Assembly: GCA_017478205.1 (NCBI GenBank)
Contig: JAFVDZ010000001.1
Location: 1 to 48,767 of the forward strand
Length of the DNA stretch: 48,767 nt
Direction of reading: 5' to 3'
Source of the DNA: Spirochaetales bacterium
GTDB taxonomy: Bacteria; Spirochaetota; Spirochaetia; Sphaerochaetales; Sphaerochaetaceae
Shown here: in pieces, positions 1-48,767 of the stretch
How positions within the stretch are numbered: the first letter of the stretch is position 1
Layout: every line of letters begins with the position of its first letter
Made by a program: the position numbers and the translations under genes
Notes under the pieces: generated by a model
Databases searched by the model: none
What the model was told of the DNA's origin: nothing
What the model saw: only the letters and a program-made list of their open reading frames with translations

Positions 1-52
1 AACTGAAGAACTGAGGTAGCAGTAGATACCAGACTAAAGAAACTGAAGTTTG

Positions 53-134
53 GGCGATTTCTTCTTGCTGGTTATTTTATCCTGCTCCCATCTGGCGATT
101 TTATCCTGCTGTTTTTGGGTTATTTTCGCCCGCT
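53..134. repeat. Four degenerate 17-bp repeats at left edge of island
   Basis: Four imperfect 17-bp units start at 53, 70, 94 and 118, so the spacing is 17, 24 and 24. The units begin alternately GGCG and GGTT and continue ATTT; units 2 and 3 share ATTTTATCCTGCT exactly. Related sequence with the same 24-bp spacing recurs at 3003-3041 on the other side of the AT-rich gene island. No gene is visible in 1-189. The units could be protein-binding iterons, a decayed minisatellite or part of an element end; the function is unknown. Confidence 0.55.
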
Positions 135-189
135 GCTAATAGTATTGAGGGTTTATGTGTGTTAGTATTTTTATTGGAGGAGAGAGAAA

Positions 190-666
190 ATGCCAGAAAA
201 TACTAACGCAAGAGACACTACAAACACATCTGAAACTCTAGAGACCACTCAGAAGGTGCCAACTGAAGAGGATGAAATTAGAAAAATACTTACAGATAAT
301 AATATGTCAAAGTATATCAATATTTTTGAATCTCAGCATTTGATGTCAAAAGAAATGATTGCTTCATTGACTGATTATGAGTTTGACCAAATAGGAATCA
401 AGTTGATAGGAGATCGTAAGGCTATTCGAAAGCTTTTCCCTGCAGCTCCAATGGAGAAATCTCCTACAACAGCTAATAGTAATAATGCATCTAATACATC
501 ATCAGGCCATAATAGTAAAACTACTAGTACAACAGGAAACACTAACTCTTCAAATCCGCAGACTGTTTATGTACAGCAGGCTGAAAAGAAAGGGAATGGT
601 GTATGGGTTGTTCTTGGGATTCTGCTTTGTGTCCTTGTTGGTTTGATGATTGTCAGTGCTGCTTGA
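190..666 (+). CDS. SAM-domain protein with C-terminal membrane anchor
   Basis: The product is 158 aa. Residues about 27-85 resemble a sterile alpha motif (helices around DNNMSKYINIFESQ, the GIKLIGDRKAIRKL terminal helix), a small helical fold that often self-associates into polymers. Residues 86-132 are a Ser/Thr/Asn/Gln-rich linker. Residues 138-157 form one hydrophobic helix ending two residues before the stop, so the protein looks tail-anchored with its SAM domain in the cytoplasm. A strong GGAGGAG ribosome binding site precedes the ATG. The next gene starts inside its 3' end, suggesting translational coupling. SAM domains are uncommon in bacteria. The fold call comes from pattern recognition only; the role is unknown. 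Confidence 0.7.
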   Translation: MPENTNARDTTNTSETLETTQKVPTEEDEIRKILTDNNMSKYINIFESQHLMSKEMIASLTDYEFDQIGIKLIGDRKAIRKLFPAAPMEKSPTTANSNNASNTSSGHNSKTTSTTGNTNSSNPQTVYVQQAEKKGNGVWVVLGILLCVLVGLMIVSAA

Positions 667-1057
667 TAGGTCATATATATGCCTTCCTCAATTTGATATT
701 GGGTTGGGCATTTATTGTATTCATTATGCATTGAGACTCTTTTATCCGCCTTATCAAGGAACTTTTGCCAGAGGTTTTATTGGGGACCTTGTATGCTTGA
801 TGGTTGTGATTCCTTTTATGGCAAATGCTTCGTTAATTCTGGGCGTTCGTAAAAGACTTTACATAACCATGAAAGAGGTAATTGCATATTGGTTATTGTT
901 CTCTATTGTTTTTGAATATATTTCACCTCAATATCTTAACAGAGGGCAGGGGACTTTTGTTGATGTTGTTGCGTATTTTCTTGGGGGACTAATTCTATAT
1001 TTTTCGCAACCATTCATTATTTGCAAGATAAAAAGTAATATTATTAAATGGAGATAA
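650..1057 (+). CDS. Small polytopic membrane protein, VanZ-like
   Basis: About 135 aa with roughly four hydrophobic segments (near residues 12-30, 42-62, 76-92 and 104-124). The stretch FEYISPQYLNRGQG followed by a D-V-V-A-Y-F-L-G-G segment recalls the E..Q..R..D..N..G signature of VanZ-like proteins, but the match is loose. The start is uncertain: TTG at 650 or GTG at 656 are both possible, neither has a ribosome binding site, and both lie inside the 3' end of the SAM-domain gene, so translation is probably coupled to it. The next gene follows after 4 nt. The function is unknown; it is likely a membrane partner of the preceding protein. Confidence 0.6.
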   Translation: MSVLLDRSYICLPQFDIGLGIYCIHYALRLFYPPYQGTFARGFIGDLVCLMVVIPFMANASLILGVRKRLYITMKEVIAYWLLFSIVFEYISPQYLNRGQGTFVDVVAYFLGGLILYFSQPFIICKIKSNIIKWR

Positions 1058-1061
1058 AACT

Positions 1062-1286
1062 ATGAAGACGCTTGTAATTATTTTACTTGTAATTGTTGGT
1101 ATCATTATTGGACTGTGGTGCTATGGTTATTACTGTGCATATTCGGATGTTGAATTTGGGACAAGTTTGCTTGTCCTTGGAATTAAGCTTCAGTCAATGA
1201 ATCCAATCTCAAGAAAAGGGTATGTGCATTACTTAGTAAATAATACAGATTTTGAGAGTCGAGTAAATGATCTTAGGTCTTTCTAG
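1062..1286 (+). CDS. Small membrane-anchored protein, unknown function
   Basis: 74 aa. The first 24 residues are a hydrophobic helix rich in Ile, Leu and Val after MKT, either a membrane anchor or an uncleaved signal. The remaining 50 residues are polar with Tyr and Ser (around SMNPISRKGYVHYLVNN). A GGAGAT ribosome binding site lies 6 nt before the ATG, within the end of the upstream gene. Four-nt spacing places it in one transcript with the two genes before it. I do not recognise a family. Confidence 0.6.
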   Translation: MKTLVIILLVIVGIIIGLWCYGYYCAYSDVEFGTSLLVLGIKLQSMNPISRKGYVHYLVNNTDFESRVNDLRSF

Positions 1287-1301
1287 AAAAATGTTCCTAG
1301 C

Positions 1302-1637
1302 ATGATGTATATAAATGATGTAGGGGTAGAAGTAGCAAGTCTATTTCTACCTTTTTGTTTTGAAGTCCCAATGAAGAAAAATGACCATTTGGAGTGTACT
1401 TCAATTAGATCTAGAAAAAAAACCTATTTGCATTATTTTAAGATAGACTTTGTCGAGATTTGTGCTTTCCTTGCATATTTATATATGGAGATTAACGATA
1501 TGGAGGGGATTGCTTTTGATGTATTGTTGCACGCTGAAAATGGGGATTATTGCAATGTTGATCCAAATAGTGAGGAAGCTTTATATGCTGTGAAACAAGT
1601 CCAGAAGATTCCCATGTTTGTAAAAAGAAACAGATAA
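1302..1637 (+). CDS. Hypothetical protein, 111 aa
   Basis: Unrecognised 111-aa product, mixed in composition and without a convincing membrane segment or signal peptide, although residues 11-22 are hydrophobic. It follows the previous gene by 15 nt on the same strand and is AT-rich like the rest of the island. There is no clear ribosome binding site; two adjacent ATGs (1302 and 1305) are possible starts and an ATG at 1371 is a later alternative. Residues around DMEGIAFDVLLHAENG may form a small alpha/beta core. It may be a soluble member of the island operon. Coding status is moderately secure because the frame is open and neighbouring genes are closely spaced. Confidence 0.45.
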   Translation: MMYINDVGVEVASLFLPFCFEVPMKKNDHLECTSIRSRKKTYLHYFKIDFVEICAFLAYLYMEINDMEGIAFDVLLHAENGDYCNVDPNSEEALYAVKQVQKIPMFVKRNR

Positions 1638-1707
1638 TTATTTCAAGAAATTATATAAGCCAGGAGAGTTCTTTTTATAATAATAGTGTTTCTATTGTTA
1701 AAGTGGT

Positions 1708-1767
1708 CTCAATTAATTGAGGAAGTGGTTGAATACCATAATTATAGATATTAACTCGTAGTTAATA
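1708..1767. promoter_or_regulatory. Two palindromes upstream of the 179-aa gene
   Basis: The gap 1638-1815 holds two perfect inverted repeats: CTCAATTAATTGAG at 1708-1721, and TATTAACT, 3 nt, AGTTAATA at 1749-1767. Neither is followed by a T-run, so they look more like operator sites than terminators. No confident promoter hexamers could be assigned. The rest of the gap is AT-rich without visible features. Confidence 0.4.
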
Positions 1768-1815
1768 ATATAGAGAGAGTAAAAATATATTATTTATAAA
1801 AAAGGAAGGATTTGT

Positions 1816-2355
1816 ATGGGATGGTTTTTTAACAAAAACAAGTCAAGTAAGCCTGTGGATTCTAAAATGATAGTTGATGCATCTAATAAGATTAATGTGC
1901 AGGTTCAAGGTGGCTTGAAAATGATTGCTACTATGACCGAAACATCAACCCCAAAAACCTTTGGTTATTATCATTTGGAAATGGTTTGTGTTTTCCTAGG
2001 CTTGCATGCGAGTTGCAAAACTGGTTTTTATGCTAGAAGGGGCATATCACCATCAGAACAACCATTGGTTGAGGATTATTTTCTTGAAAAAAGCCAATGT
2101 GGGGATGTGGAAAAAAGATATATTAAATCACAAATTGAGTTTTATATGAAACTTGGTTCTATTGATGCAATATTAGATGAAAGTCTTGAGAGAGTTAGAT
2201 ATGTTTTAAAAAATGGTCATAGTTATACTTTCGGACAATTTGCATCTGCTGGACCTCTTAATCTTGATATTTTTTCAAATGACTTTCAGGCTGAGTATTT
2301 GTTGACATCTAAATATCATAATTGCATTAAGATGGGATTAGATAGAATTAAGTAA
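1816..2355 (+). CDS. Hypothetical protein, 179 aa
   Basis: 179 aa, unrecognised. It begins with a basic, Trp/Phe-containing start (MGWFFNKNKSSK) that could touch the membrane. A central hydrophobic stretch near residues 54-66 (LEMVCVFLGLHA) is followed by a mixed helical region. A strong AAGGAAGGA ribosome binding site supports the ATG. It is separated from the genes before it by a 178-bp gap with two palindromes, so it may start a second transcript, with the 45-aa and 127-aa genes following closely. No catalytic motif is evident. Confidence 0.6.
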   Translation: MGWFFNKNKSSKPVDSKMIVDASNKINVQVQGGLKMIATMTETSTPKTFGYYHLEMVCVFLGLHASCKTGFYARRGISPSEQPLVEDYFLEKSQCGDVEKRYIKSQIEFYMKLGSIDAILDESLERVRYVLKNGHSYTFGQFASAGPLNLDIFSNDFQAEYLLTSKYHNCIKMGLDRIK

Positions 2356-2375
2356 TTATATATTAAGGGGGTTGT

Positions 2376-2513
2376 ATGATTGTTGGGTTTATTATTGGTA
2401 TAATTGTAGGCCTAATTTGTATGGCATTGTTCGGTGGTAATTGGTGGATTGGATTTATAGCCTTTGGAATAGTTTTAGGCTTGTATTCTTATATTAAAGC
2501 ATTAAATAAATAG
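2376..2513 (+). CDS. 45-aa hydrophobic miniprotein
   Basis: Short frame starting at ATG 2376, preceded by AAGGGGG 6 nt upstream, and ending with TAG 2511-2513. The product is almost wholly hydrophobic: two Ile/Leu/Gly-rich segments (about 2-19 and 24-39) separated by GGNWW, with a polar KALNK tail. It sits 20 nt after the 179-aa gene and 8 nt before the 127-aa gene, so it is probably co-translated. The good ribosome binding site and tight spacing support it as real. Small two-helix membrane proteins occur as toxins, assembly factors and regulators; nothing here decides between these. Confidence 0.55.
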   Translation: MIVGFIIGIIVGLICMALFGGNWWIGFIAFGIVLGLYSYIKALNK

Positions 2514-2521
2514 GGCGTGAT

Positions 2522-2905
2522 ATGTCTTTTTCCCAAACATTAAGAGAAAATCATATGAGAAAGATTGCTAGAAGAACTGTTGCTGATGCAAAGAAAGAGT
2601 ATCAAAAGGCAATAATGCGAGGACTCGACCCTGTTGCATGCATTAGAAAAAAATTCTTTCCAACATTAGATATCTATACAATGCCTATAGAGGCAAGGAA
2701 AGTTGTATATTCAATTGAGGGCCTTTGTTTGGCAATAGCTTTTTCTCTATCTTTTACCAATCTAAGTTCTGATGAAAAATCATTCCAAGCACAAACAGTT
2801 GCAACAGAGTTAATGCTTTGGCAGGGATTTATGATAGATGAAGATAATTGGAATAGTGCTCTACAAGCCCTTGGAATTGGAATATATGATAATAATTGGT
2901 TTTAA
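2522..2905 (+). CDS. Hypothetical protein, 127 aa
   Basis: 127 aa, predicted mostly helical and soluble. The N-terminal 30 residues are basic and helical (ENHMRKIARRTVADAKKEYQ). A Met/Leu/Phe-rich helix around residues 62-78 (IEGLCLAIAFSLSF) may be buried. AGGG 8-11 nt before the ATG is a plausible ribosome binding site. It is the last gene of the AT-rich island, 8 nt after the 45-aa gene. No family was recognised. Confidence 0.55.
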   Translation: MSFSQTLRENHMRKIARRTVADAKKEYQKAIMRGLDPVACIRKKFFPTLDIYTMPIEARKVVYSIEGLCLAIAFSLSFTNLSSDEKSFQAQTVATELMLWQGFMIDEDNWNSALQALGIGIYDNNWF

Positions 2906-3002
2906 TAAGCGAATTGTTTGGATATAAATTTTTCTAATAGTGATTAACTAAAATAACATTCTAAATTCAAATATAGAGTTCTATATCTGTTCTAGTGTTA
3001 GA

Positions 3003-3041
3003 GTCAGTTGATTTTTTTCCCATGCAGTCAGGTGATTTTTT
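3003..3041. repeat. Pair of 15-bp repeats, 24-bp period, right edge of island
   Basis: GTCAG(T/G)TGATTTTTT occurs at 3003-3017 and again at 3027-3041, a spacing of exactly 24 bp. The unit resembles the left-edge repeats (CTGG..ATTTT..) and has the same period, so the gene island is bracketed by related repeats. A separate palindrome, ATATAGA, 2 nt, TCTATAT, lies at 2971-2986. The remainder of 2906-3050 is AT-rich with no gene. Confidence 0.5.
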
Positions 3042-3050
3042 ATCAAATTC

Positions 3051-3078
3051 TTGGGGCTTCTGCATGATTTGATATAAT
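3051..3078 (+). promoter_or_regulatory. Extended -10 promoter for asd
   Basis: TTGGGG at 3051-3056, a 16-bp spacer and a perfect TATAAT at 3073-3078, with TG one base upstream of the -10 (extended -10). Transcription would start near 3085, leaving a leader of about 150 nt. The leader holds two small hairpins (AAGTA/TACTT at 3176-3191 and AACTCA/TGAGTT at 3202-3219), the second just before the ribosome binding site. No known riboswitch was recognised. Confidence 0.65.
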
Positions 3079-3235
3079 TAAGTTATTATTTAAACAAAAT
3101 GTTAGTAATTTTGAATCAATCTGAAACAAAATGTAAAAATTCTAACAATATTTTTAAAACCTATTGCATAAACTTAAGTATTTGGGTACTTTTTCGCTTG
3201 CAACTCAAAAAAATGAGTTCAAAAAAGGACAGACT

Positions 3236-4252
3236 ATGGAAAAGATCAAAGTTGCAGTCATGGGCGCAACCGGCGCCGTGGGTCAGGTTTTCATGTGGAT
3301 GCTTGCCGACCATCCTTGGTTCGACCTTGCATATCCTATTGCAAGCGATTCTAGAATTGGAAAGACCTATGCATCTCAGGTCCATTGGGTTATCCCAGTT
3401 GAGATGCCAGAGGCTATCAAGGAAAAGACGCTCAAGAAGCTCGATGCCGATCAGATGAAGGCAGAGGGTATTCAGATTGTCTTCTCTGGTCTTCCAGCTG
3501 ATATCGCAAACGATGTAGAGCCAATGCTTCGTTCAAAGGGCTTCTATGTATTTTCTAATGCAGCAAGCATGAGATACGACAAGGATGTTCCTATCCTTAT
3601 CCCAGAAGCAAACCACGAACAGCTTTCTCTTATCGAAGAGCAGGGTTATCCAAATGGAGGATTTGTTGTAACCAATGCAAACTGTTCTACAACAGGTCTT
3701 GCAATGGCACTTGCTCCACTCAAGAAGTTCGGTATCAAGACAATTCATGTCAGCACCTATCAGGCAGTATCTGGAGCAGGTTATCCAGGTCTCTCAACAC
3801 TTGATATCTTCGGTACCTGTATTCCATACATCGGTAAGGAAGAGGAGAAGATCGACAAGGAGATCAAGAAGATTCTCTCTATCAATCCTGAAGTCTACCC
3901 ATTCACAGTCAGAGTTCCTGTCATCGTAGGACACCTCGAGACAGTATGGCTTGACCTTGAAAAGGATGTAGAGCCAGAGGATGTAATCCAGGCATGGAAA
4001 GATTTCAAGGAATGCTCAGACCTTCCTTCAACTCCAGCACAGCCAGTTGTCTACTGTGAAGATCCTACAATGCCACAGCAGAAGCTTGCATTCTGGGGAA
4101 AGCCACAGGGTATGGTCACATACACTGGAAGATGCAAGAAGAAGGATGGAAAGATTGGCTTTGTCCTGATGATCAACAATATCGTCAAGGGTGCAGCTGG
4201 TGGTTCGATCCAGAACGCAGAAGCATTTGTTTCCAAGTATATGAATAAGTAA
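3236..4252 (+). CDS. asd: Aspartate-semialdehyde dehydrogenase
   Basis: Cytoplasmic enzyme converting aspartyl phosphate to aspartate semialdehyde with NADPH, the branch-point step toward lysine/diaminopimelate, threonine and methionine. The 338-aa product has the N-terminal nucleotide-binding motif GATGAVG (10-16), the catalytic Cys150 in NANCSTTGL and the active-site His233 in RVPVIVGHLETV. The sequence resembles the archaeal/fungal-type branch rather than the E. coli type, judging from GYPGLSTLD and GAAGGS near the end. The frame extends upstream, but ATG 3236 is chosen because AAGGA precedes it and a homologous N-terminus begins there. It is monocistronic, with its own promoter and terminator. 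Confidence 0.95.
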   Translation: MEKIKVAVMGATGAVGQVFMWMLADHPWFDLAYPIASDSRIGKTYASQVHWVIPVEMPEAIKEKTLKKLDADQMKAEGIQIVFSGLPADIANDVEPMLRSKGFYVFSNAASMRYDKDVPILIPEANHEQLSLIEEQGYPNGGFVVTNANCSTTGLAMALAPLKKFGIKTIHVSTYQAVSGAGYPGLSTLDIFGTCIPYIGKEEEKIDKEIKKILSINPEVYPFTVRVPVIVGHLETVWLDLEKDVEPEDVIQAWKDFKECSDLPSTPAQPVVYCEDPTMPQQKLAFWGKPQGMVTYTGRCKKKDGKIGFVLMINNIVKGAAGGSIQNAEAFVSKYMNK

Positions 4253-4283
4253 TTGGTAATATCTTACAGGAATTACATATTTT

Positions 4284-4316
4284 GGGGGACTACAGAGATG
4301 TAGCCCCTTATTTTTT
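4284..4316 (+). terminator. Rho-independent terminator after asd
   Basis: A stem of GGGG plus CTACA pairs with TGTAG plus CCCC (2-nt bulge, short loop) and is followed by TTATTTTTT. The T-run lies only on the + side, so it serves asd rather than the convergent U32 gene. Confidence 0.85.
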
Positions 4317-4319
4317 ACA

Positions 4320-6353
4320 TCAGTTATCCCTTTCTACAACTGTGATGCAGTTTCTTACCTTCACTGTGAAGTTTTCATCCATCTGTTTGATATGGAAGTC
4401 TTCTTTTTGAGGACAAGCAGTACAAGATAGACCCATAGCATCATGCCGATAGCAGGTTCGGGAGATGAAAACGGGAGGATTGAATGACAGGACTGTTGGC
4501 TCAAATGGCCAGGGGCCTGATTTTTCTCCTCTCTCGAACCAAAGATATCCACCGATCAGATTTGGCACTTCTCTAAACAGCTCTTCTGCTGAAAACCTGT
4601 TAGAAAGGTATAGAAAGACATCGATGAAGTAATCGTATTCAGGATGTGCTTTTGCAAAGCGGACCTGAGAGATATTATTCAGGCCGATTGTTACATTCTC
4701 ATATCCTCTGACAGAATCGAGCATGGTGCTAAAGAGATTTTCCTCCTGGAATGTGATTGGAGGGAAAGTAAAGTAATTCCTGTTGTCGATCATGGTACTT
4801 TCAAAGGACCATGGGAGGTCCTTGGAAAGGAGCTTTCTATCAGGAAGTGTTATGCTTTCAAACTCTTTCTTTGTCTCGTCAATTACAGGTCTCTTGATTT
4901 CAATTTCATCAAGCTGAGAGTAGAACTCTCTCCTGAAGTCCTTCATGATCGAAGGCGGGAGGAAAGGGTACTTGAGGCCTGAATTGTTTATGAACTCAAG
5001 GTTTTTGAGTGTATATCTACTGTCTCCAGATTCAGAGAAGTGCTTGGTCAATACTTCATCAACATCAAGTTGTTTCTTTGCTTCCTGAAGAGCGATGCTT
5101 CTTTTAACTCTCTTGGATAGGGCTTCTGCTACTATCTCATCTTTATTCAGTGTGATCTTGATATCGACAGGCTTTCTGAAAAGAGGAATCTGGACAGAAG
5201 GTGTCTTTTCTCTTCTCGTTGAGTCTGAAATCTTGTAAAGCATAAGCCCTGTTAGGTTTTCATCGCATTCAAGACGCAGTGTCACTGTGTTCCCGACAGC
5301 TTTCAGGATGTTTGCAGAGAACTTGTTTGAAAGAGGAAGACCAAAGCGATCTGATGTAAAGTATTGTAGACCGTCATGGTTCTCTATCTTCACTTTGCTA
5401 TTGATGGTAATGGAATTGGGTGTCTGCCTTATGATGTTGCCACACAGTGCACCCATATGGCCTGGATAGCTTCCTGAAAGCAATGATGGACGATTCTTCC
5501 TATAGTCAAAGTAGCCATTTCCATGCTTTCTTGAAAAACTTGTAGTGATATCGAGTTCACTTTGAGGATCTATTCTTCCTTCATCGAGGATAGTTCTGTA
5601 ATAACGGGTGACAGCTGCAACATATTCAGGACTCTTCAGCCTTCCTTCTATCTTTGCACTGTCTATACCGATTTCATTGAGCTTGATCAGTTCATCTTTG
5701 ACACGTAAATCCTCAAGTGAGAAGAAGTAGCCTCTTTCACCTGTGCTCCTGTCCTCGAACCAACTTCTGCATATCTGTGCACATTCTCCACCATTTGCAC
5801 TTCTTCCGCACTTTAGGAACGAAGCTGAGCAGAGTCCTGAAAAACCATAGCAGAGTGCACCATGGATGAAGGCTTTGAGTTCGATATCAGGGCATGCTTT
5901 CCTGATCTTCTCGATCTCCTTCAGACTCAGCTCTCTTGATAGAACGACGCGCTCAAAGCCAAGGTCCTGAAGTTCCTTTACTCCTTCGATAGTGTGAACC
6001 GCCAATTGAGTCGACCCATGGATAGGAAGAGAGGAAAAGTATTTTCTCATTATCCTTGCAAGTCCAAGGTCCTGAATAATCACACCATCACAGCCATAGA
6101 ATGAAAGCATTGAAAGAAGATCGATACAGCTATCCATACTCTTATCATCAATAAGAGTGTTTACAGTTACATATATCTTCTTTCCATTCTTCAGAGCATA
6201 CGATTTGATCTTGGAAAGATCTTCTTCTGAGAAGTTCACTGCACCTTTTCGGGCAGAGAACTCCTTCAAACCAAAGTAGACGGCGTCAGCGCCGTAGCTG
6301 AAGGCTGTGAGTGCAGTTTCTAAACTGCCTGCGGGTAATGCTAATTCTATCAT
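4320..6353 (-). CDS. U32 peptidase-family protein (RlhA/TrhP-like)
   Basis: 677 aa. The N-terminal TIM-barrel-like region has LALPAGSLETALTAFSYGADAVYFG, and the U32 signature around 158-196 (KAFIHGALCYGFSGLC then NGGECAQICR) supplies Cys168, 175, 182, 191 and 195, probable iron-sulfur ligands. Family members RlhA and TrhP install 5-hydroxycytidine in 23S rRNA or 5-hydroxyuridine in tRNA using prephenate-derived chemistry; the length and long C-terminal extension are closer to RlhA (about 650 aa). A second Cys group (CTACP) lies near the C-terminus. The ATG has no ribosome binding site and sits 9 nt after a -10 hexamer, so the mRNA may be leaderless. The exact substrate cannot be read from sequence. 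Confidence 0.85.
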   Translation of the reverse strand: MIELALPAGSLETALTAFSYGADAVYFGLKEFSARKGAVNFSEEDLSKIKSYALKNGKKIYVTVNTLIDDKSMDSCIDLLSMLSFYGCDGVIIQDLGLARIMRKYFSSLPIHGSTQLAVHTIEGVKELQDLGFERVVLSRELSLKEIEKIRKACPDIELKAFIHGALCYGFSGLCSASFLKCGRSANGGECAQICRSWFEDRSTGERGYFFSLEDLRVKDELIKLNEIGIDSAKIEGRLKSPEYVAAVTRYYRTILDEGRIDPQSELDITTSFSRKHGNGYFDYRKNRPSLLSGSYPGHMGALCGNIIRQTPNSITINSKVKIENHDGLQYFTSDRFGLPLSNKFSANILKAVGNTVTLRLECDENLTGLMLYKISDSTRREKTPSVQIPLFRKPVDIKITLNKDEIVAEALSKRVKRSIALQEAKKQLDVDEVLTKHFSESGDSRYTLKNLEFINNSGLKYPFLPPSIMKDFRREFYSQLDEIEIKRPVIDETKKEFESITLPDRKLLSKDLPWSFESTMIDNRNYFTFPPITFQEENLFSTMLDSVRGYENVTIGLNNISQVRFAKAHPEYDYFIDVFLYLSNRFSAEELFREVPNLIGGYLWFERGEKSGPWPFEPTVLSFNPPVFISRTCYRHDAMGLSCTACPQKEDFHIKQMDENFTVKVRNCITVVERDN

Positions 6354-6362
6354 GCGGTTGAC

Positions 6363-6391
6363 AATATATTATTTGTTTCCTTCTCTTTCAA
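6363..6391 (-). promoter_or_regulatory. Promoter of U32 gene, probably leaderless
   Basis: On the minus strand: TTGAAA (6386-6391), a 17-bp spacer, TATATT (6363-6368), then 9 nt to the ATG at 6353. The start point would lie within a few bases of the start codon, leaving no room for a Shine-Dalgarno. Confidence 0.7.
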
Positions 6392-6496
6392 TAGTAGTCA
6401 ATGTTGATACCCATGCTTAGAAAAACTTCTCATGGATATATCAGGAAGCAAATTGTTTGTTTCCATTTTGCTCTTCGTATCATATCATTATTTTCT

Positions 6497-7438
6497 ATGA
6501 GCCAGACAGAGAGAATTAGCTTCATTGGAAGAACCTGTGTTGAAAGAGGCGGGGTGAGCTTAAAGGAAATTGCCTCACAGTTCGGAGTTACTGAGAGAAC
6601 CGCAGGCAGAGATATCGAGTATATGCGAGATAGAATGGAGGCTCCGATTGTCTTCAATCGAAAGAATCATCGCTACGAGCTTACAAAGCCCTGGGGAGAC
6701 TATATCAACATCGAAGAGAGGATGATCATTCTCTCAGCTTATATGAATTCGCTTCTAGATACCATTCCTCTTGATTCGACAATCAATGATGACCTGAAGA
6801 AGACAATTGCTGATGGCATGAGCTTAAAGGGTAGGAGAGTTGTCGAGAAGGTCGAGTACAGAGCTCAATCTATCGACCTACCTGACTATTCTGTCTTCAG
6901 GGCTGTAACAGAAGCAATTTCTCGAAACTGTGCACTCCGTATCTCATATAGCAACATCAAGGATGAATATAGTGAAGATAGAATCATAGAGCCGATCAGG
7001 CTCATAAACTACAGCACAACCTGGTATATCGTTGCTTTTGACCACAAGAGGAATGCTCTAAGGAGCTTCCATCTTTCCAGAGTAGAGAGTATAGAACTTG
7101 AAAAGAAGGTGGAGATAAGGAATATACCAGCAAGTGAACTGAACAAATTCCTGTACAGTTCATTTGGCATCTTCTTTGGCAAAGAAAGTCAGCTTTGCAC
7201 CATTCACTTTACAGGAATTGCTGCAAAGGTTGTTTCCTCTCAAGTTTGGCACAAGGATCAGAAGATGACAAAGAATGAGGATGGCTCTGTTGATTTGATC
7301 GTCCCTGCAAGTAACTATGAGGAGTTGATCAACCGAACCCTTTCCTTCAGGGGAGAGGCTAAGCCTGTTGCTCCTGAAAAGTTTGTTTCAAAATATAATG
7401 ACATTGTAGAGCAGATGTATTTAGCGTTGCGTAAGTAA
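6497..7438 (+). CDS. WYL-domain HTH transcriptional regulator
   Basis: 313 aa from ATG 6497. The N-terminus is a winged helix (VSLKEIASQFGVTERTAGRDIEYM). The central-to-C-terminal part matches the WYL ligand-binding domain: INYSTTWYIVAFDHKRNALRSFHLSRVESI, where TWYIVAF is the WYL-equivalent strand, followed by the WCX-like C-terminal extension. The frame is open upstream to 6401, but TATCAT ending 8 nt before ATG 6497, with TTTCCA 17 bp further up, suggests leaderless expression from here. WYL regulators often sense DNA damage or nucleic-acid ligands (PafBC, BrxR). A palindromic operator lies 45 bp after the stop, in front of the next genes, so this protein is a candidate ligand for it; that link is inference. 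Confidence 0.85.
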   Translation: MSQTERISFIGRTCVERGGVSLKEIASQFGVTERTAGRDIEYMRDRMEAPIVFNRKNHRYELTKPWGDYINIEERMIILSAYMNSLLDTIPLDSTINDDLKKTIADGMSLKGRRVVEKVEYRAQSIDLPDYSVFRAVTEAISRNCALRISYSNIKDEYSEDRIIEPIRLINYSTTWYIVAFDHKRNALRSFHLSRVESIELEKKVEIRNIPASELNKFLYSSFGIFFGKESQLCTIHFTGIAAKVVSSQVWHKDQKMTKNEDGSVDLIVPASNYEELINRTLSFRGEAKPVAPEKFVSKYNDIVEQMYLALRK

Positions 7439-7482
7439 GAAGGAAAAGAGCAAAAAAAGTAGAAAAAAAGTGGGAAAATTTT

Positions 7483-7508
7483 TTACTACGACATTATATG
7501 TCCTAGTA
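7483..7508. promoter_or_regulatory. Palindromic operator, copy A
   Basis: 26-bp near-palindrome with arms CTACGACA and TGTCCTAG around 5 nt. It matches the site at 34626-34651 at 22 of 26 positions. It ends 38 bp before the ATG of the 76-aa gene; a -10-like TTATAT lies at its centre, which would suit a repressor. Confidence 0.7.
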
Positions 7509-7546
7509 AAGGTGCCATTCTTGTCTTATCAAAGGAGATAAGACAC

Positions 7547-7777
7547 ATGGAAGTAAAGAAAAGACCCGGTAGAAAGCTCGCTGCTGAGAAGAGAAGAATC
7601 GCTAGAGAGACAATGAAGCAATTCATTGGCACTCCTGAATTCTATTCACTTGACAGAAAGGTCCAGCTTGCAATCCTTCAGCTCTGTCCTTCTGTCAAAG
7701 AGCCAGTTAGAGAGGAGGAAGAAGATATCGATATTTCCCCCTTCGTAACATTTAGGAGGTTCGCAAATGCTTTCTAA
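7547..7777 (+). CDS. Small basic/acidic protein of unknown function, 76 aa
   Basis: 76 aa. The N-terminal 25 residues are strongly basic (KKRPGRKLAAEKRRIARE), then comes a neutral helix, then an acidic run EEEEDID. A strong AAGGAGAT ribosome binding site precedes the ATG. Its 3' end overlaps the next gene by 11 nt, and the next gene's ribosome binding site is inside its coding sequence, so the two are translationally coupled. The pair stands alone between a WYL regulator and an RNase D-like gene and is preceded by operator copy A, so it is probably conditionally expressed. I do not recognise the family; the charge pattern suggests nucleic-acid or protein binding. Confidence 0.65.
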   Translation: MEVKKRPGRKLAAEKRRIARETMKQFIGTPEFYSLDRKVQLAILQLCPSVKEPVREEEEDIDISPFVTFRRFANAF

Positions 7778-7913
7778 AGAAGAATTCTTTGACCAGCTTC
7801 TGATCGCAGAAGAGGAGGACAGAAAGGATAGGAAGATACAGTTCTTTCTGCTTTCCATGATCGGCATCGGAATTATATATATCACAATCCTGAGTACAAT
7901 GATGCTGATGTAG
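7767..7913 (+). CDS. 48-aa single-pass membrane miniprotein
   Basis: Short frame from ATG 7767 to TAG 7911-7913, with AGGAGG 8 nt upstream. The first 23 residues are charged (KEEFFDQLLIAEEEDRKDRK); residues 25-47 form one hydrophobic helix (FFLLSMIGIGIIYITI onward). It overlaps the 76-aa gene by 11 nt. Bitopic miniproteins of this kind include SOS-induced division inhibitors (SidA, DidA and YneA in other bacteria), toxins and regulators of membrane complexes. The tight coupling and good ribosome binding site make it likely to be real; the role is inference only. Confidence 0.6.
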   Translation: MLSKEEFFDQLLIAEEEDRKDRKIQFFLLSMIGIGIIYITILSTMMLM

Positions 7914-7949
7914 AATGAAAGTCGAATATTCTGCTATCATTGAATAGTC

Positions 7950-8807
7950 ATGGATTTCGAATATATAAAGACCGGTGAGGAGCTTTCTGCACTCATTTCA
8001 GATTTGAACAATAAAGAACGTATCGCTGTCGACTTTGAAGGGGAGTTCAATCTCCACATATACGGAGAACACCTGTGCTTGATACAGGTGTTCGATGGAG
8101 AGCGATATTACATCATCGACCCAAGAGGACATGAAATGAAGAGGGATGCTCTCATAGCCTTCTTCACATCTCCTGTAAAGAAGGTCTGGTTCGATATGCA
8201 GAGCGACAATGCTCTGATACACAAGAACTACAACACTGTTCTTAACAATGTTGTAGATACTCGTGTACTTGCAATGTGCCTTGGCTATACAGGAAATTTG
8301 ACAGGCCTTATCGAGAAATATCTTGGTATAACAACAGAGGTTACTGACAAGAAGAAGCTCCAGCAGACAAATTGGCTCAAGAGACCACTATCTCCTGAGC
8401 AGCTCAATTATGCTCTAAGTGATGTAGAATATCTTTTCCAGCTAGAGGATATCCTGACTGTGGAAGTCGAGAAGGCCGGTCTTACAAAACAGGCTGAAAC
8501 TCAGATGAAGAAAGCTCACAAGGTATCTCCTGAAAAACCCGGCTGGAAGAAAATTGGTAACTGGAAACTACTTAACGAGGAACAGAGAAAGGCAACTCGA
8601 GAATATTTCATCGCAAGAGATGTCGTTGCCAAGCGCTTCAACGTTCCAGCTTACTTTGTCCTTGATAAACATAAGATCATCACAGTTGGGAAGATATGCC
8701 CACGAAATGAGAAGGACCTCTTCAAGTACGTGGGTGATATAAACCCACGCTTTGAACGCTATCTGACAGATAGCCTGAAAAAGGCCTTTTCAAACCTGCA
8801 TCCCTAA
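7950..8807 (+). CDS. rnd: RNase D-like 3'-5' exoribonuclease
   Basis: 285 aa. The DEDDy exonuclease domain spans about 1-190 with catalytic residues visible: Asp28 and Glu30 (VDFEGE), Asp86 (FDMQSDNAL), and Tyr154/Asp158 (YALSDVEYL). The C-terminal part (about 205-285) looks like one HRDC-type helical domain. RNase D trims the 3' ends of tRNAs and other structured RNAs. It is shorter than E. coli Rnd (375 aa), which has two HRDC domains. The ATG lacks a ribosome binding site; TATCAT ends 9 nt before it. Its stop codon directly abuts the stop of the convergent molybdenum hydroxylase gene, with no terminator between. Confidence 0.88.
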   Translation: MDFEYIKTGEELSALISDLNNKERIAVDFEGEFNLHIYGEHLCLIQVFDGERYYIIDPRGHEMKRDALIAFFTSPVKKVWFDMQSDNALIHKNYNTVLNNVVDTRVLAMCLGYTGNLTGLIEKYLGITTEVTDKKKLQQTNWLKRPLSPEQLNYALSDVEYLFQLEDILTVEVEKAGLTKQAETQMKKAHKVSPEKPGWKKIGNWKLLNEEQRKATREYFIARDVVAKRFNVPAYFVLDKHKIITVGKICPRNEKDLFKYVGDINPRFERYLTDSLKKAFSNLHP

Positions 8808-11369
8808 TTACTTCTTATACGGTGTGCCTTCAAGAGGAAGGGAAGTTCTGAATATTCCGTCTCTCTTGTAATAGGCATGCTGGACTGCCGGTGCTGTTGG
8901 AATTGTACAAAGTTCTCCGATTCCCTTTGCTCCATAGGCAGCAAAGCCTCTCTTTGGGCCATTTACAAGCTGTACTTCTATTTCAGGCGTTTCTGTTGCT
9001 CTGAAAAGCCCCAAGGTTCCATATTTCGATTTGACATGTCCCTGGTCGATCTTGAAGTTCTCTGTGAGAGCATAGCCAAGACCCATTACGACACCACCTT
9101 CGACTTGGCCCTCGATGCTTGTCATATTTATGACTGTACCTGCATCGCAAGCAGCTGTAACCTTCTTTAGTCTTCCATCATCATCAAGTTCAACTACCTG
9201 TGCCGAGTAGCTATAGGCAAGGTGAGAGATTGGGTTTTCTTTCTGGCTATAGAGTGCATCTGTCAGATATGTGAATTCGCCAAAGAACTCTTGTCCTTCA
9301 AGCTCTGATATGGAAACACTCTTCAAAGCCTCTGCTAGAGCTTGAGCAGCTCTTTTGACAGCTTCACCTGTGAAGGCTGTCTGCCTTGATGCGGTACTTG
9401 TTCCTGAATTGGGTGTCCTTGCTGTATCAGGAAGCTCGACAATTATATCATCACTCTTAAGGCCTGTCGTTTCTACTGTGATCATCAAGGCAACTGTTGC
9501 AAGGCCCTGTCCCATGCAGGCAGCAGATGTCCTGATATGGATCTTTCCATCTTCGATAGAGATTCTGCAGCGTCCTGTGTCTGGTACACCAACGCCAAGA
9601 CCACTGTTCTTTAGAGCACAGGCGATACCATTCTTTGGATTGCTATAATATGCATCCCTGACTGCATCAAGACACTCGATAAGGCCAGTATCTCCTGATG
9701 CTATCTGGCCATTTGGCATGATGTCTCCTGGCTTTATCGCATTTCTGTATCTGATCTCAAATGGGTCGATTCCAACCTTTTCTGCAAGTTTATCAAGTGC
9801 ACACTCAAAAGCAAAGCAGGATTGAGTTACTCCAAAGCCTCTGAATGCACCGCTTGGGACATTGTTGGTATAGAGTGCCTTTCCTGTGATTCTTATATTC
9901 TGATAATTATAAGGACCTGCTGCATGAGTGCAGGCTCGCTGAAGTACAGGGCCACCAAGAGATGCGTATGCGCCTGTGTCGCTGATGATGTCTATTATAG
10001 AGCCTTTTATGATGCCATTTTTATCGCATCCGATGACAACATGCATATCCATTGGGTGTCTTTTTGGGTGCACATCAAGAGATTCCTGTCTTGTGAGTTT
10101 AACTTTTACAGGTCTCTTTAGAAGATATGCAGCGAGTGCAGCATGGTGCTGTACAGACATATCTTCCTTTCCTCCAAAGCCTCCTCCAACAAGAGCAGAC
10201 TTGCATCTCACTTGACTGATATCGAGTCTGAGAAGGTGGCTGATCTCTCTCTGTTCATCAAATACTGACTGCCCAGATGTATATACAAGAACGCCTTTTG
10301 TTCTATCATCATAAAGAGCTACAGCACACTCCATCTCCATGAATGCATGCTCTGTGTGCGGGGTGGAGAAATCATAGGTGACGGTATACTCACTTTCCTC
10401 TAGAGCTTTGTCGACATCACCACGTTCTAGTTTGAGCTTGTACATGATGTTGTCTCTGTCATGGTGAACGTTTATGACACCTCGCTTTTCAAGCGCTTCC
10501 TGTGCAGAGAATACACCTTCCAATTCCTCATATTCGATTTCGACAAGAGAGCAAAGTTCATCGAGAGCATCTTGATCTTCAGAGACGACCAAGCAAATTG
10601 CATCTCCTGTATAGTGTGTGATCTTGCCTTCCTGGATGAATACAGGCCAGTCCTTTACAAGGTGTCCATGCTCATTCAGAGGAACATCCTCTGCTGTGAT
10701 GACCTTGATGCACCTCTCGTCTGCTTCTGCCTTGCTCTTGTCGATCTTGACAATCCTTGCACGAGGATACTTACTTCTGATGCACTTTCCAAAGACCATG
10801 CCCTCTACGACAATATCATCTGTGTAGATTCCCTTTCCAAGAGCCTTTTCAACTGCATCGACTCTTCTCATCCTCTGGCCAAGCTTGCCTTCCTCACAGT
10901 CCCAATTGACAATCTTGTCGTTCTTGAAGTAATCGGCAGCCATCAATATGGCATCTTCAATTTTTATATATCCTGTGCAGCGACAGATATTTCCCCTGAT
11001 CGCCTTCTTTATATCAGCACGAGTTGGATTTGTATTTACATCAAGTAGTGCCTTGGCACTCATTATCATGCCAGGGATACAGAAACCACACTGTACAGCT
11101 CCTGCTTGTGCAAAGCAGTAGGAGTACACATCAGCTTCTCTTTCTGAGAGGCCCTCTATTGTGGTTATCTTCTTTCCTTGGAGCTTAGATAGAGAGAGGA
11201 TACAGGCTCTTGCTGTCTTTCCATCAACAATGACTGTACAGGCGCCACAGGCACCCTCAGAGCACCCATCCTTAGTTCCAGCAAGATGAAGCACTTCCCT
11301 CAGAAAGGGGAGAAGCTTCATATCTGTTTCGTGTTGGTATTCTTTGTTGTTGATGTTGACTGTGAACAT
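8808..11369 (-). CDS. Molybdenum hydroxylase (xanthine dehydrogenase/aldehyde oxidoreductase type)
   Basis: 853 aa in one chain. Residues 1-160 hold two [2Fe-2S] domains: the plant-type cluster DGCSEGACGAC, then QCGFC and NICRCTGY. The rest is the molybdopterin cytosine dinucleotide-binding part, with GGGFGGKE, RGFGVTQ and the GAKGIGE segment carrying the catalytic Glu. The FAD subunit or domain is absent, as in Desulfovibrio Mop and in the family annotated as selenium-dependent xanthine dehydrogenase (about 850 aa); either assignment fits. There is no in-frame TGA. ATG 11369 is chosen over an upstream TTG because GAGGG precedes it. It stands alone, with a leader of about 85 nt; cofactor genes lie at 27094-32535. 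Confidence 0.88.
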   Translation of the reverse strand: MFTVNINNKEYQHETDMKLLPFLREVLHLAGTKDGCSEGACGACTVIVDGKTARACILSLSKLQGKKITTIEGLSEREADVYSYCFAQAGAVQCGFCIPGMIMSAKALLDVNTNPTRADIKKAIRGNICRCTGYIKIEDAILMAADYFKNDKIVNWDCEEGKLGQRMRRVDAVEKALGKGIYTDDIVVEGMVFGKCIRSKYPRARIVKIDKSKAEADERCIKVITAEDVPLNEHGHLVKDWPVFIQEGKITHYTGDAICLVVSEDQDALDELCSLVEIEYEELEGVFSAQEALEKRGVINVHHDRDNIMYKLKLERGDVDKALEESEYTVTYDFSTPHTEHAFMEMECAVALYDDRTKGVLVYTSGQSVFDEQREISHLLRLDISQVRCKSALVGGGFGGKEDMSVQHHAALAAYLLKRPVKVKLTRQESLDVHPKRHPMDMHVVIGCDKNGIIKGSIIDIISDTGAYASLGGPVLQRACTHAAGPYNYQNIRITGKALYTNNVPSGAFRGFGVTQSCFAFECALDKLAEKVGIDPFEIRYRNAIKPGDIMPNGQIASGDTGLIECLDAVRDAYYSNPKNGIACALKNSGLGVGVPDTGRCRISIEDGKIHIRTSAACMGQGLATVALMITVETTGLKSDDIIVELPDTARTPNSGTSTASRQTAFTGEAVKRAAQALAEALKSVSISELEGQEFFGEFTYLTDALYSQKENPISHLAYSYSAQVVELDDDGRLKKVTAACDAGTVINMTSIEGQVEGGVVMGLGYALTENFKIDQGHVKSKYGTLGLFRATETPEIEVQLVNGPKRGFAAYGAKGIGELCTIPTAPAVQHAYYKRDGIFRTSLPLEGTPYKK

Positions 11370-11459
11370 AATGAGCCCTCTTTGCAAATAAAAAAAGTTA
11401 CAAAGGTCGCTTAGCTTCTGTCGTGTCTTGACAGCGGTCTGTGATACCGATGTTCTTAA

Positions 11460-11487
11460 ATTTTAACAGCCTCTTGTGATTTTTCAA
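11460..11487 (-). promoter_or_regulatory. Promoter of the molybdenum hydroxylase gene
   Basis: Minus strand TTGAAA (11482-11487), a 16-bp spacer, TAAAAT (11460-11465). The start point near 11453 leaves a leader of about 85 nt containing the inverted repeat CTGTC/GACAG. Confidence 0.6.
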
Positions 11488-11488
11488 C

Positions 11489-11980
11489 CTAGAAGTTTAA
11501 AATCAACTCCTTTCTTTCTGTTTCAAGCTTTGAATATGTAACGCCTGAAGCATCGAGCATCCTTCTAGAGGCAACACAGTTATCACTATCATGATATTTA
11601 TCATCGAGATAGACTATGTGCTTGATACCTGACTGGATTATCGCCTTTGCACACTCATTGCATGGAAATAGCGCAACGTAGAGAGTGCATCCGGTGAGGT
11701 CTCTGCCGATAGAGTTCAAGATTGCATTGAGTTCTGCATGGCATACATATGGATACTTTGTGTCCTTCCAGTTTCCTTCGCGGGCCCATGGGAGTACATC
11801 GTCAGAGCAACCAGTAGGAAAGCCGTTGTAGCCAACACCTACAATCCTCTTCTGGGCATTTACGATACAGGCTCCGACCTGAGTGTTTGGATCCTTTGAC
11901 CTGAGGGAAGAGAGAAGGGCGACGCCCATGAAATATTCATCCCAGGAAATGTGGTCAAGTCTCTTCGAGTTCTTATCCAT
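11489..11980 (-). CDS. dCMP deaminase family protein
   Basis: 163 aa. Zinc-dependent cytidine/deoxycytidylate deaminase fold with HAELNAI (His81, Glu83 as general acid-base) and PCNEC (Cys107, Cys110). The acidic-aromatic insert between residues 55 and 80 (CSDDVLPWAREGNW) is typical of dCMP deaminases, which convert dCMP to dUMP for dTTP synthesis. The frame runs upstream to 12118, but ATG 11980 has GGAGG at a proper distance and is where family homology begins. The gene lies 109 bp downstream of oadB on the same strand but is separated from it by a terminator, so it is probably transcribed independently. Confidence 0.9.
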   Translation of the reverse strand: MDKNSKRLDHISWDEYFMGVALLSSLRSKDPNTQVGACIVNAQKRIVGVGYNGFPTGCSDDVLPWAREGNWKDTKYPYVCHAELNAILNSIGRDLTGCTLYVALFPCNECAKAIIQSGIKHIVYLDDKYHDSDNCVASRRMLDASGVTYSKLETERKELILNF

Positions 11981-12037
11981 ACGATACCTCCATACTCTTT
12001 TGATTGTGACAATCTTTTTTTGTGTAATCAAGAGAAA

Positions 12038-12067
12038 TAAAAATGGACTGCAATCAATGCAGTCCAT
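12038..12067 (-). terminator. Terminator after oadB
   Basis: Perfect 10-bp stem ATGGACTGCA/TGCAGTCCAT with a 5-nt loop at 12043-12067, followed on the minus strand by ATTTTTATTT. It closes the oadGAB operon. Confidence 0.9.
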
Positions 12068-12089
12068 AAAAGCATTTTGTTTGATCTTA

Positions 12090-13286
12090 TCAGACCATTC
12101 CAAGCATTGTAGGAACAACCTTCATGAGAACACCTGCTGCAACCGCAGAACCGATAACACCGGATACGTTTGGACCCATGGCGTGCATGAGGAGGAAGTT
12201 CTGAGGGTCAGCTTCCTGACCAACCTTGGATGATACACGAGCAGCCATTGGAACTGCAGATACACCAGCTGAACCAATGAGTGGGTTTACTGGGTGCTTT
12301 GGATCGAGCTTGTTCATAAGCTTTGCAAGCAGTAAACCACCAGCAGTACCGATACTGAATGCGACCATACCGAGAAGGAGGATGCCGAGAGTTTCGATGT
12401 TGAGGAAGTGGTCAGCAGCCATCTTTGAACCTACGGAGAGGCCAAGGAAGATGGTTACGATGTTCATCAAAGCGTTCTGCATTGTGTCAGAAAGTCTTGT
12501 TGTAACACCGCATTCCTTTGCAAGGTTACCGAACATGAGAGCACCGATGAGAGGACAAGCAGATGGGAGCAGGAATGCACAGATTGTGATAACCATGACA
12601 GGGAAGACAATCTTCTCTGTCTTGGAGACAGCTCTGAGCTGCTGCATCTTGATAAGTCTCTCTTCCTTGGTTGTAAGAGCCTTCATGATAGGTGGCTGGA
12701 TGATTGGAACAAGAGCCATGTATGAGTAAGCTGCAACTGCGATGGAACCGAGGTAATCAGGAGCCAGATATCTGGTTACGTAGATTGCTGTAGGACCATC
12801 AGCACCACCGATGATACCGATGGATGCAGCGACCTTGAGGTCAAAGTTGATTCCAGGGATGAATGACAAGCAGAGAGCACCTACGAGAGCGAAGAAGATA
12901 CCAAGCTGTGCTGCAGCACCAAGGAGAAGAGTCTTTGGATTTGCAATAAGTGGTCCGAAGTCTGTCATTGCACCAACGCCCATGAAGATCAGAACAGGGA
13001 AGAGGCCGGATTCGATACCTGCATTGTAGAGGATCTGAATGAAGCCAATTGCACCGTTAGCTGGGTCTGGAGCGCCTGCAATATATGCATATGGAATGTT
13101 GGAAAGGATACAGCCCATACCGATTGTAACAAGCAAGAGAGGCTCGAAGCCCTTTGCAATTGCAAGGTAAAGGAGTACGAAACCAACAAGAATCATTACA
13201 AGGTTGCCCCAGCCACCCTGCTGGAGGAAACCTGCAATACCTGTAGTCTTAGCGAGCTGAACAACTCCGTTTAAAATTGCGTTCAT
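12090..13286 (-). CDS. oadB: Oxaloacetate decarboxylase beta subunit (Na+ pump)
   Basis: 398 aa, polytopic inner-membrane protein of the biotin-dependent decarboxylase Na+ pumps. It decarboxylates carboxybiotin and couples this to Na+ export. The family hallmark [11 protein letters not shown] (around residue 160) includes the Asp needed for Na+/proton movement; a second conserved segment, [19 protein letters not shown], is near the C-terminus. AAGGAG precedes the ATG, and the gene starts 12 nt after the oadA stop. A methylmalonyl-CoA or glutaconyl-CoA decarboxylase beta subunit is nearly indistinguishable; the alpha subunit next door favours oxaloacetate. Confidence 0.93.
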
Positions 13287-13298
13287 CTAGAAATCTCC

Positions 13299-15392
13299 TT
13301 AAGCAATTACCAAAATAGCCTGACCTGGCTGGAGCTGGTCACCCTGGCTTACGAGGATATCAGCAATGACACCATCGCATGGAGCGTAGATAGGATTCTC
13401 CATCTTCATAGCTTCCATGACAACGATTTCATCGTTCTTCTTTACTGCATCGCCCTTCTTGACGTTGAGGCGAAGTACGAGGCCTGGCATTGGAGCTTCA
13501 ACTGTTGTGCCATCTCCTGCTGGAGCTGCTGCTGGAGCTGGAGCTTCTGCTGCTACAGGAGCTGCCTGAGCAACTACTGTGCCACCGATTGAGAGGATGA
13601 CGTCGCCTGGCTGGAGCTGCTGGCCCTGGCTTACCTTGATTGATGTAATCTTACCATCGCATGGAGCGTAGATTGGGTTCTCCATCTTCATAGCTTCCAT
13701 AACAACGATTTCATCATTCTTCTTGACTTCGTCGCCTTCCTTTACGTTGAGGCGGAGTACGAGGCCTGGCATTGGAGCCTTGACATCTTCAGAGCCAGAA
13801 ACAACTGTAGCTGCTGCTGTAGAAGTAGCCTTGATACCGTCTGCAACTGAGAGAGGGTAGGTAACGCCATTGACAATTGCCTTATCAGCAGAAATCTTTA
13901 CGCCGTATGCCTTTCCGTTGACTGTAACTGTATATTCGCCGTTAGCATTAGCAGCTGCTGCTGGAGCATCAGCCTTCTTTGCTTCGACCTTTCTGACACC
14001 GTTGACCTTAGCCTTTCCTGTGAGATAGAGGATACCCTTCTCCTTACAGGATGCTGCGATGAAGATGTTCTCTTCTGTGATTGGAAGGTTCTCTGCTTCG
14101 AGCATCTTGATAGCTGCTTCTCTGCCCTTAGCTGGGTTCTTGTCGTTAAGATCGACAACCTTTTCCTTGGTTGGCTCGAGCTTGAGCTGTTCTGCTGCTT
14201 CCTTGACAACTTCTGGATCTGGTTCAACTGGAGTCTTACCGAAGTAACCGAGAACCATCTTGCCATAGCCTTCAGCAATCTTCTTCCATGGTCCGAACAT
14301 GACGTTGTTGAATGCCTGCTGGAAGTAGAACTGGGAAACTGGAGTTACGGAAGTGCCGAAACCACCCTTCTTAACAACATCGCCCATAGCCTCGACGATT
14401 AGTGGATACTTGTCCATGAGGCCGTTGTCTCTGAGCATCTGTGTGTTTGCTGTGAGAGCACCACCTGGGAGTGGGAAGAATGGGATATTTGCATTTACCT
14501 TTGTTGCTTCTGGTGGGAGGAAGTAGTCCTTCATGCACTCTTCGAAGACTCTCTCTGCTTCCTGAACCTTTGCAACATCGATTCCGAGGTCATAGTCAGT
14601 TCCTCTGAGTGCGTGCCACATTGTGAGGATGTCTGGCTGGCAGGTACCACCGGATACTGGGCTCATGGAGAGGTCAACCTGAGTTGCGCCGCCTTCGATA
14701 GCGGACATGTACTGCTGGATGGATACACCTGCTGTCTCGTGTGAGTGGAAAACGATACCTACATTTGGTCCGAGGAGCTTTCTAGCTCTCTTGATTGTCT
14801 CGTAGACGTTAGCTGGTGTAGAAGTACCGGAAGCATCCTTGAAACATACGGAATCGAATGGGATACCAGCATCGAGGATCTGCTTGAGGATCTTCTCGTA
14901 GAAGTCTGGGTTGTGAGCTGCTGCGTGATATGAATCTGGGAGGCTCATCATTGTGACTGTGACTTCGTGCTTAAGGCCTGCTTCGTGGATTGCCTTACCG
15001 GAATCGATGAGGTTGTTGACATCGTTGAGAGCATCGAAGTTTCTGATTGTGGTCATACCGTGCTTCTTGAACATCTGAGCGTGGAGCTTGATGATGTCTC
15101 TTGGCTGGCTATCGAGACCTACAACGTTTACACCTCTTGAGAGAGTCTGGAGGTTGGCATCTGGACCAGCTACCTGTCTGAACTCATCCATCATCTGGAA
15201 AGCATCTTCATTAGTATAGAAGTAGAGAGCCTGGAAGCGAGCACCGCCACCTGCCTCGAAGTGGGTGATGCCAGCTTCTCTAGCTGCAGCTACAGCTGGC
15301 ATGAAGTCCTTTGTAAAAACACGAGCACCGTAAACGGACTGGAAGCCGTCGCGGAATGCTGTACACATGAAATTGATCTTTTTCTTGGACAT
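13299..15392 (-). CDS. oadA: Oxaloacetate decarboxylase alpha subunit with two biotin domains
   Basis: 697 aa, cytoplasmic carboxyltransferase that moves the oxaloacetate carboxyl group to biotin. The HMGL-like TIM barrel (about 1-300) has FRDG with the metal-binding Asp, CFKDASG with the expected carbamylated Lys and HSHETAG with the His ligands. The conserved PYC/OADA region (about 300-470) follows. The C-terminus carries two biotinyl domains in tandem, each with EAMKM: biotin-acceptor Lys569 and Lys663, 94 residues apart, joined by an Ala/Pro-rich linker. Most OadA proteins (about 590-600 aa) have one. The start is supported by AAGGA 10 nt upstream. It is the middle gene of oadGAB. Confidence 0.93.
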   Translation of the reverse strand: MSKKKINFMCTAFRDGFQSVYGARVFTKDFMPAVAAAREAGITHFEAGGGARFQALYFYTNEDAFQMMDEFRQVAGPDANLQTLSRGVNVVGLDSQPRDIIKLHAQMFKKHGMTTIRNFDALNDVNNLIDSGKAIHEAGLKHEVTVTMMSLPDSYHAAAHNPDFYEKILKQILDAGIPFDSVCFKDASGTSTPANVYETIKRARKLLGPNVGIVFHSHETAGVSIQQYMSAIEGGATQVDLSMSPVSGGTCQPDILTMWHALRGTDYDLGIDVAKVQEAERVFEECMKDYFLPPEATKVNANIPFFPLPGGALTANTQMLRDNGLMDKYPLIVEAMGDVVKKGGFGTSVTPVSQFYFQQAFNNVMFGPWKKIAEGYGKMVLGYFGKTPVEPDPEVVKEAAEQLKLEPTKEKVVDLNDKNPAKGREAAIKMLEAENLPITEENIFIAASCKEKGILYLTGKAKVNGVRKVEAKKADAPAAAANANGEYTVTVNGKAYGVKISADKAIVNGVTYPLSVADGIKATSTAAATVVSGSEDVKAPMPGLVLRLNVKEGDEVKKNDEIVVMEAMKMENPIYAPCDGKITSIKVSQGQQLQPGDVILSIGGTVVAQAAPVAAEAPAPAAAPAGDGTTVEAPMPGLVLRLNVKKGDAVKKNDEIVVMEAMKMENPIYAPCDGVIADILVSQGDQLQPGQAILVIA
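13363..13782. repeat. Intragenic tandem duplication of the biotinyl-domain coding sequence
   Basis: Two copies of about 135 bp inside oadA, offset by exactly 282 bp (94 codons); for example, the EAMKM codons lie at 13401-13415 and 13683-13697. By eye they are close to 90 percent identical, with mostly third-position differences. This means both copies have been kept functional since duplication or gene conversion. Confidence 0.8.
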
Positions 15393-15416
15393 TTTTTTCT
15401 ATTCCTTATTTTGTTG

Positions 15417-15683
15417 TCATTTTCTGTTTCTCGCGTATGCAGCCGCAATAGCAGCAGCAACCTCCGAATCCTGTGCGCCGGCAGCAGCTGCCTTTGGAGC
15501 GCTTCTCTTTACTGGAGCTGGAGCCTTTTCAGGTGCAATTTTTGCAACTATCTTGCTCATAGCCTTTGTAGCGAAGATCAGGATGGTCAAGAATACGAAT
15601 ACAGTTCCCATACCAAGAACGAGAAGGATGAAGCCCTCTCCAAGCTGGGATACCAGTTCCGCATTAGTCATGAGTGGTACCAT
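15417..15683 (-). CDS. oadG: Oxaloacetate decarboxylase gamma subunit
   Basis: 88 aa. One N-terminal membrane helix (about 14-40, GFILLVLGMGTVFVFLTILIF) is followed by an Ala/Pro/Lys-rich linker and a short C-terminal helix (EVAAAIAAAYARNRK), the layout of OadG, which assembles the alpha and beta subunits and helps bind Zn. A good AGGAGA ribosome binding site supports ATG 15683. It is the first gene of oadGAB and lies 24 nt before oadA. The hallmark C-terminal His/Asp residues of enterobacterial OadG are not obvious here. Confidence 0.88.
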   Translation of the reverse strand: MVPLMTNAELVSQLGEGFILLVLGMGTVFVFLTILIFATKAMSKIVAKIAPEKAPAPVKRSAPKAAAAGAQDSEVAAAIAAAYARNRK

Positions 15684-16093
15684 GTATCTTTCTCCTATTT
15701 GTGCAGATTTATTTTTTTAAACAATAGTTTCAGCTTATTAAATATAAAGTGAAATGCGAAATCTTTTCAACAAGGTGTAACCTTCACAGATTGTATTTCA
15801 GCACAATTTTTCCTTCTTTTCCGTTCAGAAAACCTCTGTTCTGAAAAGAAGATAGGAATTATGAAAATTTTTCAAAGATATTCATGACATATGTGAATTG
15901 TTTTATATGGTTCAAAAAGAATGAAAGGGAATAAATATATTTTTTGATTGGTAAAAGTTAGCAGGAGCTAACATTATACAATGTAATATTTTATCTTGAA
16001 AATATAATTAGAAAAAATGTAGACTAATCAAATCTTTAAACTTACCATTCAAAAGACAAAACTTTTATTTAGTTTCCACAATAGGGGGTATTT
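15684..16093. promoter_or_regulatory. Divergent oadGAB / hydCBA control region
   Basis: Minus-strand promoter for oadG: TTGAAA (15765-15770), 18 bp, TATATT (15741-15746). Plus-strand promoter for hydC: TTGAAA (15996-16001), 18 bp, TAGACT (16020-16025); a weaker one starts at TTGGTA 15948. Inverted repeats: TTCAGAA/TTCTGAA at 15824-15845 with outer CTTCTT/AAGAAG pairing; TGAAAATTTTTCA at 15862-15874; ATTCA, 9 nt, TGAAT nearby; and GTTAGC, 4 nt, GCTAAC at 15957-15972, which falls inside the weaker hyd promoter. The 410 bp contain no gene. The density of palindromes suggests shared redox or carbon control. Confidence 0.6.
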
Positions 16094-16579
16094 ATGGCAC
16101 ATCTAAGCGGAGCTGCGGTCGAAATGATCAACAGCATCTGTGAAAAGTACAAGGATGAGACCACTCCACTCATGATGATCCTCAGTGACATCCAGAGACA
16201 GTATGGTTATATTCCTCTTGAAGTGCAGGAGCTCGTCTCCAAGAATACTGGTATCAGTGTTGCTGATATCTATGGTGTTGTTTCGTTCTATTCATTCTTC
16301 TCTCTCAAACCAAAAGGGAAGTACATCATTGGTGTTTGCTTAGGAACTGCATGCTACGTCAAGGGAGCTCAGCAGGTTGTCGACAAGTTCTCTGAAGTCC
16401 TTGGTATCAAGCCAGGTGAGACTACTGAGGATCTCATGTTCACAATCGATGCACTCCGCTGTCTCGGTGCTTGTGGTATCGCTCCAGCTGTTTCAATCAA
16501 TGGAAAGGTATATCCAAAGGTAGCTGTCAGCCAGATTCCTGGAATCATCGAAGATCTTCGCAAGGAGGCTGCAAAATAA
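16094..16579 (+). CDS. hydC: [FeFe]-hydrogenase NuoE-like subunit
   Basis: 161 aa thioredoxin-fold [2Fe-2S] protein of the NuoE/HydC/HndA family. Ligands are visible: Cys82 and Cys87 (CLGTAC), Cys123 and Cys127 (CLGAC). The helical N-terminal part includes YGYIPLEVQELV and the GVVSFYSFF segment usual for NuoE. It passes electrons between the flavin subunit and the catalytic subunit of an NAD-linked hydrogenase. It is the first gene of hydCBA, the order known from Thermotoga. Its TAA overlaps the next ATG by one base (TAATG), so translation is coupled. Confidence 0.93.
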   Translation: MAHLSGAAVEMINSICEKYKDETTPLMMILSDIQRQYGYIPLEVQELVSKNTGISVADIYGVVSFYSFFSLKPKGKYIIGVCLGTACYVKGAQQVVDKFSEVLGIKPGETTEDLMFTIDALRCLGACGIAPAVSINGKVYPKVAVSQIPGIIEDLRKEAAK

Positions 16580-18444
16580 TGATCAAGAATTTTGAAGAGC
16601 TTTCCAGCATCCATCAGGAATATAGTGCACGTCTGGCAGCCAAGTTTACAGGTTCCGATGGCAAGAGAGCCATTGTAGTATGTGGTGGTACAGGCTGTCT
16701 TTCATCCAACTCTGCAGAAATCATTTCCCGCTTTGAAGCGCTCATCAAGAAGCACAAGGTCGGTGACAGAGTTTCCATCAACAAGGTTGGTTGTCTCGGA
16801 TTCTGTTCTCAGGGTCCATTTGTCAAGATCTATCCAGAAGACACTCTCTACAGAATGGTCAGCGTTGACGATGTAGAAGAGATCTTCGAGAAGGATATCC
16901 TCAATGGTGAAATCGTAGATAGACTGCTCTATGTCGACCCACTCTCAGGTGAAAAGGTTGTAAAGCAGGACGATATCACCTTCTATAAGAAGCAGCACAG
17001 AATTGCTCTTGAGCAGTGTGGTGTAATCAACCCAGAAAGCATTGATGAAGCTCTTGGTGCTGGTGCATTCGTAGGCCTCGCAAAGGCTCTCAAGATGGAC
17101 AGACAGGCAATCATCGATGAAATCCTCGCTTCCGGTCTTCGTGGTCGTGGTGGTGCAGGCTTCCCAACTGGCAAGAAGTGGCAGTTTGCTTACAACCAGC
17201 CAGATGGTGAAAAGTATGTAGTCTGTAACGGTGATGAAGGTGACCCAGGTGCATTCATGGATCGCTCCATCCTCGAAGGTAACCCACTTGCTGTAATCGA
17301 AGGCATGATGATCGCAGGCTATGCAATCGGTGCCCAGAATGGCTACTTCTATGTAAGAGCTGAGTATCCAATCGCAATCCATCGTCTCGAGATCGGCATC
17401 AAGCAGGCTGAAGAGCTCGGCTTGATCGGCGATAATATCCTCGGAACCGATTTCTCATTCCATGTTCATATTCGCCCAGGTGCTGGTGCATTCGTCTGTG
17501 GTGAAGAGACTGCTCTCCTTAACTCCATCCAGGGCCAGCGTGGTATGCCACGCCCAAGACCACCATTCCCTGCAGTAAAGGGTCTTTGGGACTGTCCTAC
17601 AATTGTAAATAACGTAGAGACTCTCTCAGTTGTTCCTTATATTCTCAGAAATGGTGCTTCCTCCTTCAACAGTCTCGGTACTGCTGGAAGTAAGGGTACC
17701 AAGGTATTTGCACTTGGCGGCAAGGTAAACAACGTCGGTCTTGTTGAAGTTCCAATGGGTACAACCCTCAGAGAACTCATCTTCGATATCGGTGGAGGTA
17801 TTCCTAACGGCAAGAAGTTCAAGGCAATCCAGACTGGTGGTCCATCAGGTGGTTGTCTCACTGAAAAGGATCTCGATGCAGAAATCGATTTCGATACACT
17901 TGTTGCTAGAGGCTCTATGATGGGCTCTGGTGGTGCAATCGTCATGGACGAAGACAACTGTATGGTCGATATCGCAAAGTTCTACATGGAGTTCATCTGT
18001 GATGAGTCCTGTGGTAAGTGTTCACACTGCCGTATCGGTACCAAGAGAATGATGGAGTATCTCACAAAGATCACCGATGGTAAGGGAACTCTTGAGGATC
18101 TCTCATACCTCGAAGAGCTTGCTGCAACCATCAAGGAAGGTGCTCTCTGTGCTCTCGGTCAGACATCCGCAAACCCAATTCTCTCCACAATGAAGGCATT
18201 CAGAGAGGAGTATATTGCACACGTTGTCGATAAGACCTGTCCTGCACATGTCTGTAAGAATCTCATGCGCTATGAGATCGATCCAGAAAAGTGTAAGAAG
18301 TGTTCTCTCTGTGCTCGCCAGTGTCCAGTTGGTGCTATCACAGGTGAAGTCAGAGTCAAGCCTTTCGTTATCGATCAGAGCAAGTGTATCAAGTGTGGTG
18401 CTTGTATGAGCTCCTGTAAGTTCAAGGCTATCGACAAGAAATAA
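16579..18444 (+). CDS. hydB: [FeFe]-hydrogenase NuoF-like flavoprotein subunit
   Basis: 621 aa. The N-terminal thioredoxin-like [2Fe-2S] domain (GGTGCLSS, VGCLGFCSQG) is followed by the NuoF core that binds FMN and NAD(H) (GRGGAGFPTGKKW, GDEGDPGAF), a [4Fe-4S] site (CGKCSHCRIGTK) and a C-terminal two-cluster ferredoxin (CKKCSLCARQCP, CIKCGACMSSCK). This matches the HydB/HndC layout of electron-bifurcating hydrogenases, where NADH and ferredoxin electrons are combined at this subunit. The frame extends upstream, but ATG 16579, coupled to the hydC stop and preceded by AAGGAGG, is the start. Confidence 0.95.
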   Translation: MIKNFEELSSIHQEYSARLAAKFTGSDGKRAIVVCGGTGCLSSNSAEIISRFEALIKKHKVGDRVSINKVGCLGFCSQGPFVKIYPEDTLYRMVSVDDVEEIFEKDILNGEIVDRLLYVDPLSGEKVVKQDDITFYKKQHRIALEQCGVINPESIDEALGAGAFVGLAKALKMDRQAIIDEILASGLRGRGGAGFPTGKKWQFAYNQPDGEKYVVCNGDEGDPGAFMDRSILEGNPLAVIEGMMIAGYAIGAQNGYFYVRAEYPIAIHRLEIGIKQAEELGLIGDNILGTDFSFHVHIRPGAGAFVCGEETALLNSIQGQRGMPRPRPPFPAVKGLWDCPTIVNNVETLSVVPYILRNGASSFNSLGTAGSKGTKVFALGGKVNNVGLVEVPMGTTLRELIFDIGGGIPNGKKFKAIQTGGPSGGCLTEKDLDAEIDFDTLVARGSMMGSGGAIVMDEDNCMVDIAKFYMEFICDESCGKCSHCRIGTKRMMEYLTKITDGKGTLEDLSYLEELAATIKEGALCALGQTSANPILSTMKAFREEYIAHVVDKTCPAHVCKNLMRYEIDPEKCKKCSLCARQCPVGAITGEVRVKPFVIDQSKCIKCGACMSSCKFKAIDKK

Positions 18445-18458
18445 TAGAGGGTAGGATA

Positions 18459-20228
18459 ATGGCAAAGATAAATATCAGAATCGAAGGAATACCATATCAG
18501 GTAGATGAGGGCCTTACAGTTCTTGAAGCCGCTAGACAGTGCGGATACGAGATTCCATCCCTCTGTAACTATAATCATGGTGAATGTAACCGTGCCTCCT
18601 GTCGTGTCTGTCTCGTAGAGGTAAAGGGCGCAAGAGGTCTCGTTGCATCATGTGTATATCCAGTAAACGAAGGCATGGAGGTCAAGATTGCATCTCCAAT
18701 TGCTTCTCAGGCAAGAAGAACTTCTGTAGAGCTCCTGCTTTCAAACCACTCAATGCAGTGCCAGCAGTGTGACAAGAACGAGAAGTGTGAACTTCTCCAT
18801 GTTGCTCGCCTTACTGGTGCTCGTGAGAATATGTACCTCGGTGAGAAGACTCCTGTCTCGATCGACCGTCTCAACCCATCCATCACAAGAGATACCTCCA
18901 AGTGTATTCTCTGTGGCCGCTGTGTAGCTCGCTGTGCTAACGCTCATGGAAACGGTATCCTCGGTTTCGAGAATAGAGGCTTCAATACAATTGTTGGTCC
19001 TGCAGAGAACAGAAACTTCAATGATTCCCCATGTATCATGTGTGGCCAGTGTGTTTCTGTATGTCCTGTAGGTGCTCTCATGGAAAAGAGTGAAATCGAT
19101 AAGGTCGACGAAGCATTCCGCCAGGGCAAGTACGTTGTTGTACAGACAGCTCCAGCTGTCAGAGCAGCTCTTGGTGAGGAGTTCGGCATGAAGATCGGTA
19201 CTCCTGTAACCGGAAAGATGGTTGCAGCACTCAGAAGACTTGGATTTCACAAGATCTTCGATACCAACTTCGGTGCAGACCTCACAATCATGGAAGAGGC
19301 ACACGAGCTTCTCGACCGCCTCAACCACCCAGGTTCAGTACTTCCAATGATCACATCCTGTTCTCCAGGCTGGGTCAACTATGCTGAGTACTACTATAGT
19401 GATCTTCTTCCACACCTTTCTTCCTGTAAGTCTCCTCATGAGATGGAAGGTGCAATCCTCAAGCACTACTATGCTCACAAGGTTGGTATCAAGCCAGAGG
19501 ATATGTTCGTAGTATCCATCATGCCTTGTACAGCAAAGAAGTTCGAGAAGGAAAGACCACAGAATGTAACAGATGGTCTCAAGGACGTCGATGCAGTTCT
19601 CACAACCAGAGAGCTTGGCAAGATGATCAAGAGAGCTGGTATCAATTTCATCAAGCTCAACGATGAAGAGTTCGATGAGGATATCGTAGGACAGTATACT
19701 GGTGCAGGTGTAATCTTCGGTGTCACCGGTGGTGTTATGGAAGCAGCTCTCAGAACAGCTTACTTCTCACTCACAGGTGAAGAGTATGGCATGATCAACT
19801 TCACACAGGTCAGAGGCTTCGATGGTATCAAGGAAGCATCCTTGAATATCAATGGTACCATTCTCAACATCGCAGTTGCTCACGGTATGAAGAATGCAAA
19901 GGTCCTGCTTGATGATATCAGAGCTGGAAAGTCCAAGTATCACTTCATCGAGATCATGGGCTGCCCAGGTGGCTGTGTAAACGGTGGTGGTCAGCCATAT
20001 GTTAGAGAATGCTTCCTTCCAAATGAGGATATCGATATCGTCGATACCTACAAGCAGAAGAGAGCAAATGCACTCTATAGCGAGGATGAGAGAAAGAGAA
20101 TCAGACAGTCTCACAACAATCCTCAGATCAAGGCACTCTATTTTGATTTCCTTGGTAATCCTAACTCACACAAGGCACACCATCTTTTGCACACCTCATA
20201 CGAGGCAAAAGAGCCTTTCAACGACTGA
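18459..20228 (+). CDS. hydA: [FeFe]-hydrogenase catalytic subunit
   Basis: 589 aa. N-terminal [2Fe-2S] domain (CNYNHGEC, ASCRVC), His/Cys-ligated cluster (QCQQCDKNEKC), two [4Fe-4S] motifs (CILCGRCVARC, CIMCGQCVSVCP), then the H-cluster domain with L1 TSCSPGW, L2 MPCTAKKFE and L3 EIMGCPGGCVNGGGQP, ending in the small-subunit-like tail. It catalyses reversible proton reduction; with HydB and HydC it should reoxidise NADH plus ferredoxin to H2. L1 has Ser where many enzymes have a second Cys (TSCCP); I believe TSCSP occurs in NAD-linked relatives. Maturation genes hydEFG are not in this window. Confidence 0.95.
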   Translation: MAKINIRIEGIPYQVDEGLTVLEAARQCGYEIPSLCNYNHGECNRASCRVCLVEVKGARGLVASCVYPVNEGMEVKIASPIASQARRTSVELLLSNHSMQCQQCDKNEKCELLHVARLTGARENMYLGEKTPVSIDRLNPSITRDTSKCILCGRCVARCANAHGNGILGFENRGFNTIVGPAENRNFNDSPCIMCGQCVSVCPVGALMEKSEIDKVDEAFRQGKYVVVQTAPAVRAALGEEFGMKIGTPVTGKMVAALRRLGFHKIFDTNFGADLTIMEEAHELLDRLNHPGSVLPMITSCSPGWVNYAEYYYSDLLPHLSSCKSPHEMEGAILKHYYAHKVGIKPEDMFVVSIMPCTAKKFEKERPQNVTDGLKDVDAVLTTRELGKMIKRAGINFIKLNDEEFDEDIVGQYTGAGVIFGVTGGVMEAALRTAYFSLTGEEYGMINFTQVRGFDGIKEASLNINGTILNIAVAHGMKNAKVLLDDIRAGKSKYHFIEIMGCPGGCVNGGGQPYVRECFLPNEDIDIVDTYKQKRANALYSEDERKRIRQSHNNPQIKALYFDFLGNPNSHKAHHLLHTSYEAKEPFND

Positions 20229-20235
20229 TAAATAT

Positions 20236-20267
20236 GGGGAGAGGGTAAAACCTCTCCTCTTTTCTTA
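20236..20267 (+). terminator. Terminator after hydCBA
   Basis: GGAGAGG, 6-nt loop, CCTCTCC at 20238-20257 (extendable by two pairs), followed by TCTTTTCTT. Confidence 0.9.
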
Positions 20268-20286
20268 TCTTGCCCGGATCGATTTG

Positions 20287-20315
20287 TTGACAAGTCGCAT
20301 GCCGGGTTTTATTGT
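20287..20315 (+). promoter_or_regulatory. Promoter of gshA
   Basis: Perfect -35 TTGACA (20287-20292), a 17-bp spacer and TATTGT (20310-20315), 24 bp before the ATG. Confidence 0.7.
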
Positions 20316-20339
20316 TTTACAAAGGCTTTGGGGAATAAT

Positions 20340-21614
20340 ATGTTGCACATCTGGAATACTTCAGTCAGAAATCTTCTCTTGAAAGGTAATTTTGGTCTTG
20401 AAAAGGAAAGCCTCAGGATCAAAAGTGATGGCTCTATGGCACATACTCCAGATCCCTTTACAGGAAATAGGAATATAGTAAGGGATTTCTGCGAAAACCA
20501 GACTGAGATAAACACAGATATCGAAAACTCTCCCGAAGCTGTCGTCTCGGCACTCTATGAATTTACAAAAGAGATACAGAGAAGAATAGCAAAGGATGAT
20601 GAGCTGCTTTGGCCCTTTTCGAACCCCGCCTTCATCAAGGATGAAAATGATATCCCTATCGCTGTGTTCGATGAGGAGCACAGAAGCAGTACCATTTACC
20701 GAAACTCCCTTTCTGATCGATATGGTCGATACAAGATGACACTATCTGGCATCCACGTGAACTTTTCCTTTGCAGATGAGCTTCTTGAAGAAGATTTCAA
20801 GCTTTCATCCTTCAAGGATTTTCGCTCCTATAAGGATGAACTTTATCTAGATCTTGCGGCAAAGCTTTCTATCTATGGCTGGATCATTACAGTATTGACT
20901 GCAGCAAGTCCAGTCCTGGACTCTAGTTACTTTGAAAAGGGTGTGAAGGGAAAGACTACATTCTGTGGCATGGCAAGTGTAAGATGCAGTGAGCTTGGAT
21001 ACTGGAACTACTTCACGCCAATCTTTGATTTCTCTTCCATTGAAAATTATGCTGACAGCATCCAGAAATATGTTGACCAGGGCCTTCTCAAGGCTCCATC
21101 TGAACTGTATTTCCCGATAAGGCTGAAGCCTGTTGGTGAAAACACTCTGGAAAACTTCAAAAATGGTATCAGTCACATTGAATTGAGGATGGTAGACCTG
21201 AATCCACTCTTCAAGGAGGGGATAAACATAGATGATCTTAGATTCATCCAGCTTCTCCTTATCTATCTTGTATCGAAACCGAAGCTGGATCTGAGTGTGA
21301 GAGAGCAGGTACAGGCCGAACAGAACTTCAAGAGTGCAGCCCACTATGATCTCAAGACTGTGAAGTTGATCACACCAGAAGGGAATGTCCGTTCAATTGT
21401 CGTTGCTGCCTTGGAGCTCATAAGAGAGATGAAGGAGTATTTCTCGATCTTCTCTGGTGAAGTGATGAGGGTGCTTGAATTCGAAGAAGAGAAGCTCATC
21501 GACCCTGAAAAGCGCTATGCGTGGATAATAAGAAGAGAGTATGGTGATGCTTTTCTTTCAAAGGGGCTTGAAACGAGTCGCTCTTATCAACTTGAAGCCT
21601 TGAAAAATTGTTAA
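20340..21614 (+). CDS. gshA: Glutamate-cysteine ligase
   Basis: 424 aa. ATP-dependent ligase making gamma-glutamylcysteine, the first step of glutathione synthesis. Recognised by NFGLEKESLRI near the N-terminus, CENQTEINTDIENS (substrate/Mg binding) and the HVNFSF strand. It is shorter than E. coli GshA (518 aa) and carries no ATP-grasp domain, so it is not a GshAB fusion; no gshB is in the window, so it may supply gamma-glutamylcysteine alone. ATG 20340 with GGGG upstream is preferred to a TTG four codons earlier. In an obligate anaerobe this would serve thiol defence against oxygen exposure. Confidence 0.85.
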   Translation: MLHIWNTSVRNLLLKGNFGLEKESLRIKSDGSMAHTPDPFTGNRNIVRDFCENQTEINTDIENSPEAVVSALYEFTKEIQRRIAKDDELLWPFSNPAFIKDENDIPIAVFDEEHRSSTIYRNSLSDRYGRYKMTLSGIHVNFSFADELLEEDFKLSSFKDFRSYKDELYLDLAAKLSIYGWIITVLTAASPVLDSSYFEKGVKGKTTFCGMASVRCSELGYWNYFTPIFDFSSIENYADSIQKYVDQGLLKAPSELYFPIRLKPVGENTLENFKNGISHIELRMVDLNPLFKEGINIDDLRFIQLLLIYLVSKPKLDLSVREQVQAEQNFKSAAHYDLKTVKLITPEGNVRSIVVAALELIREMKEYFSIFSGEVMRVLEFEEEKLIDPEKRYAWIIRREYGDAFLSKGLETSRSYQLEALKNC

Positions 21615-21659
21615 AAAACATAATTCAACCTTATATAGTTTGTAGGATATACTATTTTC

Positions 21660-22616
21660 ATGGAAATCAAACAGATAATGTATATCCTCACTCTGGCGGA
21701 TGAAGGGAATATGATAAGGGCTGCAGAGAAATTGAATATCTCGCAGCCTGCTCTGAGCCAGACATTGAGGCAGATACAAGAGGAGCTGGGTCTTAGACTA
21801 TTCGTAAAGATTGGAAGAAGCCTCGAGCTTACTGAGGATGGACGCTTTTTCTATGTGAAGGGAAATGAATTGGTCGAGAAGGCTGAGGAGTTTTACTACC
21901 TGATGGATAGGAGAAGGAACCAGAACCAGACCCATTTGAGATACTATACTGAATTCATGAATGGAACAGATGAGACGATAAAGATCTTCCAGCACTTTTT
22001 CCCAGACATCTCATTTGAGCGTAGCTATTGCTCATCCTGGCAAGCCCAGAGAAAGTTAAAATATGGAGAGCTAGATTTAATGCTCTCCTTGAACCACATC
22101 GAGGACCCAGATAAGGATTTGATGTCAGAAAAGCTACTCGAAGAGAGCATATATGCTATCGTCAACAATAAAAACCAATATTCTAATGACAAGGTGATAC
22201 CAGTTGCATTGCTCGATGGAGAGACGCTTGTGCTCCATCCAAATACAGAGGCGCTTGTAGAATATTTCACCTCTATCTTTACCAAGGCAGGTGCCCATAT
22301 TGGGAATATCTATGAAACTCACGAACCCTATGAATATCTTGAAGAGAATGGAGGCTTCTTGTTCCTTCCAGAAAGTACATATAAGAGCTTTGTAAGGAGT
22401 AAAAAACTTGGAAACCTAGTGGGACTCAAGCTTCAAGATTCCTTCTGCAAGAAGAAGTTATATCTCACATATCGAGAGAGTTCTGAGAAGGATACTTTGC
22501 CACATGCCTTCTTCTCTTTCCTGAGGTCTTACTACAGGCTATGTGCAAAAGAAAGCCTCCTTCCTGACATAGACCGCTTTACACCTGAAGATGGCTGCAT
22601 TTTGAAACTGAAATAA
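21660..22616 (+). CDS. LysR-family transcriptional regulator
   Basis: 318 aa. The N-terminal winged helix is clear (ADEGNMIRAAEKLNISQPALSQTLRQIQEELGLRLF), followed by a periplasmic-binding-protein-like effector domain. It starts 45 nt after gshA on the same strand. The ATG has no ribosome binding site; TATACT (21648-21653) ends 6 nt before it, so the transcript is probably leaderless and separate from gshA. LysR proteins often control adjacent genes; candidates are gshA upstream or the decayed glycosidase downstream. The effector is unknown. Confidence 0.9.
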   Translation: MEIKQIMYILTLADEGNMIRAAEKLNISQPALSQTLRQIQEELGLRLFVKIGRSLELTEDGRFFYVKGNELVEKAEEFYYLMDRRRNQNQTHLRYYTEFMNGTDETIKIFQHFFPDISFERSYCSSWQAQRKLKYGELDLMLSLNHIEDPDKDLMSEKLLEESIYAIVNNKNQYSNDKVIPVALLDGETLVLHPNTEALVEYFTSIFTKAGAHIGNIYETHEPYEYLEENGGFLFLPESTYKSFVRSKKLGNLVGLKLQDSFCKKKLYLTYRESSEKDTLPHAFFSFLRSYYRLCAKESLLPDIDRFTPEDGCILKLK

Positions 22617-22643
22617 AGGAAAAGATATGAAAGAGACCAGGAT

Positions 22644-23320
22644 TTGATGCCTCTTGTTAGAAAGGAAGCGTCCAAGGATGAAAACCTTACAGATCACACA
22701 GAGATTGCAAAGAAGAGGATAGAAGGTGAGAAGTGGTTTTATAATGATCTCCTTATCGCATACAGCTTCCTTGAACGCTTTAATGCACTAGGAGCTGCTG
22801 GAGATAGGCACCTTGCTGAATTTGTCCCATGGTTCTTGACAAGTGATGAGGTTCTAAACAGTTATGGTGTTGTAAGAACACCTTACTCCTGGAGGCTGAA
22901 TACTGCAGAAGCAAAGAAGGCAAAGACATTTACTGATGAAGAGCTTGTTGCATCACCAAGTGGAGAAGGGGGTGTCGATATAATGATGGCACTTCTTGGA
23001 GAAAAACCACTTCTAACTAATATGAATAGGCCTAATGAGGGCCAGATTGCATATCTTCCTAAGGGTAGGATTGTAGAAAGTCTAGGGTACATCACTCAGG
23101 ATTCTGTCCTCCCTGTCATCTCTGAAGATCCACCACTTGTTATTCAGAACCTTGTAAGAAGGATTTCAGATGAGCGGAGATAGCACTTCAGGCTATATTT
23201 GAAGGTGATGATGACAAGCATTTCGAAGCCTTCCTCATGGATCCTCTGATGAATCTTCCCATTTCAAAGGCAAGAGAGTTGTTTGATAGGATGTGCCGCG
23301 AAGGAAAGCTCGTATATTGA
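22644..23320 (+). pseudogene. Decayed GH4 glycosidase (C-terminal half)
   Basis: Frame 1 (22644-23183) encodes the C-terminal part of a glycoside hydrolase family 4 enzyme: GAAGDRHLAEFVPWFLT, GVVRTPYSWR and GQIAYLPKGRIVES are typical. The last part (ALQAIFEGDDDKHFEAFLMDP) continues in another frame from 23183 to the TGA at 23318-23320, so there is a frameshift near 23175-23185. The N-terminal NAD-binding half, about 200 residues, is missing; a short ATG frame at 22627 dies after six codons. GH4 enzymes need NAD+ and Mn2+, so the remnant cannot work. It signals loss of an alpha-glycoside utilisation gene. Confidence 0.8.
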
Positions 23321-23962
23321 TCACTTCAGATTCTGTATCAGAGTTCTAAAATCGCCTTTGACACGGAATGATTCAAGGCACTTCTTTCTTGTCAGCTTTC
23401 TAATCACTTCAGAAGCCTTGCTGTAATAGGGTAATGCTGTGTCTGGAAAGTGGATTATAGCTTCAGAAAAAGTCCAGGCTGCACCCATATTAAGTAGGTA
23501 GTGGTCTGTTTTGATCTTTACCAGCTTAGAGAGAATGGCATCGATATTCTCCGCCTTCAAAAAGCGTGCTTTGAGTGTTACGAGGCCAAGGCGAACACTC
23601 ATTTCATCCTCTCTGTCACAAAGAGAAAGGAAATATTCATAATAAAGTTGTTCTTCTTTCTTACTGAATTTCAGTGAGGAAGCGAATGTGTCCGTAACGG
23701 ACCATGAAACAAGATAATCAGTGAGGCTTTCGAACTCTATCTTACGCTCCTGAAAGCATTTATTGTCCGATGCAATAATTATTGCCAGAAGCAGAATATC
23801 TTCAATGTAGACTATCTCGATCTCTTCCTTCTTGATCCTTTTTGCAAGTTTTCTGAGCTCAGGGATCGAAGCTCCTGAGCTTTTATACTTGGAAGAAGGA
23901 TTGAGTTTATCAAAGAAGGCTGCTTTCTTGCTGTCAAATGGGATGTAATCAGTAACCGACAT
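23321..23962 (-). CDS. DNA alkylation repair protein, AlkD-like
   Basis: 213 aa HEAT-repeat-type DNA glycosylase family. Conserved features are seen: YLVSWSVTDTFASSLK (the WxxxD pair that cradles the alkylated base and backbone) and LNMGAAWTFSEAIIHFP. AlkD-type enzymes excise bulky or positively charged N3/N7-alkylpurines without flipping the base. AGGAGA 8 nt upstream supports the ATG. It is convergent with the GH4 remnant; the two stops abut. Several HEAT-like proteins in this family lack glycosylase activity, so the substrate remains to be shown. Confidence 0.85.
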   Translation of the reverse strand: MSVTDYIPFDSKKAAFFDKLNPSSKYKSSGASIPELRKLAKRIKKEEIEIVYIEDILLLAIIIASDNKCFQERKIEFESLTDYLVSWSVTDTFASSLKFSKKEEQLYYEYFLSLCDREDEMSVRLGLVTLKARFLKAENIDAILSKLVKIKTDHYLLNMGAAWTFSEAIIHFPDTALPYYSKASEVIRKLTRKKCLESFRVKGDFRTLIQNLK

Positions 23963-24056
23963 CTTCTCCTACCAATATCACCGTATAGCGATTTTCCTTT
24001 ACTCTTGAAAGAATTGAGAACTTATCAAATAAATTGTTCCACAGAAATAAGTGTAA

Positions 24057-24386
24057 TCTCAAGTATCACCACATTCGAGCAGAAAAGAATGGTTTATCCA
24101 AAAACCAGATGGTCATTCATACTTCATAAAGGCTTCTGTGATGAAATTTATGAACATACAACTGAATATGCGACTTTTCCAGGATTTTGTGAATAACTCC
24201 CATCTATACAGAAATTGCGGATGGACGCCTTCTGAATTATCTGCATATAAATTGGAAGATGAAAGCGAATCAGAAAAATATACTTGAACTGGGCCAGGAA
24301 TTAGAAAAGCTATAGAACAAGGAGAAATTTCCCTTGAAGAGCTAAAGTCTGTGGCCCAAAAAAATGGAATCGAGATCAAATATTAG
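24057..24386 (+). pseudogene. Gene remnant with in-frame stop, SEC-C-like segment
   Basis: One frame stays open from 24057 to a TGA at 24285-24287 and resumes in the same frame to TAG 24384-24386. The predicted peptide includes FVNNSHLYRNCGWTPSELS, which resembles the conserved NN..W.N.G.TP.EL motif I associate with SEC-C-containing hypothetical proteins, then EISLEELKSVAQKNGIEI. There is no start codon or ribosome binding site at the 5' end. The remainder of 23963-24475 holds no gene. It is best read as a decayed gene; recoding of the TGA is a remote alternative. Confidence 0.45.
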
Positions 24387-24475
24387 AAAAAAGAGAGGAA
24401 GCGCTTTAGTTCTATAAACTGAGAACACTGTCTTTTATCTCAGCTTTAGTGAAAACTTGCATTCTCTCTCTTTCT

Positions 24476-25042
24476 CTACATTTTAAATATTGCACCAGCG
24501 ATGGCAGAAATAATAACAAAGACGATAGGGTGTAGTTTTTTTGTGAAAGGGCACCACCTAGTCATATAAAGTATTATTACACCAAGAATTAGAACCTTCA
24601 TGTTGATTCTGTCAAGGTAGGAACCCATCCCTTCCTTGAAGTAGCTCATCAAGATCAAGGAGATGCCTGCTGAAGCGATGAGGGCTGTCGATGCAGGTCT
24701 TAATCCTGAGAAAGCATTCTGCACCAACTTGTTTGATTTGAACTTCTCAAGAGCCTTTGCGATCAAGATGATTACTATTATCGATGGTGTGATGAGGCCA
24801 AGTGTTGCAATTACAGCTCCCAAGATGCCATGTGAGCAGTAGCCTACATAGGTTGCCATGTTTATGCCAATTGGCCCCGGTGTAGATTCAGAGACAGCGA
24901 CCATATCACCAAGCTGTGACATCGTGAACCAGCCAGTTTGCTCACCAAGAGTCTTTAGAAATGGAAGGGTTGCAAGGCCACCACCTACAGCAAACAGTCC
25001 TATCTTGAAGAACTCAAGATAAAGTTGAAGGAAAATGCTCAT
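24476..25042 (-). CDS. chrA: Chromate transporter subunit (short ChrA, second half)
   Basis: 188 aa, about six membrane helices. CHR-family motifs are present: FKIGLFAVGGGLATLPFL near the N-terminus and VAVSESTPGPIGINMATYVG. It is one half of a two-gene short-chain CHR system; the partner overlaps it by 4 nt upstream. The frame runs further 5' into the partner gene in a different reading frame, but ATG 25042 is where homology begins. Short CHR pairs export chromate or related oxyanions as heterodimers of antiparallel subunits; in anaerobes the physiological anion is uncertain. Confidence 0.9.
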   Translation of the reverse strand: MSIFLQLYLEFFKIGLFAVGGGLATLPFLKTLGEQTGWFTMSQLGDMVAVSESTPGPIGINMATYVGYCSHGILGAVIATLGLITPSIIVIILIAKALEKFKSNKLVQNAFSGLRPASTALIASAGISLILMSYFKEGMGSYLDRINMKVLILGVIILYMTRWCPFTKKLHPIVFVIISAIAGAIFKM

Positions 25043-25581
25043 GCCTTTTTGCCCTCCAATGCCTTTATGATGATTCCCATGATTGCTGATGCAATGACAA
25101 AGATGACAGGTGAGAGATCTGTGAAGAATGATAGTGCAAGCACTGCTATGAATATGAGCGCAGTTGGAATGTTGATGACAGATTTCTTTCCGAGCTTGAT
25201 TACTGCGTTGAGTATCAGGACACAGACGCATGCTCTTATGCCTACAAATGCATGGTGCACGATACTGTAGGATGAAAAGTTGGCAATCAGGGCTGCAATT
25301 GATGAGATTATGACAAGGGAAGGGAATACAAGACCCAATGTCGCTATTATGCCACCAACGATACCTTTATACTTTGTTCCGATAAAGGTTGCAGTATTTA
25401 CAGCAATGACACCTGGAGTGCACTGTCCAATTGCATAGTAGTCTGCAATTTCATCTTCACTGGCCCATTTCTTATTCTCGACAACCTCTCTCTGGAGGAT
25501 TGGAAGCATTGCATATCCACCTCCAAAGGTCATCGCACCTACTTTAGAAAAGGTGATAAAAAGATCTGCGTAAATATTCAT
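25039..25581 (-). CDS. chrA: Chromate transporter subunit (short ChrA, first half)
   Basis: 180 aa. CHR-family signature FSKVGAMTFGGGYAMLPILQREVV and YYAIGQCTPGVIAVNTATFIG, with about six helices. ATG 25581 is preferred to an upstream in-frame start because homology begins here. There is no ribosome binding site; TACAAT (25589-25594) ends 7 nt before the ATG, so the mRNA is probably leaderless. It overlaps the second subunit by 4 nt (ATGA-type coupling). Together the pair equals one long-chain ChrA. Confidence 0.9.
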   Translation of the reverse strand: MNIYADLFITFSKVGAMTFGGGYAMLPILQREVVENKKWASEDEIADYYAIGQCTPGVIAVNTATFIGTKYKGIVGGIIATLGLVFPSLVIISSIAALIANFSSYSIVHHAFVGIRACVCVLILNAVIKLGKKSVINIPTALIFIAVLALSFFTDLSPVIFVIASAIMGIIIKALEGKKA

Positions 25582-25649
25582 GAAGGGAATTGTAGCATCA
25601 CGTTTGACAATATAAAAGGCTAGTTCAGACTGAAGAACTAGCCTTTGTG

Positions 25650-26111
25650 TCACTTAGTCAGAGTGAAGAATAACCACTCTGTTTTTCCCTTCAGTGTCAA
25701 TGTCCTGAATTCATCATCCTTGTTCTTTGAATACCAGAGCTCGAGAATGAAGCCATCAAGTGAAAGTAGAAGTGTATTTTCTCCCTTCGTGACGAAGCCC
25801 ATGAGCGTCATCTCAGGAGTTTCTATGTAACACCTGAGACTTTCTGAATCCAGGTTCCTTTGTGAGAAGCTGATCGTCTTCACAGTGTGAAATGATAGCT
25901 CTTCAAGCTCCTCTTGCTTTGTGCTCTTATCTATCTTCCAGACAGTGTTCTCTATCATTTCAAGCCAGCTGTCCAATTCTTCTTCCTCGACTTCGGGACT
26001 TTTGGGCTCCATGTCTGCCATCAGATAGAGGAAAATAAGCGAAACAAGCAGCGCTATTATCACAAAGACGAGGAAGACGAAGACTTTTTTAAGCTTTTCT
26101 TCCTTTATCAT
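25650..26111 (-). CDS. Membrane-anchored hypothetical protein
   Basis: 153 aa. A single hydrophobic helix at about 10-31 (VFVFLVFVIIALLVSLIFLYL) anchors an acidic, beta-rich extracytoplasmic domain of about 110 residues. The start ATG overlaps the stop of the preceding lipoprotein gene (TGATG), so the two are coupled. No catalytic motif is visible. The paired architecture, one lipoprotein plus one inner-membrane-anchored protein with similar-sized beta-rich domains, suggests the two products interact in the periplasm. Family unknown. Confidence 0.65.
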   Translation of the reverse strand: MIKEEKLKKVFVFLVFVIIALLVSLIFLYLMADMEPKSPEVEEEELDSWLEMIENTVWKIDKSTKQEELEELSFHTVKTISFSQRNLDSESLRCYIETPEMTLMGFVTKGENTLLLSLDGFILELWYSKNKDDEFRTLTLKGKTEWLFFTLTK

Positions 26112-26524
26112 CACTCTCTCCCGTATTTGTATTTGATACCATCAATAATGAGGACGAGAGCGGAAGAATCAGCATTTATCGTCAAGAAGGTTTTTTCTCC
26201 TTCCTCAAGCTCTACTATGAAATAACCTCCAGATGTAAAACTTATTTGAAATCGCTCTTGGCTTACATCTCCAAATAGATAGTAGCTCTCATCTGTCTTC
26301 TCAACTGAGAATGTCTCCTCTTCAGTCATGTTGATGACAATTGGGTTTTCTCTATTAGAGAAGCTGTGTCCTAATGCGTTATCAAGTAAAGTCTTGCTTT
26401 CCTCTAGACTGAGAGCAATCTCTGGTTCATCTGAAAATAGCTCTGATGTATCGATCTCGGGGACAAGAGAACAGGAAAGGAAGAATGACGCGACCAACGG
26501 TAAAAGTAAAAACTTTGTTTTCAT
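26111..26524 (-). CDS. Predicted lipoprotein, unknown function
   Basis: 137 aa. Type II signal peptide MKTKFLLLPLVASFFLSC with lipobox Cys18; the mature part is acidic (EIDTSELFSDEPEIALSLEE) and beta-rich toward the end. AAGGAG precedes ATG 26524, preferred over an in-frame start six codons earlier. It is the first gene of a two-gene unit. The function is unknown; it is likely outer- or inner-membrane tethered on the periplasmic side. Confidence 0.7.
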   Translation of the reverse strand: MKTKFLLLPLVASFFLSCSLVPEIDTSELFSDEPEIALSLEESKTLLDNALGHSFSNRENPIVINMTEEETFSVEKTDESYYLFGDVSQERFQISFTSGGYFIVELEEGEKTFLTINADSSALVLIIDGIKYKYGRE

Positions 26525-26624
26525 ATATACTCCTTTCCTCAATCTTTACTTCTTGCCACCTTACTCTTTAGTCATATGAAGTAATTGTAGAGACAGGAGT
26601 GTTTTGTCGAATGATTAATTGTTT

Positions 26625-26975
26625 TTACTCTTTTGATGATAGGAAAGAAAAGTACTTCCTAAAGACCTTTTCCGAGTAGTCTTTCACATCCTTTTCCATC
26701 TTTTTGAAGGTTTCTAGAATCCTCTCTCCATCCTCTGTAAGATGTGCGTGCCCGCCATTCTTGCCTCCGGATGAACGCTCAACTAGCTTCAGTTCAAAGC
26801 CTTCTTCTGCGTTCCTTATCATCTTCCAGCACTTGGAGTAGGAGATTCCAAGCTCCTGGGAGGCAAGAGCTACGCTGCCATCTTTTTCTATGGCCTCTAG
26901 GAGCATCTTCACACCTGGCCCCATGCAAGGTGGTTCCTCTCCCTTTCTGATCATTACCTTTACTGCGCTATCCAT
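26625..26975 (-). CDS. ModE-like molybdate regulator (DNA-binding domain only)
   Basis: 116 aa, close to the N-terminal winged-helix domain of ModE: GPGVKMLLEAIEKDGSVALASQELGISYSKCWKMIRNAEEGF, followed by GGKNGGHAHLTEDGERIL. The two C-terminal molybdate-binding TOBE domains of E. coli ModE (262 aa) are absent, so ligand sensing, if any, must differ. There is no ribosome binding site; TATAGT (26982-26987) ends 6 nt before the ATG, so the transcript is probably leaderless. It is divergent from the molybdenum block and shares with it a 118-bp region containing a 26-bp palindrome, the likely target. Confidence 0.85.
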   Translation of the reverse strand: MDSAVKVMIRKGEEPPCMGPGVKMLLEAIEKDGSVALASQELGISYSKCWKMIRNAEEGFELKLVERSSGGKNGGHAHLTEDGERILETFKKMEKDVKDYSEKVFRKYFSFLSSKE

Positions 26976-27008
26976 AAAACAACTATATCGTACATCGATT
27001 TTTCTCTA

Positions 27009-27034
27009 CTGTCTATTTTTTAAAAAACAGACAG
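27009..27034. promoter_or_regulatory. 26-bp palindromic operator between modE-like gene and molybdenum operon
   Basis: Arms CTGTCT and AGACAG flank a six-T/six-A centre; 12 of 13 base pairs match. It directly abuts the -35 box (27035) of the rightward promoter and covers the expected -35 of the leftward modE-like promoter, so one bound protein could control both. Confidence 0.7.
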
Positions 27035-27063
27035 TTGTCTCCTCTTCCTTTATGGTTTATCAT
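27035..27063 (+). promoter_or_regulatory. Promoter of the molybdenum operon
   Basis: TTGTCT (27035-27040), a 17-bp spacer, TATCAT (27058-27063). The leader is about 24 nt and includes AGGAAAGAG as ribosome binding site for the first gene. Confidence 0.65.
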
Positions 27064-27093
27064 TTAAAAATAAGACGATAATAGGAAAGAGAA

Positions 27094-28137
27094 ATGAAAC
27101 TTGTTAGAACCGAAGATGCTGTTGGTCAGATGCTTTGCCACGATATTACCAAGATTGTAAAGGATGGCTACAAAGGAGTTTGCTTTAAAAAGGGACACAT
27201 AATTACAGAGGAGGATGTTCCTGTTCTGAAAGACCTTGGAAAGTTCAATATATACATCTGGGAAAATGATGAGAGCATGATGCATGAAAATGATGCAGCC
27301 GAGGTTTTGAGGGAAATGAGTCAGGGAAAGGACCGAAATGGTGGCAACATGCATGTCACTGATGTAAAGGAAGGCAAGGTCGAACTAATTTCTGATATCG
27401 ATGGGTTGTTTGTCGTCGATATGGAAAGACTTAGAAAACTCAACATGCTAGGTGAGATGATGATAGCGACGATTCCTTCCGATCTTCTTGTTAGGAAGGG
27501 TCAGAAGCTTGGAGGCATGAGGATAATTCCTCTTATCATCAAGAAAGAAAAGCTTGAGGAAGCAAAAAGGACTGTTGGTAGTGAGCCTCTCATGAAAGTC
27601 TTGCCGTTTTATCCAAAAAAGTTCGGTGTCGTTACAACAGGAAACGAAGTTTATACAAAGAGGATAAAGGATACCTTTACTCCAACAATTGTTGAAAAAC
27701 TTGAAGAGCTTGGATGCAAGATGGTCGCACATGAAATAAGTGATGATGACAATGAGCATATCGAAGCGTGCATAAGAAAGATGATCGCAAACCCTGAAGT
27801 CGAGATGATCTTCTGTACGGGAGGAATGAGTGTAGACCCAGATGATAGAACACCACTTGCGATAAAGAATGTGGGTGCCGAAATCGTTACATACGGCACG
27901 CCAATTCTTCCAGGTGCCATGTTCCTTATGGGATACCTTCCAGATGGAAGACCGATTTGCGGACTTCCTGGCTGTGTCATGCATGCAAGAAGGACAGCCT
28001 TCGACCTTGTGCTTCCAAAGATTCTTGCCAATATAAGAGTAACTCGAGAATATCTGGCAGGTCTTGGCTATGGAGGTCTTTGTTGGGGCTGTAAGGAATG
28101 TCATTATCCAAATTGCACATTTGGAAAGGGGCTTTGA
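27094..28137 (+). CDS. MoeA-like molybdopterin-binding protein
   Basis: 347 aa. The N-terminal part (RTEDAVGQMLCHDITKI, CFKKGHIITEEDVPVL) resembles the MoeA N-terminal domain; the centre carries the MoCF-binding fold (GVVTTGNEVY, FCTGGMSVDPDDRTPLAI), and GLPGCVMHARRTAFDLVLP matches the MoeA C-terminal loop. The protein ends with a Cys cluster (CWGCKECHYPNC), a tail I recall in this short molybdopterin-binding family of anaerobes with molybdenum hydroxylases. It probably inserts molybdate into molybdopterin or further modifies the cofactor. First gene of the operon; the next gene starts on the base after its stop. Confidence 0.85.
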   Translation: MKLVRTEDAVGQMLCHDITKIVKDGYKGVCFKKGHIITEEDVPVLKDLGKFNIYIWENDESMMHENDAAEVLREMSQGKDRNGGNMHVTDVKEGKVELISDIDGLFVVDMERLRKLNMLGEMMIATIPSDLLVRKGQKLGGMRIIPLIIKKEKLEEAKRTVGSEPLMKVLPFYPKKFGVVTTGNEVYTKRIKDTFTPTIVEKLEELGCKMVAHEISDDDNEHIEACIRKMIANPEVEMIFCTGGMSVDPDDRTPLAIKNVGAEIVTYGTPILPGAMFLMGYLPDGRPICGLPGCVMHARRTAFDLVLPKILANIRVTREYLAGLGYGGLCWGCKECHYPNCTFGKGL

Positions 28138-28632
28138 ATGAAAAAGCAGGATGCCAGGATCAAGATAATTACAATTTCTGATAGAGCTTTCAGTGGTGAA
28201 AGAGAGGATCTGAGTGGTCCCGCTATCAAGAGTTATCTAGAAGAGAAGGGGTGGAATATTTCATCCTATATCGTGATCGACGATGATAAGAAAAGAATCA
28301 TGAGAGAGCTCTGTTATGCTTGTGATGATGAAAGGATGGACCTTGTTCTCACAACAGGAGGAACTGGGTTTGCACAGCGTGATGTCACTCCTGAAGCAAC
28401 GCTCCAGATTGCAGATAGACTCTGCCCTGGCATTGCAGAAGCGATCAGGGCTGAAAGCTTGAAGATAACAAAACATGCGATGCTCTCCCGTGCAGTCAGC
28501 GTCATGAGAAAGCAGACCTTGATAATAAACCTGCCAGGAAGCCCTAAGGCATGCAGGGAGGGCCTAGATGTGGTAATAGATGCCCTTGAGCATGCTATTG
28601 GAATCATGCGGGGTGAAAAACTTGATAAATAA
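28138..28632 (+). CDS. mog: Molybdopterin adenylyltransferase (Mog/MoaB family)
   Basis: 164 aa. MoCF_biosynth fold with LTTGGTGFAQRDVTPEAT and NLPGSPKACREGLD, typical of MogA/MoaB enzymes that adenylate molybdopterin before metal insertion. The ATG directly follows the TGA of the MoeA-like gene, so the two are coupled and work in consecutive steps. ISDRAFSGEREDLSGP near the N-terminus is the usual family start. Confidence 0.92.
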   Translation: MKKQDARIKIITISDRAFSGEREDLSGPAIKSYLEEKGWNISSYIVIDDDKKRIMRELCYACDDERMDLVLTTGGTGFAQRDVTPEATLQIADRLCPGIAEAIRAESLKITKHAMLSRAVSVMRKQTLIINLPGSPKACREGLDVVIDALEHAIGIMRGEKLDK

Positions 28633-28644
28633 GGAGTTTATGAA

Positions 28645-29430
28645 ATGCAAAAGAAACTGATTGTCCTTTTGATCGTTCTTCTTGTTCTTTCTTCCCTGTC
28701 TGCAAAGGGCAGCAAGGAAGATACACCAAAGAAGGACATTGTTGTTTTTGCTGCTGCTTCAATGACTGAAACGCTAACAAAACTAAAGGGAATGTATGAG
28801 GATAAGAATCCATCTGTCAACATTGTGTATAACTTTGATTCCTCAGGCACTTTGAAGACCCAGCTTGAAATGGGCGCAGATTGCGATCTCTTCCTTTCAG
28901 CAGCCCAGAAGCAGATGAACGCTCTTGAAGAAAAGGATCTGATAAACAAGGAATCGAGAATCAACCTCCTGGAAAACAAGACAGCGCTTGCTGTTCCAAT
29001 AGGAAATCCAAAGAAGATTGCAAGCTTCGATGAACTTGCCAAGAGACTGAAGGAAGGGGATGTCTTCCTCGCAATTGGAAACAGTGATGTCCCAGTTGGG
29101 CAGTACACAAAGAAGATCTTCGAGTACTACGATATCGATGAAGAGAAGGTAAAAGGAAAACTCACATATGGCTCCAATGTAAAGGAAGTCACGACCCAAG
29201 TATCTGCCTCTGCTGTAGATTGCGGAATAATCTACCAGACCGATGCATTCAGCCAAGGTCTTGAGGTTGTTGATAGAGCAACTGAGGCAATGACTGGAGG
29301 AAGAGTTATCTATCCTGCAGCACTTTTGAAGAAAAGTAGCAGCAGTGAAGCAAAGGCCTTCCTTGAATACCTCAAGAGCGATGAAGCTATGAAGGTATTT
29401 GAGAGTGTAGGATTCTCATCAGCTCTTTGA
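28645..29430 (+). CDS. modA: Molybdate ABC transporter, substrate-binding protein
   Basis: 261 aa. Sec-type signal peptide (MQKKLIVLLIVLLVLSSLSAKGSKE), then the ModA fold: VVFAAASMTETLTKL, the DLFLSAAQKQMNAL loop, GNSDVPVGQYTKKI and a late VDCGIIYQTDA. These motifs line the oxyanion pocket that discriminates molybdate/tungstate from sulfate. AAGGAG supports the ATG. It lies 12 nt after mog and 17 nt before modB. Confidence 0.93.
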   Translation: MQKKLIVLLIVLLVLSSLSAKGSKEDTPKKDIVVFAAASMTETLTKLKGMYEDKNPSVNIVYNFDSSGTLKTQLEMGADCDLFLSAAQKQMNALEEKDLINKESRINLLENKTALAVPIGNPKKIASFDELAKRLKEGDVFLAIGNSDVPVGQYTKKIFEYYDIDEEKVKGKLTYGSNVKEVTTQVSASAVDCGIIYQTDAFSQGLEVVDRATEAMTGGRVIYPAALLKKSSSSEAKAFLEYLKSDEAMKVFESVGFSSAL

Positions 29431-29447
29431 CTTATGTAGGTTTGAAA

Positions 29448-30101
29448 ATGGACTTCTACCCTTTATACAATTCACTAAGAATCGCACTATTTTCCTCTGT
29501 GATAGTTTTCTTCACGGGGATATTCTTTGCCTCTTGTGTCTCAAAACTACCTAGAATTGTTAAGGGGTTTATCGATGTGTTCCTGACACTTCCTCTAGTC
29601 CTTCCACCTACAGTCTGTGGATATTTTTTATTGCTCGTCTTTGGGCTTGAAAGCCCAATCGGAGAGCTTTTGGATGGATATGGATTCAGGTTTGTAATGA
29701 CCTGGTATGGAGGCATCCTTGCTGCCTCTGTAGTCGCCTTTCCATTGATGTACAGAACAGCCCGAGGGGCCTTTGAAGCCTTCGATGTGACACTTAAGGA
29801 GGCGGGAATGACACTTGGGCTGTCAAATACATATATCTTCTGGCATGTCAAAATGCCATATTGCAAACAGGGAATAATTGCTGGTATCGTCCTTGCCTTT
29901 GCTCGTGCACTTGGAGAGTATGGCGCAACTAGCATGCTGATTGGTTACACTCCAGGAAGGACTGCTACGATTTCAACCACTGTATATCAAATGTGGAGGA
30001 CCAACAACGAGAAGGAGGCCTTTATCTGGGTCATGATCAATCTAGCTATCTCCATGGTGGTCCTTCTGGCTGTCAACTTGCTTGAAAGGAAAAGGACATG
30101 A
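29448..30101 (+). CDS. modB: Molybdate ABC transporter permease
   Basis: 217 aa, about five or six membrane helices. The EAA loop that docks the ATPase is visible (EAGMTLGLSNTYIFWHVKMP), along with LPLVLPPTVCGYFLLLVFG near the N-terminus, characteristic of ModB. ATG 29448, preceded by TAGG, is preferred over a TTG seven codons upstream that would overlap the modA stop. The gene end overlaps modC by 4 nt. Confidence 0.93.
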   Translation: MDFYPLYNSLRIALFSSVIVFFTGIFFASCVSKLPRIVKGFIDVFLTLPLVLPPTVCGYFLLLVFGLESPIGELLDGYGFRFVMTWYGGILAASVVAFPLMYRTARGAFEAFDVTLKEAGMTLGLSNTYIFWHVKMPYCKQGIIAGIVLAFARALGEYGATSMLIGYTPGRTATISTTVYQMWRTNNEKEAFIWVMINLAISMVVLLAVNLLERKRT

Positions 30102-31099
30102 GACTCTATGTAGATATTAAAAAGCGCCTTGGTTCCTTCAATCTTTCAGCAAAGTTTGAAACAGATGATCTGATAACTGGACTTTTGGGCGCATCAGGCT
30201 CTGGAAAGAGCATGACTCTCAAGTGCATTGCAGGAATACAAACTCCTGATGAAGGTGTGATAATCCTTGATGACGAGGTATTGTTTGACAGTGTAAAGGG
30301 GATAAACATAAGGCCTCAGGAGAGGAGGATTGGATACCTTTTCCAGGAGTATGCGCTCTTTCCCAATATGAGTGTCTCGAAGAATATCCTTTCTGGAATG
30401 TCCAGAATAAAGGATAGAAGAGAAAAAGAGAAAAGACTTTCTGATGTCATTGCTCTCATGAAACTTGAAGGCCTTGAGAATCATAGGCCATATCAACTAT
30501 CTGGTGGACAGGCTCAGAGAGTTGCACTTGCAAGGATCATTGTAAGTGAACCAAGACTCTTGCTACTTGATGAACCATTTTCGGCCCTCGATAACCATCT
30601 GAAGGATAATCTTCAAGTTGACATGAAGCACCTTATCAATCGACTTGGGACTCAAAGTATTCTAGTCACGCACTCTGTCAGTGAAGCTTTCAGGCTTTCA
30701 AGCTGTCTTGCTATCATGGAAAAGGGAAGAGTGATAAGGAGAGGAGGCTGTGAGGCTCTTCTCTTGGACCCTCAAAAGGAGGAATGTGCAAGACTCTTTG
30801 GGCACAGGAATATCTTCTCTTTCACACGAGAAGATGGTTCTTTATATATCCCTGAGCTGAAACTCAGCTTGTCTTTGAAGAAAGTGATTCCTTCTTCCGT
30901 GTCAAAGATTTCGATAGTTGATGAAGCCATTACATCTAATGGAGATATAAAGGTCAAATCTTCTGAAGTCCTCTGCGAAGGCAAGGAGAGCTCTCTTTTG
31001 ATGGATATTGGTGGAGAAAGAATAATCTGGTGGAAGAGTGACCTTGATTTTGTTGATTCCATTTCGATAGACACAGGGTGCTGTGTATTCTTAGAATAG
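30098..31099 (+). CDS. modC: Molybdate ABC transporter ATP-binding protein
   Basis: 333 aa. Walker A GASGSGKSM, Q-loop FQEYALFPNM, signature LSGGQAQRVALARI, Walker B LLLLDEPFSALD and H-loop VTHSVSEA are all intact. The C-terminal 110 residues form a regulatory domain, though the TOBE (molybdate-binding) repeat is only weakly recognisable. The ATG lies in the 4-nt overlap with modB. Drives molybdate uptake with ModA and ModB. Confidence 0.93.
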   Translation: MRLYVDIKKRLGSFNLSAKFETDDLITGLLGASGSGKSMTLKCIAGIQTPDEGVIILDDEVLFDSVKGINIRPQERRIGYLFQEYALFPNMSVSKNILSGMSRIKDRREKEKRLSDVIALMKLEGLENHRPYQLSGGQAQRVALARIIVSEPRLLLLDEPFSALDNHLKDNLQVDMKHLINRLGTQSILVTHSVSEAFRLSSCLAIMEKGRVIRRGGCEALLLDPQKEECARLFGHRNIFSFTREDGSLYIPELKLSLSLKKVIPSSVSKISIVDEAITSNGDIKVKSSEVLCEGKESSLLMDIGGERIIWWKSDLDFVDSISIDTGCCVFLE

Positions 31100-31106
31100 T
31101 AGAAGT

Positions 31107-32060
31107 ATGCAGGATGTATTTGGAAGAAACATCACATATCTTCGCCTTTCAGTGACGGACAAATGCAATCTCCGTTGCCGCTATTGTATGCCTTCAGAAG
31201 GTATCTGCTCTATTGAGCATGAGAAGATATTGACCCAAGAGGAGATGATAATGGCTGTGAAGGCCTCTTCTTCACTTGGGATAAGGAAGGTGAGAATTAC
31301 AGGTGGGGAGCCTCTTGTAAAGAAGAACATCCTTTCGATAGTAGAAGGAATCTCTCAGCTTGAAGGGATCGATAATATCTCGATGACAACAAATGGGACA
31401 CTGCTTTCTTCTTTCGCAGCTGATTTAAAGAAAGCAGGGCTCAGGAATATAAATATAAGCCTTGATACACTCAACAGTGAAAAATATCGGACCATAACCC
31501 GTATCGGCACTTTGGATGATGCTCTTTCAGGTCTTGAAAGTGCACTATCTGCAGGTTTTGAGAAGATCAAGATAAATAGTGTCCTGATGGGTGGCTTCAA
31601 TGATGATGAAATCGAAAGGCTTTCGAGTCTTACGCTCAAGTATCCTGTAGACGTACGCTTTATCGAGCTAATGCCAATGACTGAGGATGAATTTTTCTCT
31701 CCTGGGTTCTTTATCAGCAACCGAAAGGTGCTTGAAGCACTTCCTTCCCTTGAGAGAGTAGGTAGTGATGATTCAGTTGCCAAACTCTATCGCTTACCTG
31801 GTGCAAAGGGTAATATTGGACTGATAAGTCCACTTAGCGATCACTTCTGCTTTAGCTGCAATCGCCTGAGGCTTACAGCTGATGGGCACATCAAGCCTTG
31901 CCTTCATAGCAGATTGGAATATCCTATAAAGGGACTCGATTACCAAGGTATGGTCGAGATGTTCAGGAAGGCAATTCTTTCAAAGCCTCAAAAGCACAAT
32001 GCTCTTTCTTATGACGAGAGAAGTGAGGCTGGAAGATACATGAATACAATAGGAGGATGA
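31107..32060 (+). CDS. moaA: GTP 3',8-cyclase (molybdopterin synthesis)
   Basis: 317 aa radical SAM enzyme. N-terminal cluster motif CNLRCRYC, GGEPL, the C-terminal second cluster CFSC with a further Cys in HIKPCL, and the terminal Gly-Gly (NTIGG) needed for activity are all present. With MoaC it converts GTP to cyclic pyranopterin monophosphate. It begins 7 nt after modC with no clear ribosome binding site and ends one base before moaC. Confidence 0.96.
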   Translation: MQDVFGRNITYLRLSVTDKCNLRCRYCMPSEGICSIEHEKILTQEEMIMAVKASSSLGIRKVRITGGEPLVKKNILSIVEGISQLEGIDNISMTTNGTLLSSFAADLKKAGLRNINISLDTLNSEKYRTITRIGTLDDALSGLESALSAGFEKIKINSVLMGGFNDDEIERLSSLTLKYPVDVRFIELMPMTEDEFFSPGFFISNRKVLEALPSLERVGSDDSVAKLYRLPGAKGNIGLISPLSDHFCFSCNRLRLTADGHIKPCLHSRLEYPIKGLDYQGMVEMFRKAILSKPQKHNALSYDERSEAGRYMNTIGG

Positions 32061-32061
32061 G

Positions 32062-32535
32062 ATGGCAGATTTCACACATTTTGGAGAACAGGGAAGAGCG
32101 AGGATGGTAAATGTGCATGACAAGGATATAACTCACAGAACTGCTGTAGCATCTGCATCTGTCCTTTTGAATAGAGAGACATTCGAGCTTGTAAAGAGTG
32201 GTGGAATGAAGAAGGGTGATGTCCTTTCAGTTGCTCAGGTTGCTGGAATAATGGCAGCAAAGAGAACTCCAGATATCATACCAATGTGCCACCCTATCCT
32301 GATAAATGGGATAGATATGAAGCTTTCTTTGAATGAAGAAAAATGTTCTGTCGATATACAATCCTCTGTTGAATGCAATGGGAATACCGGCGTTGAAATG
32401 GAGGCCCTGACTGCAGTTTCTGTCGCAGCTCTCACAGTCTATGATATGTGCAAGGCAATCCAGAAGGATATTGTGATAACAAACATCCAGCTTGAAAGAA
32501 AGACAGGTGGTGTTCATGGGGACTTTGAAAGATAA
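32062..32535 (+). CDS. moaC: Cyclic pyranopterin monophosphate synthase
   Basis: 157 aa. Family motifs: MCHPILINGI, NTGVEMEALTAVSVAAL and YDMCKAIQKD. Partner of MoaA in the first step of molybdopterin synthesis. The moaA stop and this ATG are separated by a single base, with AGGAGG in the moaA end serving as ribosome binding site. moaD, moaE and moeB are not in the window and must lie elsewhere. Confidence 0.95.
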   Translation: MADFTHFGEQGRARMVNVHDKDITHRTAVASASVLLNRETFELVKSGGMKKGDVLSVAQVAGIMAAKRTPDIIPMCHPILINGIDMKLSLNEEKCSVDIQSSVECNGNTGVEMEALTAVSVAALTVYDMCKAIQKDIVITNIQLERKTGGVHGDFER

Positions 32536-32992
32536 ACGATGTCCCGAGACAACTCCTGAGCGCAGCCGGATAATGTCCAAAATCCATGCAAAGGATACCA
32601 AGATCGAAGTCTTCTTTCGAAAAGAGCTGTTTCATCTTGGCTACCGCTATCGAAAGAATGTAAAGCGCTTTGCAGGAACTCCAGACCTCTACTTTAGGCG
32701 CTACAATACTGTAATTTTCATAAATGGCTGCTTCTGGCACCATCATGCGGGGTGCCGCTTGGCGACAATGCCAAAACAGAACGCTGACTTCTGGCTTGCC
32801 AAGTTTGCAGCAAACATCTCTCGTGATGAGGCAAATATAGAAGCGTTAAGGCGACAGGGCTTGAAAGTAATTGTGATATGGGAGTGCCTTGTAAAGAGCA
32901 TGATGAAGGATGAGAGAATAAAAAAGCAGGTTATCTCAGAGGTGCTCGATTTCATGCTCGATACAAAGGAAGACTATTTGGTGATTTCCTAA
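32516..32992 (+). CDS. vsr: Very short patch repair endonuclease
   Basis: 158 aa. Vsr family: RSRIMSKIHAKDTKIEVFFRK at the N-terminus, catalytic Asp57 (GTPDLYF), zinc/active-site segment GCFWHHHAGC (Trp74, His75-77), and VIVIWEC. Vsr nicks T:G mismatches arising by deamination of 5-methylcytosine, normally beside a Dcm-type methyltransferase; none is present here. ATG 32516 has AGGTGG just upstream and lies inside the moaC end (20-nt overlap), so the gene rides on the molybdenum operon. Start choice is moderate; TTG 32525 is an alternative. Confidence 0.9.
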   Translation: MGTLKDKRCPETTPERSRIMSKIHAKDTKIEVFFRKELFHLGYRYRKNVKRFAGTPDLYFRRYNTVIFINGCFWHHHAGCRLATMPKQNADFWLAKFAANISRDEANIEALRRQGLKVIVIWECLVKSMMKDERIKKQVISEVLDFMLDTKEDYLVIS

Positions 32993-33011
32993 CTTGCTAA
33001 GGCACGAAAAA

Positions 33012-33037
33012 GGGGAGGTGCTTGGCCTCCCCAATTC
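33012..33037. terminator. Bidirectional terminator between vsr and CitM-type gene
   Basis: GGGGAGG, 7-nt loop, CCTCCCC at 33012-33032. The minus strand continues with TTTTTC (strong, for the carrier gene); the plus strand with AATTCTTT (weaker, for the molybdenum operon and vsr). Confidence 0.85.
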
Positions 33038-33055
33038 TTTGTGTCTGTAATCAGA

Positions 33056-34465
33056 TCAAAGTGGCATGATTCCAACGACGGATGCAAAAAGCATACAGAT
33101 GATTGAGAAGCCCCATACGTAGAGGAAGCTTGCCTTGATGTGGTCCTTGATATCAACTTCAGCAAGACCGGTACCGAGCAGGGTTGCAGGTACCATTGGG
33201 CTGATGAAGGTTGCACAGTTACGACATACAACCATTGCAATAGCAATAGGAAGTGCGTTGACGCCGAATGCCTGTCCGATACCGATCATGACAGGGAGCA
33301 TGCCGTAGAAGTAGCTGTCTGTATCGAATGCAAGAGCAAGAGGAACAGAGAGAATACCAATGATGAGTGGCAGATGCTGTCCAAGTGCTGCTGGAAGGAT
33401 TGCAGATACGATACCTGCAAGACATCTGACGACAGATGGAATTGCATCAGAAGGAAGCTCCATGACCTTTGCTGAGATTGCTTTTCCATCAGCACCGATA
33501 CTGGTGGTGAGGATACCCATGAGGATGGCAGCACCCATGAGGGTGGAACACATCATCAAAGCTGGACCTGCATGAAGGTTGATGATCTTCTTGTGCATCT
33601 TAGCTGTGAAGCCATAGTTGACGAAGAGAGCAAGTGAAAGGCCGAGCATGAATGGAACGTAGCTTGGGAATACATCCCAGATGAGCATAACGATAACTGC
33701 AAGAGTTAAAGCAATGTTGAAAAGGAAGAGCTTTGGTCTTGCAAGTTCGTTAGTCTTCACCTCTGCAGTCTCTGTCTCTTCGATGACAACAGCACCTTCA
33801 GTCTTTGCAAGCTTGCCGTTAAGACCTGCGCCTCTTGCCTTTTCCTGAATACCTGAGAAGAATGCGTGAGCGAGTGCAAGGATGATACCGAAGACCTGAA
33901 CTGGAAGAATTGTCTGCCAGAGAGAACCAGCTTCCATACCGAGAACAGAAGCAGCTCTCATTGTAGGACCTGCCCATGGCATGAGATTAAGAACACCCAT
34001 CGAAAGAACTGCAATTCTGAGTAGGGTAGTTGTTCTCATATGCATTCTCTTGTAAACAGGAAGCATTGCAGGGATAACAATACAGAATGTAGAAGCGCCA
34101 CCACCATCAAGGTGACCGACAAGAGCAATTACTGCTGTAACGAGACAGACACCAATTACATTGTCACCAACAAGCTTCATGAGCTTGCCGATAATTACAT
34201 CGAACATGCCTGCGTCTGTCATTACGCCAAAGTAAAGAACAGAGAATACAAACAGAGCAGCTGTTGGGCCTGTACTGTTGAATCCTGACTTTATCATTGT
34301 TGCAAGATTGTCGAATGAATAGCGTCCCATAAGTACTAGGACAAGTCCTAGGATAGATGGGAATACGATGAAAGCGATAGCTGGCTGTGTCTTGCTCTTG
34401 AACAGAGTTACAACGATTGCAACAATTGTCAAAAGACCAAGAAGACCTACTACTGTATTGCTCAT
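33056..34465 (-). CDS. CitM-family citrate/dicarboxylate-metal symporter
   Basis: 469 aa with about 11-13 membrane helices. It resembles CitMHS carriers: the ALVGHLDGGGASTFCIVIPAM region and the late NCATFISPMVPATLLG segment are characteristic. These carriers import citrate complexed with Mg2+ or Ca2+ using the proton gradient. Citrate uptake would feed citrate lyase and the oxaloacetate decarboxylase pump at 12090-15683. ATG 34465 with GGAGG is chosen; the frame extends 41 codons upstream without homology. TATAAT ends 15 nt before the ATG, and a CACTGCAGTG palindrome lies at 34544-34553. Confidence 0.88.
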   Translation of the reverse strand: MSNTVVGLLGLLTIVAIVVTLFKSKTQPAIAFIVFPSILGLVLVLMGRYSFDNLATMIKSGFNSTGPTAALFVFSVLYFGVMTDAGMFDVIIGKLMKLVGDNVIGVCLVTAVIALVGHLDGGGASTFCIVIPAMLPVYKRMHMRTTTLLRIAVLSMGVLNLMPWAGPTMRAASVLGMEAGSLWQTILPVQVFGIILALAHAFFSGIQEKARGAGLNGKLAKTEGAVVIEETETAEVKTNELARPKLFLFNIALTLAVIVMLIWDVFPSYVPFMLGLSLALFVNYGFTAKMHKKIINLHAGPALMMCSTLMGAAILMGILTTSIGADGKAISAKVMELPSDAIPSVVRCLAGIVSAILPAALGQHLPLIIGILSVPLALAFDTDSYFYGMLPVMIGIGQAFGVNALPIAIAMVVCRNCATFISPMVPATLLGTGLAEVDIKDHIKASFLYVWGFSIICMLFASVVGIMPL

Positions 34466-34625
34466 AGGAATTTCCTCCAGATTATATGTGTCTTTAGTTA
34501 AATTACCATGGTTTTTGAGACTGAAAAAGTTTTTTCTTACATTCACTGCAGTGTTTACAACAATCTGAGAGTAAGGTGTTAACTGCAAAAATCGATTTGA
34601 AACATCAAATTTTTTGAAAAATAAT

Positions 34626-34651
34626 TTACTAGGACAGAATATGTCCTAGTG
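34626..34651. promoter_or_regulatory. Palindromic operator, copy B
   Basis: Perfect arms CTAGGACA and TGTCCTAG around 5 nt (34629-34649), inside a 26-bp block matching 7483-7508 at 22 positions. TTGAAA lies 17 bp before the central GAATAT, so the site would cover a promoter -10. It ends 33 bp before the ATG of the 94-aa gene. Confidence 0.7.
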
Positions 34652-34684
34652 ATGTTGTTATCGTTCTTATATCAGGAGGCTGAT

Positions 34685-34969
34685 ATGGATAACAAAGTTT
34701 TAGGTAGAGTAGATGTTCCAAGACTCAGACAGACACTTTTGACACTTTCCTCACTTGAGGCAACAGGTGAGATCATTGACTGTTGGTATCTCGAGATAAA
34801 GCTCAAGGAGAGGATCTTTGAAATCTTCAAGAATGCAGGTCTGGTAGAAACAACAAAGTTCTTCAAGAACGATGCAACTAGTTGGGACAGGATGATGCTT
34901 TCTCCATACAGAAAAGGGATATCAAGGCTATTTCTCTCTGGAGAAGCTTGGACTGTCTATAGTGCGTAA
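34685..34969 (+). CDS. Hypothetical protein, 94 aa, operator-controlled
   Basis: 94 aa, soluble and predicted helical (VPRLRQTLLTLSSLEATGEI, then LKERIFEIFKNAGLVETT). AGGAGG 7 nt before ATG 34685 is strong. It stands alone, facing panE with one base between the stops. Its upstream region carries operator copy B, so it should be co-regulated with the 76-aa/48-aa pair at 7547-7913. No sequence similarity to that pair is visible and no family was recognised. Confidence 0.65.
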   Translation: MDNKVLGRVDVPRLRQTLLTLSSLEATGEIIDCWYLEIKLKERIFEIFKNAGLVETTKFFKNDATSWDRMMLSPYRKGISRLFLSGEAWTVYSA

Positions 34970-34970
34970 T

Positions 34971-35885
34971 TTACTGTCTCTTCCTGTTTTTCCTGTATTC
35001 TGAGATATAGGAGGCTGCATCGACCATCGCTCCTACAATGTCACAATATGGAGTAGGGATGTTATGCTTCTTGCCCAAGGAGGAAACTTCATGGCAGAAG
35101 TAATCATTCTCTGTCCTTCTTGCGGCTTCGACATCCTGAAGTGTGCTTGATTTCCCATCTTCATCCATACAGCCCCAGGAGTATACATTCGAGTAAGCAT
35201 CCTCCTCAGTTAGGTTGACACCTTCTGCGTTTCCAACTCTAACTACTTCCTTGGTAACCATGAAAGCAGCCTTCTTATAGCTTTCATTGTTCAGCAATTC
35301 TCCATAGGTTGCACCAAGGATTGCAGAAATTGAGTTCTGTGAGACATTTCTCATGAACTTTATCCAGAGAGCCTTTCTGATGTCATCTGGAATTGTGGCT
35401 TCGATGCCACTTTCGTTAAAGAGCTTGGCAACAGAAAGGATTCTTTCACTCTTCGAGTTATCTTTTTCTCCAAGACGCACCTTTACGTCTGATGTTGTGA
35501 TCTTATTGTCAACATGCAAAGAAGAAACGAGAGTAAAGCCATAGATTACCTTGTCGCATCCAAAGGCATCAGAAAGGAGCGCTTCACTGTCAATTCCATT
35601 CATGAGCGAAAGAATTGTTGTCTTCTCGCCAACAAATGGCTCTATCATGCTAAGGGCTGAGTCAAGCTGGAAGTTCTTGAGAGCAACGAGGATAAGATCT
35701 GCCTTATCGGCCTTATCTGGAGTGATGAGAGGAATGTTGATTTCTTCTCCGTTTACCAAAAGAGGTTTTCTTGAATATCGCTCCTTTCTCTCTTCGTCTA
35801 CAATGAAAGCGAAGTCACAATGCTTTTCAAGTTGTTTTCCAACAGCGGCGCCAACTGCGCCAGCTCCGATAAGTCTTACTTTCAT
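34971..35885 (-). CDS. panE: 2-dehydropantoate 2-reductase
   Basis: 304 aa. N-terminal NADPH-binding motif [13 protein letters not shown], central [12 protein letters not shown], and the catalytic Lys in [21 protein letters not shown], typical of PanE/ApbA ketopantoate reductases of coenzyme A synthesis. The ATG overlaps the stop of the DUF2130 gene (ATGA), so it is co-translated. The family also includes reductases of other 2-oxoacids, so the substrate is likely but not proven. Confidence 0.88.
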
Positions 35886-37264
35886 TTTTCACTCCTTGCT
35901 TCTTCGAAGAGCTCCTTCATTGTTGGGTTGTTCCTTGTGAGACTCTTGATAGTAAGTGCATCTGCCTTGTCATTTGCAAGTCGTAGATTCCTTTCTGAGC
36001 TGATAAGGTCCTCCTTGACCTTCTGAAGCTGAGAAATGGAGTTGTCGATTTCCTTTATCGCTCTGCTAAAGCGCTCCTGAGCAAGACGGTAATTGTTTCC
36101 AAACTTTTGCTTGAATTCCTGTAGGGATGCTTCGAAATTTGACACATCGATGCTCTTTTTCTTTTCTATTTCAAGTGCTCTCTTGAATTCGATTGTCTTG
36201 AGACTGGCATTCTTTAAAAGAGAGATGATCGAGAGGAAGAACTGTGGCCTTATAACATACATCTTCTCATATTGATATACTTCGTAGATGCCATCATTAT
36301 ATAGTTCATTGTCAGCTTCGAGCATCGAGACAAGAACAGCATATTCACAGCCCTTTTCATTTCTATCCTTGTCGAGCTCTTTGAAGAAGTCCTCGTTCTT
36401 ATGTTTTGTGGCTGTGGTATCTATCTCATTCTTCATCTCGAACATTATCGAAAGGAATTCGACATTGTCCTCTGTGTAATCACGATAGATGAAGTCACCC
36501 TTGCTTCCAGATCTCGCATCGTTATCCTTTTCAAAGTAGGCGCGAGGGAAGGCAACTGCTCTGTTTCGGTTGAAAAGCGTCATGCAGTGAATTTCAAGAG
36601 TTTCTCCGATCATCTTCGTTGAAAGCTTTGCCTTGAAATCTCTGTAGCGCTGTATCTCTTCATCCTTTTCAAGTAGTCTTGTCTCATAGAAGTCCTTAAG
36701 GGTTGCAATCTTGAGTTCGTTTGCACTGTTCTGACTTTCAAGTTTGCCCTTTAGAGAAGATATTTCCAGCTCCTTCTTTGAAAGATTTTCTGCAAAATCA
36801 TTCTTTTCCTTCAAAAGAGCAAGCTCTTTATCACTTTCACTATTTGAAAGTTGGTTCTTTATCTTCGATAACTCAGCATCCTTTTCGCTTATGACCTTCT
36901 GCAAGGCAACCTGCATAGCGCTATCTTTCTTCAATAGCTCCTCTTTGAGGTGAGCAATTTCAGCATCCTTGTCACGAGAATAGGAAAGGAGGTTGACCTT
37001 TTCCTCTATCTTCCTTCCTTCGAGGGAGTTCTTCAGCTCCTGGATCTCACTTTCTTTCTTTGCAAGTTTTTGTGTGAATTCCTGGCTTGCATTTAGAAGT
37101 GCAAGATGGATTTCATTTTCAAGGTTGTTCTTATATTGCTTTCTGTTCTCTTCTATTGATTTCTCAAATTCGGAATCACGAACCTGCTTTAGAATCTGGG
37201 CGTATCCAGCTTCCTCGACCTGAAAAACCTTTCCACAGTGTGGGCATCTAATTTCTTCCTTCAA
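35882..37264 (-). CDS. DUF2130 coiled-coil protein
   Basis: 460 aa. A short N-terminal zinc-ribbon-like CPHCGKVF motif is followed by a long coiled coil (about 25-220, rich in KELEISSLK-type heptads), then the DUF2130 domain ([35 protein letters not shown]) that resembles restriction-endonuclease-like folds, and a second coiled coil. Start: TTG 37264, because GGAGG lies 7 nt upstream; upstream codons lack a ribosome binding site and family similarity. It overlaps panE by 4 nt. The RmuC-like layout suggests a DNA-related role, but the function is unknown. Confidence 0.8.
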
Positions 37265-37397
37265 GAGTAAACCTCCAGTAAGCAAATTATGAAACAAAAC
37301 GAGCCTGCAGAGAAGTGCATTTTCTCTTCTCTTTGTGTGTTTTGATTTCGATATAAAGAAATGTTTTTTTGACACTTTGTTGGAATAAATCTAAACA

Positions 37398-38762
37398 ATG
37401 AGTATCATATCAAAGATGGCTATTTCAAACGACAGTAAGATCGACATGCTTGAAGGAAGGATATGGACAAATCTTATCTTCTTTTCCCTTCCTATTATCC
37501 TTTCAAGCTTTCTGCAACAGTTATTCAACTCTGCAGATATTGCTGTTGTAGGTCACTTTGCAGGTAGTACTTCTCTTGCAGCTGTTGGGTCAACGAGCTC
37601 TATCATCAACCTGTTTATAAACATATTTGCAGGCTTCTCTGTTGGAGCTAATGTCTTGATCGCAAGATGCATTGGCGAAGGAAATGAAGAGAGAGTAAGA
37701 AGAGCAATCCCAACTGCATATTCAATTGGAATAATTGGTGGCTTCATACTTATCATAATGGGATGGTTTCTAGCTGTCTTGCTCCTTGAGATGATAAATA
37801 CACCACCTGATGTCCTTCCTCTAGCAACCCTATATCTTAGAATCTATTTCTTTGGAATGCCCTTTTCGATGGTCTACAATTTCAGCTCGGCAATCTTGAG
37901 ATCCAATGGGGATACGAAAAGACCGCTGTATGCACTATTTCTTGCTGGAATAATAAATGTAATCCTGAATCTTATTTTCGTAATTGTTTTCAAGATGGGA
38001 GTTGCAGGTGTTGCTCTTGCAACAGTCCTTTCAAACAGTATAAGTGCTATCGCTGTTACTGTTTTCCTTGTGCGCGAAAAGGGCATGATGCACCTCGATC
38101 TTGGACACTTGAAGATATGCAAGGATGAACTAAGGGACATTGTGAGCATAGGCTTTCCTGCAGGTCTTCAGGGTGCAATCTTCTCTTTTGCAAACACATC
38201 GATACAGTCAGGTATAAACAGCTTTGGAACTATAGCAATAGCAGGCTCTGCAGCTTCAGGCAATTTCAGCATGCTTTCATTCTTTGTCGTCTCTGGATTC
38301 AATCAGGCGACTATGACATTTACAAGTCAGAATTTTGGAGCAAGAAGGTATGATAGAGTGAAGAGAGTATACGTGGATGCATTGCTTCTTGCTTCTTTCT
38401 TTACTGCAGCCTTGAGTGGTCTCTTCTGGGTCTTCCGCTATCCACTTCTTAGCCTGTTTACTTCAGATAGGGAAGTTATGGAATATGCGATCATAAAGAT
38501 GATTTTTATGGAGGTCCCACATTGGATGATTGCATCCTATGAGATCTCAGGCTCCTCTTTGAGAGGCATTGGAAAGTCTATGCTTCCAACTGCGTTGATG
38601 ATCATAGGAACCTGTATATTCCGTGTCTTCTGGGTCATTTTCGTCGTCCCGAGTCACCATACACTCTACATGCTCTATGCTATCTATCCTCTTTCCTGGA
38701 TAGTGACAGCAGCTCTTGTAATGCCTGCATTGTTTGTCGAAATGAATAAAGTTCTTCGCTAG
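37398..38762 (+). CDS. MATE-family multidrug/Na+ antiporter (1)
   Basis: 454 aa, twelve predicted helices. MATE features: SLPIILSSFLQQLFNSADIAVVGHF, then the internal duplication with GFPAGLQGAIFSFANTSIQS. It exports cationic drugs or metabolites using Na+ or H+. The start is uncertain: no ribosome binding site at 37398; TTGACA (37369-37374) with TAAACA 17 bp later would put the start point inside the gene, favouring ATG 37416. The gap 37265-37397 is the divergent spacer with the DUF2130 gene. It is a paralogue of the MATE gene at 41445. Confidence 0.9.
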   Translation: MSIISKMAISNDSKIDMLEGRIWTNLIFFSLPIILSSFLQQLFNSADIAVVGHFAGSTSLAAVGSTSSIINLFINIFAGFSVGANVLIARCIGEGNEERVRRAIPTAYSIGIIGGFILIIMGWFLAVLLLEMINTPPDVLPLATLYLRIYFFGMPFSMVYNFSSAILRSNGDTKRPLYALFLAGIINVILNLIFVIVFKMGVAGVALATVLSNSISAIAVTVFLVREKGMMHLDLGHLKICKDELRDIVSIGFPAGLQGAIFSFANTSIQSGINSFGTIAIAGSAASGNFSMLSFFVVSGFNQATMTFTSQNFGARRYDRVKRVYVDALLLASFFTAALSGLFWVFRYPLLSLFTSDREVMEYAIIKMIFMEVPHWMIASYEISGSSLRGIGKSMLPTALMIIGTCIFRVFWVIFVVPSHHTLYMLYAIYPLSWIVTAALVMPALFVEMNKVLR

Positions 38763-38771
38763 GTACTTATG

Positions 38772-38800
38772 TTGACTAGACATATTCTTGCCTTTACACT
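38772..38800 (+). promoter_or_regulatory. Promoter of thioesterase gene
   Basis: TTGACT (38772-38777), a 17-bp spacer, TACACT (38795-38800); AAGG lies 9 nt before the ATG 38819. Confidence 0.6.
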
Positions 38801-38818
38801 CAAGTCAAGGATTGTCAT

Positions 38819-39238
38819 ATGGAAATTAACAAATATATGAATGAGATGAGAGAGGAATTTAGAAATAAGTTCGGTCTTGAATTTCTTTCACTTGGGGATG
38901 GATGTGCAGTTGCAGAATACAAGGTCCGACCTGTGGACTTGAATCCTCTTGGGTTTATATACGGAGGCGTTGCATATAACCTTGCCGATATCGTTGCAGG
39001 GGTTGCCTTCTTTTCGACTGGCTCCTATGGCCCGACAGTAGAAGGGTCGATGAAGTACTATTCTGGCTCTGATAACACATCGAAGCTACGATTGGAAGGC
39101 AATGTGATAAGGAAAGGAAACAGCATTGCCTTTATAGAGGTAGATGTTAAGGATGATATGGGAAAGCTCATACAGAAGGCGAGTTTTACCTATTTCAATA
39201 CACTCGGCTTGAAAGCTTCTTCTTTCCAAATGGATTGA
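38819..39238 (+). CDS. PaaI-type hotdog thioesterase
   Basis: 139 aa. Hotdog fold with NPLGFIYGGVAYNLADIVAGVAFF, where the G-G and Asp positions match PaaI/YdiI-like acyl-CoA thioesterases, and a C-terminal strand pair. Cleaves small or aromatic acyl-CoA thioesters; the substrate is not readable. It has its own promoter and lies between a MATE transporter and a TetR regulator, so a link to detoxification is possible. Confidence 0.82.
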   Translation: MEINKYMNEMREEFRNKFGLEFLSLGDGCAVAEYKVRPVDLNPLGFIYGGVAYNLADIVAGVAFFSTGSYGPTVEGSMKYYSGSDNTSKLRLEGNVIRKGNSIAFIEVDVKDDMGKLIQKASFTYFNTLGLKASSFQMD

Positions 39239-39259
39239 GGCTTGATATCATAGAAAAAC

Positions 39260-39769
39260 ATGGCACACAATACTAAAGCAGCACTATCGAAAGCATTGAT
39301 AGAACTCAGTCAGGAAATGTCTGTAAACAAGATTACTGTGGGTGATGTCGCAGAAAGATGTGGAGTTTCTCGCCACACTTTCTACTATCATTTTACAGAT
39401 CTTTTCGATCTCATTATCTGGACATTCTGCAATATGACTGACCGTTTGAGTCTCCTGAATTGGAAGACTGTGTGCATGGATGTTGCTAAAAATGCCATAA
39501 AAAACAAGAATTTTGCAATTGCAGTCTTCCACTCTGAATACAAGGAAGCTTTTCTAGAGAGAATCTTCTATATCGCAGAAGAGTTCTTCAATAGTGCCCT
39601 CTCCCGTCTTTATCCTAGTCTCAAGGATCTTGTCTACATATCAAGAATGGCAGCCTACGCTGTTTCTGGAACCATCAAGGATTGGTTTGAGAACAATCTT
39701 GATGATACATATTTAAAGGCCATAAGAGGAATTGACCATATTCTTTCAAGAGGTGTTCCGGAAGTATAA
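39260..39769 (+). CDS. TetR-family transcriptional regulator
   Basis: 169 aa. The N-terminal HTH is clear (ALSKALIELSQEMSVNKITVGDVAERCGVSRHTFYYHF) and the rest is a helical ligand domain of the DhaS/TetR_C_7-like type. No ribosome binding site; an extended -10 (TG, one base, TATCAT at 39246-39251) ends 8 nt before the ATG with TTTCCA 17 bp upstream, so a leaderless transcript is likely. It probably represses a neighbouring MATE, thioesterase or ABC-F gene. Confidence 0.88.
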   Translation: MAHNTKAALSKALIELSQEMSVNKITVGDVAERCGVSRHTFYYHFTDLFDLIIWTFCNMTDRLSLLNWKTVCMDVAKNAIKNKNFAIAVFHSEYKEAFLERIFYIAEEFFNSALSRLYPSLKDLVYISRMAAYAVSGTIKDWFENNLDDTYLKAIRGIDHILSRGVPEV

Positions 39770-39775
39770 GGTCGG

Positions 39776-39804
39776 TTGCACACATTAACCTTTTCTGCTT
39801 AACT
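39776..39804 (+). promoter_or_regulatory. Promoter of ABC-F gene, probably leaderless
   Basis: TTGCAC (39776-39781), a 17-bp spacer, TTAACT (39799-39804), then 9 nt to the ATG. Confidence 0.5.
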
Positions 39805-39813
39805 CAAGTAGGT

Positions 39814-41436
39814 ATGATCAAGCTCACAGATGTTTCCTTCTTCTTTGGAGGAAGGGATATACTTTCGCATGCAGATTTATTGATAAAGGATAATGATAGG
39901 ATTGGTCTTGTTGGCCCAAATGGGGCTGGAAAGTCGACACTTTTCAAAATAATCATAGGAGAGCAATCTGTTACAGGTGGCTCCATTACCACCGATAGAA
40001 AAGATGCAGTAATCGGTTACCTTTCCCAGGATACTGGAGAGATGAAGGGTGGAAGTGTGCTTGAAGAGACCATTGCTGGAGCTGGACGAGTAAGTGAGAT
40101 CGGAAAGAGGCTTGCCTTTCTCGAAGCGAGAATGGGTGATGTGGATGATCCAATCACAGAGCGAGAGATGGAGGAGTATGGTCTTCTTCAGAATGAGTTC
40201 ATCGCACACGATGGCTACAACCTTGAAAACAATGCAAAAGAGGTGCTGACAGGTCTTGGCTTCAGTGACGAAAGACAGGCAGAGAGTGTAGAGAACTTCT
40301 CAGGTGGATGGAAGATGAGAATTGCTCTTGCACGCCTTCTTTTGCTGAAGCCAGATATCCTTTTGATGGATGAGCCTACAAACCATCTCGATCTTGAATC
40401 TATCCTCTTCCTTGAATCCTGGCTCAATAATTTCCAGGGTGCCATTGTCATGACCTGCCATGATAGAGAGTTCATGACAAGGATCTGCAGAACGACGATC
40501 GAACTGAATCAGGGAAAGCTCACATATTACTCAGGTGATTATGATTTCTATCTCAGGGAGCGGGAGATCAGGAGAAGAGAGAGAATCGCAAGCTATAATC
40601 GCCAGCAGGCGATGCTTGCCAAAGAAGAGGAGTTCATAGCTCGTTTTGCTGCAAGGGCAAGCCATGCAAACCTTGTGCAATCGAGGATCAAGAATATAGA
40701 GAAGATTGAGCGAATCAGCCTGCCTGCTGAAGAAAAGAGACTCAGTATAGAGTTCAGGCCATGTCCACGCTCTGGTGACCAGGTTGCTGTAATGGAAGAC
40801 TTAGGTGTCAGTTATGGAGAATACAATGTCTTTTCATCTGTCTCTGTCACACTCCGTCGCCTCGAGAAGGTCGCTTTGACTGGTATCAATGGTGCGGGAA
40901 AGTCGACTCTCTTGAAAGTGATTGCTGGAAAACTGAAAAATAGCACGGGGCTTTGCACTGTAGGTTCCTCTGTCCATCTTGGCTACTTCTCTCAGTACTC
41001 ATCTGACCTTCTCAATCCTGATAATACGATCTTTGAAGAAGCTCAGGAGAGGCTTCCTGAACTTGATAGAGGTCAGCTAATGAGCGCTCTCGGAGCCTTC
41101 CATTTTTCAGGTGATGATGTTGAAAAGAAGATATCTGTGCTATCGGGTGGAGAAAAAAGTAGGGTGGTACTCGCCTGCATTCTTTCGAGGCCTGTAAACT
41201 TTCTCGTGCTCGATGAACCTACGAACCATCTTGATATAACCTCCAGAGAGGTGCTACTCGATGCTCTGAAGAGGTTCGATGGAACAGTTCTGATTGTGAG
41301 CCACGATCGCTTCTTCCTGAAAAGTCTTGTTAGCAAGGTCTGGGAGCTTGATAAGGGCTGTCTTAGAGTCTATGAGGGTGATTACTCCTATTATCTTGAA
41401 AAGAGCCCTCACATCAAGGAGCTTCACCTAGTATAG
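39814..41436 (+). CDS. ABC-F family ATPase
   Basis: 540 aa, two ATPase domains and no membrane domain. Domain 1: GPNGAGKSTLF, FSGGWKMRIALARLLLLKPDILLMDEPTNHLD. The linker around residues 245-305 (RERIASYNRQQAMLAKEEE) is the P-site tRNA interaction motif region. Domain 2: GINGAGKSTLL, LSGGEKSRVVLACIL, FLVLDEPTNHLD. ABC-F proteins act on the ribosome; some protect it from antibiotics, others are housekeeping (EttA, Uup, YbiT-like). The context of two MATE pumps and a TetR gene favours resistance but does not prove it. Next gene 8 nt downstream. Confidence 0.93.
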   Translation: MIKLTDVSFFFGGRDILSHADLLIKDNDRIGLVGPNGAGKSTLFKIIIGEQSVTGGSITTDRKDAVIGYLSQDTGEMKGGSVLEETIAGAGRVSEIGKRLAFLEARMGDVDDPITEREMEEYGLLQNEFIAHDGYNLENNAKEVLTGLGFSDERQAESVENFSGGWKMRIALARLLLLKPDILLMDEPTNHLDLESILFLESWLNNFQGAIVMTCHDREFMTRICRTTIELNQGKLTYYSGDYDFYLREREIRRRERIASYNRQQAMLAKEEEFIARFAARASHANLVQSRIKNIEKIERISLPAEEKRLSIEFRPCPRSGDQVAVMEDLGVSYGEYNVFSSVSVTLRRLEKVALTGINGAGKSTLLKVIAGKLKNSTGLCTVGSSVHLGYFSQYSSDLLNPDNTIFEEAQERLPELDRGQLMSALGAFHFSGDDVEKKISVLSGGEKSRVVLACILSRPVNFLVLDEPTNHLDITSREVLLDALKRFDGTVLIVSHDRFFLKSLVSKVWELDKGCLRVYEGDYSYYLEKSPHIKELHLV

Positions 41437-41444
41437 GGAATAAT

Positions 41445-42797
41445 ATGTTTGATAGATCTAGAGTTGATATGATAAATGCACCGATTGTGCCAAGCTTGAT
41501 TGCTTTTGCAGTCCCATTGATACTTTCTGGCTGTCTGCAGCTTTTATTCAGCACTGCAGATACGATTGTTGTTGGTCGCTTTGCAGGCCATGAAGCTATG
41601 GCAGCTATCGGAGCCACACATTCTCTTACAAACCTTCTTATCAACTTCTTCATTGGTCTTTCAGTTGGTGTGAATGTCATCGTTGCAAAGTATTATGGTG
41701 CTGGGGATAGAAAAAGTGTGAGCGATGCTGTCCATACAGCAATTGCAACTGGACTTCTCAGTGGTATCCTACTTGCTTTGTTTGGCCTTGCCTTTTGCCC
41801 TCTATTCTTGACCTGGATGGGAACTCCTTTCGATGTAATCGATCGCTCTTCGCTCTATATGAGAATCATCTTTGTGGGAATGCCTTTCAACATGCTCTTC
41901 AATTTTGGCGCTGCTGTACTTAGAGCCTATGGGGACACAAAGAGACCTCTTTACTATCTAACATTCGCAGGAGCTATCAACGTAGTTGCGAACCTTTTCT
42001 TTGTAATAGTTCTAAAGATGGATGTAGCAGGTGTTGCCATAGCAACAGTTCTTTCGCAGGCTATCAGCTCTGTGCTTGTCCTTGTAGCTCTCATGAAGAA
42101 CAATGACTCGATCAAGGTATACCTTGGGCGATTGAGGATAAAGGTTCGCATGATGAAAGAGATACTCTATATTGGTGTTCCTGCAGGACTTCAATCGATT
42201 CTATTCTCGATCGCAAATGTAACTGTCCAGTCATCTGTAAACACATTTGGCTCCTATGCCATTGCCGGAAACACAGCATCTGTGACGACAGACAGCTTCG
42301 TATATATTACCTGTAACTCGATGGCACAGGCCAATTTGAGCTTCATGAGCCAAAATAGAGGAGCCGGAAAGTATTCCAGGATAAACAGGATAATATACTC
42401 CTCTGCTATCATCTCTTCTATCATTGGCTTTGCTCTGGGTTGGGGAATCTTTTTACTTGGAAACAAAGTATTCTCTATCTTCTCTGACGAAGCAGAGGTT
42501 GTCCACTTTGCTATGATGAAGGCAAGTGTAGTCCTTACAACATATTTCATATTCAACTATGAAGAAGTGATGGTATCGGCGATAAGAGGACTTGGAAACT
42601 CCCTCTTGCCAATGGTCATTTCTGTAATTTGCATATGTGGCTTGCGCCTTGTCTGGATATTCACGGTCTTCAGACTTTTCCCGACCTTCCGAGTTCTGGC
42701 AAGCTGTTATCCACTTTCCTGGATTGTTTCAGCCTTCGTGATGACAATCTGCTTCTTCATCTACAGAAAGAATTTCCCAACCGAGGATGAGAAATAA
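41445..42797 (+). CDS. MATE-family multidrug/Na+ antiporter (2)
   Basis: 450 aa, twelve predicted helices, clearly paralogous to the protein at 37398 (shared LPLILS..LQ.LF..AD..VVG.FAG pattern and LRAYGDTKRPLYYL). AGGGA precedes ATG 41445. It follows the ABC-F gene by 8 nt and is probably co-transcribed with it. Nothing distinguishes the substrates of the two pumps. Confidence 0.92.
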   Translation: MFDRSRVDMINAPIVPSLIAFAVPLILSGCLQLLFSTADTIVVGRFAGHEAMAAIGATHSLTNLLINFFIGLSVGVNVIVAKYYGAGDRKSVSDAVHTAIATGLLSGILLALFGLAFCPLFLTWMGTPFDVIDRSSLYMRIIFVGMPFNMLFNFGAAVLRAYGDTKRPLYYLTFAGAINVVANLFFVIVLKMDVAGVAIATVLSQAISSVLVLVALMKNNDSIKVYLGRLRIKVRMMKEILYIGVPAGLQSILFSIANVTVQSSVNTFGSYAIAGNTASVTTDSFVYITCNSMAQANLSFMSQNRGAGKYSRINRIIYSSAIISSIIGFALGWGIFLLGNKVFSIFSDEAEVVHFAMMKASVVLTTYFIFNYEEVMVSAIRGLGNSLLPMVISVICICGLRLVWIFTVFRLFPTFRVLASCYPLSWIVSAFVMTICFFIYRKNFPTEDEK

Positions 42798-42903
42798 GCA
42801 TTTTATTGGTCACTTTCATCAAAGGACATTTCCTTAGCAGTGATATTTGATGCAACTTTTTTGTTATTAATCAAACAAAACTTGGATGCTCTTAGATTTT
42901 TCT

Positions 42904-42932
42904 TTGTGTCCCTCAAAAAGCTGTGACATAAT
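42904..42932 (+). promoter_or_regulatory. Promoter of the ABC importer operon
   Basis: TTGTGT (42904-42909), a 17-bp spacer, CATAAT (42927-42932). The leader of about 42 nt contains TAGGAGG as a strong ribosome binding site. The rest of 42798-42980 shows no gene. Confidence 0.6.
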
Positions 42933-42980
42933 CTTACTCAGGTAAATTTGTTTTTCGTAATGGAAAATCTAGGAGGAAAA

Positions 42981-44099
42981 ATGAAAAAATTTCTTAGTGT
43001 TCTTTTAGTTCTTGCTCTAATTGCTACATCTGTTTTTGCAGGTGGTTCAAAGGAAGCAGCTCCTGCAGGGGCTTCTTCTGCTGAAGATCCACTCGTAACT
43101 GCTGCCAAGGCAGAAGGTGAACTTGTTGTTTACGGTTCCTGTGAAGAGGAATATCTCGCAGCTGCTTGTGCTGGCTTCGAAAAGAAGTATGGCATCAAGG
43201 TAAGCTACCAGAGACTTTCTACTGGTGAAGTTCAGGCAAAGATCGAAGAGGAGAAGGGCAACCCATCTGCTGACGTATTCTTCGGTGGCACAACCGATCC
43301 TTACAACGTACTTGCTTCAGAAGGCTTCCTCGAGAGATATGATGCAAAGAATGCTTCTCATATCACAAGTCCTAACTACAAGCATAAGGACAACCTCTGG
43401 TATGGTATCTACACTGGTATCCTCGGTTTCATGGTAAACAAGGACGTATTGGCAAGAAAGGGCCTCCAGGCTCCTCAGGATTGGCCAGATCTCCTCAAGC
43501 CAGAGTATAAGAACCTCATTTGGCTCTCCAACTACAATACAGCTGGTACAGCTAAGCTCGTTCTCAACACAATGATCCAGAAGTATGGTCATGATGATGG
43601 TATCAAGTACCTCGTAGCTCTCGATAAGAACATCGAAGTCTACACCAAGTCCGGTTCTGGCCCATCAAAGAACGTAGGTACTGGCGAATGTGCTATCGGT
43701 ATCGGCTTCCTCCACGATGGTATCCATCAGATCGTTGATAACGGATATGACAACATCGGTCTTGTTCTCCCATCAAGTGGAACAACCTGTGAAATCGGTG
43801 CAACCGCAATCTTCAAGGGCGCTAAGCATCCAAACGCTGCCAAGCTCTGGATCGAATATGCTCTTTCTCCAGATTGTGTAAACCTTGCAAAGGAGAATGG
43901 TTCATATCAGTTCCTCGTAATCGACAATGCTGAGCAGCCAAAGCAGGCTACTGAATATGGTCTCGATCCAAAGAACGTAATGGATTATGACTTTGATGAT
44001 GCTACCAAGAATGTAAAGACATACATCAACGACATCATGACTGCACTTTCAAAGTCTGGTGCCAACACTGGTGATGCATCAAGATTCCAGGTTAAGTGA
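42981..44099 (+). CDS. ABC importer binding protein (FbpA/AfuA type)
   Basis: 372 aa periplasmic binding protein, family 1 of the iron/phosphonate/sugar-phosphate type. Signal peptide MKKFLSVLLVLALIATSVFAGG, then ELVVYGSCEEEYL, DVFFGGTTDP, LWYGIYTGILGFMVN and SGTTCEIGATAIFKGA. Related proteins bind Fe3+, 2-aminoethylphosphonate or hexose phosphates (AfuA); no set of Tyr iron ligands is evident, so a phospho-compound is at least as likely as iron. ATG 42981 with GGAGG is chosen over an upstream ATG. First gene of the operon; codon use looks highly expressed. Confidence 0.88.
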   Translation: MKKFLSVLLVLALIATSVFAGGSKEAAPAGASSAEDPLVTAAKAEGELVVYGSCEEEYLAAACAGFEKKYGIKVSYQRLSTGEVQAKIEEEKGNPSADVFFGGTTDPYNVLASEGFLERYDAKNASHITSPNYKHKDNLWYGIYTGILGFMVNKDVLARKGLQAPQDWPDLLKPEYKNLIWLSNYNTAGTAKLVLNTMIQKYGHDDGIKYLVALDKNIEVYTKSGSGPSKNVGTGECAIGIGFLHDGIHQIVDNGYDNIGLVLPSSGTTCEIGATAIFKGAKHPNAAKLWIEYALSPDCVNLAKENGSYQFLVIDNAEQPKQATEYGLDPKNVMDYDFDDATKNVKTYINDIMTALSKSGANTGDASRFQVK

Positions 44100-44120
44100 T
44101 AGAACTTAACGATGATACCA

Positions 44121-44159
44121 GGGGATGGCAGGCAAGTGGCCTTCCATCCCCTCATTTTT
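44121..44159 (+). terminator. Intra-operon hairpin/attenuator
   Basis: GGGGATGG/CCATCCCC with an inner AGGC/GCCT stem at 44121-44151, followed by TCATTTTTA. Placed between the binding-protein and permease genes, it should give partial termination and a binding-protein excess. Confidence 0.8.
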
Positions 44160-44181
44160 AATACATAAAAAGGAGGAAGTT

Positions 44182-45897
44182 ATGGCAAAAGGTCAGGGAG
44201 CCGCTCTTGATAGGAAGAAGCTCATGGCTGATCCTATCTTGATTACAACCATATGTGTTCTTATTGCATTTCTTACTCTGTTCATTCTCTATCCTCTTGC
44301 AATATTGCTCGTAGACAGCTTTGTCAGTGAAGAGGGTCGCTTTGGATTCTCGGTCTTCAAGAGAATCTTTGATATGCCAAACTTCACAACAGCCATATCC
44401 AACACATTAAAGGTTGGCTTTGTTGTAGGTATTGGATCAGTCCTCATCGGTCTTCTCTTTGCATATGTAGAAGTCTATGTAGAGATGAACAAGTTCGTGG
44501 GTGGACTTTTCAAGGTAGTATCACTATTACCTGTTGTATCTCCACCATTCGTATTGTCTCTTTCAATGATCATGCTCTTTGGTAAGAGTGGTATCATTAC
44601 ACGATTCCTTTTGGGCATATATGACAATAGCGTATATGGATTTTGGGGTATTGCAATTGTACAGACACTGACTTTCTTCCCTGTCTGTTACATGATGCTA
44701 AAGGGGCTTTTGAAGAATATCGATCCTTCATTGGAGGAAGCTGCAAGAGATATGGGAGCTTCTCGCATGAAGGTCTTTACCTCAGTAACGTTCCCTCTTT
44801 TGCTTCCAGGTCTTGGAAACGCTTTCCTCGTAACCTTCATCGAATCTATTGCCGACTTTGCAAACCCAATGATCATCGGTGGATCATACGATACTCTCGC
44901 AACCACTATCTATCTGCAGATTACAGGTGCATATGATAAGGCGGGAGCTGCAGCAATGGCTGTCGTTCTTCTCTGTATCACACTGATGATGTTCATGGTG
45001 CAGAAGTACTATCTTGAAGCAAAGACAGCTGCAACATTGACTGGTAAGGCATCCAGAGCAAGAATGTTCATCACCGACAGAAGTGTAAAGATTCCTCTTA
45101 CAATTCTCTGCTCACTGATGGCTCTCTTCGTTATCTTGATGTATGTCTGTGTTCCAATTGGATCATTCTTCCCAACCTGGGGTTACAAGTTCTTCCCTCT
45201 GACAGGTAAGTGGTTCAAGCTGGTCTTCACTCGCTACCATGGCTTCAAGGCATTCAAGGACTCCTTCGTCCTATCATTCATTGCATCTCCAATTACAGCA
45301 TTGCTTTCAATGATAATAAGTTATCTGGTTGTAAAGAGAAGCTTCAGGGCAAAGGGTTTCATCGAAGCTGTTTCGATGCTTGCAATGGCAGTTCCTGGTA
45401 CAGTACTTGGTGTTGGTTTTATACGTGGCTTTGCTGGTGGTGTCTTCCATACTGGATTCCTTCAGGGGCTGTATGGCACAGGTACACTCCTTGTAATCGT
45501 CTTCATTGTACGATCTCTTCCAACCGGTACAAGAAGTGGTATATCAGCCTTGAGACAGATAGATAAGTCTATCGAAGAGTCTGCCTACGATATGGGTGCT
45601 GATAGTTTTACAGTCTTCATGACAGTAACACTTCCTCTTATCAAGGACAGTTTCCTTTCTGGTCTCGTAACCGCCTTTGTAAGATCTATCACAGCTATTT
45701 CGGCTATCATTCTGCTGGTAACTCCACAGTTCCTGCTTATCACAGTACAGATCAATGAATTCGCAGAGAAGGGCTCATTCAGCCTCGCCTGTGCATTCGC
45801 GACCATCCTTATTCTCATAACCTACAGTGCAGTTGTATTGATGAATATCTTCATCAAGTACTTCGGAACTAGTAGGAAAATAAAGGAGGATTTCTAA
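44182..45897 (+). CDS. ABC importer permease, fused double type
   Basis: 571 aa with about twelve helices: two BPD_transp_1 permease halves fused head to tail as in FbpB/AfuB/ThiP. Two EAA loops are visible: EAARDMGASRMKVFTSVTFP (first half) and ESAYDMGADSFTVFMTVTLP (second half). AGGAGG precedes ATG 44182; the in-frame upstream extension to 44125 overlaps the hairpin and is rejected. The ATPase gene follows after 2 nt. Confidence 0.93.
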   Translation: MAKGQGAALDRKKLMADPILITTICVLIAFLTLFILYPLAILLVDSFVSEEGRFGFSVFKRIFDMPNFTTAISNTLKVGFVVGIGSVLIGLLFAYVEVYVEMNKFVGGLFKVVSLLPVVSPPFVLSLSMIMLFGKSGIITRFLLGIYDNSVYGFWGIAIVQTLTFFPVCYMMLKGLLKNIDPSLEEAARDMGASRMKVFTSVTFPLLLPGLGNAFLVTFIESIADFANPMIIGGSYDTLATTIYLQITGAYDKAGAAAMAVVLLCITLMMFMVQKYYLEAKTAATLTGKASRARMFITDRSVKIPLTILCSLMALFVILMYVCVPIGSFFPTWGYKFFPLTGKWFKLVFTRYHGFKAFKDSFVLSFIASPITALLSMIISYLVVKRSFRAKGFIEAVSMLAMAVPGTVLGVGFIRGFAGGVFHTGFLQGLYGTGTLLVIVFIVRSLPTGTRSGISALRQIDKSIEESAYDMGADSFTVFMTVTLPLIKDSFLSGLVTAFVRSITAISAIILLVTPQFLLITVQINEFAEKGSFSLACAFATILILITYSAVVLMNIFIKYFGTSRKIKEDF

Positions 45898-45899
45898 TT

Positions 45900-46976
45900 A
45901 TGGCTAAGGAAAAAAAGGGTGTAACACTCGAACACATTTCCAAGATTTATAAGGATCCTAAGACTGGCAAGGAGTTCTATGCCGTACAGGATACATCACT
46001 AACTATCGAACCAGGTACCTTCGTAACTCTGCTCGGTCCTTCTGGCTGTGGTAAGACCACAACCTTGAGAATGATTGCAGGTTTTGAAAGCCCAGATGAA
46101 GGTGAAATCTACTTGGGAGATGAACCTATCAACGAACTCACTCCTAATAAGAGAGATACTGCAATGGTATTCCAGAGCTATGCTCTTCTTCCTCACTACA
46201 ATGTCTTTGATAACGTAGCTTATGGTCTTAAGTTAAGAAAGCTTGCTCCAGAAGTGATCAAGGAAAAGGTTCTCAACATCCTCAAGCTTGTAAAGCTCGA
46301 AGGTATGGAAGGTAGAATGACCAACCAGCTTTCTGGTGGACAGCAGCAGAGAGTTGCTCTTGCACGTGCTCTTGTTATCGAGCCAAGTGTCCTCCTCTTC
46401 GATGAACCTCTTTCCAACCTCGATGCAAAACTTCGTGTCGACATGAGAACTGAGATCAGAAGGATCCAGCAGGAGGTCGGTATCACCGCCATCTATGTAA
46501 CTCATGATCAGAGTGAAGCTATGGCACTTTCTGACAATATCATCATCATGAACAAGGGTGTTGTTGCTCAGATGGGTTCTCCAAAAGAGATCTACTACCA
46601 TCCAAATGACAAGTTTGTTGCTGACTTTATCGGCGAAGCAAACTTCCTTGAAGGCAAGTACTTGAAGGATGAGGGTGAGATGGCAATCCTGGAAATTGAA
46701 GGTAACGAATATCCTGTCTTCAAGAATAAGGACATGAAGAAAGACGAGGTCTATACTGTAGTTCTTCGCCCTGAAGCTGCTTCTCTTGCTGAAAAGGGCG
46801 GCCTTCCTTGTGAAGTTGTTCTTTCTTGCTTCATGGGTTCCTACCAGAACTACCATGTAATGGTTGGAAACACTCTTGTAAAGCTTCAGGAATTCAATCC
46901 TAAGCACAAGAGAATCTATGAGGTTGGTGAAAAGTGTCACCTCGTATTCGATCCTGAATCGGTACACGTACTTTGA
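45900..46976 (+). CDS. ABC importer ATP-binding protein
   Basis: 358 aa. Walker A GPSGCGKTTTL, Q-loop FQSYALLPHYN, signature LSGGQQQRVALARAL, Walker B LLFDEPLSNLD, H-loop THDQSEAM, then a C-terminal TOBE-type domain (about 240-358). PotA/FbpC-like. GGAGG in the permease end is the ribosome binding site. Completes the importer at 42981-45897. Confidence 0.94.
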   Translation: MAKEKKGVTLEHISKIYKDPKTGKEFYAVQDTSLTIEPGTFVTLLGPSGCGKTTTLRMIAGFESPDEGEIYLGDEPINELTPNKRDTAMVFQSYALLPHYNVFDNVAYGLKLRKLAPEVIKEKVLNILKLVKLEGMEGRMTNQLSGGQQQRVALARALVIEPSVLLFDEPLSNLDAKLRVDMRTEIRRIQQEVGITAIYVTHDQSEAMALSDNIIIMNKGVVAQMGSPKEIYYHPNDKFVADFIGEANFLEGKYLKDEGEMAILEIEGNEYPVFKNKDMKKDEVYTVVLRPEAASLAEKGGLPCEVVLSCFMGSYQNYHVMVGNTLVKLQEFNPKHKRIYEVGEKCHLVFDPESVHVL

Positions 46977-46987
46977 TTATCATTTTC

Positions 46988-47023
46988 GAGATGCTTCACA
47001 TTTTGGGGCATCTCTTTTCTTTT
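46988..47023 (+). terminator. Terminator after ABC importer operon
   Basis: GAGATGC (46988-46994) pairs with GCATCTC (47008-47014), with extra G-U pairs inside, followed by TTTTCTTTT. Confidence 0.85.
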
Positions 47024-47050
47024 GCTCTCTTGATATGTATCATTTGAATC

Positions 47051-47572
47051 ATGGTAGATGAAAAGAAAGTTAGAGAAGAATACAGAATTCTTACCAAGTC
47101 CCTGATTTCCAGGAAGCTGACAATTACAACCATGGAAAGCTGCACAGCAGGGCAGATTGCATCTCTGATTACTGATACAGAAGGTTCATCTGAAATTCTA
47201 AAAGGAGCCTTCGTTACATACTCCAATGAAGCAAAAATTATGATGGGAGTTTCTAGAGAGACAATAGAGAAGTTTTCTGTCTATTCACAGAATACTGCAA
47301 TAGAGATGGCCAAGGCGTGCAAGGAAAAGTTTTCAAGTGATATTGGCATTGGCGTGAGTGGAACGTTTGGAAATGTTGATACAGAAAACAGTGAATCATC
47401 TACACCTGGAAAGGTCTATTTTGCAATAGCTATCAAGGATGAATGTTTTCCATATACGCTTTCTCTTCCATTTCAGGAATCGAGGCTTATGTACAAGCTC
47501 CTTGTTGCAGAGAAGATATATGAAAAACTCTCTTTTCTGATATATAAAAAATATGTTCAGCCCTCAAGCTGA
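47051..47572 (+). CDS. pncC: Nicotinamide-nucleotide amidohydrolase (CinA C-terminal family)
   Basis: 173 aa, the stand-alone CinA C-terminal domain. TTMESCTAGQIASLITDTEGSSEILKG is the family hallmark with the catalytic Ser, followed by FVTYSNEAKIMMGV and GIGVSGTFG. The enzyme deamidates NMN to nicotinate mononucleotide in NAD salvage. No ribosome binding site; TATCAT (47038-47043) ends 7 nt before the ATG, so the transcript is probably leaderless. Its stop codon is inside the stem of the shared terminator. Confidence 0.9.
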   Translation: MVDEKKVREEYRILTKSLISRKLTITTMESCTAGQIASLITDTEGSSEILKGAFVTYSNEAKIMMGVSRETIEKFSVYSQNTAIEMAKACKEKFSSDIGIGVSGTFGNVDTENSESSTPGKVYFAIAIKDECFPYTLSLPFQESRLMYKLLVAEKIYEKLSFLIYKKYVQPSS

Positions 47573-47578
47573 ACATAT
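47551..47578. terminator. Terminator shared by pncC and purO
   Basis: Perfect 11-bp stem ATATGTTCAGC/GCTGAACATAT with a 6-nt loop. The minus strand has TTTTTT straight after it (for purO); the plus-strand tail is weaker. The stem contains the pncC TGA (47570-47572). Confidence 0.85.
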
Positions 47579-47602
47579 CTAAAATGATAATTATCTATTA
47601 TC

Positions 47603-48409
47603 TTACTCTTCGATTTTCCCAACCTGGATTTTGTTGAGCTTTGAAGAAACAGTTCTCTGCTGGTTCATTAGCTTTCTGTTTGATGTCTCAGGTCCGAACT
47701 CTCTCCAGTTCTTTCTTTCAAGTGGTCTGTCAAGAAGTCTGTTTCTCTCGATTGTTCTATGTCTGTTTGCAATTTGTGTGTCATCACCGGCAGAGACAAA
47801 CAGTGAGATTCTGTTTTCAGGATTCAGGCTTGACCAGATATCATTGAAAAGATCGAAATCTGGAAGCTTGACTGTTACAGGGTCTCCAATAAAGGATTCT
47901 GCAGAGCCATCTCCAGTATATGTGTGGATTATTCTTCCAAAGCCATTAAATGGATTGTATTTCCAGATTATCTTCTCGTTCTTATCATTCTTCTTTCTGA
48001 CAATCGAAAGGGAATAATCACTACTTTTTGGGTCGAGGATGGCTGAGATTCTTGGAGTTGAATAAGTGTCCTCTTCAGGTGAGAGCTTGATGATGGCCTC
48101 TCCTAGATCTTTTCCTTCCTTGAGAGCCTTTGCGATCTCAATGCTATGGTCTCCGTTTGCAATTACCCATTTACCATTTGAAAATAGGATTGCATCGTAG
48201 AGTGTCCACTTTGTATCTCCAGCTACTTCTTTTCTGAAGAGCTTTGTTCTTATGCGTCCCTCTTCAAATGCAAGTATTCGGTTCTGGGAATTGCTACTTC
48301 TTCCCATAAGTGCATATGCGATAACCTGTGTTCCGTCAGAGAGGTTTCCAATCAAAATTGTCCTTCCTGGATAGGAAAGAGATGAAAGATATTCTGAAAT
48401 GCTTTTCAC
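47603..48409 (-). CDS. purO: IMP cyclohydrolase, PurO-like
   Basis: 268 aa. Matches the stand-alone IMP cyclohydrolase family first known from archaea and seen in clostridia: YLSSLSYPGRTILIGNLSDG, VIAYALMGRSSNSQNRI, VIANGDHSIEI, TPRISAIL and RIIHTYTGDGSAESF. It closes the last ring in IMP synthesis, replacing that half of PurH. Start: GTG 48409, because AGGAG lies 7 nt upstream and a TATAAT (48443-48448, minus strand) lies between it and the upstream TTG 48475. A terminator lies 24 bp beyond the stop. Confidence 0.85.
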   Translation of the reverse strand: MKSISEYLSSLSYPGRTILIGNLSDGTQVIAYALMGRSSNSQNRILAFEEGRIRTKLFRKEVAGDTKWTLYDAILFSNGKWVIANGDHSIEIAKALKEGKDLGEAIIKLSPEEDTYSTPRISAILDPKSSDYSLSIVRKKNDKNEKIIWKYNPFNGFGRIIHTYTGDGSAESFIGDPVTVKLPDFDLFNDIWSSLNPENRISLFVSAGDDTQIANRHRTIERNRLLDRPLERKNWREFGPETSNRKLMNQQRTVSSKLNKIQVGKIEE

Positions 48410-48509
48410 AACATGTCTCCTAGAATATATATCCTTCCTGTGATTATACTCATTTTCCCACTTTAATTTCCTCAATTATTTACAAATAAAAGAAAAATTT
48501 TTTTATGGG

Positions 48510-48538
48510 TTGACGTTTTTTTTCAAGTTGTGTATCTT
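48510..48538 (+). promoter_or_regulatory. Promoter of initiator tRNA
   Basis: TTGACG (48510-48515), a 17-bp spacer, TATCTT (48533-48538); the expected start is about 10 nt before the mature tRNA. Confidence 0.75.
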
Positions 48539-48554
48539 CTCTAAAGTAATTCGA

Positions 48555-48627
48555 CGCAGGGTAGAGCAGTTGGCAGCTCATCGGGCTCATAACCCGGGGG
48601 TCGTAGGTTCGAGTCCTACCCCTGCTA
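48555..48627 (+). tRNA. Initiator tRNA-fMet (CAT)
   Basis: 73-nt cloverleaf with anticodon CAT in loop CTCATAA. Initiator hallmarks: position 1 C faces T at 72 (unpaired), and three consecutive G:C pairs (GGG/CCC) close the anticodon stem. T arm GTAGG-TTCGAGT-CCTAC is perfect. Discriminator A at 48627; CCA is not encoded. The acceptor is CGCAGGG/CCCTGCT. Confidence 0.93.
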
Positions 48628-48630
48628 TAG

Positions 48631-48750
48631 TGCAGAATACCAGAACATCAAGAGTGACCAAACGGCGCCTTGATGGCGAGCTTCTTCTGGTAGAGCAAGG
48701 CAATCCTCCATTCATGGCACTGGCCATGAAATAGGGTTGCCAATTTTTTT
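48631..48750 (+). ncRNA. Structured RNA downstream of tRNA, ending in a terminator
   Basis: Hairpin 1: outer perfect 8-bp stem (48638-48645 with 48685-48692), inner perfect 7-bp stem (48646-48652 with 48669-48675), a 9-nt bulge on the 3' side and a 16-nt loop. Hairpin 2: 8-bp outer stem with one G-U (48699-48706 with 48734-48741), inner perfect 8-bp stem (48711-48718 with 48723-48730), tetraloop, then AA and seven T. It could be a small RNA cleaved from the tRNA transcript, a 3' trailer or an attenuator for a gene beyond the window. No known family was recognised. 48751-48767 shows nothing. Confidence 0.65.
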
Positions 48751-48767
48751 ATATAAAGGGCAGAAAC

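Follow-up and report, generated by a model that had tools for sequence, protein, structure and literature searches.

A putative structured small RNA gene, usually adjoining the initiator tRNA gene, in Sphaerochaetaceae

The DNA directly behind the initiator tRNA gene of a Spirochaetales bacterium appears to encode a structured non-coding RNA about 120 nt long, which would usually form the second unit of the tRNA-fMet transcript, be freed by tRNA processing and act in trans. We give this reading as a whole a probability of roughly 0.6. Judged by the comparisons described below, the RNA represents a new, undescribed family, and within the searched genomes, as far as the search extended, the family was restricted to Sphaerochaetaceae. 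The stretch analysed (the window, 48,767 nt) is the terminal part of contig C60 of a 1.9 Mb genome (G000).

The tRNA-fMet gene (anticodon CAT) was called at 48555-48627 on the forward strand, as were all elements of the locus described here, and CCA is not encoded. On reading the sequence, the tRNA has an A11-U24 pair, three G-C pairs in the anticodon stem and no standard pair between positions 1 and 72, which we take to be hallmarks of an initiator tRNA. A promoter-like element, TTGACG-17-TATCTT (48510-48538, 9 of 12 consensus matches), lies 5' of it; four such sites were found compared with 2.5 +/- 1.7 in shuffled sequences, so the promoter call is weak when taken alone. The small RNA follows at 48628-48750. 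Since the contig stops there, the window ends 17 nt past the U-run. Contig C44 starts with 141 bases identical to the end of the window and carries a carboxylesterase gene and then rlmN, and the context 3' of the RNA in this genome was taken from this overlap together with synteny with a close relative, G004. Upstream of the tRNA an IMP-cyclohydrolase-like gene occupies 47603-48475 on the reverse strand (PF07826, E 3e-34), and several members of the window's genus have relatives of this gene in the vicinity of fMet.

The minimum-energy fold of 48625-48767 reached -51.4 kcal/mol, compared with -33.2 +/- 3.9 kcal/mol for shuffled sequences (z -4.7), and none of 200 shuffles was as stable. The predicted RNA consists of a bulged hairpin and a terminator hairpin. 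In the first hairpin a short closing stem, P0 (48631-48633 with 48695-48697), is followed by P1 (8 bp, 48638-48645 with 48685-48692) and P2 (7 bp, 48646-48652 with 48669-48675), and a 9-nt bulge, GCGAGCUUC, lies on the 3' side at 48676-48684. The second hairpin (48699-48741) has 17 pairs, 9 and 8 of them flanking a 3/2 internal loop, and A2 and U7 (48742-48750, the U-run at 48744-48750) stand directly 3' of it. The preliminary description of this DNA had recognised two hairpins after the tRNA, and its 15-bp two-part stem, 9-nt bulge and seven T are all present, while the second hairpin is one pair longer than the 16 bp given. It had also proposed that a large single-stranded loop at 48653-48668 could pair with a target. 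This was not supported: a small stem of 5 bp, P3, is predicted there, closing an AAAC loop, and as a conserved element it occupies the loop.

DNA BLAST of the element against 61 genomes (60 relatives and the window's own) gave one clear relative, G004, at 91% identity, and the other matches listed were short and taken as chance; a structural search was therefore needed. In G004 the differences include paired changes in both hairpins, as far as pairing was judged by eye, and two further genomes of the window's genus, G003 and G006, have a two-hairpin layout equal to that of the window with quite different letters. The covariance model R1, made from the G003 and G006 sequences, was run against 120 genomes and recovered the element from three members of a second genus, in every case behind tRNA-Met. 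R1, built from two sequences, matched the window weakly (23 bits) and matched also the reverse strand of its own terminators; one further match, in G053 (E 0.086), was dropped, having neither a tRNA nor such a fold. Model R2 was made from four sequences, none of them from the window. Its matches at E<=1 covered 64 of the 139 Sphaerochaetaceae genomes, the window among them with E 9.1e-7, and the other 75 gave no R2 match. The alignment used below (A9) comprises loci of 61 genomes, selected at R2 E<=1.5e-4 and all matching at E<=1e-4, and leaves out three weak R2 matches (G141, G175 and G091, E 0.2-0.9). Model R3 was built from A9 and includes the window's own sequence, which it matched at E 6.8e-10; the models R2 and R3 match 48634-48750.

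With R3, 46 of 394 genomes of the class matched at E<=0.01, and all 46 were Sphaerochaetaceae, belonging to 6 of 132 genera. Secondary R3 matches (a partial one in G175, 36.9 bits, and one on contig C26 of G034, 35.9 bits) and matches to the terminator half in G017 and G085 were not counted as members. The same holds for a damaged second copy in a Sphaerochaeta genome, G162 (L134 2926-3039, 51 bits), 1.7 kb downstream of the first, in which P1 is broken and the terminator intact. A filter-free search with the full model in 18 loci expected to be negative gave two weak matches, taken as chance (L034, 19.9 bits, overlapping a tRNA and its terminator; L180, 17 bits). A pattern joining the fMet 3' end to the terminator matched 35 named sequences whose titles are all those of spirochaetes; they include Sphaerochaeta halotolerans and other Sphaerochaeta, Candidatus Ornithospirochaeta and Sphaerochaetaceae MAGs.

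In the 58 distinct rows of A9, 93.4% of the cells were paired and 32 of the 38 pairs had changes on both sides. Since A9 was fitted to the model, this count is favoured by the fitting; none of 500 shuffles, however, reached any of five covariation measures, and structures slid by 1-3 columns left only 28-48% paired. The structure that RNAalifold itself proposed for A9 agreed (34 pairs, 28 with double changes). Compensatory changes thus exceeded both shuffled and slid controls, and folds made without any alignment pointed the same way: at least half of the pairs were present for P2 in 56, P3 in 53, P1 in 43, P0 in 37 and the terminator in all of the 58 sequences, and z was below -2 in 58/58 (60 shuffles each). 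Covariation was strongest in P2, where all six model pairs change on both sides, and was seen in P1, P3 and the terminator as well. P0 takes the form GAUG/CAUC or GGU/ACC in the family, with 90% of cells paired, the P0 of the window not being aligned there. The abundance of double-sided changes in homologous stems clearly goes against the lack of such changes that the preliminary description had named as a refutation, and together with the fold it bears out the view that the region is too elaborate for a plain tRNA trailer. Since the alignment contains indels of one or two bases, a coding role is disfavoured.

The unpaired segments are conserved as well. A 9-nt bulge is present in 43 of the 58 sequences and an 8-nt bulge in 13; the letters of the bulge vary between genera and are constant within g3 (GACGGUGAU, 15 of the 58 distinct sequences). 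Of the 61 loci, 35 have CAAAGG as the P3 loop and 15 have CAAAAG; the loop of the window and of G004 is AAAC. Each hairpin keeps its apical motif, C-AAAG-G in hairpin I and C-AAUG-G in hairpin II. The other two forms of the P3 loop leave the idea that CAAAGG pairs with the anti-Shine-Dalgarno sequence unsupported. Two candidates judged by eye were dropped, an alternative hairpin between GGUC of the bulge and GACC behind P1 (g16, G003 and G006), which is not kept in g3, and a stretch of the window resembling a tRNA D-arm, GCUU..GGUAGAGC, which is absent from G004.

The window and eight other member loci were compared with Rfam 15, and at the gathering score they matched tRNA only, in line with the earlier remark that no known family could be recognised. 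The best other match near the element was YrlA (RF02553), with 14.2 bits against 69 required, and TROVE (Ro60), the partner of bacterial Y RNAs, gave no match in 17 genomes, with 1 of 14 controls positive, so that divergent forms may escape. The bacterial SRP RNA model (RF00169) did not match the element, and the true SRP RNA was located elsewhere in 10 of 10 genomes. The 6S RNA model (RF00013) matched in 0 of 10 genomes of the family, and as it was positive in 5 of 14 controls a spirochaete 6S RNA may escape it; the architecture differs also from the closing stem around a large central bubble that typifies 6S RNA. CsrA was matched in 0 of 17 genomes of the family (controls 3 of 14; divergent forms may escape), and the window RNA contains no GGA, relatives having 0-4 copies each, so the RNA does not resemble a CsrA sponge of the CsrB/RsmY type. 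In the open-licence literature on spirochaetes, Sphaerochaeta and tRNA-linked small RNAs no description of the RNA was found, and large surveys of structured RNAs do not name Sphaerochaeta in the portions of their main text that were available.

The conservation of the unpaired segments, the U-run terminator, which is common among small RNAs, and the fixed bulge letters within g3 would fit an antisense RNA whose bulge or P3 loop pairs with mRNAs independently of Hfq. However, these segments are short, the bulge varies between genera, and the Pfam Hfq family was matched in 0 of 17 genomes (controls 5 of 14; divergent Hfq-like proteins may escape). We regard antisense pairing as rather unlikely, while noting that lineage-specific pairing targets would give the same drift of the bulge as recognition by a protein.

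The relation to the tRNA was examined in the 61 loci. A tRNA-Met(CAT) gene stands directly upstream, in the same orientation and with no intervening terminator, in 55 of them, with 2-13 nt between the tRNA and the start of the model match; no CCA follows the discriminator in those linked loci that were inspected. Three more loci are broken by contig ends, two inside the tRNA (L085, L097) and one (L070) retaining its last three bases. One genome, G071, has two fMet and RNA copies on separate contigs (L129, L087), a duplication of the whole pair, and a linked copy in G032 lies outside the 61 loci. The linkage suggested in the preliminary description is thus the rule with exceptions, since three genomes have the RNA with no fMet gene ahead of it. 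Two of these are G019 and G062, where fMet and the RNA share a strand and the RNA sits some 5 kb further downstream, preceded by the promoter-like elements TTGACG-17-TACAGT and TTGACG-17-TATAGT, similar to that of the window. In G082 it lies 28 kb from the intact fMet gene, behind a promoter-like TTGACT-17-TATCTT and a tRNA remnant (L137, about 5225-5278), of which a minihelix of acceptor stem and T-arm is left and the rest lost. In all three genomes fMet has its own plain terminator. The acceptor stem and T-arm are the minimal substrate for tRNA end-processing enzymes. The detached copies speak for selection on the RNA itself and for a possible role of the tRNA as its processing signal; G082 resembles a natural experiment, the minihelix and the RNA being kept and the tRNA body lost, as would be expected if the tRNA served in that way.

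The same comparison weighs on the idea that the hairpins are a cis-acting trailer serving the fMet precursor alone, by termination, 3'-end protection or timing of maturation, with no separate RNA. The close adjacency in 55 of 61 loci and the terminator nature of hairpin II speak for it. Against it, the folded RNA is kept away from fMet in the three genomes above, and neither the conserved 9-nt bulge nor the P3 loop is needed for such roles. Moreover fMet was found in 14 of 16 genomes of the window's genus, and in nine of these relatives a plain terminator-like region without the RNA architecture suffices behind it (in one further genome, G010, the contig ends 18 nt behind the tRNA). We consider the trailer explanation improbable, about as much so as antisense pairing. 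Since 75 of 139 family genomes gave no match and most of the window's genus has the plain terminator, the RNA is dispensable in some lineages. In G031 (L177), of genus g17, a different long hairpin region with a T-run lies behind fMet and gave no model match.

A leader or attenuator regulating the next gene in cis would also end in a terminator, and the longest downstream ORF lies on the strand of the RNA in 31 of 61 loci. The downstream genes are, however, diverse and found on both strands (31 clusters among 54 ORFs), rlmN, the next conserved gene in the window's genome, is convergent to the RNA, and inspection by eye revealed no conserved anti-terminator pairing; we consider this explanation very improbable. 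The gene order in G004 is CinA, the IMP-cyclohydrolase-like protein, fMet, the element and rlmN. The carboxylesterase-family gene (PF00135, L004 832-2478, reverse strand) stands between the RNA and rlmN in the window's genome and is absent there in G004.

That chance hairpins were combined with an ordinary terminator has next to no probability: hairpin II is indeed like terminators elsewhere in Sphaerochaetaceae, for example behind tRNA-Pro of G017, but the explanation is refuted by the covariation and is contradicted by the z of the fold and by the restriction of the model matches to one family. Terminators of the form GGCAAUYUG...GGUUGCC, like hairpin II and lacking hairpin I, were seen at L132 986-1057 (reverse strand) and L133 4785-4849, one of them behind tRNA-Pro.

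The reading we prefer is that the RNA probably has its own gene, is mostly transcribed together with fMet, and is released by processing of the tRNA 3' end. From the anatomy, promoter, tRNA-fMet, small RNA and terminator would make up one two-unit transcript. The enzyme that releases the RNA at the tRNA 3' end would most likely be RNase Z, because CCA is not encoded. The 5' end of the freed RNA would be nearly blunt and base-paired and its 3' end would be set by the terminator, and such a molecule may well be stable. With the fMet promoter driving it, the level of the RNA would normally follow growth and initiation capacity.

After release the RNA most likely acts in trans and is recognised by its shape; action in trans is suggested by the detached copies. 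Because the fold, the length of the bulge and the loop motifs are kept while the letters of the bulge drift, we favour, with modest confidence, recognition by a protein or by the translation machinery over antisense pairing. A more specific and distinctly speculative variant gives the RNA a direct part in translation initiation: it would be made 1:1 with the initiator tRNA, bind the ribosome, one of the initiation factors or the formylating enzyme through its two C-AAxG-G hairpins, and set initiation or ribosome dormancy by growth state. If this were true, a feedback RNA would be embedded in the fMet transcript.

Several known systems show a related arrangement, as described in the available parts of the cited reports. 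In dicistronic tRNA-small RNA genes of archaea and plants, C/D box guide RNAs lie behind a tRNA (PMC3491384); as in these, the spirochaete RNA adjoins the tRNA and an RNase Z cut would give its 5' end. Unlike the guides, which have unpaired ends, it is bacterial, built of two hairpins with a terminator, and there is no reason to expect C/D boxes. In E. coli the 53-nt 3'ETS-leuZ, a trans-acting sponge of RyhB and RybB, is made from a tRNA 3' trailer (PMC8166272), and the RNA described here would likewise come from the 3' trailer region of a bacterial tRNA transcript; it differs in its covarying structure of about 120 nt across six genera and in the lack of an Hfq match. RrA, RrB and RrF of the E. 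coli rRNA operons lie between two terminators and bind Hfq and CsrA (PMC8144298). They share with our RNA a structure conserved across genera and would resemble it also in their place at the end of a stable-RNA transcript and in their growth-linked level; they differ in belonging to rRNA operons and in their partners, neither protein family having been matched in the 17 spirochaete genomes. On these partial sources, the principle that a small RNA is carried by a stable-RNA transcript appears to be shared with all three by analogy, and no common family (Rfam, window and 8 loci) or partner (Hfq and CsrA, 17 genomes) was found.

A viral parallel is offered by the TMER RNAs of murine gammaherpesvirus 68, in which a tRNA-like unit is joined to hairpins that are freed by tRNase Z and feed microRNAs. 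The likeness to the spirochaete RNA is one of layout only.

Studies on small RNAs of Sphaerochaetaceae were not found in the open-licence literature. The present comparison adds a strongly covarying RNA family at the locus of the translation-initiating tRNA, and since cultured Sphaerochaeta such as S. halotolerans carry the RNA, its expression, processing and partner are directly accessible to experiment.
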